A stretch of 64,000 bases of DNA, from assembly GCA_016841825.1 (NCBI GenBank), contig JAENYK010000006.1, positions 186,001 to 250,000 of the forward strand, read 5' to 3'. The notes beneath the pieces are model-generated. The model was not told the DNA's origin and searched no databases. It worked only from the letters and a program-made list of their open reading frames with translations. Below, piece by piece: positions 1 to 64,000 of the stretch. The translations under genes were made by a program, and so were the position numbers. Within the stretch, counting starts at the first letter, position 1, and the number at the start of each line of letters is the position of its first letter. This stretch comes from Halothermothrix sp. (GTDB lineage: Bacteria > Bacillota > Halanaerobiia > DY22613).

Positions 1-1
1 G

Positions 2-1987
2 ATTCTAGCAAAGGATTTGTATAAAATTAGGTTTGTCAATGATCCCCAGATTTCACCTGCTGGTAATGAAGTATTATATGTTGTTAAAACGGTTGATCAG
101 GAGAAGGAGTACACTTCGCAGATTTGGTTGGTAGATCACAAAGGGGAATCGGTACAGTTTACTAATACCACAAAAGTTGATACTACGCCCAGGTGGTCAC
201 CGATAGGAGATCAGATTGCTTTCATCTCTAATCGCAGTGGCGACAAGCAGATCTGGTTGGTAAATCGGCATGGTGGTGAAGCGAGACAGTTGACCTCTTT
301 GCACAATGGAGCTAATGAACCAGTCTGGTCACCTGATGGGAAGCAGATAGCCTTTTTATCTCCAGTAGGTTCTAATGAAGAGCTAGATATTTTGTTACAA
401 GAGAAGTCTCCAGAAGAACGAGAGAAGGAGAAGAAAGATAGGACTAATCAGGTTAGAGTAATAGATGATTTCAGATATAAATCGGATGACAGAGGATTTC
501 TGGATGGTAAGAAGTCTCATATCTGGATTTTGAACCTGGCAACTGAAGAAATTGAAAGAGTTACTACTGACGAACGAAACTATTCTAGCCTGGTCTGGTC
601 TATGGATGGTCAGAGTCTGATTGTCGCTGCTGAAGTAGATGAACCTGAGTATCATCCGGGAATGAGTAGAATCTGGTCGATTAATTTGCGGACGAGGGAA
701 ATGAAAAATCTATTAACTGGGGAGTTTTATGCTAATTCACCTAGCTGTTCACCTGACGGTACTAAGATTGCATTTTTTGGTCATCAAGGTGAGTACAAAG
801 GGGCTACCTTAAGTCGAATTTGGATAATTAATCTCCAGAATGGCAGCATTAGAGCTTTGGCTAAAGATCGAGATTTGGGTGCAGGTGATTATGCCATGAG
901 TGACATGCGTGCCGGTGGATCTAATCCGGGGCCAGTCTGGTCCTTTGATGGTCAGGCTATCTATGCAAAAGTTAGTCAACGGGGTAATACTGGTATATAT
1001 CGGTTTGGGCTTGATGATTCGGTAGAAGAAGTTGTTGGTGGTCAACGGCAGATTTATGGGTTCAGTATGGATGTGGATAAGCAGTCGATTGCATTTACAT
1101 ATACCGATGCATTAAATCCTGGAGAAGTGGCTTTTTATGATTTGGCCAGTGGTCAGGAGACAGTTTTAACAGAGCTAAATGTTGAGCTTTTTGCAGAACT
1201 GGAACTGTCTGTACCTGAAGAGTTTAGTTTTAAAGGTGCAGATGGCTGGGAGATTCAGGGTTGGATAATGAAACCAGTTGGTTACCAGGATGGACAAAAA
1301 TATCCATTGGTTTTAGAAGTACATGGTGGCCCCCATGCCATGTATTCTAACTCTTTCTTTCAAGAGTTTCAGTTATTGGCTGCTCATGGGTATGGAGTGG
1401 TCTATTGTAATCCACGAGGTAGTCAGGGATATGGTCAGAAGTTTGTGGATGCAGTTCGTGGTGACTATGGTGGAAATGACTATGCTGACCTGATGGCTTG
1501 TGTGGATTATGTATTGGAGAATTGGGATTGGATTGACCATGGGAGATTAGGTGTCACAGGAGGTAGTTACGGTGGATTTATGACTAACTGGATTGTCGGT
1601 CATACCGATCGATTTAAAGCTGCTGTTACCCAGCGCAGTATTGCGAACTGGATTAGTTTTGCCGGTGTAAGTGATATTGGATTTTTCTTTGCAGATTGGG
1701 AACATAAGTTGAATTTCCTCCAGGACTATCAGGAGTTGATGCGAGTTTCACCGATTTCTTATGTACAAGAGATGAAAACACCTCTGTTGATCATTCATTC
1801 TGAGCACGATTTTCGCTGCCCAGTGGAACAGGCGGAACAGTTGTTCATCGCCCTGAAGCAATTACGCCAGACTGTTCGCTTGTCAATCTTCCCGGGATCT
1901 AATCATAATCTGTCCCGTAATGGTAAAGCTGAACTGCGGGTTGAGAGATTGAATCAGATTGCTGACTGGTTTGATCGCTATTTATAA
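2..1987 (+). CDS. S9 family serine peptidase (acylaminoacyl-peptidase type), 5' end cut by window
   Basis: Prolyl-oligopeptidase-family hydrolase that trims short or acylated peptides, probably in the cytoplasm. An N-terminal beta-propeller of TolB/WD-like repeats (several SPDG/W-S motifs) precedes a C-terminal alpha/beta hydrolase domain. Counting from the TTG at 17, the triad is Ser517 in GGSYGG, Asp598 in EHDFRCP and His630 in SNHNLSRNG, all typical of the family. The reading frame is open to the window edge and its upstream codons read ILAKD-LYKIRF, matching the conserved N-terminus of these enzymes. The TTG is therefore internal and the true start lies upstream of the window. The C-terminus is complete. 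Confidence 0.93.
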   Translation: MLAKDLYKIRFVNDPQISPAGNEVLYVVKTVDQEKEYTSQIWLVDHKGESVQFTNTTKVDTTPRWSPIGDQIAFISNRSGDKQIWLVNRHGGEARQLTSLHNGANEPVWSPDGKQIAFLSPVGSNEELDILLQEKSPEEREKEKKDRTNQVRVIDDFRYKSDDRGFLDGKKSHIWILNLATEEIERVTTDERNYSSLVWSMDGQSLIVAAEVDEPEYHPGMSRIWSINLRTREMKNLLTGEFYANSPSCSPDGTKIAFFGHQGEYKGATLSRIWIINLQNGSIRALAKDRDLGAGDYAMSDMRAGGSNPGPVWSFDGQAIYAKVSQRGNTGIYRFGLDDSVEEVVGGQRQIYGFSMDVDKQSIAFTYTDALNPGEVAFYDLASGQETVLTELNVELFAELELSVPEEFSFKGADGWEIQGWIMKPVGYQDGQKYPLVLEVHGGPHAMYSNSFFQEFQLLAAHGYGVVYCNPRGSQGYGQKFVDAVRGDYGGNDYADLMACVDYVLENWDWIDHGRLGVTGGSYGGFMTNWIVGHTDRFKAAVTQRSIANWISFAGVSDIGFFFADWEHKLNFLQDYQELMRVSPISYVQEMKTPLLIIHSEHDFRCPVEQAEQLFIALKQLRQTVRLSIFPGSNHNLSRNGKAELRVERLNQIADWFDRYL

Positions 1988-2009
1988 GAGAAGTCTCTAA
2001 AGTTATTAT

Positions 2010-2054
2010 GCATTACTGCGAAAGGTAAGAATAACTTACCTTTCGCAGTAATGC
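2010..2054. repeat. perfect 20-bp inverted repeat, possible terminator
   Basis: Arms 2010-2029 and 2035-2054 are perfect complements around a 5-base loop, 22 bases after the S9 peptidase stop. There is no T-run on the + side, so intrinsic termination is uncertain; it could protect the mRNA 3' end. The rest of the gap to 2399 shows no convincing gene. It has TGTCGAA at 2340-2346 followed by TATAAT at 2348-2353. Confidence 0.6.
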
Positions 2055-2399
2055 TAAGATCCTTCCGTCATTCTGGCTTCATACTCTGTGGGAAGAACTG
2101 GCTTCTATCATCTTTGGTTCCGGGCACTTTTTACAGCCGCTTTGGGGACAAAAAAGTTTTCTCACTATAGGTTTAGCTTCTTTCCGGATAGATTATCTGA
2201 AGAGAGACCTAATAATATATCGGAAGTCAAAAGTTTCTCAGGTAGAGGCGGGAGAATTGCCATAATTGGTAGTTCCCCGTTTAGTTTTTTTATGAGCTGA
2301 AGCTGTATGATCTATTTATGAAGGGAATTATTTATATTTTGTCGAAGTATAATTGGGAATCTACAAAGAAGAGCTTTATCCAGGAGGAGTTGTAAACTT

Positions 2400-3074
2400 A
2401 TGAGTATTCTAAAAAACGATTGGGCTCCACTACTGGCTCAGGAGTTTGAACAACCGTATTACCTTAAGTTAAGACAATTTTTGATCCAGGAATATCGGAC
2501 AAAAACTATCTACCCTGACATGTACGATATCTTCAACGCATTGCATTATACTCCATATGCGGATACTAAAGTAGTTATATTAGGACAAGACCCATATCAT
2601 GGTCCCAATCAGGCCCATGGTTTGAGTTTTTCAGTAAAACCTGGGATTAACCCACCACCATCTCTGCAGAATATTTTTAAAGAGTTAAATACTGATCTGG
2701 GCTGTTCTATTCCCAACCACGGTCATTTAATACAATGGGCTAAACAAGGTGTAATGTTACTTAATGCAGTTTTGACGGTGCGTCGGGGTCAGGCTAATTC
2801 TCATAAAGGATTGGGATGGGAGAATTTTACAGATCAGGTTATCATTAAACTGAATCAGAGAGAAAAGCCTGTGGTCTTTATTCTCTGGGGTAGAAATGCA
2901 CAAAATAAGGAAGTATTGATTACTTCACCGCAGCATTATATTATTAAATCCCCACATCCAAGTCCTTTTTCTGCAAATCGAGGATTTTTTGGAAGCCGAC
3001 CTTTTTCTCGAACTAATCAATTTTTAAAGTCGATAGGTGATACAGAGATTGATTGGCAGATTAATAATCTGTGA
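2400..3074 (+). CDS. ung: uracil-DNA glycosylase, family 1
   Basis: Removes uracil from DNA as the first step of base-excision repair. The 224-residue length is normal for the family. The water-activating motif GQDPYHGP places the catalytic Asp at residue 64, and the C-terminal [18 protein letters not shown] places the catalytic His at residue 186. The start ATG is preceded by CCAGGAGGAG at a good distance. The gene stands alone with its own terminator at 3192. Confidence 0.98.
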
Positions 3075-3191
3075 CACAAATGATTTTCATTAATTGGGAC
3101 TATTGTTTGTACTTATTTTTTGTGGATAATGAGCTTTTTGAACTGTAGAGATAAATAATACATGTCAGGAAATTATAAACTGTCTAAACCT

Positions 3192-3213
3192 AACACCCTT
3201 CGGGGTGTTTTAT
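3192..3213 (+). terminator. intrinsic terminator after ung
   Basis: AACACCC-TTCG-GGGTGTT hairpin with a tetraloop (arms 3192-3198 and 3203-3209) followed by TTTAT. It lies about 120 bases after the ung stop. Confidence 0.8.
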
Positions 3214-3298
3214 CAATTTATTTTGTTAACAATTTAATAAATTAATGTTGTCTTATGACAGAGATCTATTTTATTTTATCCAAAATTAACAAATTGAC

Positions 3299-3325
3299 TA
3301 CCCCCTTATTAAAAATAAGGGGGTA
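3299..3325. repeat. perfect 12-bp inverted repeat
   Basis: Arms 3299-3310 and 3314-3325 (TACCCCCTTATT and its complement) around AAA. No T-run follows, so it may be an operator, a processed RNA hairpin or an element end. It sits between ung and the IS200/IS605-type remnant. Confidence 0.5.
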
Positions 3326-3423
3326 CTTGACTCAGTATCATTAACAACTTCATTTGGAAATTATGAAAATAATAGTTAGCATTGCAGGAGATAATTAATC
3401 AATTGACGAAAATAAGCAGAGGA

Positions 3424-3545
3424 TTGAATGAACCCGATAAGCTAAAGCTGAACCTCGGGGCTTTAGATGGGGATTCAACCCCACCTGAAGTAGAATAAGG
3501 CAGCTCCCATTTATAGAAGTGGGAGTCATAGAACCTAGATCTAGA
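3424..3545 (+). mobile_element. IS200/IS605-type right-end remnant (omegaRNA-like), no transposase
   Basis: Three adjacent hairpins: CTAAAGC...GCTTTAG around CCTCGGGG, TGGGG-ATTCAA-CCCCA, and CTCCCA(n)TGGGAG. The order and sequences resemble the 3' ends of tnpB-bearing IS200/IS605 elements, from which omegaRNAs are made. Bases 3467-3540 align with 44859-44932 at 65 of 74 positions, so this is a dispersed repeat. No tnpA or tnpB remains, so it is a solo end or a miniature element. The family call is from recall of such ends, not a database search. Confidence 0.55.
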
Positions 3546-3606
3546 GTGTTCAGGTAATGGTAAAATAGTAGAATATTTTAGAAGTTTATTGAAAGGATGA
3601 GATCAC

Positions 3607-4626
3607 ATGAACGAGAATATTAGAGAATTGGAAGAGATAACTAAAGTATTGCTTAAATCTGAAGATAATTTTGGAGAACTAAAACAGGCTATAGATGACC
3701 TGGAGCAACTATTTTTGAGTGTAACTGAATTTGATGTTCATAACCCAGAGATTAGGGAAGATATTCATCTATCCACAGGTAAGGCAATTGGTCCGCTGTG
3801 GGCGGCAATGTGTGTAAAAGAAATTCTGCGAACGAAAAGGTTCATTAGTGGACTTTATCAGGGAATTAGAGCTGCTTTGGAGAGATTTACCAGCCCAATT
3901 CGGATACTTTATGCAGGAACCGGTCCCTTTGCTACACTGGCAATTCCGTTAACTACAGTGTTTTCGAGTGAAGAGATTCACTTTACTTTCCTGGATATAA
4001 ATCCCAAAAGTATTCAATATGTGAAAAAGATTATTCGGGCTTTTGCAGCAGAAGAGTATGTTACCCAAATTGTTCAAGGTGATGCAACTGAGTTCAGGTC
4101 AGATCAGCCATTTCACCTGATTATTACAGAAACTATGCAAAATGCTTTACAAAAAGAGCCCCAGGTTAGTATAACCATGAATCTGGTACCTCAGATAGTT
4201 CCCGATGGGATTTTGATCCCCCAAAATATTATTGTTGAAGCTGCATTATTAAATCCTAAAAAGAATGATGAGCGAATTATGGGACTGACTGATTCGGAGA
4301 ATTGCTACCATATTCTGGGTGAGATCTTTGAATTAAATAAAAATACTGCTCGGCAATTTTCATCATCTAATATCAATATTGGTGAGACCTCTTATTTTCC
4401 CGAGGTGGTGTTGGCTTTTCCTCAGGATGTATCCGCAGGATTCAGACAGTTATGTCTGCTAACAACAATTCAGGTATATGATGAAGTAATACTTAATCAT
4501 TGGCAGTGTTCATTAAATTTACCCATGAAATTAATGGAGTTAGATTTGCATAACAGTAAACCAAATTGGCTAAGCTTTCAATACCTTTTAAGTGCAAAAC
4601 CAGGTTTTAAATATTCTATTCTCTGA
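3607..4626 (+). CDS. class I SAM-dependent methyltransferase-like protein
   Basis: A 339-residue protein with a Rossmann-type methyltransferase core. ILYAGTGPFATLAIP (about residue 100) is the glycine-rich SAM-binding loop, FTFLDINPKS carries the acidic residue after strand 2, and IVQGDATEF resembles the following adenine-contacting segment. LIITETMQNALQ, where a double-E loop might lie, and a C-terminal beta-rich half recall protein arginine methyltransferases. The substrate cannot be told. An AAAGGATG ribosome site precedes the ATG. It converges with the metallopeptidase gene, 18 bases separating the two stops. Confidence 0.65.
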   Translation: MNENIRELEEITKVLLKSEDNFGELKQAIDDLEQLFLSVTEFDVHNPEIREDIHLSTGKAIGPLWAAMCVKEILRTKRFISGLYQGIRAALERFTSPIRILYAGTGPFATLAIPLTTVFSSEEIHFTFLDINPKSIQYVKKIIRAFAAEEYVTQIVQGDATEFRSDQPFHLIITETMQNALQKEPQVSITMNLVPQIVPDGILIPQNIIVEAALLNPKKNDERIMGLTDSENCYHILGEIFELNKNTARQFSSSNINIGETSYFPEVVLAFPQDVSAGFRQLCLLTTIQVYDEVILNHWQCSLNLPMKLMELDLHNSKPNWLSFQYLLSAKPGFKYSIL

Positions 4627-4644
4627 CTGTAGACTCAGTATGAG

Positions 4645-6234
4645 TTAATACTCTTCTGATCTCCAGATATCATTAATCAAATTGGTCTGGATCAGTAATT
4701 TAGCTGGATCAACTTCCAGATAAGCGATTGGTTGATCTGTTTCTAACCAAAATCTACTATGTTTATTTTCGACCAACCGGGTATTAACAACTGCTAGTAA
4801 TTCACCGTTAGCGTTGAAAGCTGCTACAGGAACCACAGCTCTCCCGGTGCCAATATTTCTAACAATACCTGCAGCAGCGTATGAGCTATTATTTTGAACG
4901 ATTTCTACATCTTCGAGAACATAATCGGGTCTGACAACCCCATCAATCCAATCTTCAAAAAACCAGTTCAGGCTCTCTCCAAAAGAAGTTCTTAACTCTT
5001 CCCGTACGTTTTCAATATTCAGTTTTCCCCCCCAGTATTTATTAAAAAGAGCAGTCCAAAAACCTGTCATCTGTTCTTCTCCAAGAGCATAATCTAGAGT
5101 ATAGAGAACCATTGCCGGACGGTCGTGAAGTAGATATGGGGCGTATGTACCAAATGTTTTCTCAGAATATCGAGAATCACTCAAAGGAATCAGCCATGCT
5201 GCATCATGCCATAGATGGTGAGGCTGCAATAAAGCCATGACAGCGATTCGAAATGATTTTGAGTACATACCATACTTATTAGCCAATGATTTAAATCCCA
5301 TATAATGAGCCAGACCTTCTGAGAGCCAGGGTTCTTCAGCTCCAACATTTGCAGGAACAATTAGATGGAATACTTCATGAAAGATCGACAGGTCAATAAC
5401 AGAAGAGTCTTGGTCCAGGTCAAATTTTTCTGGAAAAACAACCATATTAGGTTCTGCATTAGCGGATTCATTCGGGAATAACAATATGTTAAGAATCTCT
5501 GGGAATTGAATTTGATACTTCTGATAAAAATCTAAAGCTTCTTTAGAGGATCGTGCAATACGTTGAATTCTTGTCTCTTCATCTAATTGATTCTCCCGAT
5601 AATAATATCTGATTCGAGTATCAGACAGTGTAGACTCACCAGTAGTAAAGGGGGCTGCGATTAGTACTGGTTCCTGGCCTCCACCCTGAACCTGATAATA
5701 AGTAAGATCATCTACAACCCACTCATTTTCGATACTTCCATCAGTTACCAGAACAAAATTGGATGGTAAACCTATCTTCATTCGGTAATTTAACTTAACT
5801 TGAACCAGGTCAGGATAGACTGGTAACCAGAAGATGGCAGGACGTAAAGAGATATATTCAGGGCAAATTATTGAATAATTCTTAGGATCAATTTTGGCGT
5901 AACCATAATATTTAATGATAATTCTATGTAAATCACCTTCTACCAGAGTATCTTCTGAAACCGTAATCATTAGTCGACTACCAATAGTGGACCAGTGGAC
6001 TTTGTTACCATCAATTGTAGTGATCTCTTTAATCTCATTATCCATATATAAAAATATAAATGTGGAGTTAGTGTCTGGAATAAAATCTACAGTGGCTTTG
6101 ATATCATATCGACTATTCGATATATCTATCTTTACGTCTAGATCACAATAAGGTATCTGAACAAATCCAGCCTCGACTCCATAACTAAACAGGATTAAAA
6201 ATAAAAAAACTGAAAAGAACCTTTTCATACCCAC
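4645..6234 (-). CDS. secreted M1-like zinc metallopeptidase
   Basis: A 529-residue exported protein with a signal peptide (KRFFSVFLFLILFSYGVEAG). The gluzincin site is visible: HEVFH at residues 286-290 and Glu306 in WLSEGLAHYMG, the HExxH...E arrangement of M1-type aminopeptidases, with a slightly shorter spacing. The N-terminal half looks like the M1 beta-sandwich domain and the last 100 residues form another beta-rich domain. AAAGGAGG lies 8 bases before a GTG start at 6234; a second in-frame ATG follows six bases later. It probably acts outside the cytoplasmic membrane; its substrate is unknown. Confidence 0.75.
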   Translation of the reverse strand: MGMKRFFSVFLFLILFSYGVEAGFVQIPYCDLDVKIDISNSRYDIKATVDFIPDTNSTFIFLYMDNEIKEITTIDGNKVHWSTIGSRLMITVSEDTLVEGDLHRIIIKYYGYAKIDPKNYSIICPEYISLRPAIFWLPVYPDLVQVKLNYRMKIGLPSNFVLVTDGSIENEWVVDDLTYYQVQGGGQEPVLIAAPFTTGESTLSDTRIRYYYRENQLDEETRIQRIARSSKEALDFYQKYQIQFPEILNILLFPNESANAEPNMVVFPEKFDLDQDSSVIDLSIFHEVFHLIVPANVGAEEPWLSEGLAHYMGFKSLANKYGMYSKSFRIAVMALLQPHHLWHDAAWLIPLSDSRYSEKTFGTYAPYLLHDRPAMVLYTLDYALGEEQMTGFWTALFNKYWGGKLNIENVREELRTSFGESLNWFFEDWIDGVVRPDYVLEDVEIVQNNSSYAAAGIVRNIGTGRAVVPVAAFNANGELLAVVNTRLVENKHSRFWLETDQPIAYLEVDPAKLLIQTNLINDIWRSEEY

Positions 6235-6591
6235 TTATTATACCTCCTTTATAAAAATTTACAATTTAGGAAACCTCAATTTATTACATATCTTTCTCTA
6301 AGATATTGGAGAACTCCTTCAACTTAAATAAAAAAGTTATCAAGATTTACCTGTTAGTATACTTAAAGATTCAATAATTATTTTTTTCTATAGAAAATCA
6401 CATTAAATAATAACTTTTATTTGTAGAATTTATTTAGATAGTTGGAAATAATTTAAAGGAATTGTGGCTGTATATGTCGAAATATATGGTAAAATGCTTC
6501 GTAAGAGGAATTAAGTGTGGTTTAATTAAGAATTTATGGAGCACCAACAGACAGAGGCATAAATGCAAATAGCAAATTTGGAGGTGAGCAT
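6235..6591. other. divergent intergenic region, AT-rich
   Basis: This 357-base gap separates the divergent metallopeptidase and glucosidase genes and must hold both promoters. TGTCGAA at 6475-6481, followed by a TAAAAT, is the only recognisable motif; it matches the core Spo0A box of Firmicutes. No hairpin, repeat or small gene was seen. Confidence 0.4.
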
Positions 6592-8205
6592 ATGACCACA
6601 CCATGGTGGAAAACAGGGGTAAATTATGAGATCTATCCTAGAAGTTTTCAGGATACAGATGGTGATGGAGTGGGAGATCTCAAGGGTATTATTCAACATT
6701 TAGATTATCTTAACGATGGAACCCCCAATTCTCTGGGAGTAGATGCCATCTGGCTAACTCCATTTTATCCTTCACCATTTTACGATTTTGGTTATGATGT
6801 AAAAGATTATTGTGGAATAGACCCCATGTTTGGAACTATGGAAGATTTTGATACATTGATCGAAAAAGCTCATAAGCGAGGTATCAAAATCGTAATTGAT
6901 TTAGTGTTTGATCATACTTCACATCGGCATCCCTGGTTTATCGAATCCAGATTATCTAAAGATAGTCCGAAAAGAGATTGGTATATCTGGAAAGATACTA
7001 GACCGAATAATTGGAAAGCTTTTTTTGGTGGTTCAGCCTGGACTTATGACAAAGAAACCGATCAGTATTATCTGCACTCTTTTCTACCAGAGCAACCTGA
7101 TCTTAATTGGAGAAATCGGGATGTGCGGGAAGCTCTCTTTGATATTGTCCGTTTTTGGATGGATAAGGGGGTAGATGGATTTAGACTAGATGTGATTAAT
7201 TTCATTTACAAAGATCGGGAGTATAGGTCTAACCCATTTTGTTTTGGGAGACGCCCATACGAGATGCAGCACCATATTTATGATCGAAATCAGCCCGAAG
7301 CTCATCAAGCATTACAGGAACTGCGTCAATTAGTGGATCTATATGGAGAAAAGATGTTAGTGGGCGAGATTGCTCTAGATAAAGGAGAAGATTCAACTGT
7401 TGCCTCAGCATTCTATGGCAAGAATAATGATGAATTACATCTGGCATTTAATTTTGAATTTTTGAACTGTTCGTGGAAAGCAAAGGCTTTTCGAAAAGCT
7501 GTGGATCTTTGGGAGAGTTCATTACCTCCCGGTGGTTGGCCAAACTATGTTTTGAGTAATCATGATATGCCGCGGCATTATAGTCGTTATGCCAGATGGG
7601 GGCACACTGAGAAAAGAGCTAAAATAGCAGCTATGATGTTATTAACCTTACGCGGGACACCATTTCTCTATTATGGAGAAGAGATTGGTATGCGAAATGT
7701 GAGGGTTCCTCGCTGGAAATTTCAGGACCCTGTAGGTAAGCGCTATTGGCCATTCCATCCTGGACGTGATGAAGAGAGAACGCCAATGCAGTGGAATACT
7801 AACGATAATGCTGGCTTTACTATAGGTCAACCCTGGCTACCATTGTCTAGAGACTATAAGAAAAACAATGTACAGAACCAATTAGCAGATCCAGATTCAC
7901 TATTATCGTTTTATCGGAGATTAATCTGGTTACGTAAAAAAATCCCTACACTATTAACAGGGGATTATCGTGTGGTTGAGAACTCTGCAGACGATTATTG
8001 TTATACTTATTTGCGTGAAGACAAGGATGGTCGATATTTAATTGCTCTCAACTTTTCATCCAGAATACTGGATCTGAATTTAGCATCTGGTTTATCAGCT
8101 ACAGGTCAACTTATTCTTTCGACACTAACTGCAGATCAAGATAATATCTGTTTAAATCCACTGAAGTTGTGTGGAAATGAAGGGATGTTGATTAAACTAA
8201 AGTAA
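6592..8205 (+). CDS. GH13 alpha-glucosidase / oligo-1,6-glucosidase family
   Basis: A 537-residue cytoplasmic glycoside hydrolase (no signal peptide) that should release glucose from short alpha-glucosides. The (beta/alpha)8 barrel starts at once with WWKTGVNYEIYPRSFQDTDG, a family signature. Catalytic residues are the nucleophile Asp200 in GFRLDVIN, the acid/base Glu259 in LVGEI and the stabiliser Asp325 in SNHDMPR. LVFDHTSHRHPWF is conserved region I. The substrate (maltose, isomaltose, sucrose or trehalose) cannot be fixed by eye. GGAGG precedes the ATG. It is a single-gene unit ending in a strong terminator. Confidence 0.9.
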   Translation: MTTPWWKTGVNYEIYPRSFQDTDGDGVGDLKGIIQHLDYLNDGTPNSLGVDAIWLTPFYPSPFYDFGYDVKDYCGIDPMFGTMEDFDTLIEKAHKRGIKIVIDLVFDHTSHRHPWFIESRLSKDSPKRDWYIWKDTRPNNWKAFFGGSAWTYDKETDQYYLHSFLPEQPDLNWRNRDVREALFDIVRFWMDKGVDGFRLDVINFIYKDREYRSNPFCFGRRPYEMQHHIYDRNQPEAHQALQELRQLVDLYGEKMLVGEIALDKGEDSTVASAFYGKNNDELHLAFNFEFLNCSWKAKAFRKAVDLWESSLPPGGWPNYVLSNHDMPRHYSRYARWGHTEKRAKIAAMMLLTLRGTPFLYYGEEIGMRNVRVPRWKFQDPVGKRYWPFHPGRDEERTPMQWNTNDNAGFTIGQPWLPLSRDYKKNNVQNQLADPDSLLSFYRRLIWLRKKIPTLLTGDYRVVENSADDYCYTYLREDKDGRYLIALNFSSRILDLNLASGLSATGQLILSTLTADQDNICLNPLKLCGNEGMLIKLK

Positions 8206-8225
8206 ATAATATACATAATCTTGTG

Positions 8226-8268
8226 ATATGGCAAGCCAGAGAACTAATCTATGGCTTGCCATATTTTT
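8226..8268. terminator. bidirectional intrinsic terminator
   Basis: A 13-bp stem (8226-8238 with 8252-8264, ATATGGCAAGCCA and its complement) followed by TTTTTA. It sits between the convergent glucosidase and helD genes. Confidence 0.85.
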
Positions 8269-8344
8269 AATTATTAACTGCTTTGAGAAGCAGTGAATTA
8301 TAGATTCTTCTTAATGTAGGCAATAATTTGATACACAGGTTAGA

Positions 8345-10675
8345 TTATTTATGAATTTGATATAACTCTGGATCAATATCTGTGACCATTGGTGATATTT
8401 CATCAATAGAGCAAAGATATAAGTAATGGAGTGCTCTGGTCATAGCTATATATAATAGTTTAATATCCAATTCTTTCTCTTCATATTTCACATCCAGGGT
8501 GATAATAAATACACAGTCAAACTCCAGACCTTTAGCCAGATATGACGGCATAATCATTATTCCGGAATGGTACTCAGTCATATCTTCACTGATTAGTAGA
8601 GGTCTGGCGTTTTTGGGATACTGATTATAAAGTTTCTTACATTCATCCATGGTTTTGCAGATGATGGCAATAGATTTCATCTCTTCAGTCTGGAGTTTTT
8701 TAGTTTCACTGATCAGAAATTTGACCAGTTCCTGTGGTGAATTATTTCTGATCAAATAAGGAAGTTGGCCATGTCGGATTATAGGTTTGGCCAAAAGAGT
8801 CTCATTATTACCTTTTTGATAGTGTTTGATCACCTCATTAGCAAGATTCATAATCTCAATGGTAGTTCGATAACTCTGTTCTAAGGTAGTGAAAGTAGAC
8901 TCTGTTTTGGGAAAAATATTGGTGATTACTTCATCCCAATTCTTAATTGCTCTATAAGAATGGATACCTTGAGAGAGATCACCCATAATCGAAAAGGATT
9001 CTGTGTTGCTCAGTCTTTTCATCATATAAAATTGAAAGAGACTAAAGTCCTGGGCTTCATCGACAACCACATGGTTCAGCCGTAACCGTTTTCTAAATCC
9101 ATAAAGTTTCAATTTAAGATATACAAGGGGTGCCAGATCTTCTAATTCGATCTGGATCGTCTCTCGCATAGACTTCGCCTGATTGGCAATGTATCCTAAT
9201 AGTTGATCGGATAATTCTCCACCTGAGTAAATATCCAGAGTATCGGGGTCGGTTACTAATTGAGTATAGTAATCTAAGAGCTTGAGTTTGGGAAGTTTGT
9301 CTATATAGTCATCGACCAGTTTCTTTTGAGCTTTGGTTAATTCTTTGATCTTATGGTCTCTTTCCTCAGCTATTTTCAATACCTGTTGACGTTCTTCTTC
9401 GGTGACTGATGATTTGAGTGAGAAAATTTCGATAATATGATCTGCTCTGGCTTCTTCCCTGGCAATCAGTTCAGTGACACTTTTTTTAACAGCACGCTTT
9501 AAGCGAGTTCTTAGTTTGCTGGCACGTTTATAAATTGGATAGTATTTGTATTCAGATAGGAAAATGCTGCGAATCTCACTGGCTGGGACGACTACATTAT
9601 TCCCAATTTTCAGATCTGATCTGGGTAGAAAGTTCTCTTCAATATCTTTAACGAACTTGTCAATAACTCTTTTAAAGAAGAGCGAACCTTTAAAACGTGC
9701 ACTTTCCACCATTAGGGTCTGTTCTCTTTCCAGGTTATTCTTATTCACCAAATTTATCAGCATTTGATTAGTGTTTTTTAGTTTGAACTTACCACTCAGA
9801 TGTTCTAACATAAAATCTATAAAAGTGGTCTGTTTAACATATTCTACACCTAATTCAGGTAAAACTTCTGAGATATAATTTAAGAAAAGTTGGTTAGGGG
9901 CAATAATCATAAAAGTGTCTGGATCAAACATGTTCGCGTAAGTATAGATCAGGTAGGCGATTCTGTGTAAGGCGATTGTGGTCTTACCACTACCTGCAAC
10001 CCCCTGAACAATAAGAGGAGATTTGATACCAGCTCTGATAATTCGATTCTGTTCAGCCTGAATGGTTTCGGCAATGTCTTTGAGCCGGTTGTCAGCATTT
10101 GCTCCAAGAGCTTTCTGGAGTAGAGGGTCATTGGTTGTGATGTCAATGTCGAAGATATCCTGAAGTTCTCCATCTTCAGTAGTGTACTGGCGTTTGAGTG
10201 ATAGCTCACCAGTTATCAGTTCTTCTTCATTGGTAACTCTGATGGGAACGGTATAACTGGAATCACCTAAACGTCCTTCATAATACAGTGTGGCAATGGG
10301 AGCACGCCAATCGATGATAATAACTTCGTTGTCTGTTTCCCGGGTTAGTCCAGTTTTTCCTACGTAGCAGACTTCCCTTGTGTCAGTACCTTCAGGAGTA
10401 AAATCAATTCGTGCAAAGTAAGGTTTTTCTTTTGTGCGAGTCAAACCTTTTAATTTTTCCGTGTAAAATTTGATCTGCTCCGTACCGGTCATTAACTCGA
10501 TGTACGCTTGACTGCCTTCATCTGGATTATGCTTAAACTGTTTGAGAATTTCATTGGTGTCAGACCTTAATTTAGCCAATCGGTTAGCATAAGCACTTAA
10601 GGCAATCTCAACTTCTTCGTTAGTCATCTCCAATTTTGCCAATTCTTCTCGATAAGCGGGATGTTCTTTGAGCAT
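8345..10675 (-). CDS. helD: RNA polymerase recycling ATPase HelD
   Basis: Superfamily 1 (UvrD-like) ATPase of 776 residues, the length of Bacillus HelD, which pries stalled RNA polymerase from nucleic acid. An N-terminal coiled coil (residues 1-70) is the arm that reaches into the polymerase channel. Walker A is GVAGSGKTT with Lys231; Walker B is VVVDEAQDFS; the C-terminal helicase motifs include KGLEFDCVFI and IAMTRAL. The frame opens earlier, but AAAGGAGG lies just before the ATG at 10675 (MLKEHPAYREE), so that start is used. A monocistronic gene. Confidence 0.93.
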   Translation of the reverse strand: MLKEHPAYREELAKLEMTNEEVEIALSAYANRLAKLRSDTNEILKQFKHNPDEGSQAYIELMTGTEQIKFYTEKLKGLTRTKEKPYFARIDFTPEGTDTREVCYVGKTGLTRETDNEVIIIDWRAPIATLYYEGRLGDSSYTVPIRVTNEEELITGELSLKRQYTTEDGELQDIFDIDITTNDPLLQKALGANADNRLKDIAETIQAEQNRIIRAGIKSPLIVQGVAGSGKTTIALHRIAYLIYTYANMFDPDTFMIIAPNQLFLNYISEVLPELGVEYVKQTTFIDFMLEHLSGKFKLKNTNQMLINLVNKNNLEREQTLMVESARFKGSLFFKRVIDKFVKDIEENFLPRSDLKIGNNVVVPASEIRSIFLSEYKYYPIYKRASKLRTRLKRAVKKSVTELIAREEARADHIIEIFSLKSSVTEEERQQVLKIAEERDHKIKELTKAQKKLVDDYIDKLPKLKLLDYYTQLVTDPDTLDIYSGGELSDQLLGYIANQAKSMRETIQIELEDLAPLVYLKLKLYGFRKRLRLNHVVVDEAQDFSLFQFYMMKRLSNTESFSIMGDLSQGIHSYRAIKNWDEVITNIFPKTESTFTTLEQSYRTTIEIMNLANEVIKHYQKGNNETLLAKPIIRHGQLPYLIRNNSPQELVKFLISETKKLQTEEMKSIAIICKTMDECKKLYNQYPKNARPLLISEDMTEYHSGIMIMPSYLAKGLEFDCVFIITLDVKYEEKELDIKLLYIAMTRALHYLYLCSIDEISPMVTDIDPELYQIHK

Positions 10676-10893
10676 AAATTCCCTCCTTTTTGAATTGGGA
10701 CTGAGACATTTTTTAGACGACTTAAATATTATATTGGTTTTAGAATAATTTGTCAAGAGGTAATATGTACTAAGATCAATAATATTATTCCTATTTTTTA
10801 TAAAGGGCTTGTATTTAGCATTGGATATGGAGGATTAAAGTTTGTATGGCTGTTTTGCACTACCCTTCCCTAAATAATTTCTGAACACTATAA

Positions 10894-10931
10894 AGGTCAT
10901 AGATGCGTGTTATTCAGCATCTATGACCTTA
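10894..10931. repeat. 14-bp perfect hairpin after the amidohydrolase pair
   Basis: AAGGTCATAGATGC (10894-10907) pairs with 10918-10931. It lies just beyond the stop of the - strand amidohydrolase operon. No U-run follows on the - strand, so it may stabilise the mRNA end rather than terminate alone. Confidence 0.5.
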
Positions 10932-10964
10932 GTTGAGAAGTGATCTATTTAATTTTTTGCTAGC

Positions 10965-12131
10965 TTAGAATACGGGGCGTTTCCAGACCAGTTTACCTTC
11001 GATAAAGGTTTTCTCGATTACACTGGTATATGTAAATGGTTCACCATTGAGAACGATAAAATCTGCATCTTTGGTAGGTTCCAGAGAGCCAACTCGATCA
11101 GCTATCCCTAAAGACTCAGCAGGATTAATTGTCATGGCTTTTAGGGTATCGTCAAAGCTTAAGCCATGTTTATAAGCTACTGCTCCATAAGCCAGGAAAT
11201 GACGACAGTTAAGGAAAGGATGGTCGGTCATTAGGCAAACTTTGACTCCGTGTTTAGCTAGAATAGCTGGATTACGGTCGGTGAAATTAGCGGTCTCAAC
11301 TTTGCCGCGGGACGATAAACCAGGCCCTACATGGGCGACGGCACCCTTATTACCCAAAAATTCCGCAATTAGATGACCATCAGTACAGTGCTCAATACTA
11401 TAATTAATCCCAAACTCTTCACATAGTCTAATCGCAGTAACTATGTCATCATGACGGTGTGCATGGACTCGAAAAGGAATCTCACCTTTTAAAACCAGAT
11501 AGGCGGGTTCAAGATTTAGGTCGATCTCAAAATATTCTCCCCTGGTTTTAGCTTCATCTTTTTTGATCATATATTCTCTAGCATTTTGAAAATAGTCTCT
11601 GATTAGGGCGGCAGTACCCATTCGGGTTGATGGAGAGTGTTTGAACTCTTTACCGTGAAGGCGTTTAGGGTTTTCTCCCAGAGCACCTTTTAGTCCAGTT
11701 GGATTTTTGATCACCATATCATCTATGATAATTCCTGCCGTTTTACACGAAAAACCTAGACCACCGATAGGATTACCCGATCCGGGAAGAATTTGTACAG
11801 TGGTAATTCCACCTTCTCTAGCACCTGCAAAGCTTCGCTGAAAAGGATTAACCGAATCGAGAGCATTAACTTTTCCCACAATAGGTTCAGGTATCTCATT
11901 GCCATCATATCCAGCTTTACCTTCACCATCTCCCCAGATTCCAATATGGGAGTGGGCATCAATTAATCCGGGTAATATGACTTTGCCAGTGTAGTCTACA
12001 ATCTCTGCATTGGGAGCATCAATTGTCGAACCAATAGCTTCAATCTTACCTAGATCATTGATTAGAATCATCCCTGGATCGAGAATTGAACCAATCACAG
12101 GATATATTTTGGCACCTTTAATCAATAACAT
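10965..12131 (-). CDS. amidohydrolase, imidazolonepropionase-like (second of pair)
   Basis: A 388-residue metal-dependent amidohydrolase. Zinc-site motifs are HSHIG in GLIDAHSHIGI, HAHRHDD, SIEHCTDGH and the catalytic Asp in MTDHP. The composite domain of beta strands at both ends is typical of the superfamily (urease/imidazolonepropionase type). Its ATG overlaps the stop codon of the preceding paralogue by one base (TAATG), so the two are translationally coupled and may form a heteromer. The natural substrate is not evident; related proteins act as imidazolonepropionase-like or Xaa-Pro dipeptidase-like enzymes. Confidence 0.8.
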   Translation of the reverse strand: MLLIKGAKIYPVIGSILDPGMILINDLGKIEAIGSTIDAPNAEIVDYTGKVILPGLIDAHSHIGIWGDGEGKAGYDGNEIPEPIVGKVNALDSVNPFQRSFAGAREGGITTVQILPGSGNPIGGLGFSCKTAGIIIDDMVIKNPTGLKGALGENPKRLHGKEFKHSPSTRMGTAALIRDYFQNAREYMIKKDEAKTRGEYFEIDLNLEPAYLVLKGEIPFRVHAHRHDDIVTAIRLCEEFGINYSIEHCTDGHLIAEFLGNKGAVAHVGPGLSSRGKVETANFTDRNPAILAKHGVKVCLMTDHPFLNCRHFLAYGAVAYKHGLSFDDTLKAMTINPAESLGIADRVGSLEPTKDADFIVLNGEPFTYTSVIEKTFIEGKLVWKRPVF

Positions 12132-13297
12132 TATTCCACCTCCCGTGTAAAGACAATCTGACCATCAATAATGGTTATATCGGCAAAGGTTGTGAAATCT
12201 AGAGGATCATCTGACCAGATAACCAGATCAGCGTCTTTTCCCACTTCCAATGAACCGACTCTGCTCTGGATACCAATATGTTCTGCGGCTGTAAGGGTAA
12301 TACTCTTCAAAGCAGCATCACGTTTCATGCCCCAACTAACAGCCAGACCAGCGGTTAAAATCAGATATTGACCGGCAACAACCGGATGATCTGTGGTTAA
12401 TGTAAAGTCTACTTCCGCCTGAGACAGATAGACAGGGGTGCGAAAATCTCGATCTTTGTTTTCTACTTTTGAGCCATAATGCATGGTCGGTCCAATAGCA
12501 TAGTGACCGGCATTCTCTTTTAAGAAATCAACTAAGAGATAGCCATCGGTGACATGTTCAAGAGTATACTGGAGATCAAATTCTTTGCAGATTCGGATGG
12601 CGGTTACAATATCATCGGCTCGATGACAGTGAATACGTAATGGAATCTCACCTTTGATCACCGGAATTAAAGCTTCAGATTCTTTATCAAATTTGGGTAA
12701 ATCTTTCTCTGACTTAACTTGATTTTGTTTTTCTAAATATTGTCTGGCTTTTATTAATGCTTCTCGCAAAAGGGCAGCAGAACCCATTCTGGTAGAAGGA
12801 GTTTTGGGTTTCGCTGCATAGGGGCGTTTGGGATTCTCCCCAAGAGATGCTTTCATTCCACTGGGATTTAGAATAACTACATCGTCAACAATCGTGGTCT
12901 GTTTGCATTTGACTGCTACAGATGTTCCACCTATGATATTGCTGCTTCCGGGGAGAATATTAACTGTAGTGATTCCCGCCTCTCGGAAATCCTGGAATGC
13001 ATCATCTAGCATATTTACTCCATCAATAGCCTGACACCAGGGAGTAATAGGATTAGTCGATTCATTAGTATCATTACCTTCCCAGCCAACTCCCTGTTCA
13101 CTTATCCCGATATGGGTATGAGGTTCAATAATTCCCGGAGTTACTGTTCTGCCTTCCGCATTAATAATTTGTGCATCTTCTGGAATCTCTAATTCAGTTC
13201 CCAGGGCTTTGATAATACCGCCTTCCATTAGAATTTGACCATCTTCAATAATACCATGAGAGATGGTTTCTAAACGGGCATTGATTATTGCTAACAT
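12131..13297 (-). CDS. amidohydrolase, imidazolonepropionase-like (first of pair)
   Basis: Also exactly 388 residues, and clearly a paralogue of the gene that follows it. Motifs are HTHIG in PGIIEPHTHIGI, HCHRADD, TLEHVTDGY and TTDHPV. The only visible difference in the metal motifs is HVTDGY in place of HCTDGH. An AGGAGG-type site precedes the ATG at 13297. The promoter should lie upstream of 13297. Confidence 0.8.
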   Translation of the reverse strand: MLAIINARLETISHGIIEDGQILMEGGIIKALGTELEIPEDAQIINAEGRTVTPGIIEPHTHIGISEQGVGWEGNDTNESTNPITPWCQAIDGVNMLDDAFQDFREAGITTVNILPGSSNIIGGTSVAVKCKQTTIVDDVVILNPSGMKASLGENPKRPYAAKPKTPSTRMGSAALLREALIKARQYLEKQNQVKSEKDLPKFDKESEALIPVIKGEIPLRIHCHRADDIVTAIRICKEFDLQYTLEHVTDGYLLVDFLKENAGHYAIGPTMHYGSKVENKDRDFRTPVYLSQAEVDFTLTTDHPVVAGQYLILTAGLAVSWGMKRDAALKSITLTAAEHIGIQSRVGSLEVGKDADLVIWSDDPLDFTTFADITIIDGQIVFTREVE

Positions 13298-13662
13298 TTT
13301 ATCCCTCCTTATTCTTTATCACATAATAATATACTTCGCGAAGCGAAATTACTCTTTATATAGAATTTCAACAGGTATTTAAAAAACTCCTCTTATTTTG
13401 AAAGGAAAAGATTGGAGTTTTTAGTGAAACTAGTTGGAGATTATCCTGATTTCCTGGAAAGCCGAGTAAATACGGTAAAATAGTTGTTCAGGTTGGTCTA
13501 TCTTTTAGAGGATTTAAGGGCAAAAAAGAGAATTTATCTGTAGTGATATAGAAATGTGTGGATGTCGTTAAGTCAACCTATAGGGGTAAGTAACTGGTTT
13601 ATTTCTTTTATTAGAAAGGTTGTTAGTTAGTTACTTTCTAAATTCAGAGAGGAGAAATTTAG
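13298..13662. other. intergenic region with two short palindromes
   Basis: Holds the promoters of the divergent amidohydrolase and ogt genes. CTTCGCGAAG at 13334-13343 is a perfect 10-bp palindrome near the amidohydrolase start. AAGTAACT (13588-13595) and AGTTACTT (13629-13636) form an inverted repeat close to ogt. Neither can be assigned a protein. Confidence 0.35.
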
Positions 13663-14139
13663 ATGAACGAATATTACAAAGCCTATTATCCAACTGAAAT
13701 TGGTATTTTGGAGATTGCCGGAACAGAGGAAGGCATTGCATCGATTTCGTTTGTTAAGGAAGAAGATATGGAAGCCTCGATAAAGGTGCCGCCTATAATT
13801 CAGGAATGTGTGCAGCAGCTTACTGAATATTTTCGGGGCGAGAGAATAGAATTTACTGTTAAGCTTTTGTCTCAGCAGGGAACCGAATTTCAAACTAAAG
13901 TTTGGAATAAATTACAGGAGATTCCCTATGGGGTTACCTGGTCTTATCGGGATTTAGCGGAGGCTATTGGTAATATAAAAGCTGTCAGGGCAGTAGGGAA
14001 TGCCAATAGTAAGAATCAATTATCCATAATTGTCCCCTGTCATCGGGTGATTGGAAGTAACGGGAAGCTAACAGGCTATGCAGGAGGATTATGGCGAAAG
14101 GAATGGTTATTAAAACATGAAGGGTGTTTGACTGATTAA
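13663..14139 (+). CDS. ogt: methylated-DNA--protein-cysteine methyltransferase
   Basis: Suicide repair enzyme that moves the alkyl group of O6-methylguanine to its own cysteine. The active site PCHRVIG has the acceptor Cys126, followed by LTGYAGGLWRKEWLL, the conserved C-terminal segment. An N-terminal ribonuclease-H-like domain precedes the winged-helix DNA-binding part with AVGNANSKN. The length (158) matches the short Ogt type without an Ada regulatory domain. GAGAGGAG precedes the ATG. Confidence 0.96.
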   Translation: MNEYYKAYYPTEIGILEIAGTEEGIASISFVKEEDMEASIKVPPIIQECVQQLTEYFRGERIEFTVKLLSQQGTEFQTKVWNKLQEIPYGVTWSYRDLAEAIGNIKAVRAVGNANSKNQLSIIVPCHRVIGSNGKLTGYAGGLWRKEWLLKHEGCLTD

Positions 14140-14255
14140 TTTAGTACTTCAACTCAAGCTTTGATTGTGATTGTTTTTATGTTTATGACTTTTGTGGAAT
14201 AGTATTGTTTTAGTGGTAAATTAATTGAAAACTTTTTTGAAGGGGTGAGATACCA

Positions 14256-16130
14256 ATGAAAGGTAATAATTGTAGAGTGAATGGGTTGTTCATTGTCGGA
14301 TTAATTTTTCTTTTATTATCGGGCGTTGTTCAGGCTGAGGAAGTTTCAAAATCTTTAAACGTGCAGATAGGGGAGATGTTGAACCTGGGTATCGAGCCTG
14401 AGATACAGGAAGCAGCGTATGCAGGTGATCGGGTTATCTTATGGAAGGAAACGATGGCGACCGGTCTAGTGAAGAACTGGGGGTTAATTCTATATAACCA
14501 TGGTCAACCGGGTGATTCGTGGTTTTATACAGGTCCACTGACCAATACTTTTTTGGAATTTCATCTATCATTCCATCAATTTACCGACGATGGACGAAAA
14601 GAGTTATGTGTAGTTGGTACCAATGGGTCAAATGATGGTTGGGCATATTTTTTCGTTTTTGATATATCTGATGCTGGAATAAGGTTATTATATGAGAGTG
14701 AGAGTAATAGCTGTGGTGCGAGTTACTTTGTGACTTCAGAGGAGATTTATAGTCAAGGCATGTTTTTGGATCTTGACCTGGATCAGATTGAAGAACTGTT
14801 TATCTATCATGAAGTTCATGGTTCATTGCCTCAAGGTCCCTGTTGGGTAGATATCTTCACCTGGGAAGATGGAGAATTTGTTCAGGTGAATGAGAGATAC
14901 CCGGTTTTTTACATACCTTTCTTTGAAGAATTTCAAAAGGCAGCAGCAGAAGAAGAGAAGTTACCAATGGGTAATCATCGGATTTATTACGAATATATGG
15001 CTAAAATTTATCAGATTTGGGAAGAAGATTTGGGAGTTCAGGAAGCTTTACAAAAAGCTCTCTTGCCACCGATGGAGATGGGCAAAAAGATTGAACAATT
15101 ACTAGCTATTAAAGGTTATACTGTTTATCAGTCCATAAGAGCAGATCTGGACAGTGTTTCCCCTGAAGATGCTATTGTCTGGGTCAAAGGTTCAGAAGAG
15201 AATCAGCAGGAGATCTGGGTGATCTCTCAAAAGAATGACCATGCTGCTGATCCTGTGATCCTACCTTTACCAATCAACTTTCTAACTACTCCTGTGGAGA
15301 TTAGCTTTGTTACAGCCCCATTGATAATTCAACTTAATCGCAATCTCAATGGTACAAAGCCGGATTTGAGTTATTGTTATCGATATACTGGAGATAGTGT
15401 TTTTTTGGAAGGTCGAGAGGAGGTTAGTTTTACAGTTAATGGGCAGATTATTCATAGAATAATGGGGCAGATGTATAAAGAATTTAATTTGGTCGATCAG
15501 GAAGAGCTAATGTTTAATCTTCCGTTGATTGAAGCCCATCAAATAACAGAGACAATCAGGGTAGATGGTATTTTTTCAGAGAATATCTGGTCCAGAGTTC
15601 AGCCTGTTACTTTTCGACGAGACAATAATATCATTAGTGGGGTTACCGCCTGGAATGATGAAGAAGATCTTTCTTTTAGCTTACAAGCGGCTTATCAGGC
15701 TGAGGCTCTGTATTTAACTTTAAAAATAAAAGATGACATTCGAATATATTCTCAAAACTCAGAGCGCATTCTCCTCCAGAACCAGGATACACAAAATGAT
15801 CATGTAGAAATCTGGCTGATGGAATCTGGTCAATTACGGCATTATAGTATCTTCATATTACCTATGCAAACTATGGTTGTTGAGTGGAGTGACGCTACAG
15901 CCATTGAACCTACTCGGCAAATTAAGGCTCAGTGGATGCCAGCATCTGATGGATATTGGATGGAATTGGAGATTAAGGGTCTTGATCTCTCGGAGGAGAC
16001 TTGTTCGATAACCATAATTGTATCTGATATAGATGATGATTTACAGCAAATAGATCAAGCAACCATGTTGGGAACTTCTCAGTTCAGAGCAGAGATTAGA
16101 GAAACACTGGGAAGAATTTTGTTAAATTAA
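14256..16130 (+). CDS. secreted protein with C-terminal CBM9-like domain
   Basis: A 624-residue exported protein of unknown role. A signal peptide (GLFIVGLIFLLLSGVVQAEE) is clear. Residues about 30-240 are beta-rich with repeated acidic turns (DLDLDQIEEL), resembling VCBS/FG-GAP-like blades. The C-terminal 170 residues begin with IRVDGIFSENIWSRVQP and carry LTLKIKDD and VEIWL, the pattern of family 9 carbohydrate-binding-like domains. No catalytic site is recognised. It may bind a surface polysaccharide. AGGGGTGAG precedes the ATG. Confidence 0.6.
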   Translation: MKGNNCRVNGLFIVGLIFLLLSGVVQAEEVSKSLNVQIGEMLNLGIEPEIQEAAYAGDRVILWKETMATGLVKNWGLILYNHGQPGDSWFYTGPLTNTFLEFHLSFHQFTDDGRKELCVVGTNGSNDGWAYFFVFDISDAGIRLLYESESNSCGASYFVTSEEIYSQGMFLDLDLDQIEELFIYHEVHGSLPQGPCWVDIFTWEDGEFVQVNERYPVFYIPFFEEFQKAAAEEEKLPMGNHRIYYEYMAKIYQIWEEDLGVQEALQKALLPPMEMGKKIEQLLAIKGYTVYQSIRADLDSVSPEDAIVWVKGSEENQQEIWVISQKNDHAADPVILPLPINFLTTPVEISFVTAPLIIQLNRNLNGTKPDLSYCYRYTGDSVFLEGREEVSFTVNGQIIHRIMGQMYKEFNLVDQEELMFNLPLIEAHQITETIRVDGIFSENIWSRVQPVTFRRDNNIISGVTAWNDEEDLSFSLQAAYQAEALYLTLKIKDDIRIYSQNSERILLQNQDTQNDHVEIWLMESGQLRHYSIFILPMQTMVVEWSDATAIEPTRQIKAQWMPASDGYWMELEIKGLDLSEETCSITIIVSDIDDDLQQIDQATMLGTSQFRAEIRETLGRILLN

Positions 16131-16160
16131 TTTGTAAGTAATGAGGAGGTTTGAATTATT

Positions 16161-16565
16161 GTGGTAAAGGTAACCGAAGAAGCTCAAAACGAGTATGTAG
16201 ATTTTAAAAAAGAGTATACAGAGTTAATTCATATCGGTGAAGAATTTATCAAAAAAAAGGTTTTTAAGGGGCATAAACTTGAGAAATACAATCAGGTGAA
16301 AGATGGGTTAGTTTATTATGTTTATCATCATTTCCCTGAATTATATGATAAATATTTTGTGGGGGAACCCAGGCTGCCGAAAATATCAATCTGGTATTAT
16401 ATCTTAAATGATGTTCTCTGGATATCTGATAAATTATTAAATCCTATCTGGTGGCCCAGATATGGGGAGAATATTGTTGAATATATGACGTATTATAATC
16501 AGAAACTAACCCAAATAGCAGAAGAATTAGTGCTTCTGGAAGAAGTGGTTGATGATCAGGAGTAG
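16161..16565 (+). CDS. hypothetical protein, 134 residues
   Basis: A soluble, charged protein without recognised domain. The first 45 residues are helical and lysine/glutamate-rich; the middle is rich in Trp and Tyr (SIWYYILNDVLWISDKLLNPIWW), and a helix ends the protein. A GTG start is used because GAGGAGG lies about 12 bases upstream. It follows the secreted CBM9-like gene by 30 bases and may be cotranscribed with it. Confidence 0.5.
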   Translation: MVKVTEEAQNEYVDFKKEYTELIHIGEEFIKKKVFKGHKLEKYNQVKDGLVYYVYHHFPELYDKYFVGEPRLPKISIWYYILNDVLWISDKLLNPIWWPRYGENIVEYMTYYNQKLTQIAEELVLLEEVVDDQE

Positions 16566-16653
16566 TAAAAAGTTTCCATAATTAGAGGAATTAGACCAGT
16601 TTATGTTGAAGAACTATATATCAGCTAATTTAATCGTGAAAGGGTGGATCTTA

Positions 16654-17061
16654 ATGACCGATTTAAAAGTTAAGTTAACATTGCAAAGGGAGAAAGGCAG
16701 AGGGAAGATGGAACTGGAACATGGTCCAGTACTCCCATTAGCTGGAACAGTAGATGATTATGGAGTTGCTCCATATCAGATGCTGCTGGGAGCTTTAGGA
16801 TATTGTTTATTCTGGACTCTCCGTGATATCCTGGTAAAACAGAAGGTAGAATTTGGTGAGATCGAAGTAACGGTTGATGGTGAAAAACGAAAAGAACAGA
16901 TAGCTCATCTGGACTCGGCAAAAGTAGATTTTCTTATTGAGTCTGCTGAAGAAAATGAATCAAAAATTGAAAAAGCTGTGGAATTGGCTAAAAAATATTG
17001 TTCTGTATTCTATACATTAGAGAAAGTTGCTAAGATAGAGGTCACATACAAATTAAAATAA
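16654..17061 (+). CDS. OsmC family protein
   Basis: OsmC/Ohr-fold protein of 135 residues, a family that reduces organic hydroperoxides with paired cysteines. One Cys lies in LGALGYCLFWTLRD on the central helix and another in KKYCSVFYTLEKVAKI, the usual C-terminal position. The ATG at 16654 (MTDLKVK) is preferred over an in-frame ATG at 16603, which has no ribosome site and would add an atypical extension. A terminator follows at once. Confidence 0.85.
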   Translation: MTDLKVKLTLQREKGRGKMELEHGPVLPLAGTVDDYGVAPYQMLLGALGYCLFWTLRDILVKQKVEFGEIEVTVDGEKRKEQIAHLDSAKVDFLIESAEENESKIEKAVELAKKYCSVFYTLEKVAKIEVTYKLK

Positions 17062-17074
17062 AAATTTTTTCACT

Positions 17075-17101
17075 GCTCTTCCAATTTGGAAGAGCGTTTT
17101 T
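17075..17101 (+). terminator. intrinsic terminator after osmC-like gene
   Basis: GCTCTTCC-AATTT-GGAAGAGC (17075-17095) followed by G and a T-run. Confidence 0.9.
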
Positions 17102-17481
17102 AGATTATTTTTAAGATTATATGATAAATTTTGAAAGAAAAGCATCGGGTAAGCTAAGTCAATGATTTGGTACTAACTAAAATAGTATTTAGAGCTTTTT
17201 GATTGATGGGAAAGGGGAATGGTAAACATGGGTTGAGATAGAAACGAGATCACATAGGAATTAAAAGCATCGATTATATTCTCAGAGGACACAACAAATT
17301 TATTTTTAAACTATTTTTGCGTTTTTAAATCAACATCATACTAATTAGATTTCTTCTCGATGGAGGAATAGTAGTTGTTTTATCGAATTTCATTTATAGT
17401 AAAATTAGTTCTTCAAACTCTCTGAAGTAGGTAGTTTTGATGAGGACGGATTTTTGAACAGAGAGATGAGGGGGGAGAGAT
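17102..17481. other. intergenic leader of the diguanylate cyclase
   Basis: A 380-base AT-rich gap upstream of the cyclase. I looked for a c-di-GMP riboswitch core and found none. No hairpin with a T-run and no small gene with a ribosome site was seen. Confidence 0.3.
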
Positions 17482-19251
17482 ATGATTGGAACTGGGTGCA
17501 GAGGTAAGCATTTTGGAGATATTCCAGTAGAATACTCCATCCTTCCAATTGGTTTTTTAAACTTTCATAGAATAGAGGCGTCTGATGCCATTTCTTTGGT
17601 TGGGGCTAATCTGAAGTCTGAAGAATTTTTGAATTTGTCAATGGATGAGATTATAGATCTTCACTTAGAATATATAGATTTTGATAGTTTTTTTGTCAAA
17701 AAACTTAAAGAAGCTTTTGTTATTGAAGATGGATCTATTGAATTTATTTCTTCAATCTGTTGTACAAATCAATTATTTCATTGTACTCTTGTAAGAATGA
17801 ATCAAGAGAGGATCGGCTGTTTTTTCTCAAATTCCCAACTTAATGATACTTTTGATCAAAATTTAACTGTTTCCAATAAGTTAGATAGTAGAATTTATAA
17901 TGAACAGCAGAGTTTTAAGCATCTGTTTCATACTTTTTTTCATCATGTGCCTGTAGGCATTGTTTTGGTTGATCAGTTTGGTAAAATTGAAGATGTAAAT
18001 AACTATTTTACAAATCTTTTCGGTTATACTGTTCAGGAGATAATTCATCGGAATATTGATAATTTTATTGTTCCAGATTATCTACTTGATGAAGGATCTG
18101 ATCTGACGGAAAAAGCTTTGAATCGTGAGGTTATTAATTATCAGACAATACGTAAAACTAAAGAGGGTAAAGAACTATATGTCCTGATTCAGGCTGCACC
18201 AATTATTTTAAATGGGTGTCAGTTAGGTGTGTTTTTAATATACCAGGATTTTACCTCTCAACAGCAAGCTTTAGATCGGGTTAAGGTGACCGGACGTAAA
18301 TTAGAAGAGTTACACAGAATAGTCCATCGGATGGATGCCTGTAAAGAAGAGAATCAGGTTTATCAGGTTACTGTGGAAGCTGCAGCCAATATTTTAAAAC
18401 TAGATTCTTCTGTTATTGTTGCTCTTGAAAAAGATAAATTAGTTCCCCAGGCTGTCTCTGGAAATTTAAGTATTCTTGATTTTCCTACCATCTCTTCTAC
18501 TGCAGGAGTTGTTGGTCTGGCCTTTCAGTCTGGAAAAACCATATATTATGGAGATGTGAGAGAGGTTGAGATTGCTAATAAGATTAGAGATGATTTTCGT
18601 GCAGTATTGACCATTCCGATCAGCGATATAGGTGTCTTTCAGGCGATTTCTACAGAAATTGATGCTTATTCTTCAGAAGATGTCAAACTGGCAGAATTAT
18701 TGGTTGGACATACTGAAGAAGTGATTAGACGGATATCTTTGAAGAAACAGTTATATTATCAGGCAAATTACGATGCGTTAACAGGTCTGATCAACCGGCA
18801 TTATTTCAATCAGCTGTTAGATCGAGAGGTTAATCGAGCGCAACAGTATAATTATGGAATCACCTTTTTGATGATAGATGTGGACAATTTCAAGAAGATC
18901 AATGATACATTGGGTCATTTGGCGGGAGATAAAGTTTTGCGTGATGTTGCAAAATTGATTCTGGAGAATGTTCGGGAATGTGATTATGTTGTTCGTTATG
19001 GTGGTGATGAGTTTTTAGTTATTATGACTCAGGTCGATTATTCTCAAAATCAGGAGAATGTAGATCGAGTAATTACAAGACTTCGGGATTCAGTTAAGGA
19101 GTGGTGTGAGGTACAGGAGGCGTTTCTGCGCTCTCTGTCCATAAGTATTGGTGCTGCTCATTGGAATCCGGAAGGTGCGATGTCAATTAAAGAAGTTCTT
19201 TATGAAGCTGATATCTGGATGTATTCGGACAAAAAGGAAGCCTCTGCCTGA
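17482..19251 (+). CDS. PAS-GAF-GGDEF diguanylate cyclase
   Basis: Makes cyclic di-GMP from two GTP. Domains in order: a degenerate sensor region (1-150), a PAS domain (about 150-265, FHHVPVGIVLVDQFGKI), a GAF domain (about 280-410) and a GGDEF domain (about 430-589) with DALTGLINRHYF, DVDNFKKIND and the intact signature YGGDEF. RECD lies five residues before GGDEF, the RxxD inhibitory site, so product inhibition is expected. No EAL domain and no membrane segment, hence a cytosolic sensor. GGGGGGAG precedes the ATG. The stop lies inside the terminator loop. Confidence 0.92.
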   Translation: MIGTGCRGKHFGDIPVEYSILPIGFLNFHRIEASDAISLVGANLKSEEFLNLSMDEIIDLHLEYIDFDSFFVKKLKEAFVIEDGSIEFISSICCTNQLFHCTLVRMNQERIGCFFSNSQLNDTFDQNLTVSNKLDSRIYNEQQSFKHLFHTFFHHVPVGIVLVDQFGKIEDVNNYFTNLFGYTVQEIIHRNIDNFIVPDYLLDEGSDLTEKALNREVINYQTIRKTKEGKELYVLIQAAPIILNGCQLGVFLIYQDFTSQQQALDRVKVTGRKLEELHRIVHRMDACKEENQVYQVTVEAAANILKLDSSVIVALEKDKLVPQAVSGNLSILDFPTISSTAGVVGLAFQSGKTIYYGDVREVEIANKIRDDFRAVLTIPISDIGVFQAISTEIDAYSSEDVKLAELLVGHTEEVIRRISLKKQLYYQANYDALTGLINRHYFNQLLDREVNRAQQYNYGITFLMIDVDNFKKINDTLGHLAGDKVLRDVAKLILENVRECDYVVRYGGDEFLVIMTQVDYSQNQENVDRVITRLRDSVKEWCEVQEAFLRSLSISIGAAHWNPEGAMSIKEVLYEADIWMYSDKKEASA

Positions 19252-19266
19252 GCAGAGGTTTTATTT
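19241..19266 (+). terminator. terminator overlapping the cyclase stop codon
   Basis: CCTCTGC-CTGA-GCAGAGG (19241-19258) followed by TTTTATTTT. The stop TGA is in the loop. Confidence 0.85.
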
Positions 19267-19360
19267 TGCGGAATTAATTTAAATAAACTTATTATCTGAG
19301 GATTTTGGTGAATAGATGAGAAAAAAGTAGGTCAATTGTCTAAAGAATGCAAGAAATTCA

Positions 19361-19389
19361 TTGATATTTTCGGCTATATGTTTTATAAT
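19361..19389 (+). promoter_or_regulatory. sigma-A type promoter of the hutP-like gene
   Basis: TTGATA (19361-19366), a 17-base spacer, TATAAT (19384-19389), 37 bases before the GTG start. Confidence 0.8.
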
Positions 19390-19425
19390 TTACTTGGTAA
19401 TGAATAATTTGAAAGGACGAAAAAG

Positions 19426-19866
19426 GTGATATATCCCAGAGTAAACTTTTTAAGCGGTAAGATGCAGGTAGGTAAAGCGGCAATTCTTTTATCTTTGACA
19501 AATAATCGTCAGGAGGAGGCTGAGATTAAAGCTTTTTTGAAAGAACGTTATGAGTTTAAATCAGTCGTTACTGAGGTTGGTGGAATTCTGCAGGATATTA
19601 AGGATAAAGTTGTTAAATCTGTGACCAGTGCAGCCTTGAATGCAGGTATCCTGGAGAAGAAGAGTACCCATATTCATCCTTTAATCCATGCTACGGTGGA
19701 AGCTGGGCGGGGAATGATGTTTGACCAACCGACTGATTCCAGTATTATGATGAAAGTAGCCATTGTTGTTGGTGAAGAATGGCTTGCCGTGGCTATGTAT
19801 GGTGAGTCTGCTATTCATGTGATAACTAATCATGAGAGAGCAGGTTTAGGGATTATGCATCTTTGA
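19426..19866 (+). CDS. HutP family RNA-binding antiterminator
   Basis: A 146-residue protein related to HutP, which in Bacillus binds UAG-repeat RNA with histidine and Mg2+ and opens a terminator ahead of histidine-use genes. The metal-binding histidines of HutP are kept: the HALYHATMEA motif is HPLIHATVEA here, and the C-terminal GINHI is GIMHL. WLAVAMYGESA matches the WIAVSLYGTIGA core. No hut genes lie nearby. Instead a UAG-rich leader and terminator follow, then oadB. The ligand may therefore not be histidine. GTG start with GAAAGG upstream. Confidence 0.85.
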   Translation: MIYPRVNFLSGKMQVGKAAILLSLTNNRQEEAEIKAFLKERYEFKSVVTEVGGILQDIKDKVVKSVTSAALNAGILEKKSTHIHPLIHATVEAGRGMMFDQPTDSSIMMKVAIVVGEEWLAVAMYGESAIHVITNHERAGLGIMHL

Positions 19867-19889
19867 TGAGGACTAAATCCTTGTTGAAC

Positions 19890-20015
19890 TAGTGACTTAG
19901 TGAGCGAAGTAGCGAGTAGTAAAGAAGGGGCTAGATTATTATAGCCTGAGAATTACGGGGCGAAGGTGGAGTTAATTTTCATCTTTTAGAGACATAGTGA
20001 AGTAGTGAAGCCTAG
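19890..20015 (+). promoter_or_regulatory. UAG-triplet-rich leader, candidate HutP-type RNA target
   Basis: TAG occurs at 19890, 19898, 19910, 19917, 19932, 19942, 19987, 19995, 20003 and 20013: ten times in 126 bases. Two neighbours (19910, 19917) have the 4-base gap known for HutP sites; several others have 5. The last one lies in the arm of the terminator hairpin. It lies between the hutP-like gene and oadB. Binding is inferred. Confidence 0.55.
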
Positions 20016-20048
20016 ATTGGGATGTATATGACCAGTTCAGGCTTTTTT
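20009..20048 (+). terminator. terminator/attenuator upstream of oadB
   Basis: AGCCTAGATTGG (20009-20020) pairs imperfectly with 20032-20043 and is followed by a T-run (20043-20048). It is about 250 bases before oadB and about 140 after the hutP-like stop, so it may be a regulated attenuator. Confidence 0.75.
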
Positions 20049-20084
20049 GTTTCCATTATTTGATAGTATATGTAAATTCTATAC

Positions 20085-20098
20085 TAATTCGCGAATTA
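20085..20098. promoter_or_regulatory. 14-bp perfect palindrome, candidate operator
   Basis: TAATTCGCGAATTA reads identically on both strands. It lies between the attenuator and oadB, where a DNA-binding regulator could act. Confidence 0.4.
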
Positions 20099-20296
20099 TC
20101 CTGATAAAGAGTAGAGGCGAGGATGTATTATATTAGATGAGCGAGATGAATAAATATATTGATGGATAACTTTATTTATTCAGTAAGCAGAGGACTATTA
20201 TCTGGGATATATGTTTTATAAATCACTATTTGTAGTAGGGATTTCAAAAGTATCAATTTACCAGTAAGAGATTGATAAATTTAAGGGGGAGAAAAA

Positions 20297-21430
20297 ATGC
20301 TCGCTAGTGTACTCGAATTCTTTGAATCAACTGGTTATTGGAACATAAGTTGGGGTCAATTTGCTATGCTGATTGTATCATTTGTTCTATTATATTTGGC
20401 GATCAAGAAACAATATGAACCTTTGCTTTTATTACCAATTGCTTTTGGTATGCTGTTAGCTAACCTTCCATTAGCAGGTATAATGGATGGGCCAGCAAAT
20501 AGTGAAGAAGTTGGAGGTTTGCTCTATTACTTGTATAAAGGAGTGAAGTTAGGGGTCTATCCACCATTAATCTTTTTAGGGGTTGGAGCTATGACTGACT
20601 TTGGTCCTTTGATCGCCAATCCCAAGACCTTACTTTTGGGAGCGGCAGCCCAGTTTGGTATCTTTTTTGCCTTAATGGGAGCCTTACTTTTAGGCTTTGA
20701 TCTTAACCAGGCCAGTGCTATTGGTATCATCGGTGGTGCTGATGGTCCTACTGCGATCTTTTTAACAACACGTCTTGCTCCAAAATTGTTATCTCAAATT
20801 GCAGTAGCCGCTTACTCGTATATGGCATTAGTTCCGATAATTCAACCACCAATCATGCGATTTTTGACTACAAAGGAAGAGAGACAGGTTGTGATGAAAA
20901 CCTTACGTCCTGTTTCGAAGACAGAGAAGATTCTTTTCCCAATAGTAGTAACTGTTCTTGTTGGACTCGCTTTACCTGCTGCTGTACCTTTATTAGGCTC
21001 ACTGATGTTAGGTAATCTGATGCGTGAGTCAGGGGTTGTTGACCGTCTTTTGAAGACTGCCCAGAATGAGTTAATGAATATTGTGACTATCTTTTTGGGA
21101 GTTACTGTTGGTGCGACTGCCAATGCTCATGACTTTCTGGATTTGACTACTTTAAAGATAATTTTTCTCGGTTTACTTGCTTTTAGTTTTGGAACCGCTA
21201 TGGGTGTTATTTTCGGCAAGATAATGCATCGTTTAACCAACGGTGAAGTCAATCCATTGATCGGCGCTGCTGGAGTATCAGCTGTTCCTATGGCTGCTAG
21301 AGTTGCCCAGAATGTTGGTCGTGAAGAGAATGATAAAAACTTTCTTTTGATGCATGCTATGGGACCAAATGTGGCTGGAGTAATCGGTTCTGCCATCGCA
21401 GCTGGAGTATTGTTAACAATGGCTGGATAA
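20297..21430 (+). CDS. oadB: sodium-translocating decarboxylase beta subunit
   Basis: Integral membrane subunit of biotin-dependent decarboxylases (oxaloacetate, methylmalonyl-CoA or glutaconyl-CoA) that couples decarboxylation of carboxybiotin to Na+ export. The 377 residues hold about ten membrane segments. The signature [15 protein letters not shown], with the Asp implicated in Na+ transfer, is intact, as is the C-terminal [19 protein letters not shown]. No alpha (carboxyltransferase), gamma or biotin carrier gene is adjacent, so the partner subunits must be elsewhere. AAGGGGGAG precedes the ATG, and a terminator follows. Confidence 0.93.
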
Positions 21431-21443
21431 ATTACGGTTTAGT

Positions 21444-21480
21444 GGTCATGGAGTGATAGATTTACTCTGTGACCTTTTTT
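21444..21480 (+). terminator. terminator after oadB
   Basis: An 11-bp stem with two G-U pairs (21444-21454 with 21464-21474), then six T. Confidence 0.9.
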
Positions 21481-21611
21481 ATTTCAGATAATTATTACCA
21501 GATATTAAAGTTTCATTTATAAAAAAGTTACCGGGGAGGATGTCAAAAAGGGGTCAGCATAGGGGATGGCGAATCATCTATTAAAGACAAATTTTATTTG
21601 AGGGTGTGCGT

Positions 21612-22598
21612 ATGAAAAAATATCAGGCAAACAGCATAGGTGATCTGTTTTATCATAAATTAGTGGCGAACTCATTTGAATTTACCGGTGTGATTCACTC
21701 AATATTTGCTAATGTGATTAATTTCCAATGGGATGGTGAATTATATACCATCGGTAAAGCTAAGATTGGAAATGGGCCATATACTGTTCTATTGCCAATC
21801 CTCAGTGAGGATTTAAATCTATGGCGATTAGAACCTGGCGAGCAGGTGAGAGGAGATCAACAGGGGATATTCCTGGGGAATCGGGTGTGGATCGATATCA
21901 GAGAGTTGGATATCTGGGAGAGTGATTGGGAAATTTGCCCTCAAATAGATATGAATAGTATTAGAACTCTGATCCCCTGGATCAGGGAGTTAATTATCCG
22001 TGAAGGAGATCTGACAGGTGTTGGGATGTTGGTTGAAATCTGGCAAGATTATTCACTATCCCCCGATCTGAGACGGGGAGATTTGAAATACCGACAGAAG
22101 ATGGTTTTAAGAGAGGCAGCCCATGCCATTAAATTTCTCAGGCAGGGAATTTGGCAGAATCGAGAGTTGTTTACAACCGGCATTATCAAATTAGTTGGGC
22201 TTGGACCAGGGCTTACTCCTGCTGGCGATGATTTTTTGATTGGTTTTCTTATGACCTTTCAATATCTGGACACCGGGAGTCTGATTAAAGGATTTCGAAA
22301 GAAATTTCTGATAGATCCAGGAATTGATTCTGCTGAGTTTACAGAGATACTTAGAGATAGTACAAATCTAATCAGTGCAAAAGGCGTTCGGGCGGCTATT
22401 CTTGGGCGACCATCTCAACTGGTGCGAGAGGTGATTCAGAATATCTTTGCCGGAAGACGGATAGAGACTACTTTGAGTGTATTGCGTTTGATTGATCGGG
22501 GGATTACATCGGGAACAGATATATTAACGGGAATTGTGGTTGGATGTGACTGGTTTCTGGAGTTAAATCAAGATTTGCAGTTATCAGTTGAGCTGTGA
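21612..22598 (+). CDS. DUF2877 family protein
   Basis: A 328-residue soluble protein. LVGLGPGLTPAGDDFLIGFL (about residues 195-215) and RGITSGTDILTGI near the end are the conserved motifs of DUF2877, often found beside FdrA-type and oxamate carbamoyltransferase genes; the biochemical role is not established. The ATG at 21612 is chosen over GTG at 21606 because GAGGG lies 7 bases before it. Its neighbour downstream is a CoA-transferase, so a ureide or carboxylic-acid route is possible but unproved. Confidence 0.75.
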   Translation: MKKYQANSIGDLFYHKLVANSFEFTGVIHSIFANVINFQWDGELYTIGKAKIGNGPYTVLLPILSEDLNLWRLEPGEQVRGDQQGIFLGNRVWIDIRELDIWESDWEICPQIDMNSIRTLIPWIRELIIREGDLTGVGMLVEIWQDYSLSPDLRRGDLKYRQKMVLREAAHAIKFLRQGIWQNRELFTTGIIKLVGLGPGLTPAGDDFLIGFLMTFQYLDTGSLIKGFRKKFLIDPGIDSAEFTEILRDSTNLISAKGVRAAILGRPSQLVREVIQNIFAGRRIETTLSVLRLIDRGITSGTDILTGIVVGCDWFLELNQDLQLSVEL

Positions 22599-22815
22599 AA
22601 AGAGAGATTAGATGACCAGAAAGATAATGATCAGACCAAATACATATTGTGAATGATTTGATAAAATTGAGGTTCATCTCCCGGAACCAGGATCGGAATA
22701 AAATAGATTTGGGAATCGGATTCTCCAGAAAGATGTAGGTATAGCTCAGGTTCTGTTTAGCTATTGATGAAGTGTTTTTTGCTGAGATGATGTAGGATAG
22801 TTAGGAGTGGAGAAG

Positions 22816-23976
22816 ATGAAAAATACTAAACCGTTAAACGATGTTATAGTGCTTGATCTGACAAGGGTTCTGGCGGGGCCATATTGTACGATGATTCTGG
22901 CCGATTTAGGTGCTGAGGTGATCAAAGTTGAGCGTCCTGATGTGGGAGATGATTCCCGGGCATTTGGGCCATTTATTAATGGAAAGAGTGCATATTTTAT
23001 TAGTTTGAATCGTGGTAAGAAGAGTATGGTTCTGAATTTGAAAATGGAGAAAGATCTAAAAGTATTCAAGGAACTGATCAAAAAAGTGGATGTCCTGGTG
23101 GAGAATTTTCGTCCCGGGACGATGGACAGATTGGGATTGGGGTATGAAGACTTGAAAGTTATTAATCCGCGTCTGATTTATGCTGCCTCTTCTGGATTTG
23201 GCCACAGTGGGCCATATTCTAAGAAAGCTGCTTATGATATGATTGTGCAGGCAGCTGGTGGGATGATGAGTATCACTGGACAGCCTGGTGGCCCACCTGT
23301 TAGAGTTGGAGCATCTATTGGTGATATAACTGCCGGTCTGTTTACTGCCATTGGGATCAATGCAGCTTTGTATCAACGCCAACAGACTGGAGTTGGTCAA
23401 AAGATCGATGTAGCGATGCTGGATGCCCAGGTTGCTATACTGGAGAACGCCATTGCCCGTTATATAGTGACTAAAGAACCACCAAAGCCTTTGGGGACAC
23501 GTCATCCTTCGATCACGCCATTTGAGGCTTTTAAAGCCGCTGATGAATGGGTGATTATCGCTGTTGGTAATGATGCTCTCTGGGCCAGATTCTGTGAGTC
23601 AGTGAGGCGGGAAGAATTAATCGAAGATCCTGATTTTGCGACAAATGCCAAACGTACTGAGAACTACAGTAAACTAAAGCCGATTATGGATGAGATCATC
23701 GCCCAGAGAACCGCTGCAGAGTGGATAAGAGATCTGGATAAGGTCGGGATTCCTGTAGGACCGATTAATACTGTTGACAAATTGTTCACTGATCCGCAGG
23801 TGAAAGCTCGTCAGATGTTAGTAGAGGTAGATGATTCAGTAGCCGGTAGAGTGATTACGGCAGGTAATCCAATTAAGATGTCTTCTTTTGCCGATGAGAG
23901 CAGTCGGAAAGCAGCCCCGGAGCTTGGGGAACATACTGAGGAGATTGTACGCAGGTTTCTGGGTCAGGGTGAATGA
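22816..23976 (+). CDS. CoA-transferase family III (CaiB/BaiF)
   Basis: A 386-residue class III CoA-transferase that moves CoA between carboxylic acids. The N-terminus VLDLTRVLAGPYCTMILADL is the family signature. The catalytic aspartate is expected to be that of VAMLDAQVA (residue 203), by analogy with formyl-CoA transferase Asp169. RHPSITPFEAFKA and GIPVGPINTVDKL are also conserved. The ATG at 22816 is preferred to the GTG at 22807 because TTAGGAG ends 8 bases upstream. The acyl group carried cannot be told; the nearby oadB suggests a dicarboxylate. Confidence 0.88.
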   Translation: MKNTKPLNDVIVLDLTRVLAGPYCTMILADLGAEVIKVERPDVGDDSRAFGPFINGKSAYFISLNRGKKSMVLNLKMEKDLKVFKELIKKVDVLVENFRPGTMDRLGLGYEDLKVINPRLIYAASSGFGHSGPYSKKAAYDMIVQAAGGMMSITGQPGGPPVRVGASIGDITAGLFTAIGINAALYQRQQTGVGQKIDVAMLDAQVAILENAIARYIVTKEPPKPLGTRHPSITPFEAFKAADEWVIIAVGNDALWARFCESVRREELIEDPDFATNAKRTENYSKLKPIMDEIIAQRTAAEWIRDLDKVGIPVGPINTVDKLFTDPQVKARQMLVEVDDSVAGRVITAGNPIKMSSFADESSRKAAPELGEHTEEIVRRFLGQGE

Positions 23977-24175
23977 GTGCTTCTGTCGAAGAGATGTGTT
24001 TTTAGTAGCGGATGAAGCTGTCAGTTTTTTGAGTGGGTAGTTGGTTCAGAAAGGAGTTATTGGTAATCTGAGTGATAATAGGGAGTATAGTATCTACACT
24101 TCAAAAGATATGACTGATCGGGAGGTGTAGATCTAAGAGTGAGAATTTGCTGCTGGTGGAGCGCAGCTTGCCAGC

Positions 24176-24227
24176 AAACTGCTTACGGGCTGTTGAATTT
24201 TTTCAACAGCCCGTAAGCAGTTTTAAT
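24176..24227 (+). terminator. strong terminator before the radical SAM locus
   Basis: A 22-bp perfect stem (24176-24197 with 24202-24223) around TTTT, followed by TTTTAAT counting the end of the arm. It lies 200 bases after the CoA-transferase and isolates the peptide locus. Confidence 0.85.
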
Positions 24228-24367
24228 AATATTGGGGAAATGTATCTAGCAAACCTTTGTCTGGAATAGTGAAACAAATTAAATTTTTGCACAATAAGCA
24301 ACAAATACAAAATGATGTAAATAACACATAATAACAGGAAGGAAATAAAGAGATTAAATAGAATTAT

Positions 24368-24391
24368 TACAGTAATTAACTGTACTATAAA
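24368..24391 (+). promoter_or_regulatory. candidate operator and -10 box of the precursor operon
   Basis: TACAGT-AATTA-ACTGTA (24368-24384) is an inverted repeat with 6-bp arms directly before TATAAA (24386-24391), 71 bases before the first precursor. A repressor bound here would block a promoter. No good -35 box is seen. Confidence 0.35.
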
Positions 24392-24461
24392 TAAGTAAAA
24401 AATAAAAATGTCAAAATTAAAGGAGATAGTGGGAAATATTAAAAAATGGAGGTGACAATCA

Positions 24462-24587
24462 ATGATTAACAAGTTTTGGAATTTGCAGGGCTTAACTTAT
24501 GAGACCATAACTAATCCTGACAATACTATGGAATATATGCCATCTGAACCACCTGGACATGGCGATGAAACATTTAAATTGGACTAA
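24462..24587 (+). CDS. RiPP precursor-like peptide 1
   Basis: A 41-residue peptide beginning MINKFWNLQGLTYE and containing EYMPSEPPG. It shares with three neighbours W-N-L-x2-L-x-Y-E, then exactly ten residues, then Y-M-P-x-E. The N-terminal part is likely the leader recognised by the radical SAM enzyme; the YMP region and tail (HGDETFKLD) are the likely core. TGGAGGTG precedes the ATG. It has no cysteine and no signal peptide. The product name is unknown. Confidence 0.75.
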   Translation: MINKFWNLQGLTYETITNPDNTMEYMPSEPPGHGDETFKLD

Positions 24588-24626
24588 GATTATTGAGCAC
24601 AATCTCCTGATAAGGAGGTGAAAATA

Positions 24627-24734
24627 ATGCTTAATATCTGGAATTTGGATGACTTAACTTATGAAAATGTAACAGAGATCGATCACAATCAAAAATACAT
24701 GCCAGTAGAACCTGGCGATATCTTTGAGAACTAG
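24627..24734 (+). CDS. RiPP precursor-like peptide 2
   Basis: A 35-residue peptide: MLNIWNLDDLTYE, ten residues, YMPVEPG, then the tail DIFEN. AAGGAGGTG lies 8 bases before the ATG. It comes 39 bases after peptide 1 and has the same shape, which argues against chance open frames. Confidence 0.75.
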   Translation: MLNIWNLDDLTYENVTEIDHNQKYMPVEPGDIFEN

Positions 24735-24748
24735 TTGTACATAACTTT

Positions 24749-24965
24749 GGAAATAGTGAGAAATTAAGCATAAAGGAGGTGGATATTAATGATTAACTCC
24801 TGGAATCTGGAAAATCTTAAGTATGAAGATGATCTGTCTGCTAACCTGTATTTGTTATATATGCCAATTGAAGATCCAATAGCTCCAATCGACAAGATTG
24901 CATGGTAGTAATTATTATTTATTAGAGTATTAGTTTGAAGTGTGCAATTCAATCTCACTATTTCC
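24749..24965. repeat. 13-bp perfect inverted repeat flanking precursor 3
   Basis: GGAAATAGTGAGA at 24749-24761 and its exact complement at 24953-24965 enclose the third precursor gene. Related copies lie at 24425 (GATAGTGGGAAATATT), 26103-26122 and 26271-26284. They may be scars of gene duplication or a folded mRNA. Confidence 0.6.
24789..24908 (+). CDS. RiPP precursor-like peptide 3
   Basis: A 39-residue peptide: MINSWNLENLKYE, ten residues (here hydrophobic), YMPIEDP, then a long tail IAPIDKIAW. AAAGGAGGTG precedes the ATG. It is the most divergent member, with Asp for Pro after the Glu of YMPxE, and it sits between the inverted repeats just before the radical SAM gene. Confidence 0.75.
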   Translation: MINSWNLENLKYEDDLSANLYLLYMPIEDPIAPIDKIAW

Positions 24966-25018
24966 TTTAATGATTTTTTATCTTGATAAATACAAAATTT
25001 AAGGAGGCGTGCCAGAGA

Positions 25019-26089
25019 ATGAGTGAAGTAAAATATTATCCACGGTTTGCAGTGTGGGAACTGACCAATCGGTGTAATGCTCGTTGTGTTCACTGTGGCT
25101 CTGAGTCTGGAGATTGTAGGGAGAATGAGTTGACTGAAAGTGAAGCATTACAACTCTGTGAAGAATTGGCAGAGTTGGGGTGCAAGCATATTGGTATAAT
25201 TGGTGGTGAATTTTTCCTGAGCCCCTATTGGGAAGCTGTAACTAAAAGACTCATAGAGTTGGGAGTAGGAGTGGCACACCTTACCAATGGAGTATTATTG
25301 AACGACAAGAATATTGCTAAATTGCTGAATTTAAGAGTAGGAGCAATCTCTGTCAGCATTGATGGAATTGGCGAAACCCATGATTATTTACGGGGTGTTC
25401 CGGGGTTGTATGGTAAAGTAATCGAGAGTGTTCGTAAATCCAAGGCTGCAGGATTTCGGGTGGGAGTTAATACAGCCATTTCGAAACGGAATATTCATGA
25501 GATGCAAGAGCTTTTTGAAGTATTAACTGAGTTAGATATAAACTCCTGGCAATTACAGGGGGTTGAAGATTTTGGTCGGGCAAACGAGAATCCTGAACTG
25601 GCTCTGACAGCTGAAGATTTTTATGGTATAGCAAAACAGGTAGCTGAATGGCGTAAAGACACCAAAATTAGAATCGTCCTCGGTGATAATATCGGACACT
25701 TCACCCATTTTGATCCAATGGTTAGAGATAATCCGTTTACTGGCTGTATTGCGGGTAGATGGAATGTCGGGATTGAAGCCAATGGAAACATTCGGGGCTG
25801 TCTATCCATTCGGGGTGATGAGAATATAGTTGGTAATATTCGGGAGAGGTCATTAACCGACTTGTGGAATGACCCGAAAACTTTTATAGCATATCGGGAG
25901 AAGACAATGGATCTTATGGAAGGGTACTGTGCTGAATGTCAGTTTGCCAGAATCTGTCGGGCTGGATGTTCATCACTGGCCTATTCTCTGACTGGACATA
26001 TCTATGAAAATCCACTTTGTTTACATAAATATGAGATTGAGAATGGCTTATGGCCTGATGAACTCTCTAAAAAAGAGGAAGCTATCTAA
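25019..26089 (+). CDS. radical SAM/SPASM peptide-modifying enzyme
   Basis: A 356-residue radical SAM enzyme predicted to modify the neighbouring short peptides. The SAM-cleaving cluster is CNARCVHC (Cys19, 23, 26). IGGEF is the SAM-binding GGE-like motif. The C-terminal SPASM domain is complete: C-x17-C with a Gx4C ending (GNIRGC), then CAECQFARICRAGC (Cx2Cx5Cx3C) and a last Cys in PLCLHKYE, so two auxiliary [4Fe-4S] clusters are expected. No separate RRE or PqqD-like gene is seen. The start ATG at 25019 has AAGGAGG 11 bases upstream; a TTG at 24983 was rejected. The reaction is unknown; relatives form thioether, C-C or ether cross-links. Confidence 0.9.
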   Translation: MSEVKYYPRFAVWELTNRCNARCVHCGSESGDCRENELTESEALQLCEELAELGCKHIGIIGGEFFLSPYWEAVTKRLIELGVGVAHLTNGVLLNDKNIAKLLNLRVGAISVSIDGIGETHDYLRGVPGLYGKVIESVRKSKAAGFRVGVNTAISKRNIHEMQELFEVLTELDINSWQLQGVEDFGRANENPELALTAEDFYGIAKQVAEWRKDTKIRIVLGDNIGHFTHFDPMVRDNPFTGCIAGRWNVGIEANGNIRGCLSIRGDENIVGNIRERSLTDLWNDPKTFIAYREKTMDLMEGYCAECQFARICRAGCSSLAYSLTGHIYENPLCLHKYEIENGLWPDELSKKEEAI

Positions 26090-26142
26090 CTGAAAATAAA
26101 TCGGGAAATAGTGGGAAATATTCTGATTAAGGAGGTGATATT

Positions 26143-26241
26143 GTGATTAATAAATATTGGAATCTGGATGGTCTTAGTTATGAGAACAGCGCCGAACTGC
26201 GTAATGATCTGGACTATATGCCTGTAGAACCAGAGTATTAA
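26143..26241 (+). CDS. RiPP precursor-like peptide 4
   Basis: A 32-residue peptide downstream of the enzyme: MINKYWNLDGLSYE, ten residues, YMPVEPEY and stop, thus almost no tail. It shows that YMPVEP itself may be the end of the core. GTG start with AAGGAGGTG upstream. The upstream region repeats that of peptide 1 (ATAGTGGGAAATATT), consistent with duplication. Confidence 0.72.
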   Translation: MINKYWNLDGLSYENSAELRNDLDYMPVEPEY

Positions 26242-26383
26242 TTAATCGGGAGATTGCGCTGGTATGGGTATCTCACTATTTTTCAATTAGTCTAATGTTT
26301 ATTAAAAAGTACAGAACTTTTTTCTGTGCTTTTTAATTGTACTATCCATATATTTCGTCAAAAATTTTGTGTGAAATAAAACA

Positions 26384-26436
26384 TATCCCGAAAAATAATC
26401 ATCCCAGGTTGACAGTGATAATTATTTTTCGGGATA
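26384..26436. terminator. bidirectional hairpin between peptide locus and degV
   Basis: A 16-bp perfect stem: TATCCCGAAAAATAAT (26384-26399) pairs with 26421-26436. The A/T-rich arms provide a U-run in both directions. Confidence 0.65.
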
Positions 26437-26487
26437 CCTGTTTTTATCTAAAAGATAAGTGGATTTTGCAGAATATCAGACGTAAGA

Positions 26488-27339
26488 TTAGTCTTCTACA
26501 AGCAGCACTCCCACCAATCCTGGCCCGCTATGGACACCTGCTACTGGACTAATAGCTCCTCCATAGCAAACAGAGATAGCATTTGTTTCCCGGGCAAACT
26601 CTTCGGCAATCTGTTGTCCTTCTGCTTTTGCTGCACCACTCATGACAGATATCTGACATTTATTTTGAGCCAAAATATTCTGCCCAATCTCCTTCAAACG
26701 CTTTAGTGAACGTTTTCGCCCTCTGACTTTGTCGACTGTGTAATATTTACCATCAGATTCACCGATGGAGATGATGGGTTTAATATTTAAGATGTCTCCA
26801 ATGGTTCCTACAACCCGTCCGATTCGTCCACCTTTGACTAAGTATTCAAGGGTTCCTACAACAAAGAAAAGATGCATTTTTTTCTTCATTATCGGAAATG
26901 CAGCAATTATCTCCTGAAAATCCTTCCCAGCCTGGATCATCTTTCCACATTCTTCGACCAAATATGCTTCACCCAGAGAGATGGATTTAGAGTCATAGAC
27001 GTAGGATTGAATATTCGGATAGCTTTGACTTACCAGGGTAACTGCATTATGGATTCCGGAAAGACCAGAAGATAAGGTGACAATTATTGCATGGGTATAA
27101 CCCTCTGTCTCTAGTCTTTTGTATAGATCATGCATGTCTTTCAATGAGGGTAATGCTGTGGTAGGTACTTCTATCTTTAGCCTGTCATACACATCTTCAG
27201 GGGTGATCTCGATTCCATCCACATACTCTCGATCCTTATAGATAATTTTAAAGGAGAGGACCTGGATATTATATTTTTCAATTATTTCTGGGCTCAGATC
27301 ACTGGTAGAGTCTGTGATTAATGCAATCTTGCTCATCAT
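26488..27339 (-). CDS. DegV family fatty-acid-binding protein
   Basis: A 283-residue DegV/FakB-like protein that binds a fatty acid and, in Firmicutes with FakA, presents it for phosphorylation. The N-terminus KIALITDSTSDLSPE is the family signature, the serine of TTALPSL and the SSGLSG motif line the lipid site, and HSGPGLVGV ends the protein as usual. AGGAGG precedes ATGATG. No fakA is adjacent. Confidence 0.9.
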   Translation of the reverse strand: MMSKIALITDSTSDLSPEIIEKYNIQVLSFKIIYKDREYVDGIEITPEDVYDRLKIEVPTTALPSLKDMHDLYKRLETEGYTHAIIVTLSSGLSGIHNAVTLVSQSYPNIQSYVYDSKSISLGEAYLVEECGKMIQAGKDFQEIIAAFPIMKKKMHLFFVVGTLEYLVKGGRIGRVVGTIGDILNIKPIISIGESDGKYYTVDKVRGRKRSLKRLKEIGQNILAQNKCQISVMSGAAKAEGQQIAEEFARETNAISVCYGGAISPVAGVHSGPGLVGVLLVED

Positions 27340-27392
27340 ATATTCCTCCTAAATTTTAAGTTTTGGAATCAAAGCCATTAATAGCGAAATCT

Positions 27393-28151
27393 TTATTCTT
27401 TAAAACGTTTTTGAATGGTAAAGCCCATTAATAATCCTAGAATGATTAAGAGTAAGCCCAGAAAATAGCCAAAGGTCTGGGAACTAACCAGATTTCTTAC
27501 CAGAAAAATTGATCCAATTGCTCCTAATACTCCAACGGGTAGTAAAAACCATTCATTTTTGCTGCCAAAGAAATAGAACTGAAATAATCCAAAGGCAATA
27601 GCCAGGACAAAAATTGGCCATAACCTGGCAAGATAGACGAAATCGGTATATACTCCATGGAATAGAAGCACTCCACTGATGGTCAGGATTCCTCCTGGAA
27701 TTAGCAGACTGAGGTTAGTTTTTCCCCGCATCGGATTGGTAAAATATGAAGCTTCAAAAGCAACTCCCGGTGCCAGGACAAAAATTGGCCAGAGATAACC
27801 CCAGGAGAAGTCAACTATTGATAATTGATTCAAAAAAATCATCACCCCGATAGCGATAAAAGAGAGTCCGATAACCTGAAAGAAACCAGGACCAATAGTT
27901 GCGAAAATAGCATTTAACATATTACGAATACTGGGGGCATCTTTAGCTAATTGAACCATAAATTCTGCTCGTACTTGTTTAGCAATATTTTTGGGATTTC
28001 CCAGAGAATCGGCTAATTCTTCTTCACTGCGTCCATCTTGAATACCGCCATTGAAATACTCCTCAAAATCATATAAGATATCATGAATCTCTTCAGATGG
28101 TATCCCCCGTAAGTTCTGTCTTAACTTAGTTAAGAATTCTTTTTTACGCAT
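27393..28151 (-). CDS. HAAS-domain membrane protein (DUF1700-like)
   Basis: A 252-residue protein. Residues 1-85 are the helical HAAS domain ([32 protein letters not shown]), found beside PadR regulators. About six hydrophobic segments follow. It is probably a membrane partner of the PadR-type regulator encoded just upstream, with overlapping ends. ATG at 28151 is chosen because AGGTGG is 7 bases upstream of it and only 1 base from the ATG at 28157. Signal sensed: unknown. Confidence 0.78.
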
Positions 28152-28467
28152 TATCATCCCACCTTTCGAGTAGCTTATTTACGCTTTTCACAAAAAAATA
28201 CCATTCTTCTGATAGTTGATCTTTCATCTGAATTCCATTAGGAGTAAGTTTATAATATTTACGCGGCGGTCCTTCCTGTGATTCCTGAAGATATGTTGTT
28301 ACATAGCCGTCATTCTTCAGGCGTCTGAGAAGTGGATAGATGGTACCTTCCGAGATGGCTATGGTCTTGGAGATATCATTAACCAGCTCATATCCATAAT
28401 AGTTCTTACGTGCCAGTAAAGAAAGTACACAAAGTTCCAGAACGCCTTTCTTGAACTGTATATTCAT
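28144..28467 (-). CDS. PadR family transcriptional regulator
   Basis: A 107-residue winged-helix regulator: [42 protein letters not shown] and PPRKYYKLT are diagnostic of PadR. Its end overlaps the start of the HAAS gene by 8 bases. An own promoter with an inverted repeat lies upstream, so autoregulation is likely. Confidence 0.93.
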
Positions 28468-28513
28468 GTCTTCACCGTCCTTTATTGGAGCATATCCGCT
28501 CTGCTAATCTGCT

Positions 28514-28545
28514 TATAGTATATCATCCAGTACTATATAATGCAA
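28514..28545 (-). promoter_or_regulatory. padR promoter with candidate operator
   Basis: On the - strand TTGCAT (28545-28540), 17 bases, TATACT (28522-28517). TATAGTA (28514-28520) and TACTATA (28531-28537) form an inverted repeat across the -10 box and spacer, a likely autoregulatory site. Confidence 0.6.
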
Positions 28546-29244
28546 GGTACTAGAGAAATATTTTTATTTTGTTATAAGTGATAGTTAGTTATCTCAAATT
28601 GGAAATAAATATTTTGTATAAAAAATCACAAAATATTCAGTCAGTTATATCCTCGAAAATCTGTACTATTTGTCGAATAGTGTCATTAAATAAAGATTAA
28701 TGTATAATTTGCTCCAAAAGATAAACCAAATACTAATTTTATAAATCTAAATGGAATTTCTAAATTATTATTAGCATATATTATTGTGGTATTGGGCAAA
28801 TTCATAAAAATTCTTGATATACTTAGGAATTGTAGATACTTTAGTATTTTAACGCTATGCTTTAAGTTAAAAATGTGAGACTAAAATATAGAATATCAGA
28901 TAAATTAAAAAATAATAATTGTATTAAATTAAATATTCTAAATATTTAGTCCAAAAACTAACTTTAATTTCTCATAGATGTTTCAAAAAATTATTTAATC
29001 TAAAAGCAGGAAGATGTCAAAACGTGTAGTATTATATATATATCAAATTTACTGTAAAAGCTAATTATTAGAGAAATCAAATACCCATTATATTTTGCAC
29101 TATTTATAATAGTTTTCAAAACACTACCCATTAAAATCTAAAATATTATGTCAGTTTCTCTGCTGCTGAAGAGTTTGGAAGGAGGGAATTTTTAGTAAAG
29201 GCTTATGTGAAAGTGCACTCAAGAACAAAAGGAGGTAATTATCA
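28546..29244. other. long AT-rich intergenic region upstream of the hydrogenase operon
   Basis: About 700 bases without a credible gene. It must contain the hydrogenase promoter. TTGATA-17-TACTTT near 28814-28842 is the best match, about 400 bases before the first gene. TGTCGAA at 28671-28677 matches a Spo0A box core. No clear riboswitch was seen. Confidence 0.35.
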
Positions 29245-29736
29245 ATGTCAGTAATGATTGAAAATCTGAATTGGGAAGAGATTAACCCTCAACTGGATGC
29301 CTTATTAGAGGAATATCATGGCGATAAGTCTGCATTAATTGAGGTTCTGCACAAAGCCCAGGAGATTGTTGGCTATCTACCAGAACCAGTGCAAGAGAAG
29401 ATTGCTGATGGGCTAAACGTATCTTTAAGTGATGTCTGCAGTGTTATCTCTTTTTATTCCCACTTTTCCACTAAACCAAAGGGTAAATATCATATAGCTC
29501 TCTGTCTGGGAACTGCATGTTATGTAAAAGGAGCACCGGATATTGTAGACAGATTGGAAAAAGAATTAAAACTAAAATCTGGAGATACCACAGATGATGG
29601 TTTATTCTCTTTAGAGATGGTTCGTTGTCTGGGAGCCTGTGGTTTAGGGCCAGTGATGACAATTAACGGTGAAGTTTATGGATTATTATCTCCGGATAAA
29701 GCTGTGACAACTTTGAAAGAGATTACTAAAGCATAG
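29245..29736 (+). CDS. hndA: hydrogenase NuoE-like [2Fe-2S] subunit
   Basis: A 163-residue subunit of a trimeric/tetrameric NAD(P)-linked [FeFe] hydrogenase. Thioredoxin-like [2Fe-2S] cysteines: CLGTAC and later RCLGAC, the C-x4-C...C-x3-C pattern of NuoE. The N-terminal helical part carries the HKAQEIVGYLPEPVQ motif of the family. AAAGGAGG precedes the ATG. First gene of a four-gene operon. Confidence 0.92.
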   Translation: MSVMIENLNWEEINPQLDALLEEYHGDKSALIEVLHKAQEIVGYLPEPVQEKIADGLNVSLSDVCSVISFYSHFSTKPKGKYHIALCLGTACYVKGAPDIVDRLEKELKLKSGDTTDDGLFSLEMVRCLGACGLGPVMTINGEVYGLLSPDKAVTTLKEITKA

Positions 29737-29756
29737 ATCCAAGGGGGGGTGAAGTT

Positions 29757-30119
29757 ATGAAGTCGATTAAAGATTTGCAAAAAATCAAGGAGCAGATGTT
29801 GGAAGAGATTCAGTTAAGGGAGAAAGATCCCGGTAACATCCAGGTAGAAGTGGGTATGGGTACTTGTGGGATTGCTTCCGGCGCCAGAGAGGTTATGCAG
29901 GCACTTTTAGATGAAGTAACTAAGCGGAATCTGACTAAAGTAAGGGTTGTCCAAACCGGTTGCATTGGTATGTGTGCGGAAGAACCATTGGTTATCATTA
30001 AGCAGCCTGGTAAAGAGGATGTAGTCTATGGTAATTTGGACGAGAATGCTGCTAGACAGATCGTTGTTCAACATCTGGTTAACGGTACACCTGCCCAGGA
30101 ATGGGTAATCAACGAATAA
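29757..30119 (+). CDS. hndB: hydrogenase HndB-like thioredoxin-fold [2Fe-2S] subunit
   Basis: A 120-residue protein, GTCGIASGAREVMQAL then VVQTGCIGMCAEEP, the four-cysteine pattern of the thioredoxin-like ferredoxin also found at the N-terminus of HndC/HydB. In the Hnd complexes it is a small electron carrier subunit. It lies 20 bases after hndA with a GGGGGGTG ribosome site. Confidence 0.88.
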   Translation: MKSIKDLQKIKEQMLEEIQLREKDPGNIQVEVGMGTCGIASGAREVMQALLDEVTKRNLTKVRVVQTGCIGMCAEEPLVIIKQPGKEDVVYGNLDENAARQIVVQHLVNGTPAQEWVINE

Positions 30120-30141
30120 TCGAAGTAGGAGGTGAGTTGCA

Positions 30142-33100
30142 TTGAAACTGTTTCGTAATCATATTTTAGTTTGTGCTGGTACCGGTTGTGAAGCTTCTGG
30201 TGGTTTAAAAGTTAGAAAAGGGTTGGTCGAGGAGATCAAAAAACGGGGATTAGAAGAAGAGATCAAAGTTGTTGAGACTGGATGCTTTGGTTTCTGTAAG
30301 TTTGGTCCGAATATGGTCATCTACCCGGAGGGAGTTTTTTATACAGCTGTCAAACCTCAGGATATTCCTGAATTGGTTGAGGAACATCTGATCAAAGGTC
30401 GGATAGTTGAACGGTTATTATTTAAAGAAGAATTGACCAAAGAGACTGGTGCTACTACTGATGAGATTAAGTTCTTTAAAAACCAGGTACGGATTGCATT
30501 GAGAAATTGTGGCCATATTAATCCAGAATCTATCGAAGAAGCTATTGCCCGGGATGTGTATTTTGGTATGGGTAAAGCTTTAACCGAGATGACTCCTGAA
30601 GACGTGGCTGATGTTATACACAAATCCGGTTTGCGCGGCCGTGGGGGCGGTGGTTTCCCTACAGGTCTAAAGTGGAAGTTTACAGCTAAAGAAGAGGCTG
30701 ATCAAAAATATATTATCTGTAATGCTGATGAAGGAGACCCAGGTGCGTTCATGGACAGAAGTATCCTGGAAGGAGATCCTCACTCTGTAATTGAAGGTAT
30801 GGTTCTCGGTGGCTATGCTACAGGTGCAACCAGAGGGTATGTATACTGTCGTGCAGAGTATCCATTGGCGGTAAAACGTCTGAAAAAAGCTATCAATGAT
30901 GCCCGGGAAAATGGTCTTCTGGGTAAGAATATTTTTGAAAGTGGATTTGATTTTGACTTAGAAGTGCGTCTGGGTGCAGGTGCCTTTGTCTGTGGTGAAG
31001 AGACTGCATTAATGAACTCGATTGAGGGTAAACGTGGTGAACCAAGACCAAAGCCGCCATTCCCTTCTGTTAGTGGTCTTTGGGGTAAACCCAGTACTAT
31101 TAATAACGTAGAAACTTTTGCTAATGTCGGTGCGATTATCAGAAACGGCTGGGAATGGTTCAGATCAATTGGAACTGAAAAGAGTCCCGGCACTAAAGTG
31201 TTCGCCTTAGCCGGTAAGATTAATAACAATGGTCTGGTTGAAGTACCAATGGGTACTAAACTGGGCGATGTTATCTTTGACATTGGTGGTGGTGTTCCTG
31301 CCGGTAAGAAGTTTAAGGCAGCCCAGACTGGCGGGCCATCAGGTGGATGTATTCCAGTTGAACATCTGAATGTTCCAATTGATTATGATTCCTTAATTGA
31401 GTTAGGGACGATGATGGGTTCTGGTGGTCTAATCGTTATGGATGACGATACCTGCATGGTTGACCTGGCCAAATACTTCCTGGAATTCGTCAAAGATGAA
31501 TCCTGTGGTAAATGTACTGCCTGCCGGATTGGTGTCACCCGGATGTTGGAGGTTCTGGATCGGATTACTAAAGGTAAAGGTAAGTTGGAAGATATTGATC
31601 TACTAATCGAGATGGGAGAAGATATTAAATTGTCTGCTCTCTGTGGTCTAGGTCAGTCAGCTCCTAATCCAGTTTTGAGTACTATTAAGTATTTTAGACA
31701 TGAATATGAACAGCATATTGTTGACAAATATTGTACAGCTTCTGTCTGTGCTACCTTGTTTAATTCTCCATGTCAGAATGCCTGTCCGGCAAATGTAGAT
31801 ATTCCAATCTATATTGATCTGATTAGAAAGGGTGACTATAAGGGCGCATATGAAGTGATTCGTGAAGAGAATCCACTGCCGCTGACCTGTGGGCGGGTTT
31901 GTAACCACCCCTGTGAGTTCAAGTGCAACCGTGCAAAGATGGATGAGCCTATTGCTATTCGTTCTCTGAAGCGTTTTGTTACTGACTATGTTCAAGCGAA
32001 TGAAGGTCACTTACCGGTTCCCCAGGTTGCCCCGGCGAACGGTAAGACTGTTGCTATCGTGGGTTCTGGTCCTGCTGGTTTGACTGCTGCTTTCTATCTT
32101 AAACGTAAAGGGTATAATGTTACTGTTTACGAGTCTCTACCAGTGTTTGGTGGTATGTTGACAGTAGGTATTCCTGAATATCGACTGCCAAAAGCTTTGT
32201 TGGCAGAAGAGATTAATACAATTCAGGCTATGGGTGTGAATATGGTAGCCAATACTACTATTGGTAAGGATATAAGTCTGCAGGAACTTCATGGTAAATT
32301 CGACGCAGTATATGTTGCTGTTGGCGCCCATGTTGAGAAGAGCATGGGATTACCGGGTGAAGACTTAACAGGATTTATGACCGGTACTAATTATTTGCGT
32401 GATCTGGCTCTGGGTAAGAAGATTGATCTGACTGGTAAGAAAATTGTTGTGGTTGGTGGCGGTAATGTGGCCATGGATGCTGCCCGCTCCAGTCGTCGTC
32501 TGGGTGCAGAGAACGTAACTATCGTTTATCGACGCGATATTAAAGATATGCCAGCTATTCCTGAAGAGATTCATGAAGCTCAACACGAAGGAATTACCAT
32601 TCTTTCAATGTGTAATCCAGTTAAAGTTGTTGGGGAAAAGGGTAAAGCTGTTGGAGTTGAATGTATTAAGATGCGTCCCGGCGACTTTGATCGTAGTGGT
32701 CGGAGAAGACCTGTTGAGATTGAAGGATCTAACTTTACTATTGAAGCAGATATCATTATACCGGCAATTGGTCAGGATATTGACGGCATGTACAATACTG
32801 GCAATGTCGTTGAAGCCAAATGGAACATGCCGGTTGTTGGTAAGAACTATATGACTAGCGTTGAAGGCATCTTCGCCGGTGGTGACTGTGTGACTGGTCC
32901 GGATACAGTGGTCAATGCAGTCAAAGCTGGTAAAGAAGCTGCCAGTGCGATAGATGAATATTTAGGTGGTAATGGTCAAGTTGTAAGTGATGCTTATGTG
33001 AAACGTGAGATCGCATACACCATCCTGGAGGAAGAATGCCCACGTGCAGGTATGCCTCTGCTTGATGATAGAGACCGTTTGTGCGGATTTACTGAAGTAG

Positions 33101-33174
33101 AACTAGGTTATGGACTTGATGCAGCACTCAAAGAAGCCGGTCGCTGTCTGCGGTGTGACGTCAAAGATAAGTAA
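30142..33174 (+). CDS. hydrogenase NuoF-like subunit fused to a GltD/NfnB-like FAD oxidoreductase
   Basis: A 1010-residue electron-bifurcation-type flavoprotein. In order: a thioredoxin-like [2Fe-2S] domain (1-90), an FMN- and NAD(H)-binding NuoF core (GLRGRGGGGFPTGLKWKF at about 165) with CGKCTACRIG for a [4Fe-4S] cluster (about 455), then from about 545 a glutamate-synthase-small-subunit domain. The latter has CQNACPANVDIP and CGRVCNHPCEFKC for two [4Fe-4S] clusters, an FAD site VAIVGSGPAGLTAA (about 637) and a second dinucleotide site VVVGGGNVAMDAA. The usual HydB/HndC has about 600 residues, so the last 460 are an addition that could bring a second pyridine nucleotide, such as NADPH. Confidence 0.92.
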   Translation: MKLFRNHILVCAGTGCEASGGLKVRKGLVEEIKKRGLEEEIKVVETGCFGFCKFGPNMVIYPEGVFYTAVKPQDIPELVEEHLIKGRIVERLLFKEELTKETGATTDEIKFFKNQVRIALRNCGHINPESIEEAIARDVYFGMGKALTEMTPEDVADVIHKSGLRGRGGGGFPTGLKWKFTAKEEADQKYIICNADEGDPGAFMDRSILEGDPHSVIEGMVLGGYATGATRGYVYCRAEYPLAVKRLKKAINDARENGLLGKNIFESGFDFDLEVRLGAGAFVCGEETALMNSIEGKRGEPRPKPPFPSVSGLWGKPSTINNVETFANVGAIIRNGWEWFRSIGTEKSPGTKVFALAGKINNNGLVEVPMGTKLGDVIFDIGGGVPAGKKFKAAQTGGPSGGCIPVEHLNVPIDYDSLIELGTMMGSGGLIVMDDDTCMVDLAKYFLEFVKDESCGKCTACRIGVTRMLEVLDRITKGKGKLEDIDLLIEMGEDIKLSALCGLGQSAPNPVLSTIKYFRHEYEQHIVDKYCTASVCATLFNSPCQNACPANVDIPIYIDLIRKGDYKGAYEVIREENPLPLTCGRVCNHPCEFKCNRAKMDEPIAIRSLKRFVTDYVQANEGHLPVPQVAPANGKTVAIVGSGPAGLTAAFYLKRKGYNVTVYESLPVFGGMLTVGIPEYRLPKALLAEEINTIQAMGVNMVANTTIGKDISLQELHGKFDAVYVAVGAHVEKSMGLPGEDLTGFMTGTNYLRDLALGKKIDLTGKKIVVVGGGNVAMDAARSSRRLGAENVTIVYRRDIKDMPAIPEEIHEAQHEGITILSMCNPVKVVGEKGKAVGVECIKMRPGDFDRSGRRRPVEIEGSNFTIEADIIIPAIGQDIDGMYNTGNVVEAKWNMPVVGKNYMTSVEGIFAGGDCVTGPDTVVNAVKAGKEAASAIDEYLGGNGQVVSDAYVKREIAYTILEEECPRAGMPLLDDRDRLCGFTEVELGYGLDAALKEAGRCLRCDVKDK

Positions 33175-33188
33175 AGGAGGGGTGAAAG

Positions 33189-34919
33189 GTGAAGCAGATC
33201 AATTTATGTATTGATGGAAAAGAAGTACAGGTTCCAGCAGGAACTACTATTCTGGCAGCCGCTGAGGTTGCAGGTAAAAAGATACCGACACTTTGTTTCT
33301 TAAAAGATATTAATGAGATTGGTGCCTGTCGAGTATGTCTTGTTGAAGTTGAAGGTGCCCGGACATTATCGGCTTCCTGTGTAACTCCTGTCTCTGAGGG
33401 CATGAAAGTACACACCAATTCTCCAAAAGTACGTCGAGCCCGCAGATTACAGGTGGAATTGTTACTCTCCGATCACGAGATGACCTGTCCAACCTGTATT
33501 CGGAATGGAAATTGTGAATTACAGCAGGTTGCAGAAGATTTAGGTATTCGGGATATTAGATTCACAGGTGGTAAGAAGAACAGTGCTCCTGTTGACAGAT
33601 CTACTCCTTCTATTATTCGGGATCCACAAAAATGTATCCTCTGTCGGAGATGTGTTAGTGTGTGTACAGCTACCCAGACCGTAGAAGCTATTGCTGCTAC
33701 TAATCGGGGTTTTGATACAGTTATTGCACCTGCCAATGGTAGAAGTCTGGCCGACTCTCCATGTGTTAAGTGTGGACAATGCGTTCTTGTTTGTCCAACA
33801 GGTGCGTTGATCGAGAGAGAATATGTTGAGGAAGTATGGGAAGCTTTAGGTGATCCTACTAAACATGTAGTTGTTCAGACCGCTCCAGCTACCAGAGTAG
33901 CCATTGGAGAGGAGTTTGGTTACGATCCAGGTAGCATTAACACTGGACAGATGGTAGCAGGATTACGGGCATTGGGATTTGACAAAGTCTTTGATACTGA
34001 TTTTACAGCAGATTTGACCATTCTTGAAGAGGGTAATGAGTTGTTGCAGAGATTAAACAATGGTGGAACTCTACCGATGATCACTTCCTGTTCACCTGGT
34101 TGGATCAATTTTATTGAATTTTTCTACGGTGATGAACTGGATCATTTATCCACCTGTAAATCACCACAGCAGATGTTCGGTGCTCTGGTTAAATCTTACT
34201 ATGCTGAAAAGTATGATCTTAATCCTGATGATATCATCTGTGTATCAATCATGCCATGTACTGCCAAGAAGTTCGAAGCTGGTCGTACTGAGATGAGTGT
34301 AACAGGTAATACTCCAGATGTGGATTATGTTCTGACTACCAGAGAATTGGCAAGAATGATCAAGCAGGCTGGCCTAAACTTTAATGAACTGCCTGAAGAA
34401 GAGTATGATGCTCCATTAGGAATCTCTACCGGTGCCGGTGTTATCTTCGGTGCTACTGGTGGTGTTATGGAAGCTGCTCTGAGAACAGTTTATGAAGTGG
34501 TTGTTGAAGAAGAACTGCCCAGTTTAGACTTTGAATTTGCCCGTGGTCTGGAAGGCGTTAAAGAGGCTGAGGTGGACTTAAAAGGTACTAAAGTTAAAGT
34601 TGCCATCGCTCACGGTCTGAGTAATGCCCGCAGACTTCTGGATCAGATCAAAGATGGTACTTCTCCCTATCACTTTATCGAAGTTATGTGTTGTCCTGGT
34701 GGATGTATCGGTGGTGGTGGTCAACCTATTCCAACCAATACTGAGATTCGTCAGAAGCGGATTGATGCCACTTATCAGGCAGACAGAGATATGCCACTTC
34801 GCAAGTCTCATGAGAATCCAGCTGTTACAACGCTGTACGAAGAGTATTTGGGTAAACCATTAGGTGAAAAATCGCATCATCTGCTGCATACTCATTATAC
34901 TAAGCGGCGGAGAAAATAA
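33189..34919 (+). CDS. hndD: [FeFe] hydrogenase catalytic subunit
   Basis: A 576-residue group A [FeFe] hydrogenase: a plant-type [2Fe-2S] domain (GACRVCLVEVEG), a His-ligated cluster (HEMTCPTCIRNGNC), a double [4Fe-4S] ferredoxin (CILCRRCVSVC, CVKCGQCVLVCP), then the H-cluster domain with TSCSPGW, IMPCTAKKFE and MCCPGGCIGGGGQ. TSCSPGW has Ser where many enzymes have the second Cys of TSCCPGW; I recall the same variant in NAD(P)-linked complexes but cannot check it here. The C-terminal small-subunit-like helix is present. AAGGAGGGG precedes the GTG start. It makes or uses H2 with the upstream subunits. Confidence 0.95.
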   Translation: MKQINLCIDGKEVQVPAGTTILAAAEVAGKKIPTLCFLKDINEIGACRVCLVEVEGARTLSASCVTPVSEGMKVHTNSPKVRRARRLQVELLLSDHEMTCPTCIRNGNCELQQVAEDLGIRDIRFTGGKKNSAPVDRSTPSIIRDPQKCILCRRCVSVCTATQTVEAIAATNRGFDTVIAPANGRSLADSPCVKCGQCVLVCPTGALIEREYVEEVWEALGDPTKHVVVQTAPATRVAIGEEFGYDPGSINTGQMVAGLRALGFDKVFDTDFTADLTILEEGNELLQRLNNGGTLPMITSCSPGWINFIEFFYGDELDHLSTCKSPQQMFGALVKSYYAEKYDLNPDDIICVSIMPCTAKKFEAGRTEMSVTGNTPDVDYVLTTRELARMIKQAGLNFNELPEEEYDAPLGISTGAGVIFGATGGVMEAALRTVYEVVVEEELPSLDFEFARGLEGVKEAEVDLKGTKVKVAIAHGLSNARRLLDQIKDGTSPYHFIEVMCCPGGCIGGGGQPIPTNTEIRQKRIDATYQADRDMPLRKSHENPAVTTLYEEYLGKPLGEKSHHLLHTHYTKRRRK

Positions 34920-34932
34920 AGCATATGATATA

Positions 34933-34967
34933 AAGAGTGCTTCTTGTTCAAAGGAGCACTCTTTTTT
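34933..34967 (+). terminator. terminator of the hydrogenase operon
   Basis: AAGAGTGCT (34933-34941) pairs with 34955-34963, followed by a T-run. Confidence 0.9.
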
Positions 34968-35062
34968 AATTTTGTAGGATGCTTCAAAATTAACTCCTTT
35001 TGTAGAAAAATACTATTGAAACAGCTCTAACAGTTTTGATGGGAGTTTAATAATTCAAATTA

Positions 35063-35091
35063 TTGACATATGACTTAAAATAATTTATAAT
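35063..35091 (+). promoter_or_regulatory. consensus sigma-A promoter of the ABC exporter operon
   Basis: TTGACA (35063-35068), 17 bases, TATAAT (35086-35091): an exact match to both hexamers and to the optimal spacing. 67 bases before the first permease. Confidence 0.9.
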
Positions 35092-35157
35092 TAAATAAAA
35101 AACCAAATATAGTTAAATAAAAAAATAGTTTAATTAGAAAAGGAGGATCCGGTAACA

Positions 35158-36399
35158 ATGAACTTAGCAAAAATAATATCGAATCTAACCCTTATTAAAA
35201 GAAGATTCTTTGCTGATAATTTAAAAACAGTATTAATAGTGGCAAGTATAACAAGCATTTTGATTACAATAATTATTGTGAGTGGAATTATTCTAACCAG
35301 AGGATATAATTATCGGGAATTTATGGAACATACTAATAATCGGATCGTTTATCTTCAACCTAAATCATCTGTTTCCAATTCTGTATTCTCACTTGCTCCG
35401 CTTACACGCTTTCAACATTTTAATTCTAATGAGAGCATAAATTTAACTGTGTCAGATCTGTTAGAAATAAAAAATGATGTTGATCTAATTAAGTATGGAT
35501 GGATTTATAAGACAAAAAGTGGAATGGTATACTTTTTAGAAGAAATAAATGAAATCCAATTTTTTATGACCAATGCTGATTTTTTTCAGACATCAAAGGC
35601 AAATGTAATCAAAGGAAATTTTTTTATTGATCGGGATCTTGAAAATGGGGAAAAAATTGCGTTATTGGGAGTGGAACTTGCAGAATTATTATTTCATGAT
35701 CAGAACCCTATTGGGTGTCATATTAGTACTTCCGAAGGAACTTTTGAAATTGTTGGAGTAATAAAATATGAAGTCAATGAGGATACAGAATCATTGTTTG
35801 GAAACATAGATTTAACAAGCTTAAATAAAAATATTATTATTCCCTATTCAAGTATAGATGATGTTTCGATTAATCAGATCTGTTTGCTGCCAGATAATAA
35901 AATTGATTTAATGAGTTTTGTAAGTTATATTGAAAACTATACTCAGAAAAAGTATGATAATAAAGTTGTTCTAACTGGTTCATTCAAGAGTTATAACGAA
36001 ATAAAATATATTCAAAAAAATTTAACAGTGAGCTGTATTTTTATTGGAGTAATAATAATTATTATATCAATATTTAATATAGTTAATTTTAAATTATTTG
36101 AACTTCAAAATACCCAAAAGAGTAGAGGACTACTAAAATGTATTGGATTAAGTAATCTGGATCTATATTGGATCACTTTTCTTGAAAATGCAATATTTAG
36201 TTTCCTAAGTGCAATAATTACTATTGCTGTGATGCCATTTTTTGTTAATATGCTATCAGAAGTATTAGATATGCAGATCATTATACCGTATTATATTTAT
36301 TATCTAGGTATTTTTAGTGTTTTCATGATAAATTTTCTTGTAGATGGTGCAATTGTATATGTGATTTCACAAGATTCTATTACTAAGCTATTTAAATAA
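35158..36399 (+). CDS. ABC transporter permease, MacB/FtsX type (1)
   Basis: A 413-residue permease: one N-terminal membrane helix (about 22-45), a large extracytoplasmic MacB-like periplasmic core domain, and three C-terminal helices (about 290, 340 and 375) with the FtsX-fold pattern. GVELAELLFHDQNPIGCHI is the usual ElgxxLFgxxxPIGk segment. AGGAGG precedes the ATG. It works with the second permease and the ATPase downstream, probably exporting a peptide or resisting one. Very AT-rich codon use compared with the hydrogenase genes. Confidence 0.85.
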   Translation: MNLAKIISNLTLIKRRFFADNLKTVLIVASITSILITIIIVSGIILTRGYNYREFMEHTNNRIVYLQPKSSVSNSVFSLAPLTRFQHFNSNESINLTVSDLLEIKNDVDLIKYGWIYKTKSGMVYFLEEINEIQFFMTNADFFQTSKANVIKGNFFIDRDLENGEKIALLGVELAELLFHDQNPIGCHISTSEGTFEIVGVIKYEVNEDTESLFGNIDLTSLNKNIIIPYSSIDDVSINQICLLPDNKIDLMSFVSYIENYTQKKYDNKVVLTGSFKSYNEIKYIQKNLTVSCIFIGVIIIIISIFNIVNFKLFELQNTQKSRGLLKCIGLSNLDLYWITFLENAIFSFLSAIITIAVMPFFVNMLSEVLDMQIIIPYYIYYLGIFSVFMINFLVDGAIVYVISQDSITKLFK

Positions 36400-36419
36400 C
36401 CATTTTGGAGGTTAATATA

Positions 36420-37676
36420 ATGTTTTTTATAACTTTGTATCGGAATTTCATCAAAAAAAAATATAGTAGTATTGTTCTAATAATACAGATTGCTTTGACT
36501 ATGATAACGGTCTCAGTCATTATTGATTTCTTTATAATGTCACATGATTTTGCGACTGTTTTAACACCAGGTGAAAGATTTACTGTTGGAATCGGAGAAA
36601 AAATTGCTATTGCTCAGGATATTGAATATATAAAATATGATTATTCTCTTACCGGCAAAGATGTTTTAGATATGAAAAATTCTAATTCTAATATACTGGC
36701 CATCTCTCCATTAACAACAATACCAGTAGCTGTTTTAGATTATCAACATGAACAGTATATAACTAATTCTCCTGTAAAAGGTGTCAATGAACAATATATT
36801 AATATTCAAAATATCCGTATTAGAGATGGAAATTTTTTTCACAAAAAAGATATTGAGAATGTACATCCGGTGACGGTCATATCAAATCAATTGGCAGATA
36901 TGTTGTTTAACGAGATGAATCCTATAGGAGAAAAGATTATGTTATACCGGGGTTCGAAGGTGGTAGGGACTCCACTCACATTAACAGTAATTGGTGTCTT
37001 CGAAATAAATAGCAAACTAAAAAATTATGCAAGTATGGAGCATATATTAATTCCTTATCCTCTGGTAAGATTTAATCCTGGGAGAATTAATATTTTTGAT
37101 ATTAAATATGAAAAATTGATTATTAGTTGTACTCCCGGTTTTGAAAATTCAGTTAAAAGTGACTTGTTGGTTTATTTGCGTGAAAGAACTGAAGATGAAA
37201 GTAAGATTTTTTTTGAAAAAAGTAGTTCAAGTATTTCTGAGATAGTTCTAATTAGCATATCTGATTTTACAAAATATCTTTCTGCCCTTAGTATTATAAT
37301 AATTTTAATTAATTTTATTAGTCTTTTGAGTTTTTTAATGATGAGAATTTCCGATAATATGCGGAGATATGGCATAGAAATTTCTGTGGGATCAACAATT
37401 AAACGTATTAGATTAAATATTATGATGGAAATATTTTTATTGATGTTTATTGGGATTTTTATTGGAGGATTCTTTAGTATTTTTATTAATGGGGCAGTGA
37501 TAGATGTATTCTTGAAAAGCACAGGTTTGCATATGTTTCTACAGATTGAGTATCATTACAGCATTCTTTCTGGATTGGAATCTGCATTGATTCTATTCGG
37601 AATGGGGTTGATTGTTTCCCTTTGTGTAACAAGACAAATAAAAAAAATTTCTCCCAGCATGATTATGCGATATTAG
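36420..37676 (+). CDS. ABC transporter permease, MacB/FtsX type (2)
   Basis: A 418-residue paralogue of the first permease with the same one-plus-three helix layout; QLADMLFNEMNPIGEKI is the matching segment. The ATG at 36420 follows GGAGG by 8 bases, so an earlier TTG in the same frame was rejected. Two different permeases suggest a heterodimer, as in peptide exporters of Firmicutes. Confidence 0.85.
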   Translation: MFFITLYRNFIKKKYSSIVLIIQIALTMITVSVIIDFFIMSHDFATVLTPGERFTVGIGEKIAIAQDIEYIKYDYSLTGKDVLDMKNSNSNILAISPLTTIPVAVLDYQHEQYITNSPVKGVNEQYINIQNIRIRDGNFFHKKDIENVHPVTVISNQLADMLFNEMNPIGEKIMLYRGSKVVGTPLTLTVIGVFEINSKLKNYASMEHILIPYPLVRFNPGRINIFDIKYEKLIISCTPGFENSVKSDLLVYLRERTEDESKIFFEKSSSSISEIVLISISDFTKYLSALSIIIILINFISLLSFLMMRISDNMRRYGIEISVGSTIKRIRLNIMMEIFLLMFIGIFIGGFFSIFINGAVIDVFLKSTGLHMFLQIEYHYSILSGLESALILFGMGLIVSLCVTRQIKKISPSMIMRY

Positions 37677-37687
37677 ATTGAAGGAGG

Positions 37688-37949
37688 ATGAAAAAAAGTA
37701 TTAATATTAATTGTGTTTTTAGTTGTTGTTTTTAGTATATCAGTTCAGGCTGTTACTGATATTTGTCCTGAGTGTTATGTGTGGACGGTTACTGATACTG
37801 GTTATTATAATGGTTGTGTTATACTTACGTCTCTTTGGCTGAAAAAGCAGCATCAGTGCGTGGTTGGATGTAGAGTTGTATGTTGGATTCGGAGTATGAA
37901 ATTGGATACTGTAAGTAGATGCACCCTTGTGTCCCTGGCTAATAAGTGA
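37688..37949 (+). pseudogene. cysteine-rich secreted peptide gene with out-of-frame start
   Basis: Between the second permease and the ATPase. Read from 37692, the frame gives KKVLILIVFLVVVFSISVQA, an ideal signal peptide, then about 65 residues with seven Cys (ICPEC, NGC, HQC, VGC, VVC, SRC) up to 37949. The only ATG (37688) precedes a run of seven A and is one base out of frame. Removing one A would join MKK to the signal peptide. The GGAGG touches that ATG, so spacing is also poor. Either a decayed gene, slippage at the A-run, a sequencing error, or initiation at GTG 37713 (which loses the lysines). Possibly a bacteriocin-like product of this exporter locus. Confidence 0.5.
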
Positions 37950-38004
37950 TTAATTTTCTTTTTTCCTGATTTTTATATTATTAAGATTATTAGGAGGTTT
38001 TGAG

Positions 38005-38715
38005 GTGATTCGGTTAAAAAATATAACCAAAGAGTATACAAGTGGAAATAAAGTGATGACTGTCTTAGATAACATAAATATCGTTATTAATAGGCAAGAT
38101 TTTCTTGCAATTATGGGTCCTAGTGGCTCTGGTAAGTCTACCTTATTACATATCTTAGGGTGTATAGAAGAACCGACATTGGGTGAATATTTTCTTGAAG
38201 ACGTTGATGTTACTCTTCTAAATGATAAAGAACTATCTAGAATACGTAATGAACATTATGCATTTATATTTCAGCAGTATAATTTAATTCCAGAATTGAA
38301 TGTAGTTGAAAATGTTATAATGCCTATGGTTTTTGCAGGTCACAGTTATACCAAAAGCAAGGAACGTGCTTACGAATTATTAAAAAAAGTAGAAATGGGC
38401 GATAGACTTAGAAACTTCCCAAATCAATTGTCTGGTGGAGAACAACAAAGGGTTGCAATAGCCAGGGCATTATCTAATGATCCAACTTTAATTTTAGCAG
38501 ACGAACCAACTGGAAACTTATCTAGCCGAATGGGTTTAGAAATAATAGAGATATTAAAGGAATTGAATGTTGAAGGTGCTAGTATAGTTTTAGTTACTCA
38601 TGATCATAGAGTAGCATCCCATGCAAAAAGATTGATATGCTTGATGGATGGTCAAATCAAAGATGATTTTAATATGACCGATACTTTTGATCTAGAAAGG
38701 TACATTGATTTCTAA
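38005..38715 (+). CDS. ABC transporter ATPase, MacB/LolD type
   Basis: A 236-residue nucleotide-binding subunit: Walker A GPSGSGKSTL, Q-loop FQQYNLIPELNVVENV, signature LSGGEQQR, Walker B LILADEPTGNL, H-loop VLVTHDH. The D-loop has Ser where Asp is usual (NLSSRMG for NLDSKTG). GTG start with TAGGAGG upstream. It powers the two permeases encoded before the peptide gene. Confidence 0.93.
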   Translation: MIRLKNITKEYTSGNKVMTVLDNINIVINRQDFLAIMGPSGSGKSTLLHILGCIEEPTLGEYFLEDVDVTLLNDKELSRIRNEHYAFIFQQYNLIPELNVVENVIMPMVFAGHSYTKSKERAYELLKKVEMGDRLRNFPNQLSGGEQQRVAIARALSNDPTLILADEPTGNLSSRMGLEIIEILKELNVEGASIVLVTHDHRVASHAKRLICLMDGQIKDDFNMTDTFDLERYIDF

Positions 38716-38827
38716 GAATGATCAATTAAGTTATAATTTTTTTGCTATTTTTACTTTTCTTAATTTACTAGACTATGGTAAAATAAATAATATAAATCTT
38801 GGGTATATCATAACGGAGGTCAATATA

Positions 38828-39142
38828 GTGAAAACCAAAATCAACTATTTTATATTTTTTGGATTAGGTTTTATTTTTAATTATTTTGTTCAAGGAGTTG
38901 AAGGTCAAAATGTTACTTTTAGTAAAGTTCTACAATTTGCTATAGCTTATGGAGTTTTAACTGGATTAGCAAAAAAATTTAAAATCACTTTGGTAGAATA
39001 TATATTCCTTGTTGTTGGATTAGTATCTGGGGGAATATTATTAATCTATTTATTTGGTTTTAAGCTTTGGTATATTTTTATTTTAGTAACAGCCCTAGCT
39101 ATCGGTTTTCATACACAGGTTTTATTGAGAAAATCAAAATAG
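38828..39142 (+). CDS. small membrane protein, 104 residues
   Basis: Three to four hydrophobic helices (INYFIFFGLGFIFNYFV, VLQFAIAYGVLTGLA, YIFLVVGLVSGGILLIYLFGF, LWYIFILVTALAIGF). GTG at 38828 with CGGAGG upstream is chosen over an ATG at 38705 that lacks a ribosome site and overlaps the ATPase. Function unknown; its position suggests an accessory or immunity role in the exporter operon. Confidence 0.65.
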   Translation: MKTKINYFIFFGLGFIFNYFVQGVEGQNVTFSKVLQFAIAYGVLTGLAKKFKITLVEYIFLVVGLVSGGILLIYLFGFKLWYIFILVTALAIGFHTQVLLRKSK

Positions 39143-39229
39143 AATTAAAACGACATATTAAGAAAATTAAAAGGCCTTTCTTTTGTGAACTGTATCTTGT
39201 CCAGTAGACACAATAAAAAATGAAGTGAT

Positions 39230-39274
39230 TTAAACAGCCTTGGTTCGAACTTCCATCGGACCAAGGCTGTTTAA
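39230..39274. repeat. 15-bp hairpin, terminator or element end
   Basis: TTAAACAGCCTTGGT (39230-39244) pairs perfectly with 39260-39274, followed by GTTATTTTG. TGTCCAGTAGACACA just upstream (39198-39213) resembles ends of IS3-type elements, so this may be an insertion scar. No transposase is present. Confidence 0.5.
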
Positions 39275-39405
39275 GTTATTTTGTAATCTTTTATAGTTGT
39301 AAAAATACCTACAATCATCACCATTTTTCGCTGACAAAAGCAGCACATATAAAATATCTATAATCAGAAATACTGAGTAAATATGTAAAAAATATTATTT
39401 TCCTA

Positions 39406-39434
39406 TTGAATTTTTATATGATGGATGATATAAT
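39406..39434 (+). promoter_or_regulatory. sigma-A type promoter of the TPR/peptide pair
   Basis: TTGAAT (39406-39411), 17 bases, TATAAT (39429-39434), 71 bases before the TPR gene. Confidence 0.8.
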
Positions 39435-39505
39435 TGTTACATAAAGTAAAATTTACGTATAGATTTTGCCAAAAAGATTAATCCAAAAGATAGGGGGTAA
39501 GGAAG

Positions 39506-40507
39506 ATGGTGGAATCTGGGCTGGCATTGTCGCCAGCAAAATATTACGAGGAAGCTAAAATTATGTTGGGGAAGAGGGATATGGTAGAATTTGTCTCAAA
39601 TATTTCTAGTGCGATTGTTCTTACTGGAAACAATAAGGAGATGTTAGCAAAAGCCACGTATTTAAGGTCAATCGGTTTAATGGAATTTAATCAGCACACG
39701 AAGGCAGTGGATAGTATTGATGAAGCTCTCAAGTACAATACTGGTGTAGATGTTTTGGAGTTGAAGAAATTGAAAGGTACTGCAAAAGGTTTTTTAGGAT
39801 GTGTCAGTGAAGCTATAAGAATTTATCAAGAGCTTCTAAAGGAAACTACGGAGAAGATTGCGGTCGTGAGAATTTGTATTAATCTTGCCTGGGTGTATAC
39901 AACATTGGATAGGGAAAATCATCATAAAGGGGGTCTTGATGAAGCAAAAAAATATCTGGATATGGCAATGCAATATTTTGACATTTTGCCGGATTTATTA
40001 AAAAGAAAAGTTTTAAATAACTACAGTGTTTATCATTTTTATCAAGGTGAGTATGAGAAGGCTATAAATGTTCTGAATGAAGCTTTAAAGTATGCTGAAG
40101 AAAGAGATTTGCCTAAGTTATATAATAATTTAGCTGAGGTTTATTTAAAATACTCTGAAGAAAAAGACTTTCATTCTTCTTTGATTCTGGAGTATTTGGA
40201 TAAATCGGAGATTATTGCTGCAAAATTTGATGATAATATAGAGCTAGCGTTTTCTTTGTATGCAAGGGCAAAATTAGAGATCCAGGAAGAACAGATATTC
40301 TCTGCTTTAGATACATTGTATTTGGCTTTTGACCACTTTATTGACTCGGAGGCGTATTCTTATTCGTTAGAGGTCTTACTAAAAATTAATCAATTGGTCA
40401 GTGAGTCTAAAGCAAAATGTATAAAAACTATGCAAGAAAAATTGCATAATAAAGTTAGAAATAACTTATATTATGAAAAAAATGAAAAAGTGAGGGGAAT
40501 ATTATGA
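39506..40507 (+). CDS. TPR-repeat protein, Rap-like
   Basis: A 333-residue all-helical protein with tetratricopeptide repeats from about residue 45 to 290 (for example AVDSIDEALKYNTG, AIRIYQELLKE, AKKYLDMAMQYFD, AINVLNEALKYAE). No HTH domain is visible at the N-terminus, unlike Rgg/PlcR regulators; Rap phosphatases also lack one. Its stop overlaps the start of a small exported peptide gene (ATGA), the arrangement of rap-phr pairs. It may bind that peptide after re-import. It has its own promoter. Confidence 0.75.
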   Translation: MVESGLALSPAKYYEEAKIMLGKRDMVEFVSNISSAIVLTGNNKEMLAKATYLRSIGLMEFNQHTKAVDSIDEALKYNTGVDVLELKKLKGTAKGFLGCVSEAIRIYQELLKETTEKIAVVRICINLAWVYTTLDRENHHKGGLDEAKKYLDMAMQYFDILPDLLKRKVLNNYSVYHFYQGEYEKAINVLNEALKYAEERDLPKLYNNLAEVYLKYSEEKDFHSSLILEYLDKSEIIAAKFDDNIELAFSLYARAKLEIQEEQIFSALDTLYLAFDHFIDSEAYSYSLEVLLKINQLVSESKAKCIKTMQEKLHNKVRNNLYYEKNEKVRGIL

Positions 40508-40629
40508 AAAAGGTTCTTTGTATGTTATGGGTGATACTTATTTTATTGGTGGGGAGCTCTATTGTTCTTGCTGACCCACATGGCGAGCCCGACACCGGTA
40601 GCTCTACTCAAGTAGTAATATTTGGTTAG
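40504..40629 (+). CDS. Phr-like exported peptide precursor
   Basis: A 41-residue peptide whose ATG overlaps the TPR stop by four bases. MKK and a hydrophobic stretch (LWVILILLVGSSIVLA) form a signal peptide with an A-type cleavage site; the rest, DPHGEPDTGSSTQVVIFG, would be the exported part. Phr pro-peptides are about 40 residues with the active pentapeptide at or near the C-terminus. No similarity to a named Phr is claimed. The RBS is GTGAGGGG within the TPR gene end. Confidence 0.65.
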   Translation: MKKVLCMLWVILILLVGSSIVLADPHGEPDTGSSTQVVIFG

Positions 40630-40631
40630 CC

Positions 40632-40733
40632 TGGGCTTGATGAAGATTAATGTTGCCATCTGAAGCCCCGAGGTTTTAGCGTTAGCTGAATGAGTTCACT
40701 GCCAGAGCTAGCCTGTTTACGGCTAGCTCTGGA
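40632..40733 (-). mobile_element. IS200/IS605-type right-end remnant, opposite orientation
   Basis: Read on the - strand: CCAGAGCTAGCC hairpin (40702-40713 with 40721-40732), then CGCTAAAACCTCGGGGCTTC, then CAAGCCCAGGCTAACC. The CTAAA...CCTCGGGGCTT core matches the remnant at 3443-3465. It begins right after the Phr-like stop. No tnpB is seen. The following 430 bases up to 41134 hold no gene I can support. Confidence 0.5.
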
Positions 40734-41134
40734 TAAAGGAGGAAAGCTCGAAGATAATGAGAAGATCATCACCTTCTGAGAGTAGTTGATTTAAGATTAT
40801 ATTATTGCCTGAAGGCAATACTCGATGCAAAATATTGAAGAACTGGCACTCAGACCAGAAGAACTTAGGGTAATCAGATACATTTTTAACCCGGGAAAAC
40901 TTTTGGGTTGTGGTCAAGTTGTGGTTTATTTTATAAATTCGTTCTAAAAATAAACTAAACAAGGCTGCTAAAAAAGTTAAAAAATCCCGATAATACTAGA
41001 TTTATAATTTTTTAAATGATATAATAGTGCCAAAGAAATGCTATATTCAGTTAAAAATTTGTGGGTCAGGAGTTGATTATAGATTTATCTATAATTGTAA
41101 TACTGTATGGAGAGGAGTCATCGGCGTCAGATAA

Positions 41135-41166
41135 AGGGGTTGTCTCAAAATGAGGCAACCCCTCTG
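41135..41166 (-). terminator. terminator of the - strand peptidase unit
   Basis: AGGGGTTGTCTCA (41135-41147) pairs with 41151-41163 around AAA; on the - strand TTTATC follows. It begins at the stop of the 170-residue protein. Confidence 0.75.
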
Positions 41167-41168
41167 CA

Positions 41169-41681
41169 TTAGTCTTGTTCAATAATTGATCCCTGATAGG
41201 CCTGAAAGATAAATTGTTTGAGCTTTTTTCGGTCATTAATCATCCATTGAGAGATAAAATACCAGATGTAAGTTAAGACAAGCATCAGTAAAGGAATCCC
41301 GAATGGATAATAGTCACTGGTTGTCATTTCAGCAGGCGGAGCGATGAGAAAAGTTCTGATCGCAAAAAATAGAGTGACAACTAACAGAGGGATAGACCAG
41401 ATCAGTAAGATCATCTTCTCGGCTCTATCCATTTTAAAGTAATATTTGACAATCGAGCCCTGTGGGCCTTCGGTAATATCTCCCCACATATTCGGTCGAA
41501 AAGCATAGCGGCGTCCAATACCATTTTTGATCATAAAGCGAAAGTTACGGTCTTTGACATATCCCGCAATCTCATAAGTTTTTTTGGCTGCAAAATCGAA
41601 CCTATTGCGGGAAGCAAAAAAAGATTGTAATCTTTTGGCTGCCTGGGTGGGAGAGAGTCGAGTATGAAATTTGTTTGCCAT
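41169..41681 (-). CDS. hypothetical membrane protein, 170 residues
   Basis: A basic N-terminal 90 residues (FHTRLSPTQAAKRLQSFFASR) precedes two helices (ILLIWSIPLLVVTLFFAIRTF and IPLLMLVLTYIWYFISQW). No family recognised. It lies 14 bases after the M3-like peptidase and is probably cotranscribed. Confidence 0.6.
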   Translation of the reverse strand: MANKFHTRLSPTQAAKRLQSFFASRNRFDFAAKKTYEIAGYVKDRNFRFMIKNGIGRRYAFRPNMWGDITEGPQGSIVKYYFKMDRAEKMILLIWSIPLLVVTLFFAIRTFLIAPPAEMTTSDYYPFGIPLLMLVLTYIWYFISQWMINDRKKLKQFIFQAYQGSIIEQD

Positions 41682-41695
41682 AAAATCACCTACTA

Positions 41696-43222
41696 TTATT
41701 TAAGGTATAGTTCCAGGTCTTTGACCAGAGCATCAGCTTTCAGATTTGAACCTGTATGAGTCAGAATTTTATCTTGCCAATCAATGGTTGCACCTGGTTG
41801 ATAATAAACTTGGCGGACTTCAGCCAGTGCTTCTGGATGACCATGCAGACTGCCGTAACGTTGATTTAACGTATGATGAATCTGACTGGCGACGATGTCT
41901 GCTAAGACATAGTTTTGCCAATATACAGGATAATTAATAAACCAGGAGTCTGCTGCCCAACGTGGAGTATTATCCAGTGTGACTCCTAATACTTGATGAT
42001 CCATTTCAGCCAGAATATGATCTGGATTCTGTGACAGATCTTCATAAATTTTATATTCGGCTAAAGCATTTGCAGTTCTTTCCCGCAGGTAGTGGAACCA
42101 GGGGGCGATTAATCTCTTTTGAATCGACAGACTGGTTTCAGAGTCAAACCCCATGTCCTTTAACCAGTCAGGATGTCGTGGTACATAACCGATCAATTCA
42201 GCCATGCCTTCACTGAGAATCCCACTGTCTCTTTTGAAGATAAAATGTTCCTGTTGATTATAAGCGCTATGTAAAGCATGCCCTAGTTCATGAAAAAGAG
42301 TACGGAAGTAGGTATGTCCATCGGCAGGATTAGCCAGAATCTTAATCTCTCCATCGGTAATCTTCATACAGAGACCATTATATGGGATATCTGTGAAGAC
42401 GATCTGAATTCCCAGTTCTTTTAGGTCAGCATGATGGGCTTGACCCCAACGCTTTAATTGACCTTCGATCTTATCTTTGGGGAACAGATCAGGCTCAATA
42501 CCTCCAACAGATTCTAAAAGATACATCAGATCCCAGGGATGAATCTCAGGGAGATCTAATTGGGCCTGCCCATCGCTTAAAACTCTGTGATAGATAGGGT
42601 CTGATGCTGTGGTCAAATCTGTCAACATACCTCTTACCTGGGGCAAAGTTAAACCTTCGAGTTGGAAGGTAAAATCTAAATAGTTTGCAAATCCTAAATC
42701 TCTGGCCAGATCATTGCGTAGGCGGATTAATTTGAGTAAGTCCGGAGCCAGAGTCTCAGATAAAGCTACTTTTCCTAACCAGGCTGCCTTTCGTAAATCG
42801 GCATCTGGAGAAGTGCGTAGAATATTTTTGATACTTCCCAGATCACTTTTTTCTCCAGCAACTGTGTATTGGTGGGTGATCATCACATCTCCCAATTCCT
42901 GAGTGAGAGCTCTGACCTCTGGATTGCGAATAACTGTGCTTTTGATCAACATCTTTTTCCAGAGGGACAGACGGCGCTGCAAGTTGGGGTCTTTAACCTG
43001 TTCATCCCATGTATTTACCAGTTCAGCAAAATTGGGATCGGAGATCTTCTGGCTAAATTCCATTTCTAATTCGTCAATTTCCGGGATTTTAACTTTATCC
43101 ACCATTTTTTTGAATTGAAGCCTGCTCGTCTTTACTCGCAGATTATGAAGATCTTCTTCAAAGATATTTAAAAATTGTAGTAGTTCTGCTTCTGTGTGGA
43201 TCTGTGACATCTGATGAATCAT
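41696..43222 (-). CDS. M3/M2-like metallopeptidase
   Basis: A 508-residue zinc peptidase of the thimet oligopeptidase/oligoendopeptidase F group. The active site is HELGHALHSAYN (about residue 312) with the third ligand Glu in ILSEGMAEL. The N-terminal 200 residues are helical with paired charges. No signal peptide, so it probably degrades peptides in the cytoplasm. The length is shorter than OppF-type PepF (about 600). GGAGG precedes the ATG. The XRE regulator gene 28 bases upstream suggests an operon. Confidence 0.82.
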   Translation of the reverse strand: MIHQMSQIHTEAELLQFLNIFEEDLHNLRVKTSRLQFKKMVDKVKIPEIDELEMEFSQKISDPNFAELVNTWDEQVKDPNLQRRLSLWKKMLIKSTVIRNPEVRALTQELGDVMITHQYTVAGEKSDLGSIKNILRTSPDADLRKAAWLGKVALSETLAPDLLKLIRLRNDLARDLGFANYLDFTFQLEGLTLPQVRGMLTDLTTASDPIYHRVLSDGQAQLDLPEIHPWDLMYLLESVGGIEPDLFPKDKIEGQLKRWGQAHHADLKELGIQIVFTDIPYNGLCMKITDGEIKILANPADGHTYFRTLFHELGHALHSAYNQQEHFIFKRDSGILSEGMAELIGYVPRHPDWLKDMGFDSETSLSIQKRLIAPWFHYLRERTANALAEYKIYEDLSQNPDHILAEMDHQVLGVTLDNTPRWAADSWFINYPVYWQNYVLADIVASQIHHTLNQRYGSLHGHPEALAEVRQVYYQPGATIDWQDKILTHTGSNLKADALVKDLELYLK

Positions 43223-43249
43223 GTTGATTCCTCCTTTGTAAAAAACTTT

Positions 43250-43606
43250 TTATTTGGAGTGGACCAGTTTGACCACTTCCAGGATCTTTTGAATATCTTC
43301 CGGGTTAAGGTTACGGGTCTCCCAAAGGAGATTGGCACGCTCTTCAGATTTGAGGAGATCGAGTAGAATCTCTTTCTCCTTCTCATCCAGTCCCTGAAAT
43401 AAGTCTTCCCCCAGAATATAGGAGATGGGAGTTTTATAGAATTGACAGAGCTGTTCCAGGGTTGACAAGGATGGCATGCGTTTGCCATTTTCTAAAAGTG
43501 AAAGATAGCCATTGGAGATGCCGAGTTCCTTTTCAAGATCCCGGGTTGAATATCCACATTTGAGTCTTACATTTTTTAAACGTTGCCCAATCCCTGTTGT
43601 TTTCAC
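43250..43606 (-). CDS. XRE family HTH regulator
   Basis: A 118-residue DNA-binding protein. Helix-turn-helix in residues 7-62: IGQRLKNVRLKCGYSTRDLEKEL, GISNGYLSLLENGKRMPSLSTLE, the lambda Cro/C1 type. A short C-terminal helical tail follows. GTG start with AAGGAG upstream. First gene of a three-gene - strand unit. Confidence 0.9.
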   Translation of the reverse strand: MKTTGIGQRLKNVRLKCGYSTRDLEKELGISNGYLSLLENGKRMPSLSTLEQLCQFYKTPISYILGEDLFQGLDEKEKEILLDLLKSEERANLLWETRNLNPEDIQKILEVVKLVHSK

Positions 43607-43970
43607 GGCTGCTACTCCTTTCCTTGATCATATACCCAGAGGTGTGATTAACTCTCTATTTGGTAATTCTTCATAAGCGAAGAAAATCCTGCTATTATAA
43701 AGGAAGATATTTCGTGTACCAAAATTTCATTTGAAGATACTTATTGAAATTGGTATCTTTTCCATAAAGATAACAGGAAAAATGGTCATTTTTGTTGAAT
43801 AAGTACTAGGGTGAAATGGCTTTCAGGGTAGGCTTTTGCAGATAAGATCTGATCTATTTCGGGAAAGTCACTATCGCTGGTATCAAAATAGACTATCTGA
43901 ACAAAGACTAGTAATAAGGTTAGTTACACAAGTTGAAATTGGAGAGATTCTAAAAGGAGGTTTTCAAAGA
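43607..43970. other. divergent intergenic region with inverted repeat
   Basis: Between the XRE gene and the nitroreductase. AAGATAC (43734-43740) and GTATCTT (43753-43759) form a 7-bp inverted repeat that could be an XRE operator. The frame upstream of 43971 is open to 43836 but has no ribosome site or conserved sequence. Confidence 0.35.
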
Positions 43971-44885
43971 ATGGAGTGGAATAAAGAGATTGGATTACAG
44001 GCTGTTCAGAGAATGCAGGAAAGAGCTTCATGCAGAGTATTTGCGGATAAACCTATTCCCGATGAGACCTTAAAAGAGGTGATTCAGACAGGGATTAGAG
44101 CAGCCAGTGGTGGGAATTTACAACCTTATTCGATAATTGTAGTCAAAGACAGGGAGAAGAATGTGCAGCTGGCTGAACTGTGTCATGGTCAGCAGTTTAT
44201 GGGGAAAGCTCCTGTTAACCTGATCTTTTTGTTGGATCACTACAAATTGAGTAGAATAGCAGCTCTGGAAAAAGCCCCATTCACTTCTGATAAGAGTTAT
44301 ATGCCGTTTTTGATTGGGCTTGAAGATGTGATCTGTTGTGCCCAATCTATTGAAACCGCTGCCTGGCAGTTGGGTATCGGTTCGGTATACATCGGCACTG
44401 TGAATAATGCCGGAAGAGAGATTGCGAAGATTTATAATCTACCTCAATATACTTATCCTGTGGTGATTTTGACATTGGGATATCCCAAAGCTGAATTATC
44501 TTTGCGTCCCCGACTACCTTATGAGTTGACTGTTTTTGAGGAGTGCTATCCGAATTTTACCGATGAAGAGATTATAGCAGGTTATCGGGCTAAATATGGA
44601 GATAATCTCCGACCCTTCCCGGGGGCTGAATCAGCCAGAGAGAGGTGGTTGGAAAGATTTGAACAGGCTCTATTGACTACTTATTCTAAGGAAGAGACTG
44701 CAGAGATTCTGGAAGAAGTGGTTGACCGGGGTGGATTTGAGACATTCCAGTCCCTCTATGGACTCCATTATCACGCCGGAGAGATGTTGGAGAGTGGAAA
44801 AGAGATTATGGAGATGTTGAAAGAACAGGGTCTAGAGCCATTTTATATGCGAGATCATATGGGAGTTCAACCCCGTCTGAAGTAG
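43971..44885 (+). CDS. nitroreductase family protein
   Basis: A 304-residue flavin (FMN) oxidoreductase. RASCRVFADKPIPDETLKEVI and AASGGNLQPYSIIVVKD are the FMN-binding N-terminal motifs; GIGSVYIGT and ILTLGYP are the matching later ones. It has a C-terminal extension (about 220-304) of helices beyond the standard fold. AAAGGAGG fixes the ATG at 43971. The last codons (MGVQPRLK and stop) lie inside an IS200/IS605-type remnant, so the native C-terminus seems to have been replaced. Confidence 0.85.
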   Translation: MEWNKEIGLQAVQRMQERASCRVFADKPIPDETLKEVIQTGIRAASGGNLQPYSIIVVKDREKNVQLAELCHGQQFMGKAPVNLIFLLDHYKLSRIAALEKAPFTSDKSYMPFLIGLEDVICCAQSIETAAWQLGIGSVYIGTVNNAGREIAKIYNLPQYTYPVVILTLGYPKAELSLRPRLPYELTVFEECYPNFTDEEIIAGYRAKYGDNLRPFPGAESARERWLERFEQALLTTYSKEETAEILEEVVDRGGFETFQSLYGLHYHAGEMLESGKEIMEMLKEQGLEPFYMRDHMGVQPRLK

Positions 44886-44932
44886 AACAAGGCAGCTCCC
44901 GCTTATAGAAGTAGGAGTCATAGAACTTAGAT
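44859..44932 (+). mobile_element. IS200/IS605-type end remnant fused to nitroreductase 3' end
   Basis: Aligns with 3467-3540 at 65 of 74 positions. The CTCCC hairpin is partly decayed. The first hairpin of the other copy is missing, replaced by nitroreductase sequence. The Old Yellow Enzyme ribosome site follows immediately. Confidence 0.55.
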
Positions 44933-44948
44933 ATAAGGAGTGAGTTAG

Positions 44949-45935
44949 ATGACAAATCTGTTAACACCTATTGCGATCAAGGGAATGTATCTTCGTAATC
45001 GAATTGTTCTGCCTCCGATGGCTACTGAGAAGGCGACTTCAGAGGGGATGGTAACCGATGAACTGATTGCCCATTATGTACGATATGCTAAAGCGGGGGT
45101 TGGTTTGATAATCTCTGAACATTCATATATATCACCCGAAGGAAAGAATAGCCCCCATCAGCTCAGTCTGGCAGATGATGGAGTGATAGAAGGCTTAAGT
45201 AGGTTGGCGAAAGCGATTCATCAGGCAGATGGTGCAGCCGGAATCCAGATCAACCACTGTGGTATGGCAGGTAAGCCCGCAATTATCGGACAGCCTGTAG
45301 GGCCATCGCCAATCTCAGATCCCCGTCGGGCAGGGGGAGAAACTGCACGGGAGTTGTCCAGAGAGGAGATCAAAAGATTGGTTAAAGCTTTTGCCCGGGC
45401 AGCTTTACGGGTGAAAGAAGCTGGCTTTAACATGGTAGAGATTCATTCAGCCCACGGTTATCTAATTAATCAATTTAATTCACCTCTGACCAATCAGCGG
45501 ACAGACGAGTATGGTGGTTCTTTGGAGAAGAGGTTCACCTTTGCCCGCGAAGTTGTGCAGGCTGTTCGGACGGCAGTGGGAGCAGAATTTCCGATTCTTC
45601 TTCGTCTGGGAGCAGATGACTTAATCGATGGTGGGCTGGCTCTGGAAGATTCTAAGTTGATGATTCCGGATCTGGTGGAAGCAGGTGTGGATGTTGTGGA
45701 TCTATCAGGTGGTCTGGGTGGTTATCGGTCTGATGGTCCGCAGGGTTATTTTACCTATTTGTCTGAAGGAATAAAACAGGTGATAGATGTGCCAGTGATT
45801 AATACTGGAGGAGTTCTGGATACTGAAGTAGCTAATCAGATAATCGTGGAAAATAAAGCTGATCTGGTGGGAGTTGGTCGGGCGATGCTCAAAGATTACT
45901 CCTGGGCAGAGAAGGCTATCAGAAAACTTTCTTAA
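44949..45935 (+). CDS. NADH:flavin oxidoreductase (Old Yellow Enzyme family)
   Basis: A 328-residue FMN barrel enzyme reducing activated C=C bonds. IKGMYLRNRIVLPPMATEKA, INHCGMAGKP and HSAHGYLINQFNSPLTNQRTDEYGGS are the family landmarks; INTGGV and VGVGRAML bind the FMN phosphate. No C-terminal [4Fe-4S]/FAD domain, so it is the short YqjM-like type. ATAAGGAG precedes the ATG. It may be cotranscribed with the nitroreductase. Confidence 0.9.
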   Translation: MTNLLTPIAIKGMYLRNRIVLPPMATEKATSEGMVTDELIAHYVRYAKAGVGLIISEHSYISPEGKNSPHQLSLADDGVIEGLSRLAKAIHQADGAAGIQINHCGMAGKPAIIGQPVGPSPISDPRRAGGETARELSREEIKRLVKAFARAALRVKEAGFNMVEIHSAHGYLINQFNSPLTNQRTDEYGGSLEKRFTFAREVVQAVRTAVGAEFPILLRLGADDLIDGGLALEDSKLMIPDLVEAGVDVVDLSGGLGGYRSDGPQGYFTYLSEGIKQVIDVPVINTGGVLDTEVANQIIVENKADLVGVGRAMLKDYSWAEKAIRKLS

Positions 45936-45978
45936 TAAGTAAAAATAACCATAGTGATGTAGGAAAGGAAGGGATTTG

Positions 45979-47037
45979 ATGAGCGATGTAAAATCTTTAA
46001 TTTATCGGGATGGGGAACTTAAGCTTCTGGATCAGCGAAAATTGCCAATAATTACTGAATTTATTAGTTGTCGTACGTATCAGGAGGTTGGTGAGTGTAT
46101 TCGGGAGATGGTGGTGCGGGGTGCTCCAGCTATTGGAGCGACTGCTGCATATGGGATGGCCATCGGTGCTTTGACCAGTGAGACTCAGGAAGTAAGTAGT
46201 TTGAGAGAAGAACTGGAGGAGGCTGCAGAATATCTCCGGGGGACCAGACCTACGGCGGTCAATCTGTTTTGGGCAATTGAGCGAATGTTGAAAGTTGCTG
46301 AAAAGAATAGTCAGCTCAGTGTTGATGAGTTGAAGAATAAATTATTGGAGGAAGCCCACCAGATCGCTGATGATGATATTGAGATTAATCGTCGGATCGG
46401 TAGTTATGGTGAGAAGTTGATCGCAGTAGGTGATACTGTTCTGACCCACTGTAATGCGGGTGCTCTGGCGACTGTGGATTATGGTACTGCCCTGGGGGTT
46501 ATTCGGGCTGCTCAGGAGGCTGGTAAGGAGATTAAGGTTTTTGCCGATGAGACCAGACCATATCTACAGGGGGCGAGACTCACTGCCTGGGAGATGGTTC
46601 AGGAACAGATTCCGGTTACTCTGATTACTGACAATATGGCAGGACATGCGATGAAGATTGGACGTATTCAGAAGATTGTTGTTGGAGCAGATCGAATTGC
46701 GGCAAATGGCGATACTGCGAATAAAATTGGTACATATTCTCTATCGGTTCTGGCTAAAGAGCATGGTATTCCTTTCTATATAGCAGCTCCAATCTCTACT
46801 TTTGATTTTACGATCAAAACAGGTGAGGAGATTCCAATTGAAGAACGGTCTTCACGGGAAGTTACACATGTTTTTGATGTACAGATTGCTCCTGAAGGTG
46901 TAGATGTATTTAATCCAGCATTTGACGTAACACCCCATGAGAATATTACTGCTATTATCACCGAATATGGTGTAATAGAGAACCCTGATGCTGAAAAGAT
47001 AGCAGCATTGCGGAGTCAAATTGAAAAGGAGGTTTGA
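45979..47037 (+). CDS. mtnA: methylthioribose-1-phosphate isomerase
   Basis: Converts methylthioribose-1-phosphate to methylthioribulose-1-phosphate in methionine salvage; related proteins may use 5-deoxyribose phosphate. VRGAPAIGATAAYGMA, THCNAGALATVDYGTALGVI and the catalytic region GADRIAANGDTANKIGTY are clear. 352 residues, normal. ATG 45979 follows AGGAAAGG; an in-frame TTG one codon earlier is less likely. First of three linked genes for SAM by-products. Confidence 0.95.
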   Translation: MSDVKSLIYRDGELKLLDQRKLPIITEFISCRTYQEVGECIREMVVRGAPAIGATAAYGMAIGALTSETQEVSSLREELEEAAEYLRGTRPTAVNLFWAIERMLKVAEKNSQLSVDELKNKLLEEAHQIADDDIEINRRIGSYGEKLIAVGDTVLTHCNAGALATVDYGTALGVIRAAQEAGKEIKVFADETRPYLQGARLTAWEMVQEQIPVTLITDNMAGHAMKIGRIQKIVVGADRIAANGDTANKIGTYSLSVLAKEHGIPFYIAAPISTFDFTIKTGEEIPIEERSSREVTHVFDVQIAPEGVDVFNPAFDVTPHENITAIITEYGVIENPDAEKIAALRSQIEKEV

Positions 47038-47040
47038 AGA

Positions 47041-48294
47041 TTGAAAAGAGAATCTAAAGTAAGGGATATGAAGTTAGCTGGTGAGGGTCATCGTCGAATC
47101 GAATGGGTAAAGGAACATATGCCTGTTTTGAATGAGGTAAGAAGCATTTTTGAGAAAGAACAGCCATTTAAAGGTTTGACTGTGGCGATCTGTCTACATC
47201 TGGAGGCAAAGACTGCCTATCTGGCAAAAGTTATGCAGGCTGGTGGGGCTGATGTAGTGATCACTGGATCTAATCCTCTATCTACGCAAGATCCCGTGGC
47301 GGCAGCTCTGGTTGATGATGGGATCACTGTGTATGACTGGCACGGATGTACTGCAGAAGAGTATCATCAACAACTCCAATGGGTGTTGGATTGTCAACCA
47401 GATCTGTTAATTGATGATGGTGGCGATATGGTCCATATGTTACACACAGAGCGTCAGGAATTATTGGAAAAGATTCGTGGTGGTGCTGAAGAGACAACCA
47501 CTGGAATTCATCGTCTGGTAGCGATGGATAAGTCCGGGGAGTTGAGATTTCCAATGGTTGCGGTAAATGATGCTTATTGTAAGTATTTATTTGATAACCG
47601 ATATGGTACTGGTCAATCTACCTGGGATGGAATTATGCGGACAACCAATCTGGTTGTAGCGGGAACCAGTGTGGTTGTGGTAGGTTATGGCTGGTGTGGT
47701 AAAGGAATCGCCATGCGGGCCAAAGGTCTGGGGGCAAATGTTATAGTTACTGAGATCGACCCGATCAAAGCCAATGAAGCAATTATGGATGGTTTTAGAG
47801 TAATGCCAATGATTGAGGCAGCAAAAATTGGTGATTATTTTGTTACTGTAACAGGTAACATTAGTGTTATTCGTAAAGAGCATTTTGCGGTGATGAAAGA
47901 TAAGGCGATCATGTGTAATGCAGGTCACTTCGATGTTGAGATTGACAAAAATGATCTGGGAGAGATGGCAGATAGCGTTAAAGAGGTTCGGCACAATATT
48001 GATGAGTATCTGCTGCCCGATGGTCGGAAATTGTATCTGTTGGCAGGCGGTCGTCTGGTTAATCTGGCTTCGGGTGATGGTCATCCGGCAGAGATTATGG
48101 ATATGACTTTTGCTTTACAGGCGATGGCGATCAAAAATGTGAATGAGAATTACGCCAACCTGCAGGCTAAGGTTTACCCAGTACCTGCAGAGATTGATCA
48201 GAAGGTAGCGAATTTGCGGCTGAAATCTTTAGCAGTCAATATAGATCATCTCACTCCAGAACAAGAAAAATACCTGAATAGTTGGAAGGTTTAA
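47041..48294 (+). CDS. ahcY: adenosylhomocysteinase
   Basis: Hydrolyses S-adenosylhomocysteine to adenosine and homocysteine with NAD+. The NAD site [22 protein letters not shown] is diagnostic. 417 residues, the compact form of thermophiles and Firmicutes. TTG start at 47041, preceded by AAAAGGAGG at 8 bases inside the end of mtn[19 protein letters not shown] ends the protein as usual. Confidence 0.96.
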
Positions 48295-48307
48295 GGGGGC
48301 TTTAGCC

Positions 48308-49612
48308 ATGGGAAAACTATTAATTCACGGTGCTGATTTAATGACCATGTGTGAAGATACACCGATTATTCACGATAGTGCTGTGGTCATTGAACAGGAT
48401 GAGTTTGTCTTTATCGGTGAAGAACAAGATCTACCGCAGGAGTGGACTTATGATCGGACTATTGAGGCTGCGGATCAGGTAATTATGCCCGGGATGATTA
48501 ACACCCATAATCATGCAGCGATGATTTTGCTCAGAAGCTATGCCGATGATCTGCCATTAATGGAATGGTTGGAGCAGAAGATCTGGCCTATTGAGGCTAA
48601 GTTGACTGCCGAAGATGTGTACTGGGGGTCACTGGGTGCGATTGTGGAGATGATTAAATCGGGGACTACCTGTTTTGCCGATATGTATTTTTTTATGGAT
48701 GAGACGGCGAAAGCGGTAGAAGAGTCGGGAATTCGGGGAGTCTTATCTCATGGAATGATAGGGGTTGGCCCTAATGGAGCGGATGATCTGAGGATAGCCC
48801 GTCAGTTCTGCCTGGATTGGGAAAAGAGAGCTGATGGACGGATTCAGACGATGCTAGGTCCCCATGCTCCATTTACCTGCCCGCCAGACTATCTGGGAAA
48901 GATTCTGGATATCGCAGGTGAGATTGATAAACCATTACATATTCATCTCAGTGAGACATTGTCTGAAGTGAAGGATATTCAAAAACAGTATGGGAAGACT
49001 CCGATTAAGTTGGTAGCTGAGGTGGGGTTGTTTGAGCATCCGGTATTGGCCGCTCACTGTGTTCACCTGAGTGATGAGGATTTTGAAATTCTGAAAGCAG
49101 CGAAAGCTCTGGGAATAGCCCATAATCCACAGAGTAATATGAAGCTGGCTTCGGGTATTGCTCCGGTTCAACGGATGTTGAAAGAGGGATTAGTTGTGGG
49201 GATTGGAACAGATGGGGCTTCCAGTAATAATAATTTGGATCTCTTAGAGGAGATGAGTACAGCAGCCCTGTTGGCGAAGATTGGTACCATGGATTCGACT
49301 GCATTACCTTCCGGAGAGTGTTTACGGATGGCGACTATCTACGGTGCTAAAGCACTGGGACAGGGTGAGCAGTTGGGTACTCTGGAGGTTGGGAAGAAAG
49401 CTGACCTGGTGATTTTAGATTTTAAGAAGCCGCATTTAGTTCCCCGGCATAATATTATGGCTCATACGGTGTATTCTGCCCAGTCGAGTGATATCATGAC
49501 AGTAATTGTTAATGGGCAGATTGTGATGGAGAATCGGGAGTTAAAGACTGTGGATGAGGAACGGATTATGTTTGAAGTTGAGCGGTGTGCGGGAGAATTA
49601 CTCAGGCGATGA
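48308..49612 (+). CDS. mtaD: 5-methylthioadenosine/S-adenosylhomocysteine deaminase
   Basis: A 434-residue zinc amidohydrolase of the TrzA/AtzA group that deaminates MTA, SAH and adenosine. Motifs are HNHAAMIL in INTHNHAAMILLRSYADDLP, HIHLSET, AAHCVHL and GTDGASSNNNLD. Together with mtnA and ahcY it forms a pathway for MTA and SAH removal. AAGGGGG precedes the ATG. Confidence 0.95.
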   Translation: MGKLLIHGADLMTMCEDTPIIHDSAVVIEQDEFVFIGEEQDLPQEWTYDRTIEAADQVIMPGMINTHNHAAMILLRSYADDLPLMEWLEQKIWPIEAKLTAEDVYWGSLGAIVEMIKSGTTCFADMYFFMDETAKAVEESGIRGVLSHGMIGVGPNGADDLRIARQFCLDWEKRADGRIQTMLGPHAPFTCPPDYLGKILDIAGEIDKPLHIHLSETLSEVKDIQKQYGKTPIKLVAEVGLFEHPVLAAHCVHLSDEDFEILKAAKALGIAHNPQSNMKLASGIAPVQRMLKEGLVVGIGTDGASSNNNLDLLEEMSTAALLAKIGTMDSTALPSGECLRMATIYGAKALGQGEQLGTLEVGKKADLVILDFKKPHLVPRHNIMAHTVYSAQSSDIMTVIVNGQIVMENRELKTVDEERIMFEVERCAGELLRR

Positions 49613-49636
49613 ATGATTATTTTCTCCGTTGTGTGA

Positions 49637-49670
49637 AGAAAACTGGTCTTAATTGAGAGACCAGTTTTCT
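49637..49670 (+). terminator. hairpin terminator of mtnA-ahcY-mtaD
   Basis: AGAAAACTGGTCT (49637-49649) pairs with 49658-49670; the 3' arm contains TTTTCT. Confidence 0.75.
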
Positions 49671-50110
49671 GTTGTCTACCGGGAGAATTTACTGAAAAAA
49701 GATCTTATCCTATAAGGTCTGGGGGGGAATTTTGAGCTTAATTGAGGAGTTATTACGACAGCATTTGACAAAGTTCTGGGTAAAAATATGGTGAAATTTG
49801 TTGTAATATTAGATTGTCTCTGGAAAATTATTAGGAAATTATACTCATATATTATTCCTTGCCAGTATTTGGCGGATAATTTTACTTGTTGGGTGAAGGA
49901 TATAAAACACGAATAGCGAATATTTTAGTATAGCAAAGTGTTTACAACTTTAGCGGTAAAAATGATAATATTTTTGGGTGAACGCAAATATAATTTAGCA
50001 TGAGAGGTGTTTCGGGTGTTTCGGGTTGTAAAAGGTCTCCGTCTAAATAATTGAAATAGACCCAGCAGCGAGTATTGAGTAGGAGGTCTTAGAAGAAGGG
50101 AGAGTCCAAT
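49671..50110. other. intergenic region, no gene seen
   Basis: 440 bases of low-complexity A/T-rich sequence. A short tandem repeat GTGTTTCGG x2 lies near 50007-50025. The radC-like promoter should be here but no strong match was found. Confidence 0.3.
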
Positions 50111-50845
50111 ATGAAAAAGTTAATTTGTTCAACATGTGGAGTAGAGATTCAGGAGCAAGATGTATTAGGTATTGGGACATTTGATAAAAATATTGGGAAA
50201 TTTGCTGGCTTAACGGTAGTTACTTTCCGCTGCTCTAATTGTCATCAAAAGGAATATCAGGTTGTAGACCATAACCCCTTCACTAAAACTAGCGAAATTA
50301 ATGTTCATCCAGAATTGACTCCTGAGGAAGTAGTTCTGGTTCAGCGCGAGGCGAGTATTAGTTGTAATGACCAGGTAGATTTCTTTGAACAGATGAAAAT
50401 GATTAAAACTGTTGATGAGTTTCTGGTAAAATGCAGCCAACATCGTTTTGAAAAGATGACCCATGTAGGTCAGGAGATTCAGACTCCGACTGATGTGTAT
50501 AATTTATTTGTTAAGTATAATGGTCTGGATAAAAAACGGATGATGGTAGTTTTTCTGGATGAAGAAAGTAAATTGGTCTCCTGGGAGTTATTTGGTGAAG
50601 GCACTACTAAACGAATTAATTTTGATCCAAAAAATATTTTTCGCACAGCTTTATTGTTACCACAGCAGGTTTCTGTGATTCTGGCTCATAATCATTTTAC
50701 CCATATTTCAACTCCTTCGAAAAAGGATATTCTTCGAACCAAGCGGTTGGTTAAAGCGGGAGAAATTTTGGGGATAGATTTTTTGGATCATGTGCTTATC
50801 CATCAGGAGGGTTATAAGAGTTTTGATCAATTGAATCTGATATAG
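50111..50845 (+). CDS. RadC-like JAB-domain protein with N-terminal zinc finger
   Basis: A 244-residue protein. Residues 1-50 hold two Cys pairs (CSTCG and CSNCH), a zinc ribbon. The C-terminal half resembles RadC/MPN+: VSVILAHNHFTHISTPSKKDI then AGEILGIDFLDHVLIH. The two His of HxH and the Asp ten residues later, which bind zinc in RadC, are kept, but the usual HNHPSGDP reads HNHFTHIS. The middle lacks the HhH motif of RadC. A DNA-processing or deubiquitinase-like peptidase role is only a guess. Confidence 0.65.
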   Translation: MKKLICSTCGVEIQEQDVLGIGTFDKNIGKFAGLTVVTFRCSNCHQKEYQVVDHNPFTKTSEINVHPELTPEEVVLVQREASISCNDQVDFFEQMKMIKTVDEFLVKCSQHRFEKMTHVGQEIQTPTDVYNLFVKYNGLDKKRMMVVFLDEESKLVSWELFGEGTTKRINFDPKNIFRTALLLPQQVSVILAHNHFTHISTPSKKDILRTKRLVKAGEILGIDFLDHVLIHQEGYKSFDQLNLI

Positions 50846-50851
50846 TAAGCG

Positions 50852-50884
50852 ACCTGTAGCGGGAGAGCTACAGGTTTTGTTTTT
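50852..50884 (+). terminator. terminator after the radC-like gene
   Basis: ACCTGTAGC-GGGAGA-GCTACAGGT (50852-50875) followed by TTTGTTTTT. Confidence 0.9.
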
Positions 50885-50999
50885 GGTTGGAAAGTTTGCC
50901 GGAAGATTATTTCTGATAGGCTTAAAGCATATAATTCTATGAAGAACTAAATTGTTCACTGGTTTAACGAATTTTTAATAAAAGGATTGATCTGGAGGA

Positions 51000-51028
51000 T
51001 TGACAGCACCGGGCAGAGATGCTAAAAT
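51000..51028 (+). promoter_or_regulatory. promoter of the TetR/TolC/RND operon
   Basis: TTGACA (51000-51005), 17 bases, TAAAAT (51023-51028). Confidence 0.85.
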
Positions 51029-51037
51029 GAAAGTATC

Positions 51038-51058
51038 GACTGACCATTCGGTCGAGTC
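51038..51058. promoter_or_regulatory. candidate TetR operator
   Basis: GACC-ATTC-GGTC with flanking GACT and GAGTC lies about 10 bases after the -10 box, where a bound repressor would block transcription. It is of the type TetR-family regulators of efflux operons bind. Confidence 0.6.
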
Positions 51059-51120
51059 CTCAAAATCTTTGATATCTGGGAAGAATTTGTGAAATAAGTT
51101 GTAGGAAGGGAGGTAATTCA

Positions 51121-51738
51121 ATGGTAGGACAACCCAACACTACTCGCGCTAGTATTTTGCAGGCAGCTTTAGAACTTTTCGCTGAAAAAGGATTTCACGA
51201 GACTTCTATGGCTTCTGTTGCTGAAAGGGCAGGAGTTGGGAAGGGAACTTTGTATTGGCATTTTTCAAGTAAAGATGAGATGTTTAGAACTGTATTAACT
51301 GAGAGAGGTGACATCTTCAATTCAGAGGTTGAGAAGCTGATGGAGAATGTGCAGCAGGGAGAAATGAAACCCGATCGGGCTTTGAGGGAATTTATCAGGA
51401 TAAAGATGGTGTTAATTGTCGAAAATAAGGATTTGTCTCAGATATTTCTCAATAATATGCACTATACAGATAGGGAGATTAAAATGAAATTGCTGCAGAT
51501 GAATAAGAAGATGATCGGTAGTGTTAAGGAGATTATTACTCTGGGTATTGAACAGGGTTTGTTTAATCCGGGACCGGCAAGGGAGATAGCAATAGCACTT
51601 ATTGGGATGACTAATAGTCTGGGATCAGTGATTCTTCATGATGATGTTACTGATCCATCACAGATAACAGATTTTGCTTATAAATTGGTTTTACATGGGA
51701 TATGTGGAAATATTGAAGGAGGGTCGAGCAGTGATTAG
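51121..51738 (+). CDS. TetR family transcriptional repressor
   Basis: A 205-residue regulator with an N-terminal HTH (RASILQAALELFAEKGFHETSM, VGKGTLYWHFSSKDEMF). The C-terminal ligand domain probably senses efflux substrates. It is the first gene of the efflux operon and overlaps tolC by 8 bases, so it most likely autoregulates the whole unit through the site at 51038. GGGAGG precedes the ATG. Confidence 0.92.
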   Translation: MVGQPNTTRASILQAALELFAEKGFHETSMASVAERAGVGKGTLYWHFSSKDEMFRTVLTERGDIFNSEVEKLMENVQQGEMKPDRALREFIRIKMVLIVENKDLSQIFLNNMHYTDREIKMKLLQMNKKMIGSVKEIITLGIEQGLFNPGPAREIAIALIGMTNSLGSVILHDDVTDPSQITDFAYKLVLHGICGNIEGGSSSD

Positions 51739-53155
51739 AAAAGGGTTACTGATCTTATTGACAATAATCCTGGTTATCTTCTCTGGGTGTGTAGTTCTGG
51801 GAGCAGATAATCAGTTAAGTTTTGAAGATGCGTTATGGTTGGCTTTGGAGAATAATGGGACTTTGCAAACCAGTGATCTGGATGTGGAAAAAGCAGAGGT
51901 GGATTTAGATGTTGCTTATCGGAACCTGCTGCCGCAGATTAGTTTGCAGAGTACATACACCAGATTGGATGAAGGTGTACCTACTCCGACGGGGGAGTAT
52001 ATGCCAATTCCGACTGGGCAGAGTATTCCGATGGTTATCCCGATCCCCGGCATGGGTGACGTTCCTGTGGAGTTCCCGATAGTTGGTACTCTACCAGTGA
52101 CAGAAGAAGGCTCAGCAAATATGTTCAACACCCAGATTACGCTGCAGCAGCCGCTGTTTGTCGGCGGAAAAGCATTGTTGGGGATAAGTATGGCGAAAAA
52201 AGGTGTAGACCTGGCTCAAATACAAAATGAGCAGGCTGCAGCAGATATATTGTATGGTGTGATTCAGAGTTATTATAATCTGGTGTTGGCTGAAGAGATG
52301 TTGGCAATTCAACGAAATTCTCTGAAGCTCCTGGAAGAACATGAGCGGATTGCCCGGGTGAATTATGAGGCGGGGCTGGTTTTGAAGAGTGATCTGTTAC
52401 AGATTGAGATTGAGAAGCGCAAAGCAGTACAGGGATTGAAGAGTGGTGAGAATGGAGTTTATCTGGCTAAACGACAGTTGGCTGATCTGCTGGGATTGGA
52501 TGGGATTAATTATGAGATTCTTCGACCTGAAGCGAAACCGGAGCTAAAATCCCGGGAGAATCAGGATTGGTTATATTCTGCTGCCCTGAATTCCCGAACA
52601 GAGCTGCAGGCTCTGGAGATTAGTCAGCAGATGTTGGAAGATAATCTGAAGATGTCAAAAAGATATTATTGGCCGAACATAGTTCTGATGGGGAATTATA
52701 GTTGGCAGGGTAGTGAGCTTAATTTTGAGGATGGAAGTTGGAATATCTCGCTGGCTGCTACGATGCAGGTTTTTGATGGGGGAATCTCTAATAAGGAACA
52801 GTCGGGAATTGAATTGCAGATAGACAAATTGAAGCTGTCGCAAGAAAGTCTATCACAGATGGTTGAATTGGAGTTAGAAGAAGCTCTGTTGAAGATGGAA
52901 GAGGCTAAAGATGGAATAGCTCTGCAGGAGCTGAGTCGGGAAAATGCCCAGGAAAATCTGCGGCTGACTAATGAACGATACAAAGCGGGAGTTGGGACCA
53001 ATCTGGATGTGTTAAATGCCCAATCTCTGTGGGAAAATACGGAATTGAGTTATTTTCAGGGATCAGTTCAGTATGAGTTGAGTCTCTACAAAGTTATGTA
53101 CAAGGCAGGTATTCTGGTTGATTATTGTAAGGAGGTTATGGAGAGTGAAAAATAA
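51731..53155 (+). CDS. TolC family outer membrane efflux protein
   Basis: A 474-residue channel protein: signal sequence (GLLILLTIILVIFSGCVVLGA; the FSGC resembles a lipobox), then two repeats of long helices with TolC motifs such as QISLQSTYTRLDEG, NAQSLWENTELSY and ALLKMEEAKD. It spans the outer membrane and periplasm, and so implies a diderm envelope. GTG at 51731 with GGAGGG upstream; an earlier in-frame ATG at 51674 lies within tetR and lacks a ribosome site. Confidence 0.9.
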   Translation: MIRKGLLILLTIILVIFSGCVVLGADNQLSFEDALWLALENNGTLQTSDLDVEKAEVDLDVAYRNLLPQISLQSTYTRLDEGVPTPTGEYMPIPTGQSIPMVIPIPGMGDVPVEFPIVGTLPVTEEGSANMFNTQITLQQPLFVGGKALLGISMAKKGVDLAQIQNEQAAADILYGVIQSYYNLVLAEEMLAIQRNSLKLLEEHERIARVNYEAGLVLKSDLLQIEIEKRKAVQGLKSGENGVYLAKRQLADLLGLDGINYEILRPEAKPELKSRENQDWLYSAALNSRTELQALEISQQMLEDNLKMSKRYYWPNIVLMGNYSWQGSELNFEDGSWNISLAATMQVFDGGISNKEQSGIELQIDKLKLSQESLSQMVELELEEALLKMEEAKDGIALQELSRENAQENLRLTNERYKAGVGTNLDVLNAQSLWENTELSYFQGSVQYELSLYKVMYKAGILVDYCKEVMESEK

Positions 53156-54680
53156 GCTTTTTGTTTATATATTGATGTTTGTCTTACTTTTGAGCGGCAG
53201 TGTGTTGGCAGCTGATGGGATTCCGGTCAAGGTGATTGAACCCCAGGTTAAGACTGTTGAGTTAAATCGGGTGATGAATGGTGTGATTGAACCTGTTCAG
53301 AATATCCTTCTTTCTGCGAAGGTTGGTGGAGTTGTTGAAGATTTGCGGGTTCGGGTTGGAGAACAGGTGCAGCAGGGTGAGATTATACTGGTCTTCGAGC
53401 AAGATCAGCTGCAGGTTCAGATCAAGCAGGCTGAAGCTGCGGTAGAATTGGCCAGAGCAAATCTGGAGATGTTGTTGAAAGGAGCTTCTGATGAGGATAG
53501 AAAGTTGGCAGAGACTTCTTACCAACAGGCAGAGATCTCTTATGAGTCTGCCCAGAAGAATCTGGAGTTTGCCAATAATCTGTTTGAAGATCGGACTATG
53601 CAAAAGCAGCAGCTATTGGCTGCAGAAACTCAGTTAGAGTCTGCCAGGGTGCAGTTAAAACTGACAGAGGAGAGATATACTCAGGCTGAACTGGCTCTTA
53701 AACTGGCCAAAGAAGATTATGAGCGGATGAGTCATCTGTATGAGAATGACGTTATCACTGCCCAGCAGTTTGAGGGGATTGAGGCCCAGTATGAGAATGC
53801 TAAATCCAATCTGGCGAGTGCAGAATTAGCTAAAGAACAGGCCAGAGTGGGTTATGAAGGTGCAGTTGATGGTTATGAGTTGGCAGAAGATGCGTTTAAT
53901 AACCGCTTGAGTGCCGAACAACAGGTGACAGGTGCAAATACTCAGGTGGATATGGCAAAGGTTAGTTTGCAGATTGCCCAGGTTAATCTGGAGAAACTAA
54001 ACAAAGGAGCCAGTGCAGAACAGATCAGAATTAGTCAGGCAAATGTGAAACAGGCTGAAGCTGCCCTGGAATTGGTGAAGTTACAGTTGGAGAATAGTAT
54101 TGTCAAAAGTCCTGTCGATGGAATTATTGCCCAGTTGAATGTGGATGAGGGAGAGATGGCTGGCCCGGGAACTCCTGTGGCGATGCTGATTGATATCGAC
54201 CAGGTATATTTGAAGTTAGATGTGACTGCCGATATATTGACTTCTCTGAAGATTGGTCAGGAGGTTGAGGTGAGAGTACTGGCTTTGAACAATGAATTCC
54301 GTCGGGGACAGATTGAGTTGATTAGTCCGATGGTTGATGCCAGAACACAGGCTTATCCGATAAAGATTTTGTTGGAGAATGCAGATCAACGGATTAAACC
54401 GGGAATGTTTGCTGATGCCAATCTGATAATTACCCAGTCTCAGAATACTGTGGTAGTACCAATTGAGACTGTATTTGATCTGGAAGGCTCTCCATATATC
54501 TATGTGGCAAAATTATCAGCCGATGGGAAGAGTGGAGTTGCTGAGAAACGGATGATTAAGGTAGGTCTGGTGAATAATCAGGAAGTTGAGATCATCGGAG
54601 GGGTGACAGCTGCGGAGAAGGTGGTTAGTGAGGGGCAGTTCACCCTGAAAGATGGCGATGTACTTGAGGTGACTTTATAA
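53145..54680 (+). CDS. RND/HlyD-type periplasmic adaptor
   Basis: A 511-residue membrane fusion protein linking the RND pump to TolC. Signal peptide (LFVYILMFVLLLSGSVLAAD), first half lipoyl domain (VGGVVEDLRVRVGEQVQQGE), an unusually long alpha-helical hairpin (about 80-310) rich in AEAALELAK-type heptads, second half lipoyl (NSIVKSPVDGIIAQLNVDEGE), then the beta-barrel domain. GTG 53145 follows AAGGAGG and overlaps tolC by 11 bases. Confidence 0.92.
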   Translation: MKNKLFVYILMFVLLLSGSVLAADGIPVKVIEPQVKTVELNRVMNGVIEPVQNILLSAKVGGVVEDLRVRVGEQVQQGEIILVFEQDQLQVQIKQAEAAVELARANLEMLLKGASDEDRKLAETSYQQAEISYESAQKNLEFANNLFEDRTMQKQQLLAAETQLESARVQLKLTEERYTQAELALKLAKEDYERMSHLYENDVITAQQFEGIEAQYENAKSNLASAELAKEQARVGYEGAVDGYELAEDAFNNRLSAEQQVTGANTQVDMAKVSLQIAQVNLEKLNKGASAEQIRISQANVKQAEAALELVKLQLENSIVKSPVDGIIAQLNVDEGEMAGPGTPVAMLIDIDQVYLKLDVTADILTSLKIGQEVEVRVLALNNEFRRGQIELISPMVDARTQAYPIKILLENADQRIKPGMFADANLIITQSQNTVVVPIETVFDLEGSPYIYVAKLSADGKSGVAEKRMIKVGLVNNQEVEIIGGVTAAEKVVSEGQFTLKDGDVLEVTL

Positions 54681-57600
54681 TGAGGATTTCGGATTTATCT
54701 ATAAAACGACCGGTAACAACGACAATGGTGGTACTGTTGGTAGTTCTTTTGGGGATAATCTCTTTTGGGAGAATTAATCTGGATCTGTTTCCCAACTTGA
54801 GCTTTCCAATGGCAGCAGTGATTACTACTTATGATGGGGTAGGGCCCGAGGAGATTGAGACAATGGTCTCAAGACCTCTGGAGAATGCACTGGCGACAGT
54901 GACTAATGTAAAATCAATCACCTCCCAATCCGGGGCAGGTCAGTCGCTGGTAATTATGGAGTTTAATTGGGGAGTGGATATGGACTTTGCCACTCTGGAT
55001 ATGCGGGAAAAGATAGATATGGTGGAGCGGATTTTCCCGGATGATGTGAGTAGTCCAATGGTGGTTAAGTTCGATCCATCGATGTTACCTATTCTGCAGG
55101 TTGGGATTAATGGACAGAATGATCTGGCCAGTTTGAAACAACTGATTGAAGATAAGGTGATCCCCCGCTTAGAACGTCTGGAAGGTGTGGCTTCTGTAGG
55201 CATCTCGGGGGGATTGAATCGGGAGATTTTAATTGAGTTGGATCAGACGAAACTGAACAATTATGGAATTGGGATGAGTACTGTCACTCAGGCTTTGATG
55301 ATGGAGAATATGGATCTTTCGGGTGGAGAGATTGCCAGAGGGGTGACAGAATTACTTTTGCGAACCAGAGGTAAATTTGAATCTGTCGAGGAGATTGAAC
55401 AGGTACTAATCCCTACAGCCAGTGGATTTGTGGCTTTAGAGGATATTGGGGTGGTCAAGGATACATTTAAGGAGATGACGAGTAAGGCGAGATTGAATGG
55501 TGAACCGAGTATCGGATTGACAATCCAGAAGCAGACTGATTCCAATACGGTTAAGGTGGCTAATCGGGTTAAAGAAGAGTTAATCCGGATTCAGGAAGAG
55601 TTGAATGATGGAATCGAAGTGGAGTTTATGATGGATCAGTCCGGATATATTGAACAGGCGATCGGCAATGTTCAGAGTAGCGCGATTCTGGGAGGTATTC
55701 TGGCTATCCTGGTACTTTTTCTGTTTTTGAGAAATGTACGGAGTACGATTGTTATCGCAACAGCGATTCCGATTTCGGTTATTACTACGTTTACGCTGAT
55801 TTATTTTGGCGGATTGACGATGAATATGATGACTCTGGGGGGACTGGCCCTGGGGATTGGTATGTTGGTGGATAACTCGATAGTGGTGTTAGAGAATATA
55901 TACCGCTATCGTCAGGAAGGACTTGGACGGATTGAGGCTGCCAGTCGGGGAAGTCAGGAAGTTGGTATGGCGATTGTGGCCTCTACTCTGACGACTGCGG
56001 TTGTGTTCTTACCGGTTGTCTTTGTTGAAGGGATGGCGTCCCAGTTGTTTAAAGAGTTGGCCTTGACGATTACTTTCTCACTTCTGGCATCACTGGTGGT
56101 GGCCTTGACCTTTATTCCGATGTTATCTGGGAAGATATTAAAGGTATCCAATCGGGATAAAGTTGTCAATGAGGAGAAAAAGGGAATTATCAGTGTGATC
56201 TTTCGGGCCTATCGCTCCAGTTTGAATTGGTGTCTTTCACATCGCTGGTTGGTGATGGGGTTGTTGATAGTTGCTCTGGGAGGTAGTCTGGCTCTGTTAC
56301 CGTTTATTGGATCTGAGTATATTCCGGCGATGGATCAGGGTGAGTTTACGATTAATGCCAGTTTACCGATCGGAACCGTGTTAGAACGTACCGATCAGGT
56401 GATCTCCCAGATTGAGGAACTGGTATTAGAGATTCCAGAAGTGGAGACTGTGTTCACTAATGTGGGGTCTGGTGGACAGATGATGAGCAGTAATGACTCT
56501 GCGGTGGGCAGCATTATGGTCAGATTGTCGGATCTTGAAGGGAGAACCCGTTCGACGGACGAGATTATGGAAAAGCTGCGGCAGAAGATTCGTATTCCGG
56601 ATACTGAGGTTACTATTCAGGCTCTGAACTCTATGGGCGGCGGTGGTGCCCTTGGCGGCACTCCGGTTACTATTATGGTGAAGGGGCATGATCTGGGAGT
56701 CCTGGAGGAGTTGGTTAAGGAGATCGGGCAAGAGCTCCAACTGGTTCCGGGAATAAGAGAGGTTAAGGATAGTATCTCTGAAGGTCGACCTGAGATGCAG
56801 ATTAAGATTGATCGGGTTCAGGCAGCGAAGTATGGACTGCGGGTAACTCAGGTAGCAGCGATGATTAAGGCAGCTATTCAGGGTGAAGTGGCTACCAGGT
56901 ATGAGGTCGGTGGTCAGGAGTATGATGTCCGGGTAACTTTACAGGAGGATAGTCGGGCAGGGTTAAGTCAGGTACAAAATCTGGTAATCCCATCACCTCT
57001 GGGTGTAATGGTTCACTTAAATCAGATAGCTGAATTCACCCTAGAACAGGGACCGCGGACGATTTTGAGAGAGAATCAGGTGCGGTATGCTGAGGTGACA
57101 GCAGATATTTATGATGTGGATCTGGATACTGTGATGACAGCTGCGAAAAAACGGATCGATGAGAATGTGGAATTGCCTGCCCAGTATGAGGTAATCTATG
57201 GTGGACAGTATGAGGAGATGCTGGAATCTTTTGAAAGCCTGTTCTTTGCTCTGGGTCTGGCGGTTATTCTGGTATATATGGTATTGGCTTCACAGTTTGA
57301 GTCGCTATTGCATCCATTTATCATTATGTTCACTGTACCAATGGCGGCGATTGGTGTGTTGGTTGGCCTGTTTGTGACCGGTCATCTGATCTCGGTAACA
57401 TCGTTGATCGGGGTGATTATGTTGGCGGGAATCGTGGTCAACAATGCGATAGTGCTGGTGGATTATATCAATACTTTGCGGAGTCAGGGGATGAATATGC
57501 GGGAGGCGATTTTGGAAGCTGGTCCGGTTCGTCTACGGCCGATATTGATGACTGCACTGACGACGATTTTGGGGCTGCTGCCGCTGGCCCTAGGAATGGG

Positions 57601-57775
57601 CGAAGGTGGAGAAGTACAGGCTCCAATGGCTGTGGTAGTAATCAGTGGTCTGGCATGTGCAACGGTTCTGACTCTGTATGTGGTGCCTGTGGTATATTCG
57701 TTATTTGAAGGATTTAGTAATCGACTTAAGGGATTGTTTGGTAGAGCCAAAAGAGGTAAAGAGATGTACTCTTAA
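54680..57775 (+). CDS. RND multidrug efflux pump, HAE1 (AcrB) type
   Basis: A 1031-residue inner-membrane transporter of drugs or lipids with 12 helices and two large periplasmic loops. SIKRPVTTTMVVLLVVLLG is the N-terminal signature, and the second half repeats the first. The helix-4 proton relay reads GMLVDNSIVVLEN, so only one of AcrB's two Asp (DD) is kept, as often outside Proteobacteria. Its ATG overlaps the adaptor stop (TAATG). Last gene of the operon. Confidence 0.95.
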   Translation: MRISDLSIKRPVTTTMVVLLVVLLGIISFGRINLDLFPNLSFPMAAVITTYDGVGPEEIETMVSRPLENALATVTNVKSITSQSGAGQSLVIMEFNWGVDMDFATLDMREKIDMVERIFPDDVSSPMVVKFDPSMLPILQVGINGQNDLASLKQLIEDKVIPRLERLEGVASVGISGGLNREILIELDQTKLNNYGIGMSTVTQALMMENMDLSGGEIARGVTELLLRTRGKFESVEEIEQVLIPTASGFVALEDIGVVKDTFKEMTSKARLNGEPSIGLTIQKQTDSNTVKVANRVKEELIRIQEELNDGIEVEFMMDQSGYIEQAIGNVQSSAILGGILAILVLFLFLRNVRSTIVIATAIPISVITTFTLIYFGGLTMNMMTLGGLALGIGMLVDNSIVVLENIYRYRQEGLGRIEAASRGSQEVGMAIVASTLTTAVVFLPVVFVEGMASQLFKELALTITFSLLASLVVALTFIPMLSGKILKVSNRDKVVNEEKKGIISVIFRAYRSSLNWCLSHRWLVMGLLIVALGGSLALLPFIGSEYIPAMDQGEFTINASLPIGTVLERTDQVISQIEELVLEIPEVETVFTNVGSGGQMMSSNDSAVGSIMVRLSDLEGRTRSTDEIMEKLRQKIRIPDTEVTIQALNSMGGGGALGGTPVTIMVKGHDLGVLEELVKEIGQELQLVPGIREVKDSISEGRPEMQIKIDRVQAAKYGLRVTQVAAMIKAAIQGEVATRYEVGGQEYDVRVTLQEDSRAGLSQVQNLVIPSPLGVMVHLNQIAEFTLEQGPRTILRENQVRYAEVTADIYDVDLDTVMTAAKKRIDENVELPAQYEVIYGGQYEEMLESFESLFFALGLAVILVYMVLASQFESLLHPFIIMFTVPMAAIGVLVGLFVTGHLISVTSLIGVIMLAGIVVNNAIVLVDYINTLRSQGMNMREAILEAGPVRLRPILMTALTTILGLLPLALGMGEGGEVQAPMAVVVISGLACATVLTLYVVPVVYSLFEGFSNRLKGLFGRAKRGKEMYS

Positions 57776-57782
57776 GAGTTAA

Positions 57783-57816
57783 AAAAGCCCCTTCCGTATT
57801 CGCGGAAGGGGCTTTT
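57783..57816. terminator. bidirectional terminator
   Basis: AAAAGCCCCTTCCG (57783-57796) pairs with 57803-57816, giving T-runs on both strands between the convergent RND and parvulin genes. Confidence 0.95.
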
Positions 57817-57820
57817 GGCA

Positions 57821-58570
57821 TTATTGTAGATAATCAATGTCGTATTTGCTCTTGAGAGAGTTGATCTTATTAGTGTAAACCTGATGCTGTCTCTGTTGGG
57901 TGAGCTGTTGTTCGATCTGATCTTGAACGTTCTCAAAGGATGAAACACCAGCGTCTTTTTTGTCGGTGACGATGATGATGTGGTGACCGAATTGGCTTTT
58001 AACAGGTTCACTCAAGGTGTTAAGTTCTAAGTCAAAGGCAGCTTCTTCGAATTCCGGAACCATGCGTCCCTTGCTGAAGAAGCCCAGATCTCCACCACGC
58101 TCTTTGGAAGGGCAGGAGGAGTACTGTTTAGCAGCGTCAGCAAAAGAAAGACCTTCGTTAAGTTCGTTGATGACTTTCTCTGCAGTCTCTTTATCTTCAA
58201 CCAGAATATGGCTTGCTTTAACGCTTTCAGGTTCCTGGAAGAGGGATGGGTTCTGGTTATAGTAGTTAAGTGCTTCACCCTCTTCGATGGAGATAGAGTT
58301 AAGCAGTTTGTTCAGGGCATATTGCTTGAGAAAACTGTCTTGTAGTCTTTTGAGTTCTTGTAAGTACTCTGCTTCTTTTTCCAGGGTTTGCTCGATAGCA
58401 TCCAGATAGATTAGTTCCTGGTTAATTAATTCTTCCAGAAGTTGTTGTTTACCCTGTTCAGAGTCGAGCTGCTTCGCTGTCTGGGGATCGAGATTGTTCA
58501 GTAAAGAGTCAACATCGTTCTGAGTAATCTCTCTGCCGCCAACTACAGCTAAAATCTTATTATTGTCCAT
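57821..58570 (-). CDS. parvulin-type peptidyl-prolyl isomerase without signal peptide
   Basis: A 249-residue protein with a SurA-like N-terminal helical domain (ILAVVGGREITQNDVDSLL) and a C-terminal PpiC rotamase domain (VKASHILVEDKETAEKVI, KERGGDLGFFSKGRMVPEFE, VKSQFGHHIIIV). Unlike PrsA or SurA, the start MDNNKILAVVGG has no signal peptide, so it should be cytosolic. AAAGGAGA precedes the ATG. Confidence 0.88.
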   Translation of the reverse strand: MDNNKILAVVGGREITQNDVDSLLNNLDPQTAKQLDSEQGKQQLLEELINQELIYLDAIEQTLEKEAEYLQELKRLQDSFLKQYALNKLLNSISIEEGEALNYYNQNPSLFQEPESVKASHILVEDKETAEKVINELNEGLSFADAAKQYSSCPSKERGGDLGFFSKGRMVPEFEEAAFDLELNTLSEPVKSQFGHHIIIVTDKKDAGVSSFENVQDQIEQQLTQQRQHQVYTNKINSLKSKYDIDYLQ

Positions 58571-59264
58571 TAAACATATCTCCTTTATAAGTTATTTGTC
58601 GTTGTTATCATAACATAAAACTGATTAAATGTCCAATTGTAGTTTAAGAGGTGGATATTTTTCACTTAATGTTAAATAGAGGGTATTGAAGGAAAATTAT
58701 GAATTATGTCGAAGTATAAATGAAAGTGGTTATTTGTGGTTAATGTTGAGTTAGAGTGGTAGTTTCTGGACGGGCGTGTTGGAGCTTCCTCTCCTGTCGC
58801 ATGACAGTGAAAAGAGAGGTGTCAGATTTTGATATAGTGAAACCTTCTCAGGAAAATATATGAAATTCGGATATTTAGGGAGTGGAAAGGGATGTAGGAA
58901 AAGAAGAGGGGAGATATGCGGGTGTTGGGCGCAATGAGGAGAGATTTATAGTACCTGGGGAGAACTTATTGATTTGACCTTTCTTTTTATTATCACTTTG
59001 TTAAACCTGCAGAAGGTCTAATACATTGGATGGTTGGTATCTGATTGGTTTATAGGTAGTTGAGGTTTTGAGTGTTACATTGCTGTTTAATTGGTTAGCA
59101 AGAATTTATTGGTACGAAGCGACACAATATATTTGATATCAATTTGAAAGTTAGCTGCTACAAATTGCTTGCCAAAAAAAGGATATTTATTTGACAACTC
59201 TAGATAATACATAAGTACTCAGTAAAATTTACTGTGTGGTAATCATCTAAACTAACATTAAGAA
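58571..59264. other. 694-base intergenic region before the defence island
   Basis: No gene with a ribosome site. TGTCGAA at 58707-58713 followed by GTATAAA repeats the pattern seen upstream of ung at 2340. CCTCTC and GAGAGG near 58786-58818 could form a weak hairpin. I searched for a GTT site matching the first attC-like element (GTTGTCCG) and did not find it, so the start of the preceding cassette, if any, is not located. Confidence 0.35.
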
Positions 59265-59285
59265 ATGGAGGTCAAATTTATAGTT

Positions 59286-59714
59286 ATGGGTGAACTAAAA
59301 AACGAATCATTTGTTAGGTGGCAGGGGAGAACAGTGGACCAATTAAGTTTTGTTAATAATCTTTTTGTGGGACTATCTACAGGTATGCTAATATTTCTCA
59401 TTCAGTTTGCATTTAGTCATAATGGTAGGTTTGTGAATATTGAGAAATGGCTGAATGTTTGCTCTATTGTATTAATATTTTTCTCTTTATTTACTGGGGG
59501 ATTATTAGCTATAAATAGATTGTATTCTTTCAGACTTACTTCTGAGATTGCTCGTAATAGGGAAAGTAATGGGAGAGAGGGGATTGAAGAGAAACGTTCA
59601 TTGGCAAAAAAACGTGACAGAAGAACGTGGATATTGCTTTGGACACAGATAATCTCCTTTATTTTGGGTGGATTACTCCTATTGATAATTTCAGTAATGA
59701 GATATCTTAGTTAA
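59286..59714 (+). CDS. small membrane protein beside the defence cassette
   Basis: A 142-residue protein: RWQGRTVDQLSFVNNLFVGLS, then helices STGMLIFLIQFAF, LNVCSIVLIFFSLFTGGLLA and WILLWTQIISFILGGLLLLIIS, with a charged central loop. The layout resembles small membrane proteins often found in defence islands, but no family is firmly recognised. GGAGG is 14 bases before ATG 59286, a long gap; an ATG at 59265 overlaps the ribosome site. It ends 90 bases before the first attC-like site and may be the last gene of a preceding cassette. Confidence 0.6.
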   Translation: MGELKNESFVRWQGRTVDQLSFVNNLFVGLSTGMLIFLIQFAFSHNGRFVNIEKWLNVCSIVLIFFSLFTGGLLAINRLYSFRLTSEIARNRESNGREGIEEKRSLAKKRDRRTWILLWTQIISFILGGLLLLIISVMRYLS

Positions 59715-59800
59715 CAAGCCTATATTAATCGTTCTGTCTATGACTAATTGGAGCAATAAGGTAATTTTCAACAATATAACGTAAGTTTTGCGATCACTAC

Positions 59801-59880
59801 GGACAACAGGGCATATCTGACATTTTCTTTGCAAAAAAATGGCTCCGAAAACATCAGATAATGCCTTGATGTTCTGCGAA
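59801..59880 (+). other. attC-like integron recombination site 1
   Basis: AAC (59805-59807), left arm GGCATATCTGA (59810-59820), a 33-base terminal loop, right arm TCAGATAATGCC (59854-59865), spacer TTGAT, GTT (59871-59873). The arms pair except for one extra base in the right arm, the bulge pattern of attC sites. The box GTTCTGCGAA (59871-59880) is exactly complementary to 63130-63139 at the next site. Confidence 0.65.
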
Positions 59881-60137
59881 ATGGTACAAGGGCAAAAACC
59901 AAAAGAAAAGACTCCATCAATTGTAGTCCATAAAATATTGAAGAGAGATTGTTTGGTAGGGTGGCAACCTTACATCTCTTTGTGACCATACTAATTTTAT
60001 AGATAGAAAAAATAGGGTTAATGTGATGTTGTCAAAAACACAATATATTTTTATGGAAGTTTAATCATTTGCTAATTATTGTTATTATAGCTTCAAAAAT
60101 AGTATTAAACTTCACACTATTATTTTGGAGGGGTTAA

Positions 60138-60542
60138 ATGCAAAGTAAATCTCGTTCTGTATTTGTTAGTTATAAGTATGAGGATAAGTATTATAAGGAT
60201 ACAATTAAACAATGGGAATTAGATGGTAGATTAGGTCCTTATGTTGTAATTACAGGTGAATCAGAGGATGTTAGGATTAATGGACATAATTCTATAAAGA
60301 ACCATCTTGCTCCCAAATTACAAGGAATGGATACATTACTTGTAATTGTTGGACAGGATAGTCATAATCGACCATGGGTTGATTATGAAGTACACTATGC
60401 TAAAACTCATAATAGAAAAATTGTTGCGATTAGAATTCCAGGTACAACAGGCGCTACACCTTTTGAAATGAGAGATATTCCCATTATAACTTTTGAGCCA
60501 GATGCTTTAAATCGTGCATTAAATGAGTATTTAGGTATCTAA
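60138..60542 (+). CDS. thsB: Thoeris ThsB-type TIR protein (first copy)
   Basis: A 134-residue TIR-like (DUF1863) protein. VFVSYKYEDKYYKDTI is the first strand and BB-loop region; VIVGQDSHNRPWVDYEVHYA carries the catalytic Glu84 after W-V-D-Y; KIVAIRIPG follows. In Thoeris, ThsB senses a phage protein and makes a cyclic ADP-ribose isomer from NAD+, which activates ThsA. GGAGGGG precedes the ATG. It is shorter than the second copy and divergent from it, so it may sense other phages. Confidence 0.88.
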   Translation: MQSKSRSVFVSYKYEDKYYKDTIKQWELDGRLGPYVVITGESEDVRINGHNSIKNHLAPKLQGMDTLLVIVGQDSHNRPWVDYEVHYAKTHNRKIVAIRIPGTTGATPFEMRDIPIITFEPDALNRALNEYLGI

Positions 60543-60590
60543 TAGAGTAACTTTATATCATCAATTTTGTGACAACATCACTTAACAAAA

Positions 60591-60644
60591 GAATGATGCG
60601 GAATTTTCAGACCAAAACCGTATTTTGAAAATTTCGTATCATTC
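60591..60644 (+). repeat. 19-bp hairpin between thsB1 and thsA
   Basis: Arms 60591-60609 and 60626-60644 pair fully with two G-U pairs around a 16-base loop. CCAAAATATTG follows, not a T-run. The 340-base gap shows no other supported feature; a 27-codon open frame at 60702 lacks support. Confidence 0.55.
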
Positions 60645-60885
60645 CAAAATATTGTATTTTATTGGGTTGGATTATATAAGGCAAGAATTAGAGGGTGACG
60701 TATGTTTGGTAAGGAGTATGAGCGATACATATTTAGTAGGGACATTATTTCGGATAATATATTAATTTTTGCGTGGAAACAATAACGTTCAATGGCTGAG
60801 TAAAGGTAATTAAAGTATTTGCCCAATAAAATGACAGAATATCAATTACCTACCAAGACTCTAAAAATTGAGGAGGAGAACTGAT

Positions 60886-62304
60886 ATGGCTGTACCGATT
60901 ACTGCTTTTGTTAAGGAATATACAAGAGCTATTAGCGAAGGTTACGCTGCTGTATTTGCAGGTGCAGGGCTTTCAAAACCATCTGGATATTTTGATTGGA
61001 AAGATTTATTAAGACCTATGGCAGAAACAATAGGACTAGATGTAGATAGGGAACATGATTTGTTATCGGTAGCACAATATTACTGTAATCAGCAAGGCAC
61101 ACGTAATATGGTTGATCAGGCAATACTAAATGAATTTACAAAAGAAACATCATATAATGATAATGTTGCTATTCTCACTAGGTTACCTATTTCTACATAC
61201 TGGACAACAAATTACGATGATTTAATTGAAGAAGGATTAAGATCGAGTAATAGAAAACCAGATATCAAGGTTACTCAAGAGAGCTTAGCAACAAATATAT
61301 ACGATAGAGATGCTGTAGTATATAAAATGCATGGAGATGTCCGAAATTCTTCAAAAGCTGTGTTGGTTAAAGATGATTATGAAACATATGAATTTACTCA
61401 CTCACTTTTCACAACGGCTTTAAAGGGTGATTTGGTGTCAAAGACATTTTTGTTCATTGGCTTTAGTTTTGAAGACCCAAATTTAAATAGTATTTTAGGC
61501 AGAATAAAAGCTCTACTTGGTTCATCCGTAAGAACACATTATTGTTTTATGAAGAAAGTACAGAATATTGGGAATAATGAAGAGTTTGCTTATAATAAAG
61601 CAAAACAAGAATTAATGATTAATGATTTGAGCAGATATGGAATTCAAGCCGTGATGCTAGAAGAATATAGTGAAATAACAAAAATATTAAAAAAAATCGA
61701 AGAAGGTCACAATCTTAATAATGTCTTTATTTCTGCTAGTTTAAGTGTTCCAAATAAGAACTGGACTACAGAAAGTGCAACTAAGTTTGCTCACCATCTT
61801 TCTAAAGAATTAGTAAAAAGGAATTTTAGAATTACCTCTGGATTTGGGTTGGGTATTGGCAGTGCAATAATTAATGGGGCTTTAGAAGAAATAATGACAA
61901 GTAAATATAAACATATTGATGAACATCTTCAATTACGTCCATTTCCTCAATTTTCTTCAGGGAATAATACTTCTTTTGAAGATTTAAAGCACAACTATAG
62001 AATAGAAATGATTCGTGAATGTGGGGTAGCGGTTTTTATTTTTGGAAATAAACTGGTTGATGGTGAGGAAGTAATAGCTGATGGAATGCTTGAGGAGTTT
62101 TGGATTGCAAAGGAAGCTGGAAAAAAAATAGTTCCAATTGGTTCGACAGGAGGTGCAACAAAACAAATTTTTGATGAGGTTAAAGAACAAATTGAAGAGT
62201 TCCCTTATTTGAAGACGTATATGCAAGCATTGGAGACTGAGCTTGATTCAGATAAACTAATAAAATTAGTCAGCTCGATAGTATGTAAACTTCGCCAAAT
62301 ATAA
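60886..62304 (+). CDS. thsA: Thoeris ThsA, SIR2-SLOG NADase
   Basis: A 472-residue effector that destroys NAD+ when the ThsB signal binds, aborting phage growth. The SIR2 domain (1-285) has AAVFAGAGLSKPSGY, the catalytic Asn109 in YWTTNYDDLI and His149 in VYKMHGDV. The SLOG domain (290-472) has VFISASLSV, ITSGFGLGIGSAIINGALEE, HNYRIEMIRECGVAVFIFGN and VPIGSTGG for the signal nucleotide. Length and motifs match the Bacillus cereus type I protein throughout. GAGGAGGAG fixes the ATG at 60886; a TTG at 60868 was rejected. Confidence 0.96.
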   Translation: MAVPITAFVKEYTRAISEGYAAVFAGAGLSKPSGYFDWKDLLRPMAETIGLDVDREHDLLSVAQYYCNQQGTRNMVDQAILNEFTKETSYNDNVAILTRLPISTYWTTNYDDLIEEGLRSSNRKPDIKVTQESLATNIYDRDAVVYKMHGDVRNSSKAVLVKDDYETYEFTHSLFTTALKGDLVSKTFLFIGFSFEDPNLNSILGRIKALLGSSVRTHYCFMKKVQNIGNNEEFAYNKAKQELMINDLSRYGIQAVMLEEYSEITKILKKIEEGHNLNNVFISASLSVPNKNWTTESATKFAHHLSKELVKRNFRITSGFGLGIGSAIINGALEEIMTSKYKHIDEHLQLRPFPQFSSGNNTSFEDLKHNYRIEMIRECGVAVFIFGNKLVDGEEVIADGMLEEFWIAKEAGKKIVPIGSTGGATKQIFDEVKEQIEEFPYLKTYMQALETELDSDKLIKLVSSIVCKLRQI

Positions 62305-62349
62305 GCGATGTTTTTAAGACTAATAAAAAATTTGAGAGGAGTAATTATT

Positions 62350-62850
62350 ATGGGAAAGAGACAAGTTTTTTTCAGTTTTGAGTACAACAAAGATTCATGG
62401 AGAGCAAGTCAAATTAGAAACATGGGTAAAGTTGATAGTAGTTCAACTTTTTCAGACAATGAGTGGGAAGAAGTCAAAGAAAAAACAGATAAAAAAATTA
62501 AAGAATGGATAGATTCACAGATGGAAAAGCGTTCCTGTCTTGTAGTTTTGATAGGATCAACTACATCAGGTAGAAAATGGATTAATTATGAAATTGAAAA
62601 AGCCTATGAACTTAATAAAGGCATAGTAGGAATATACATACATAATTTGAAAGATAGCGAAGGTAAACAAACGAGTAAAGGTAGTAATCCATTTTATCAA
62701 TTCTATATTGGAGATAAAAAAGAACGTTTGTCAAAATATGTAATATGTTTTGATTCTAAGTACAAATTAAGCCAATATGTATATGACGATATTAAAGAAA
62801 ACATTGAGCAGTTAATTGAGGATGCAATTGCTAATAAAAGAACCTATTAA
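62350..62850 (+). CDS. thsB: Thoeris ThsB TIR protein (second copy)
   Basis: A 166-residue TIR protein: RQVFFSFEYNKDSWRASQIRN, then CLVVLIGSTTSGRKWINYEIEKA with catalytic Glu81, and GIVGIYIHNLKDSEGKQTSKG NPF, the usual ThsB tail. The start ATG 62350 has GAGAGGAG upstream; the earlier ATG at 62308 lies 3 bases after thsA and lacks a ribosome site. Close linkage to thsA (45 bases) shows one operon. Two different ThsB around one ThsA is a known Thoeris layout. Confidence 0.93.
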   Translation: MGKRQVFFSFEYNKDSWRASQIRNMGKVDSSSTFSDNEWEEVKEKTDKKIKEWIDSQMEKRSCLVVLIGSTTSGRKWINYEIEKAYELNKGIVGIYIHNLKDSEGKQTSKGSNPFYQFYIGDKKERLSKYVICFDSKYKLSQYVYDDIKENIEQLIEDAIANKRTY

Positions 62851-62911
62851 TATTTAAAGATATTAGTATTTTAGCAGTCATTCAACCTGAAGAATCGTTT
62901 AACTAATTTGT

Positions 62912-62944
62912 AGGAGATGGCGTCTAAATTTTCTGTCATCTCCT
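62912..62944 (+). terminator. hairpin terminator after thsB2
   Basis: AGGAGATG (62912-62919) pairs with CATCTCCT (62937-62944), followed by TGATATT; a weak T-run. Confidence 0.6.
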
Positions 62945-63129
62945 TGATATTATCAGATGTATTTTTAACTCTAAAAAAATATTATGTTGGTCAAGTCAGT
63001 CTCTATATTACTATAAATAGAAACTACGCTATTCTATTATTCAGGATTTTTTACGCCAAATTATGAAGTTAAGCAGATATCATTTTTAAAAGCAATTATA
63101 TAGTAAACTATGTCTACCAAAGGGGGAAC

Positions 63130-63230
63130 TTCGCAGAACACGTGCACATCCGCTCGCCCTATCGGGCGGCCCCTTCGGGGTAATTTGGCTATCGCCAAAC
63201 TACGGATCGTGCCAAGAATGTTATCGGCCA
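63130..63230 (+). other. attC-like integron recombination site 2
   Basis: TTCGCAGAAC (63130-63139), left arm GTGCACATCCG (63142-63152), right arm CGGATCGTGC (63203-63212) with one bulged C, spacer, GTT (63220-63222). The GC-rich terminal structure holds three small hairpins: CGCCC-TATC-GGGCG, CCCC-TTC-GGGG and TTTGGC-TATC-GCCAAA. This GC-rich block contrasts sharply with the AT-rich genes on both sides. Confidence 0.7.
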
Positions 63231-63294
63231 TCAAAACTTTAATTTGTAAAACAACTAAACATGAAACGTTTATTTATAGGAAGGTGGTTATAAA

Positions 63295-63573
63295 ATGGCT
63301 TTCAATGTTATTTGTAGAAAGTGTGGACAAACTTTTTCTGCACAAAATGGCACTAATCTATCTAGATGTGTTTGTCCAAATTGCCAATCGTTGAGTTTAG
63401 TACGAGATCACAGTGAAGAAGAGAGCATCCGTAATACAGGAAGTATTATTGGAGGAGCAATTTTGGGTGCTTCTTTAGGAGGTCTACCTGGGGCAATTAT
63501 TGGAGGGATTGTTGGAATAGCTTTAGCTGGAGCTAAAAATGAATCAGTTCGAAAGGGGGGTAACAATGGATAG
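63295..63573 (+). CDS. zinc-ribbon and glycine-zipper protein
   Basis: A 92-residue protein. CRKCGQTF and CVCPNCQS form a zinc ribbon (residues 6-35); residues 48-83 (GGAILGASLGGLPGAIIGG) are a glycine-zipper membrane segment of the kind that can insert into or permeabilise membranes. GGAAGGTGG precedes the ATG. It starts 74 bases after the cassette boundary and overlaps the next gene by 8 bases. Function unknown; a defence or toxin role is possible from context only. Confidence 0.65.
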   Translation: MAFNVICRKCGQTFSAQNGTNLSRCVCPNCQSLSLVRDHSEEESIRNTGSIIGGAILGASLGGLPGAIIGGIVGIALAGAKNESVRKGGNNG

Positions 63574-63916
63574 ATTGTTAACTTACCCATCAATTGTTCT
63601 GGGATTAGCTTTTATCTATTTGTATGTAAGGAAATGCTATAAAGATGAGAAAAAATTTCATTTACCAGATATGATAAATATTTTCTTACTTGGTAGTGGT
63701 GTTTTTGGTGGAATGATTTTAGTGGTTAGTTCTTTAGTAGATAGTTTGCGTCAATACATATCCGATATGAACTTATATATAGCAATAAGTGGGATAACAG
63801 TATTTGCTGTCTCGATACAGGGGTTATTTCATCACGGCCTTATTAAATCTCCTTATAATGAGAGTGATGACGAGGATAGTTCGAAAGAATTTGTAAGTGA
63901 AGCCATAACAAGTTAA
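63566..63916 (+). CDS. small membrane protein, partner of the zinc-ribbon gene
   Basis: A 116-residue protein with three hydrophobic helices (LLTYPSIVLGLAFIYLYV, MINIFLLGSGVFGGMILVVS, YIAISGITVFAVSIQGLF) and an acidic C-terminal tail (ESDDEDSSKEF). AAAGGGGGG lies just before ATG 63566, which overlaps the upstream stop. It ends 16 bases before the third attC-like site, the usual place for the last gene of a cassette. Confidence 0.65.
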   Translation: MDRLLTYPSIVLGLAFIYLYVRKCYKDEKKFHLPDMINIFLLGSGVFGGMILVVSSLVDSLRQYISDMNLYIAISGITVFAVSIQGLFHHGLIKSPYNESDDEDSSKEFVSEAITS

Positions 63917-63931
63917 ACTTCTGCATTGACA

Positions 63932-64000
63932 GCTGATAACATGGGCTATACGCGGCTAATGCCCTTGGCCCTTCGGGCACATTTCCACCACTACGCTGCG
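63932..64000 (+). other. attC-like integron recombination site 3, cut by window end
   Basis: GCTGATAAC (63932-63940) pairs with GTTATCGGC after site 2 (63220-63228) with one G-T pair. A left arm GGGCTATACGCGGC follows; the last six bases of the window, GCTGCG, pair with CGCGGC (63951-63956). TGCCC/GGGCA (63960-63979) is an inner hairpin. The rest of the right arm lies outside the window. Confidence 0.55.

Follow-up and report, generated by a model that had tools for sequence, protein, structure and literature searches.

PlpX excises tyramine at Xaa-Tyr-Gly sites and has been placed in IPR026482, a subclass of the SPASM enzymes (PMC11002830, PMC10533398). According to the survey of Scott et al. 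(2022), as relayed in PMC10373908, the splicease reaction is widespread and its products inhibit proteases. The window, by which we mean the whole 64-kb stretch of DNA analysed, holds a radical SAM/SPASM maturase gene surrounded by four short precursor genes, and a sequence-only reading had placed this locus outside the RiPP classes known to it. Our analysis points instead to a spliceotide-like RiPP cassette, belonging to the splicease superfamily, in which tyramine would be excised at Xaa-Tyr-Met, a reading to which we assign a probability of about 0.6.

The precursors and maturase of the window

Precursors 1 (24462-24587; 41 codons, MINKFWNLQGLTYETITNPDNTMEYMPSEPPGHGDETFKLD), 2 (24627-24734; 35 codons) and 3 (24789-24908; 39 codons) precede the maturase gene (25019-26089), and precursor 4 (26143-26241; 32 codons, with a GTG start) follows it, all on the + strand; the cores are E-Y-M-P, K-Y-M-P, L-Y-M-P and D-Y-M-P, respectively. 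A GGAGG(T) Shine-Dalgarno sequence lies close 5' of each precursor ORF, and WNLxxLxYE, ten residues and then YMPxE match exactly in four of four, so that the coordinates, codon counts, ribosome sites and motif given in the earlier reading are all confirmed. The peptides (32-41 aa) have no significant match in Pfam or NCBIfam, WNL...YMP fits no curated peptide model, and Rfam gave no match at the gathering score anywhere in the 64-kb window. The neighbouring genes encode AllH and a CoA-transferase III upstream, and DegV, HAAS/LiaF-like and PadR proteins downstream; therefore, as had been claimed, neither an exporter nor a protease adjoins the locus among the annotated neighbours. An inverted repeat at 26301-26337 (+ strand), which can form a hairpin (ATTAAAAAGTACAGAA/TTCTGTGCTTTTTAAT), is probably the end of the operon. 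A perfect 22-bp hairpin with a 4-nt loop, found 3' of the CoA-transferase gene at 24176-24223, is probably a terminator between that gene and the precursor operon.

The maturase is a protein of 356 aa with Radical_SAM (8.8e-22) and SPASM (8.1e-09) domains in profile searches. Its CxxxCxxC cysteines are at positions 19/23/26, and the full set of seven SPASM cysteines that had been proposed was located at 243, 261, 304, 307, 313, 317 and 334. In the predicted structure (pLDDT 92.8) the rSAM/SPASM fold stands alone, with no RRE domain; its nearest matches are SuiB (Z 29.5, the alignment starting no earlier than SuiB residue 94) and SkfB (Z 28.2). The two best NCBIfam matches are TIGR04103 (1.1e-65; the nif11_3, PlpX-type subclass), which we take to be the same family as IPR026482, and TIGR03913 (3.9e-62), both ahead of the next SPASM families by about 40-80 bits but below their own cut-offs (221.8 bits against 725, and 210 against 591.75); identity to TIGR04103 members is about 31-34%. 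PQQ biosynthesis was rejected, the PqqE model giving 100.8 bits against a cut-off of 381 and no Glu before the Tyr being conserved across the paralogues described below, as was mycofactocin, the MftC model giving 129.6 bits against 265 and the core Tyr of the window precursors not being C-terminal.

Paralogues, relatives and the Xaa-Tyr site

The locus does not stand alone: the 5.08-Mb genome encodes six more enzymes that share 53-59% identity with that of the window, which makes seven paralogous loci in all, and precursors were found beside every one of the six. Outside the window there are 11 precursors at the six loci and one orphan precursor; among them are MLNTWNLKDFDWSIETASRECYGVEPPIEFENNY (four copies on contig C6), MVNKFWNLDQMEVIEDQPSDLICYMPSLPGDLA (C10), MINKYWNLEEYNFGELASAVAPAKPYSAATIDDPSFPQR (C14), MLDKLWNLDQYSYEIINPEEPPAKIYCCPV (C30), and MINKYWDLTMYNFGDETDPPQTPYGAGTAVER and MIDKMWELDNLDFGDLIVGPMPPYGSVTIIEPIQPIVKA (both C22). 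When the 5.08-Mb genome was scanned with a DNA pattern consisting of a Shine-Dalgarno sequence and M-x-N/D...W-[NDE]-L, 18 matches were obtained, against one in the reversed control; precursors account for 16 of the 18, and 15 of these adjoin one of the seven enzymes. Moreover, in all 17 precursors (the SAR324 homologue discussed below included) the distance from the Trp to the core Tyr is 17-20 residues, a range into which shuffled precursors fall in 4.4 cases on average and in 12 at most. The motif is therefore not due to chance.

What all the precursors have in common is W-[NDE]-L, a hydrophobic, mostly aromatic pattern, and the Tyr at 17-20 residues, in the layout W-[NDE]-L-x2-[hydrophobic]-x-[aromatic, rarely other hydrophobic], a spacer of 9-12 residues and X-Tyr-[M/G/S/C]; each of the seven loci has one SPASM maturase of its own. 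The residue before the Tyr is free; that after it is Met in the window and Gly, Ser or Cys in the paralogues, whose cores at equal distance from the Trp are CYG, PYG, PYS and YC, with XYG at C6 and in both C22 paralogues and Cys in every precursor of the C30 locus. Thus the ten-residue spacer is constant in the window alone (it is nine residues in the orphan copy), and YMP varies among the paralogues, giving way to YG, YS or YC. The Tyr of YMP, one of the three residues named earlier, is the probable target. The orphan (WNL...DYMPSE; L080 15807-15920, - strand, on contig C2 at about 115.8-115.9 kb) has a bracketing stem of its own and immediately follows three genes judged by eye to be NRPS/PKS-like, far from all seven enzymes. 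B12-binding radical SAM proteins are encoded beside the precursor and enzyme genes of three of the seven paralogues (C10, C14 and C22b; L011 10729-12207, - strand, L012 7386-8867, + strand, and L014 8211-9692, + strand), which suggests a second modification or extra tailoring at these loci; the window locus has no such gene.

The variable residues bear on a PqqE-like or cyclophane cross-linker that would join the Tyr (or the Trp) to the Glu of Y-M-P-x-E, an idea suggested by the spacing of Y and E, four apart in all four window precursors, and by the frequency of cross-linking among SPASM enzymes. We reject the PqqE-like Y/E cross-link because the Glu is not kept in paralogues (YSAA, YCCPV, YGAG); in addition, against 222 bits for TIGR04103, the enzyme reaches 101 with the PqqE model and 121 with that of WgkB, and cross-linking of this kind is quite improbable.

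In a tree of 86 proteins, which included the seven paralogues, the SAR324 enzyme, TIGR04103, GDL and AhbD enzymes and other SPASM outgroups, the enzyme of SAR324 groups with the seven paralogues in a single clade, the WNL clade (support 100), nested in a 76-row clade of XY-associated maturases that includes the TIGR04103 and GDL enzymes (support 100). The larger clade is separate from AhbD and the other outgroups, and its deeper internal branching order is poorly supported. The window enzyme carries HCGS (25-28), WQxQ (W177-Q-x-Q180), CxAG and GCLS (260-263), four signatures that the WNL, TIGR04103 and GDL enzymes have in common and that the outgroup mostly lacks. By its position in the clade and the presence of all four signatures, together with adjacent precursors that have an invariant Xaa-Tyr site, it belongs to the XY-site splicease superfamily, made up of TIGR04103, TIGR03913 and their relatives. 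YM precursors go with two sister enzymes (support 98), and PYG or PYS precursors with three that form a clade (support 98); the precursor motif co-segregates with the enzyme, as would be expected if the two evolve in pairs.

IMG/VR and phage records gave no relative. No close relatives were found in 60 related genomes or in a sample of 398 genomes of the same phylum, and the only one in a pattern-based scan of GTDB genomes is the enzyme of a SAR324 MAG (53% identical); the restriction of the clade to this genome and one SAR324 MAG is as seen in that one scan and about 460 searched genomes. The SAR324 enzyme adjoins a Franean1_4349-like RiPP precursor (below the Pfam cut-off) that ends in FWNLDVDNIGPSEMAHSSHSAYGGCSGCGGW and in which, as FWNL...AYG, the WNL motif is combined with a plain XYG site. 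Distant relatives (30-39% identity) occur in Deltaproteobacteria, Melainabacteria/Gastranaerophilales, Alphaproteobacteria, Elusimicrobia, Bacteroidota and Clostridia, some with no recognised precursor but often beside XYG or XYA precursors, often repeated (KYGV, RYGV, VYGI, LYGI, MYAA, MYAY); the precursor of Agathobacter rectalis, for example, reads MFNLEELSLEFV...VMYGTGVRM. In another genome, of the same class as the window genome, an array of GG-leader precursors with RYG, KYG and YGV cores surrounds a distant relative of the enzyme (L016, contig C45 of G031). TIGR04103 enzymes of cyanobacteria adjoin nif11 precursors with LYGV, MYGV or LYGLPP cores, like PlpA. The GDL maturases (TIGR03913) adjoin DUF1843 peptides in whose Y-x10-GDL the Tyr belongs to an XYG site (LYGGAM, PYGVAI). 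An Azospirillum GDL trio includes one peptide (L138 4561-4755) with MYMATM, in which Met takes the place of the Gly of XYG, as in the window; this shows that Y-x10-GDL peptides are precursors with an X-Tyr site after which the residue can vary. An Aureibacter trio has LYAAGI, MYAASI and PYGAGI.

It is very improbable that the short ORFs, instead of encoding substrates, provide the enzyme with chaperones or regulators. Such a role would suit peptides so tiny, encoded with no adjacent protease or exporter, but not the several divergent copies per enzyme, the variable X before an invariant Tyr, or the homologous XYG substrates across much of the superfamily.

We propose that the enzyme would bind the WNL motif directly, as a docking site, and that the spacer would serve as a ruler placing the core Tyr in the active site. 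Chemistry of the 5'-deoxyadenosyl radical, with the auxiliary clusters, would excise tyramine (C8H9NO), and X would then be joined to the Tyr carbonyl to give an alpha-keto-beta-amino peptide; trimming and use or export would fall to enzymes encoded elsewhere. The expected product is accordingly lighter by about 135 Da at the Tyr, and not by the 2 Da given earlier as one possibility. Against excision in the window stand the Met in place of the published Gly, the low identity of the enzyme to TIGR04103 members and its score far below the cut-off of that model, and the lack of an adjacent PlpY-like partner, protease or exporter; no PlpY-like ORF was found at the window locus or in the six paralogous gene maps. 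The net reaction has no part for the residue after the Tyr, and a change from Gly to Met is therefore chemically acceptable; the Met-containing member of the Azospirillum trio, by analogy, supports this. Alternatively, an enzyme of the same superfamily acting on the same Tyr may have diverged in outcome, giving, for example, a cross-link centred on the Tyr, a backbone that is cleaved but not religated, or an excision after which a neighbouring side chain attacks. Such divergence could account for the confinement of YM, YC and YS to derived paralogues, for the change of enzyme residues 185, 227 and 265 along with the substrate motif, and for the uniform Cys at C30. We regard it as unlikely: the window enzyme fully keeps the superfamily signature, and GDL trios served by a single maturase mix YG with YM (Azospirillum) or YG with YA (Aureibacter), so that the residue after the Tyr need not set the reaction. 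The products of the proposed splicing would probably be protease inhibitors, and one may speculate that the varied X (E, K, L, D) before an invariant YMP would provide a set of inhibitors with different P1 residues.

Inverted repeats around the precursor genes

The WNL precursor blocks, that of the orphan included, are enclosed by an inverted repeat, with a 5' arm before the first Shine-Dalgarno sequence and a 3' arm after the last precursor. In the window, the arms around precursors 1-3 are at 24416-24434 (ATTAAAGGAGATAGTGGGA) and, between precursor 3 and the enzyme gene, at 24953-24971 (TCTCACTATTTCCTTTAAT); ahead of precursor 3 the 5' arm recurs (24749-24761), as the exact complement of 24953-24965; the arms around precursor 4 are at 26099-26116 and 26271-26288 (all + strand). 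Bracketing repeats were found at the window (two), C6, C10, C14, C22 (two), C30 and the C2 orphan, in a survey that left out one C30 copy; the C30c block has its 5' arm further off. None was found around the nif11 precursors of the cyanobacterial loci.

The arm sequences are locus-specific, yet complementary within each locus. In eight blocks, whose arms had been chosen for complementarity, 98.1% of the pair cells are formed, as against 85.9% in shuffles (0/500), seven of 13 pairs show double changes, and the covariation score is 0.58 against 0.29 (0/500); slid versions of the arms of these blocks pair at 46-58%. Because of that choice, the fair tests are the swapping of arms between loci and a blind scan. 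With swapping, the observed pairing was reached in one of 200,000 permutations. In the blind stem scan, which covered 555 short ORFs led by a Shine-Dalgarno sequence over 1.02 Mb of the genome, WNL precursors took six of the nine best places; randomised pairings stayed at or below 27.6, apart from a single value of 31.4. Also among the nine best was a Cys-rich precursor whose neighbours are a CcpM-like maturase and a clostripain. Exact inverted repeats are at about chance level over 204 kb, yet half of them sit at WNL blocks. On RNA folding, the closing stem was present in three of three cassettes, with a stability moderately above that of shuffles (z -1.5 to -2.8).

Arms that are locus-specific, complementary and covarying make it probable that a long-range 5'-3' stem closes the precursor mRNA. 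The non-Watson-Crick pairs on the transcribed strand are eight G-U and two A-C, a ratio biased by an arm search that allowed G-U; this weakly favours pairing in RNA over a DNA element. DNA inversion is a possible alternative origin of the repeats. A mobile element is disfavoured, the arms differing by locus while staying complementary and their deviations being mostly G-U.

We know of no precedent for a covarying closing stem on the mRNA of a RiPP precursor; otherwise such stems occur in type I toxin mRNAs. There, a 5'-3' long-distance interaction keeps the full-length message stable and translationally inert until it is trimmed at the 3' end (PMC6733600). The arms of the WNL blocks do not cover the Shine-Dalgarno sequence, so that stabilisation, or the separation of an abundant precursor message from that of the enzyme, is as likely a role. 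If correct, the covarying stems are an apparently new, testable layer of control on RiPP precursor mRNAs, and the stem scan, which recovered a second kind of RiPP precursor blindly, offers a handle on unknown ones.

That second precursor belongs to a RiPP cluster beside C14, where a Cys-rich 57-aa peptide (L012 6944-7117, - strand) is encoded within a 14-bp stem near genes for a CcpM-like rSAM maturase and a clostripain-family peptidase (L012 3871-6870). Two uncharacterised ORFs of 75-77 aa (L176 17843-18076, - strand, and L164 13388-13615, + strand) also have stem scores above the randomised control; the former has KKGGCS as its last residues, and there are radical SAM genes about 6 kb away from it.

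Comparison with known systems

The assertion that the locus fits no known class proved only half right: no curated NCBIfam or Pfam peptide model fits its precursors, but the enzyme nests with the TIGR04103 and TIGR03913 maturases, and an XYM site occurs in a GDL-type precursor. The dismissal of the spliceotides, in particular, leaves out of account these best matches, that same XYM site, and paralogues carrying CYG, PYG, PYS and YC.

To our knowledge, no splicease system is smaller than one in which a substrate of 32-41 residues, with a docking motif and a ruler, needs no accessory protein; if true, it would provide a practical tag for placing ketoamides in proteins. The seven matched pairs of enzyme and substrate also amount to a natural experiment from which the determinants of the residue after the Tyr could be read. 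More tentatively, at somewhat under even odds, the seven pairs, diversified inside a single genome and altered in site specificity (XYM/XYS/XYC/XYG), would form an RRE-independent, leader-minimal branch of spliceases whose mRNAs are closed by a covarying stem.

The SkfB, SuiB and PqqE maturases have the same fold as the window enzyme but carry or recruit an RRE and act on different substrates. The GDL maturases are of the same enzyme clade and likewise have several short precursors each, with LYG, PYG and MYM sites; in their peptides, however, the target Tyr is near the N-terminus, before the DUF1843 domain, whereas in the window it is C-terminal to WNL, and the GDL motif is absent from the window precursors. 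The Franean1_4349-like precursor of SAR324 goes with a sister enzyme (53% identical) and, like the window precursors, has a WNL followed by X-Tyr, here 20 residues on, but differs in a leader of roughly 65 residues before WNL and a Gly-rich tail. With the PlpX-PlpY spliceotides of Pleurocapsa the locus has in common a SPASM enzyme of the same larger clade and signature, an Xaa-Tyr core and, in paralogues of the same genome, a literal XYG. In contrast, its precursors, of 32-41 aa, have a WNL motif instead of a nif11/NHLP leader, Xaa-Tyr-Met replaces Xaa-Tyr-Gly, and there is no PlpY partner; for these reasons, and because the enzyme falls below the model cut-off, we file the locus in the splicease superfamily and not among the spliceotides proper. 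YMP is then probably the variant site of a new, leader-minimal and RRE-less branch of that superfamily.

Follow-up and report, generated by a model that had tools for sequence, protein, structure and literature searches.

A candidate RRNPP-type peptide-signalling pair of Halothermothrix sp., its paralogues in a sister genus and its prophage-borne relatives

The gene pair described here lies in a 64,000-nucleotide stretch of Halothermothrix sp. contig JAENYK010000006.1 (the window, i.e. the whole stretch that was analysed) and is probably best explained as an RRNPP-type peptide-signalling pair, in which a TPR receptor that has no DNA-binding domain of its own would act on a separate XRE-type regulator. 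This interpretation draws on the recurrence of the pair in two genera, on the co-variation of the receptors with their peptides, on a conserved promoter sequence and on linkage to genes for proteins with two HTH stretches.

The window pair, its signals and its paralogues

ORF calling and Pfam analysis confirmed to the exact coordinates the gene organization given in the preliminary description, namely a 333-aa TPR protein without an HTH, coupled by an ATGA overlap to a 41-aa ORF with a signal peptide and an 18-residue tail (Table 1). In the larger protein TPR_12 and TPR_2 score above the Pfam cut-offs; TPR repeats are its sole Pfam match, and no HTH was found by this method. The 41-aa precursor, for which neither Pfam nor NCBIfam reported any match, exhibits a basic start, a long hydrophobic core and a VLA cleavage motif (rule-based), with 18 residues following ...SIVLA. 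The published RRNPP detector signature comprises a TPR receptor of 250-500 aa, a propeptide of 10-100 aa located at -60 to +400 bp and a Sec signal peptide (PMC10075063). Both the length of the window receptor and the length and 4-base overlap of the peptide fall inside these ranges, and a Sec signal peptide is predicted on the propeptide by rule; an N-terminal HTH like that of AimR-type receptors was not found in the window protein by Pfam.

Table 1. Features of the TPR-peptide locus in the window
Feature	Position	Strand	Basis
TPR receptor-like protein, 333 aa, no HTH found	39506..40507	+	ORF call, Pfam
Putative exported propeptide, 41 aa, ATGA overlap with the TPR ORF	40504..40629	+	
Predicted signal peptide MKKVLCMLWVILILLVGSSIVLA	40504..40572	+	rule-based cleavage
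Predicted 18-residue tail DPHGEPDTGSSTQVVIFG	40573..40626	+	
Ribosome-binding site gagggg of the peptide gene	40492..40497	+	
Promoter TTGAAT-N17-TATAAT, TG before the -10	39406..39434	+	
Upstream element common to the promoters of the window pair and two paralogous pairs	39348..39439	+	
Terminator-like hairpin between the upstream MacB/LolD-like ABC genes and the pair	39229..39275	+	

The window genome (5.08 Mb in 43 contigs) contains more than 20 paralogues of the TPR gene, and further ones are found in a sister genus of the same family (genome G001, one 3.56-Mb contig), which is probably Anoxybacter fermentans. A signal-peptide ORF lies downstream of most TPR genes of both genomes, and reading downstream of each TPR gene yielded at least 34 TPR-peptide loci, 24 in the window genome and 10 in G001. 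Under a strict automatic rule, a peptide follows 25 of the 46 TPR-family genes, whereas of 479 other genes from the same sequence only 2 are followed by one (Fisher p = 6e-28, a value that overstates independence, as the 46 TPR genes are mutually related), and one of these two control positives is itself an HTH-peptide-TPR locus. The peptide is thus conserved beside orthologous TPR genes in two genera, where the preliminary description had proposed to look for its refutation. A chance ORF was ruled out for the 41-aa peptide by the conservation among paralogues and across genera. Several paralogues of the window genome are fragments or contain stops with the peptide ORF intact, which could be due to decay or to assembly error. 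Other arrangements include a tandem array (L085 10149-15854, G000 C14), with a TPR-peptide pair, four peptide-less TPR genes and a convergent double-HTH gene, and two loci with the order HTH-peptide-TPR on one strand (L110 3208-4659 and L112 3076-4663), whose tails end in ...STNAPGFDDDEE and ...TTNGPAYDDDESN.

The TPR family was not found in the other 57 genomes of the class (59 searched), and among 299 genomes of the phylum it was found only in the window genome and G001. Searches of GTDB contigs, a set from which the window genome or its nearest relatives may be missing, reported no relatives for A2 and only generic TPRs for A3, and tblastn searches of plasmids and phages revealed no relatives.

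The consensus-like promoter noticed earlier is, taken alone, no better than chance (10 promoter-type sites in the region versus 8.4 expected), but it carries TGATATAAT, which lies upstream of 14 of the 23 pair loci examined, in both genera. The 92-bp upstream element matches C22:5700-5791 at 88% and C41:4503-4592 at 74%, the former value exceeding the conservation of the C22 coding start (69%), and paralogues, too, have G-rich sites in front of their peptide ORFs. Together, the hairpin (1 such structure found in the region versus 0.9 expected by chance) and the extended -10 promoter suggest that the pair forms its own transcription unit. Control of the adjacent ABC genes, suggested in the preliminary description as a possibility, found no support and was set aside: the hairpin lies between them and the pair, and no fixed neighbour of pair loci was seen apart from a double-HTH gene, present at about one third of them and missing at the window copy; ABC genes are also found near several other pairs. 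Rfam reported no family at threshold in the window, and weak Rfam hits on the hairpin were dismissed. On the 3' side of the peptide gene there is a perfect 12-bp palindrome, CCAGAGCTAGCC...GGCTAGCTCTGG (window 40702-40732), without a T-run.

Peptide tails, receptor fold and the double-HTH proteins

The predicted tails have a median length of 23 aa and are acidic and proline-rich, with 18 K+R against 166 D+E in 833 residues and a negative net charge in 32 of the 32 tails analysed (mean -4.6). Their motifs either follow the cleavage site immediately or lie at the C-terminal end, and they are kept across genera within receptor clades of the tree (DPVWDDEP / NPNWADEP / DPAWDDEP in one set, GPNWPPDD / GPTWPGDS in a second); in addition, GPIxxP is repeated inside one precursor in each of the two genera, and close paralogues in the window genome carry the matching tails GGDIVTTGDPLPHDEWE and GGDIFLNGDPHTKDEWD. 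Shuffle counts for these motifs are descriptive only, since the tails had been inspected before the regular expressions were picked, and some cleavage sites were placed manually. In comparison with Phr signals, the tails described here are set apart by their acidic, proline-rich composition and by a motif that often directly follows the cleavage site. Receptor similarity correlates with tail similarity (r = 0.35, 0/5000 permutations) and more weakly with similarity of the signal-peptide part (r = 0.22, 49/5000), and the receptor-tail correlation persists when only cross-genus comparisons are used (15/20000). As judged from these sequence comparisons, the TPR-peptide pair is inherited as a unit.

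The single-sequence model of the window TPR protein was too poor for use (pLDDT 47). A prophage paralogue from the sister genus, 30% identical to the window protein, was modelled with an alignment consisting of itself, the window protein and the second prophage receptor (pLDDT 89, pTM 0.81), and the model is an all-helical superhelix without an HTH. Its best bacterial structure matches include NprR (residues 107-404, Z 22.7) and Rap proteins, RapLS20 among them (Z 21-22.5), but LGN and other TPR solenoids score equal or higher (Z to 26), so the fit to Rap/NprR is non-specific. The Rap-Phr reading of the preliminary description stands as regards the form of the pair, which is RRNPP/Rap-Phr-like in kind, but finds no clear support as regards membership in the Rap family. 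Residue 1 of the model falls on Rap residues 45-48 in most alignment rows (those of RapF, RapI and RapLS20 differ), and hence part of the three-helix bundle that precedes the TPRs at the N terminus of Rap seems to be absent; the model begins in the TPR region, being aligned to NprR from residue 107. The viral fold library returned generic TPR hits. At the sequence level, Rap does not occur among the 60 best PDB matches listed for profile A1 and was not reported in the P0001 search at E 1, and a sister-clade profile matched RapF in register (192-298 on 191-300, E 7e-9), ranked behind generic TPRs.

Comparison of gene neighbourhoods revealed an XRE-like protein of ~170 aa with two HTH stretches (A4) beside several pairs, usually encoded convergently with the peptide end; HTH_3 was identified in 7 of 7 such proteins. 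Genes of this type have a TPR-family gene within 1 kb in 9 of 17 and 7 of 13 cases in the two genomes, versus a mean of 0.24-0.28 for random placement (0 of 20000 placements reach the observed values; several double-HTH genes share one locus and are thus not all independent). About half of the double-HTH genes are located away from these TPR genes; when these other copies were traced, additional, divergent TPR-peptide pairs came to light. Full-length strong matches occur only in the two receptor-bearing genomes, with only weak partial matches in larger ORFs elsewhere among 398 genomes of the phylum. The search for a hidden double-HTH remnant beside the window pair found only an XRE gene (43250-43606, 2.6 kb off; match 43412-43591), and L081, a relative of the window copy, retains a partial double-HTH neighbour.

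Several further genes were observed in these neighbourhoods. A single-HTH protein of 69-89 aa recurs beside double-HTH loci (L085 9613-9870, L093 6248-6517, L147 4922-5131, L151 8255-8464, L153 5360-5584). An M3-family oligoendopeptidase-like gene adjoins the 118-aa XRE regulator of the window (41696-43606, minus strand), and similar peptidase genes are found in two other TPR neighbourhoods (L094, L099). An Opp-type operon (L092 5258-8841), with two likely permeases and a PF00496 binding protein, adjoins a TPR fragment and a double-HTH gene.

Prophage copies and relation to known systems

A viral-contig scan reported one predicted provirus of 58,237 bp, identical to G001 where compared, which spans approximately G001 736153-794389 and contains two TPR-peptide pairs. 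The pair at the left end lies between four double-HTH-type genes, and the one at the right end, with two peptide ORFs, lies between lysis genes and the integrase; terminase, portal, head, tape-measure, endolysin and integrase genes were identified with PHROGs and Pfam. Upstream of a TPR-peptide pair in the right provirus part (L103 7516-7787, G001) there are four CRISPR-like 36-bp repeats with a spacing of 76-86 bp, located within 463-bp direct repeats, 98% identical, that flank that pair.

The closest known layout is that of the Bacillus subtilis plasmid pLS20, on which Rap acts as anti-repressor towards the XRE-type Rco and the peptide in turn inhibits Rap (PMC3814332). The RapLS20-PhrLS20-RcoLS20 system comprises an HTH-less TPR receptor gene, an ATGA-overlapping phr gene for an exported peptide and a convergent gene for the XRE-type HTH regulator, which is the layout of most TPR-peptide-double-HTH loci described here. 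However, the similarity of the TPR sequences is slight (31% hhalign probability over 126 columns), Rco matches the double-HTH profile only across its one HTH, and the loci in question differ by their acidic proline-rich tails and by dozens of chromosomal copies. With weak similarity of the receptor and HTH-only similarity of the regulator, the resemblance to pLS20 is one of layout and not proof of kinship.

An HTH-less RRNPPA 'subfamily 17' has been named from A. fermentans in PMC12700828, the candidate receptors of which stem from RRNPP_detector (PMC10075063), and consequently an RRNPP receptor that lacks an HTH is no new idea for this lineage. That subfamily shares with our loci HTH-less receptors and the same kind of organism, and may be the same family. 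It differs in being mentioned once in the main text of that paper, without a partner, a motif or a link to a prophage. In the main texts searched, we came across no description of a link to double-HTH genes, of the tail motifs, of an expansion across genera or of copies on a prophage. The arbitrium system AimR-AimP of Bacillus phages is likewise a peptide-receptor pair carried on prophages, and one pair here lies amid repressor-like genes; however, AimR has its own HTH, whereas none was found here and separate double-HTH genes flank the pair. A large paralogous expansion is also known for AloR-AloP of Paenibacillus, with more than 25 pairs in some species according to the abstract of PMC7425212; PMC12700828 places it in a different receptor clan.

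Proposed mechanism and rival explanations

The preliminary description had proposed to check for an Opp importer. Opp-type binding proteins are present (10 strong matches in the window genome), Spo0A is found in both genomes, and the presence of Omp85 supports the diderm host named in that description. In the signalling model that we favour, the Sec pathway would export the 41-aa precursor and signal peptidase I would cleave it behind ...VLA, releasing an acidic tail that contains proline. This tail, whole or in part, would return to the cytoplasm via an Opp-type importer and bind in the groove of the TPR superhelix, which would reside there and has no HTH. Binding would alter the grip of the TPR protein on a separate DNA-binding regulator of the XRE type, in many cases a double-HTH protein, as with RapLS20, Phr and Rco on pLS20. 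The presumed regulator is encoded next door at about one third of the pair loci; for the window copy, its gene would have to lie elsewhere. The outer membrane speaks against this model, as it may hold back a peptide of ~2 kDa.

The outer membrane also speaks for an alternative which we regard as rather unlikely: a cell-autonomous export/import checkpoint, with the peptide kept in the periplasm to report the cell's own secretion or growth and not population density. Usual porin substrates are smaller than peptides of ~23 aa, the median length of the tails, and the many private pairs per genome fit such a role as well; however, passage through the outer membrane or clipping to short pieces is possible, and the prophage copies fit signalling between elements. 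Somewhat less probable still, in our view, is the classical Rap-Phr mode, in which the TPR protein inhibits a response regulator of the Spo0F/ComA type, the peptide relieves the inhibition, and the double-HTH genes are incidental or serve cassette control. Spo0A in both genomes, the Rap-like fold of the paralogue model and the in-register match to RapF speak for it, against which stand the apparent absence of part of the N-terminal bundle, the linkage to double-HTH genes and tails unlike Phr signals. A small, exported, hypervariable protein with some copies on a prophage could also be a bacteriocin-like or toxin-like effector, with the TPR protein as its regulator or immunity factor, but this is very improbable: the precursor lacks any Pfam or NCBIfam match, the uniformly negative tails contrast with typical cationic antimicrobial peptides, and the TPR-tail co-variation and internally repeated motifs better fit receptor-ligand specificity.

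Returning to the signalling model, we tentatively propose, as a broader reading that we hold with less than even confidence, a lineage-specific 'split' RRNPP system of diderm Firmicutes. It would combine a receptor without a DNA-binding domain, a separate double-HTH XRE-like regulator and acidic proline-rich peptides unlike Phr (DPxWxDEP, GPxWP, GPIxxP), with more than 20 pairs in one genome; a prophage would have it as well and might employ it in deciding on lysogeny.

Descriptions of RRNPP signalling treat it as a Gram-positive system. If the pairs work, they would offer a test of how RRNPP-type peptide signals function in cells with an outer membrane, natural receptor-ligand pairs by the dozen for studies of specificity, and a hint as to where the DNA-binding partner of an HTH-less receptor is located, while the prophage copies would make an arbitrium-like test possible outside Bacillus.
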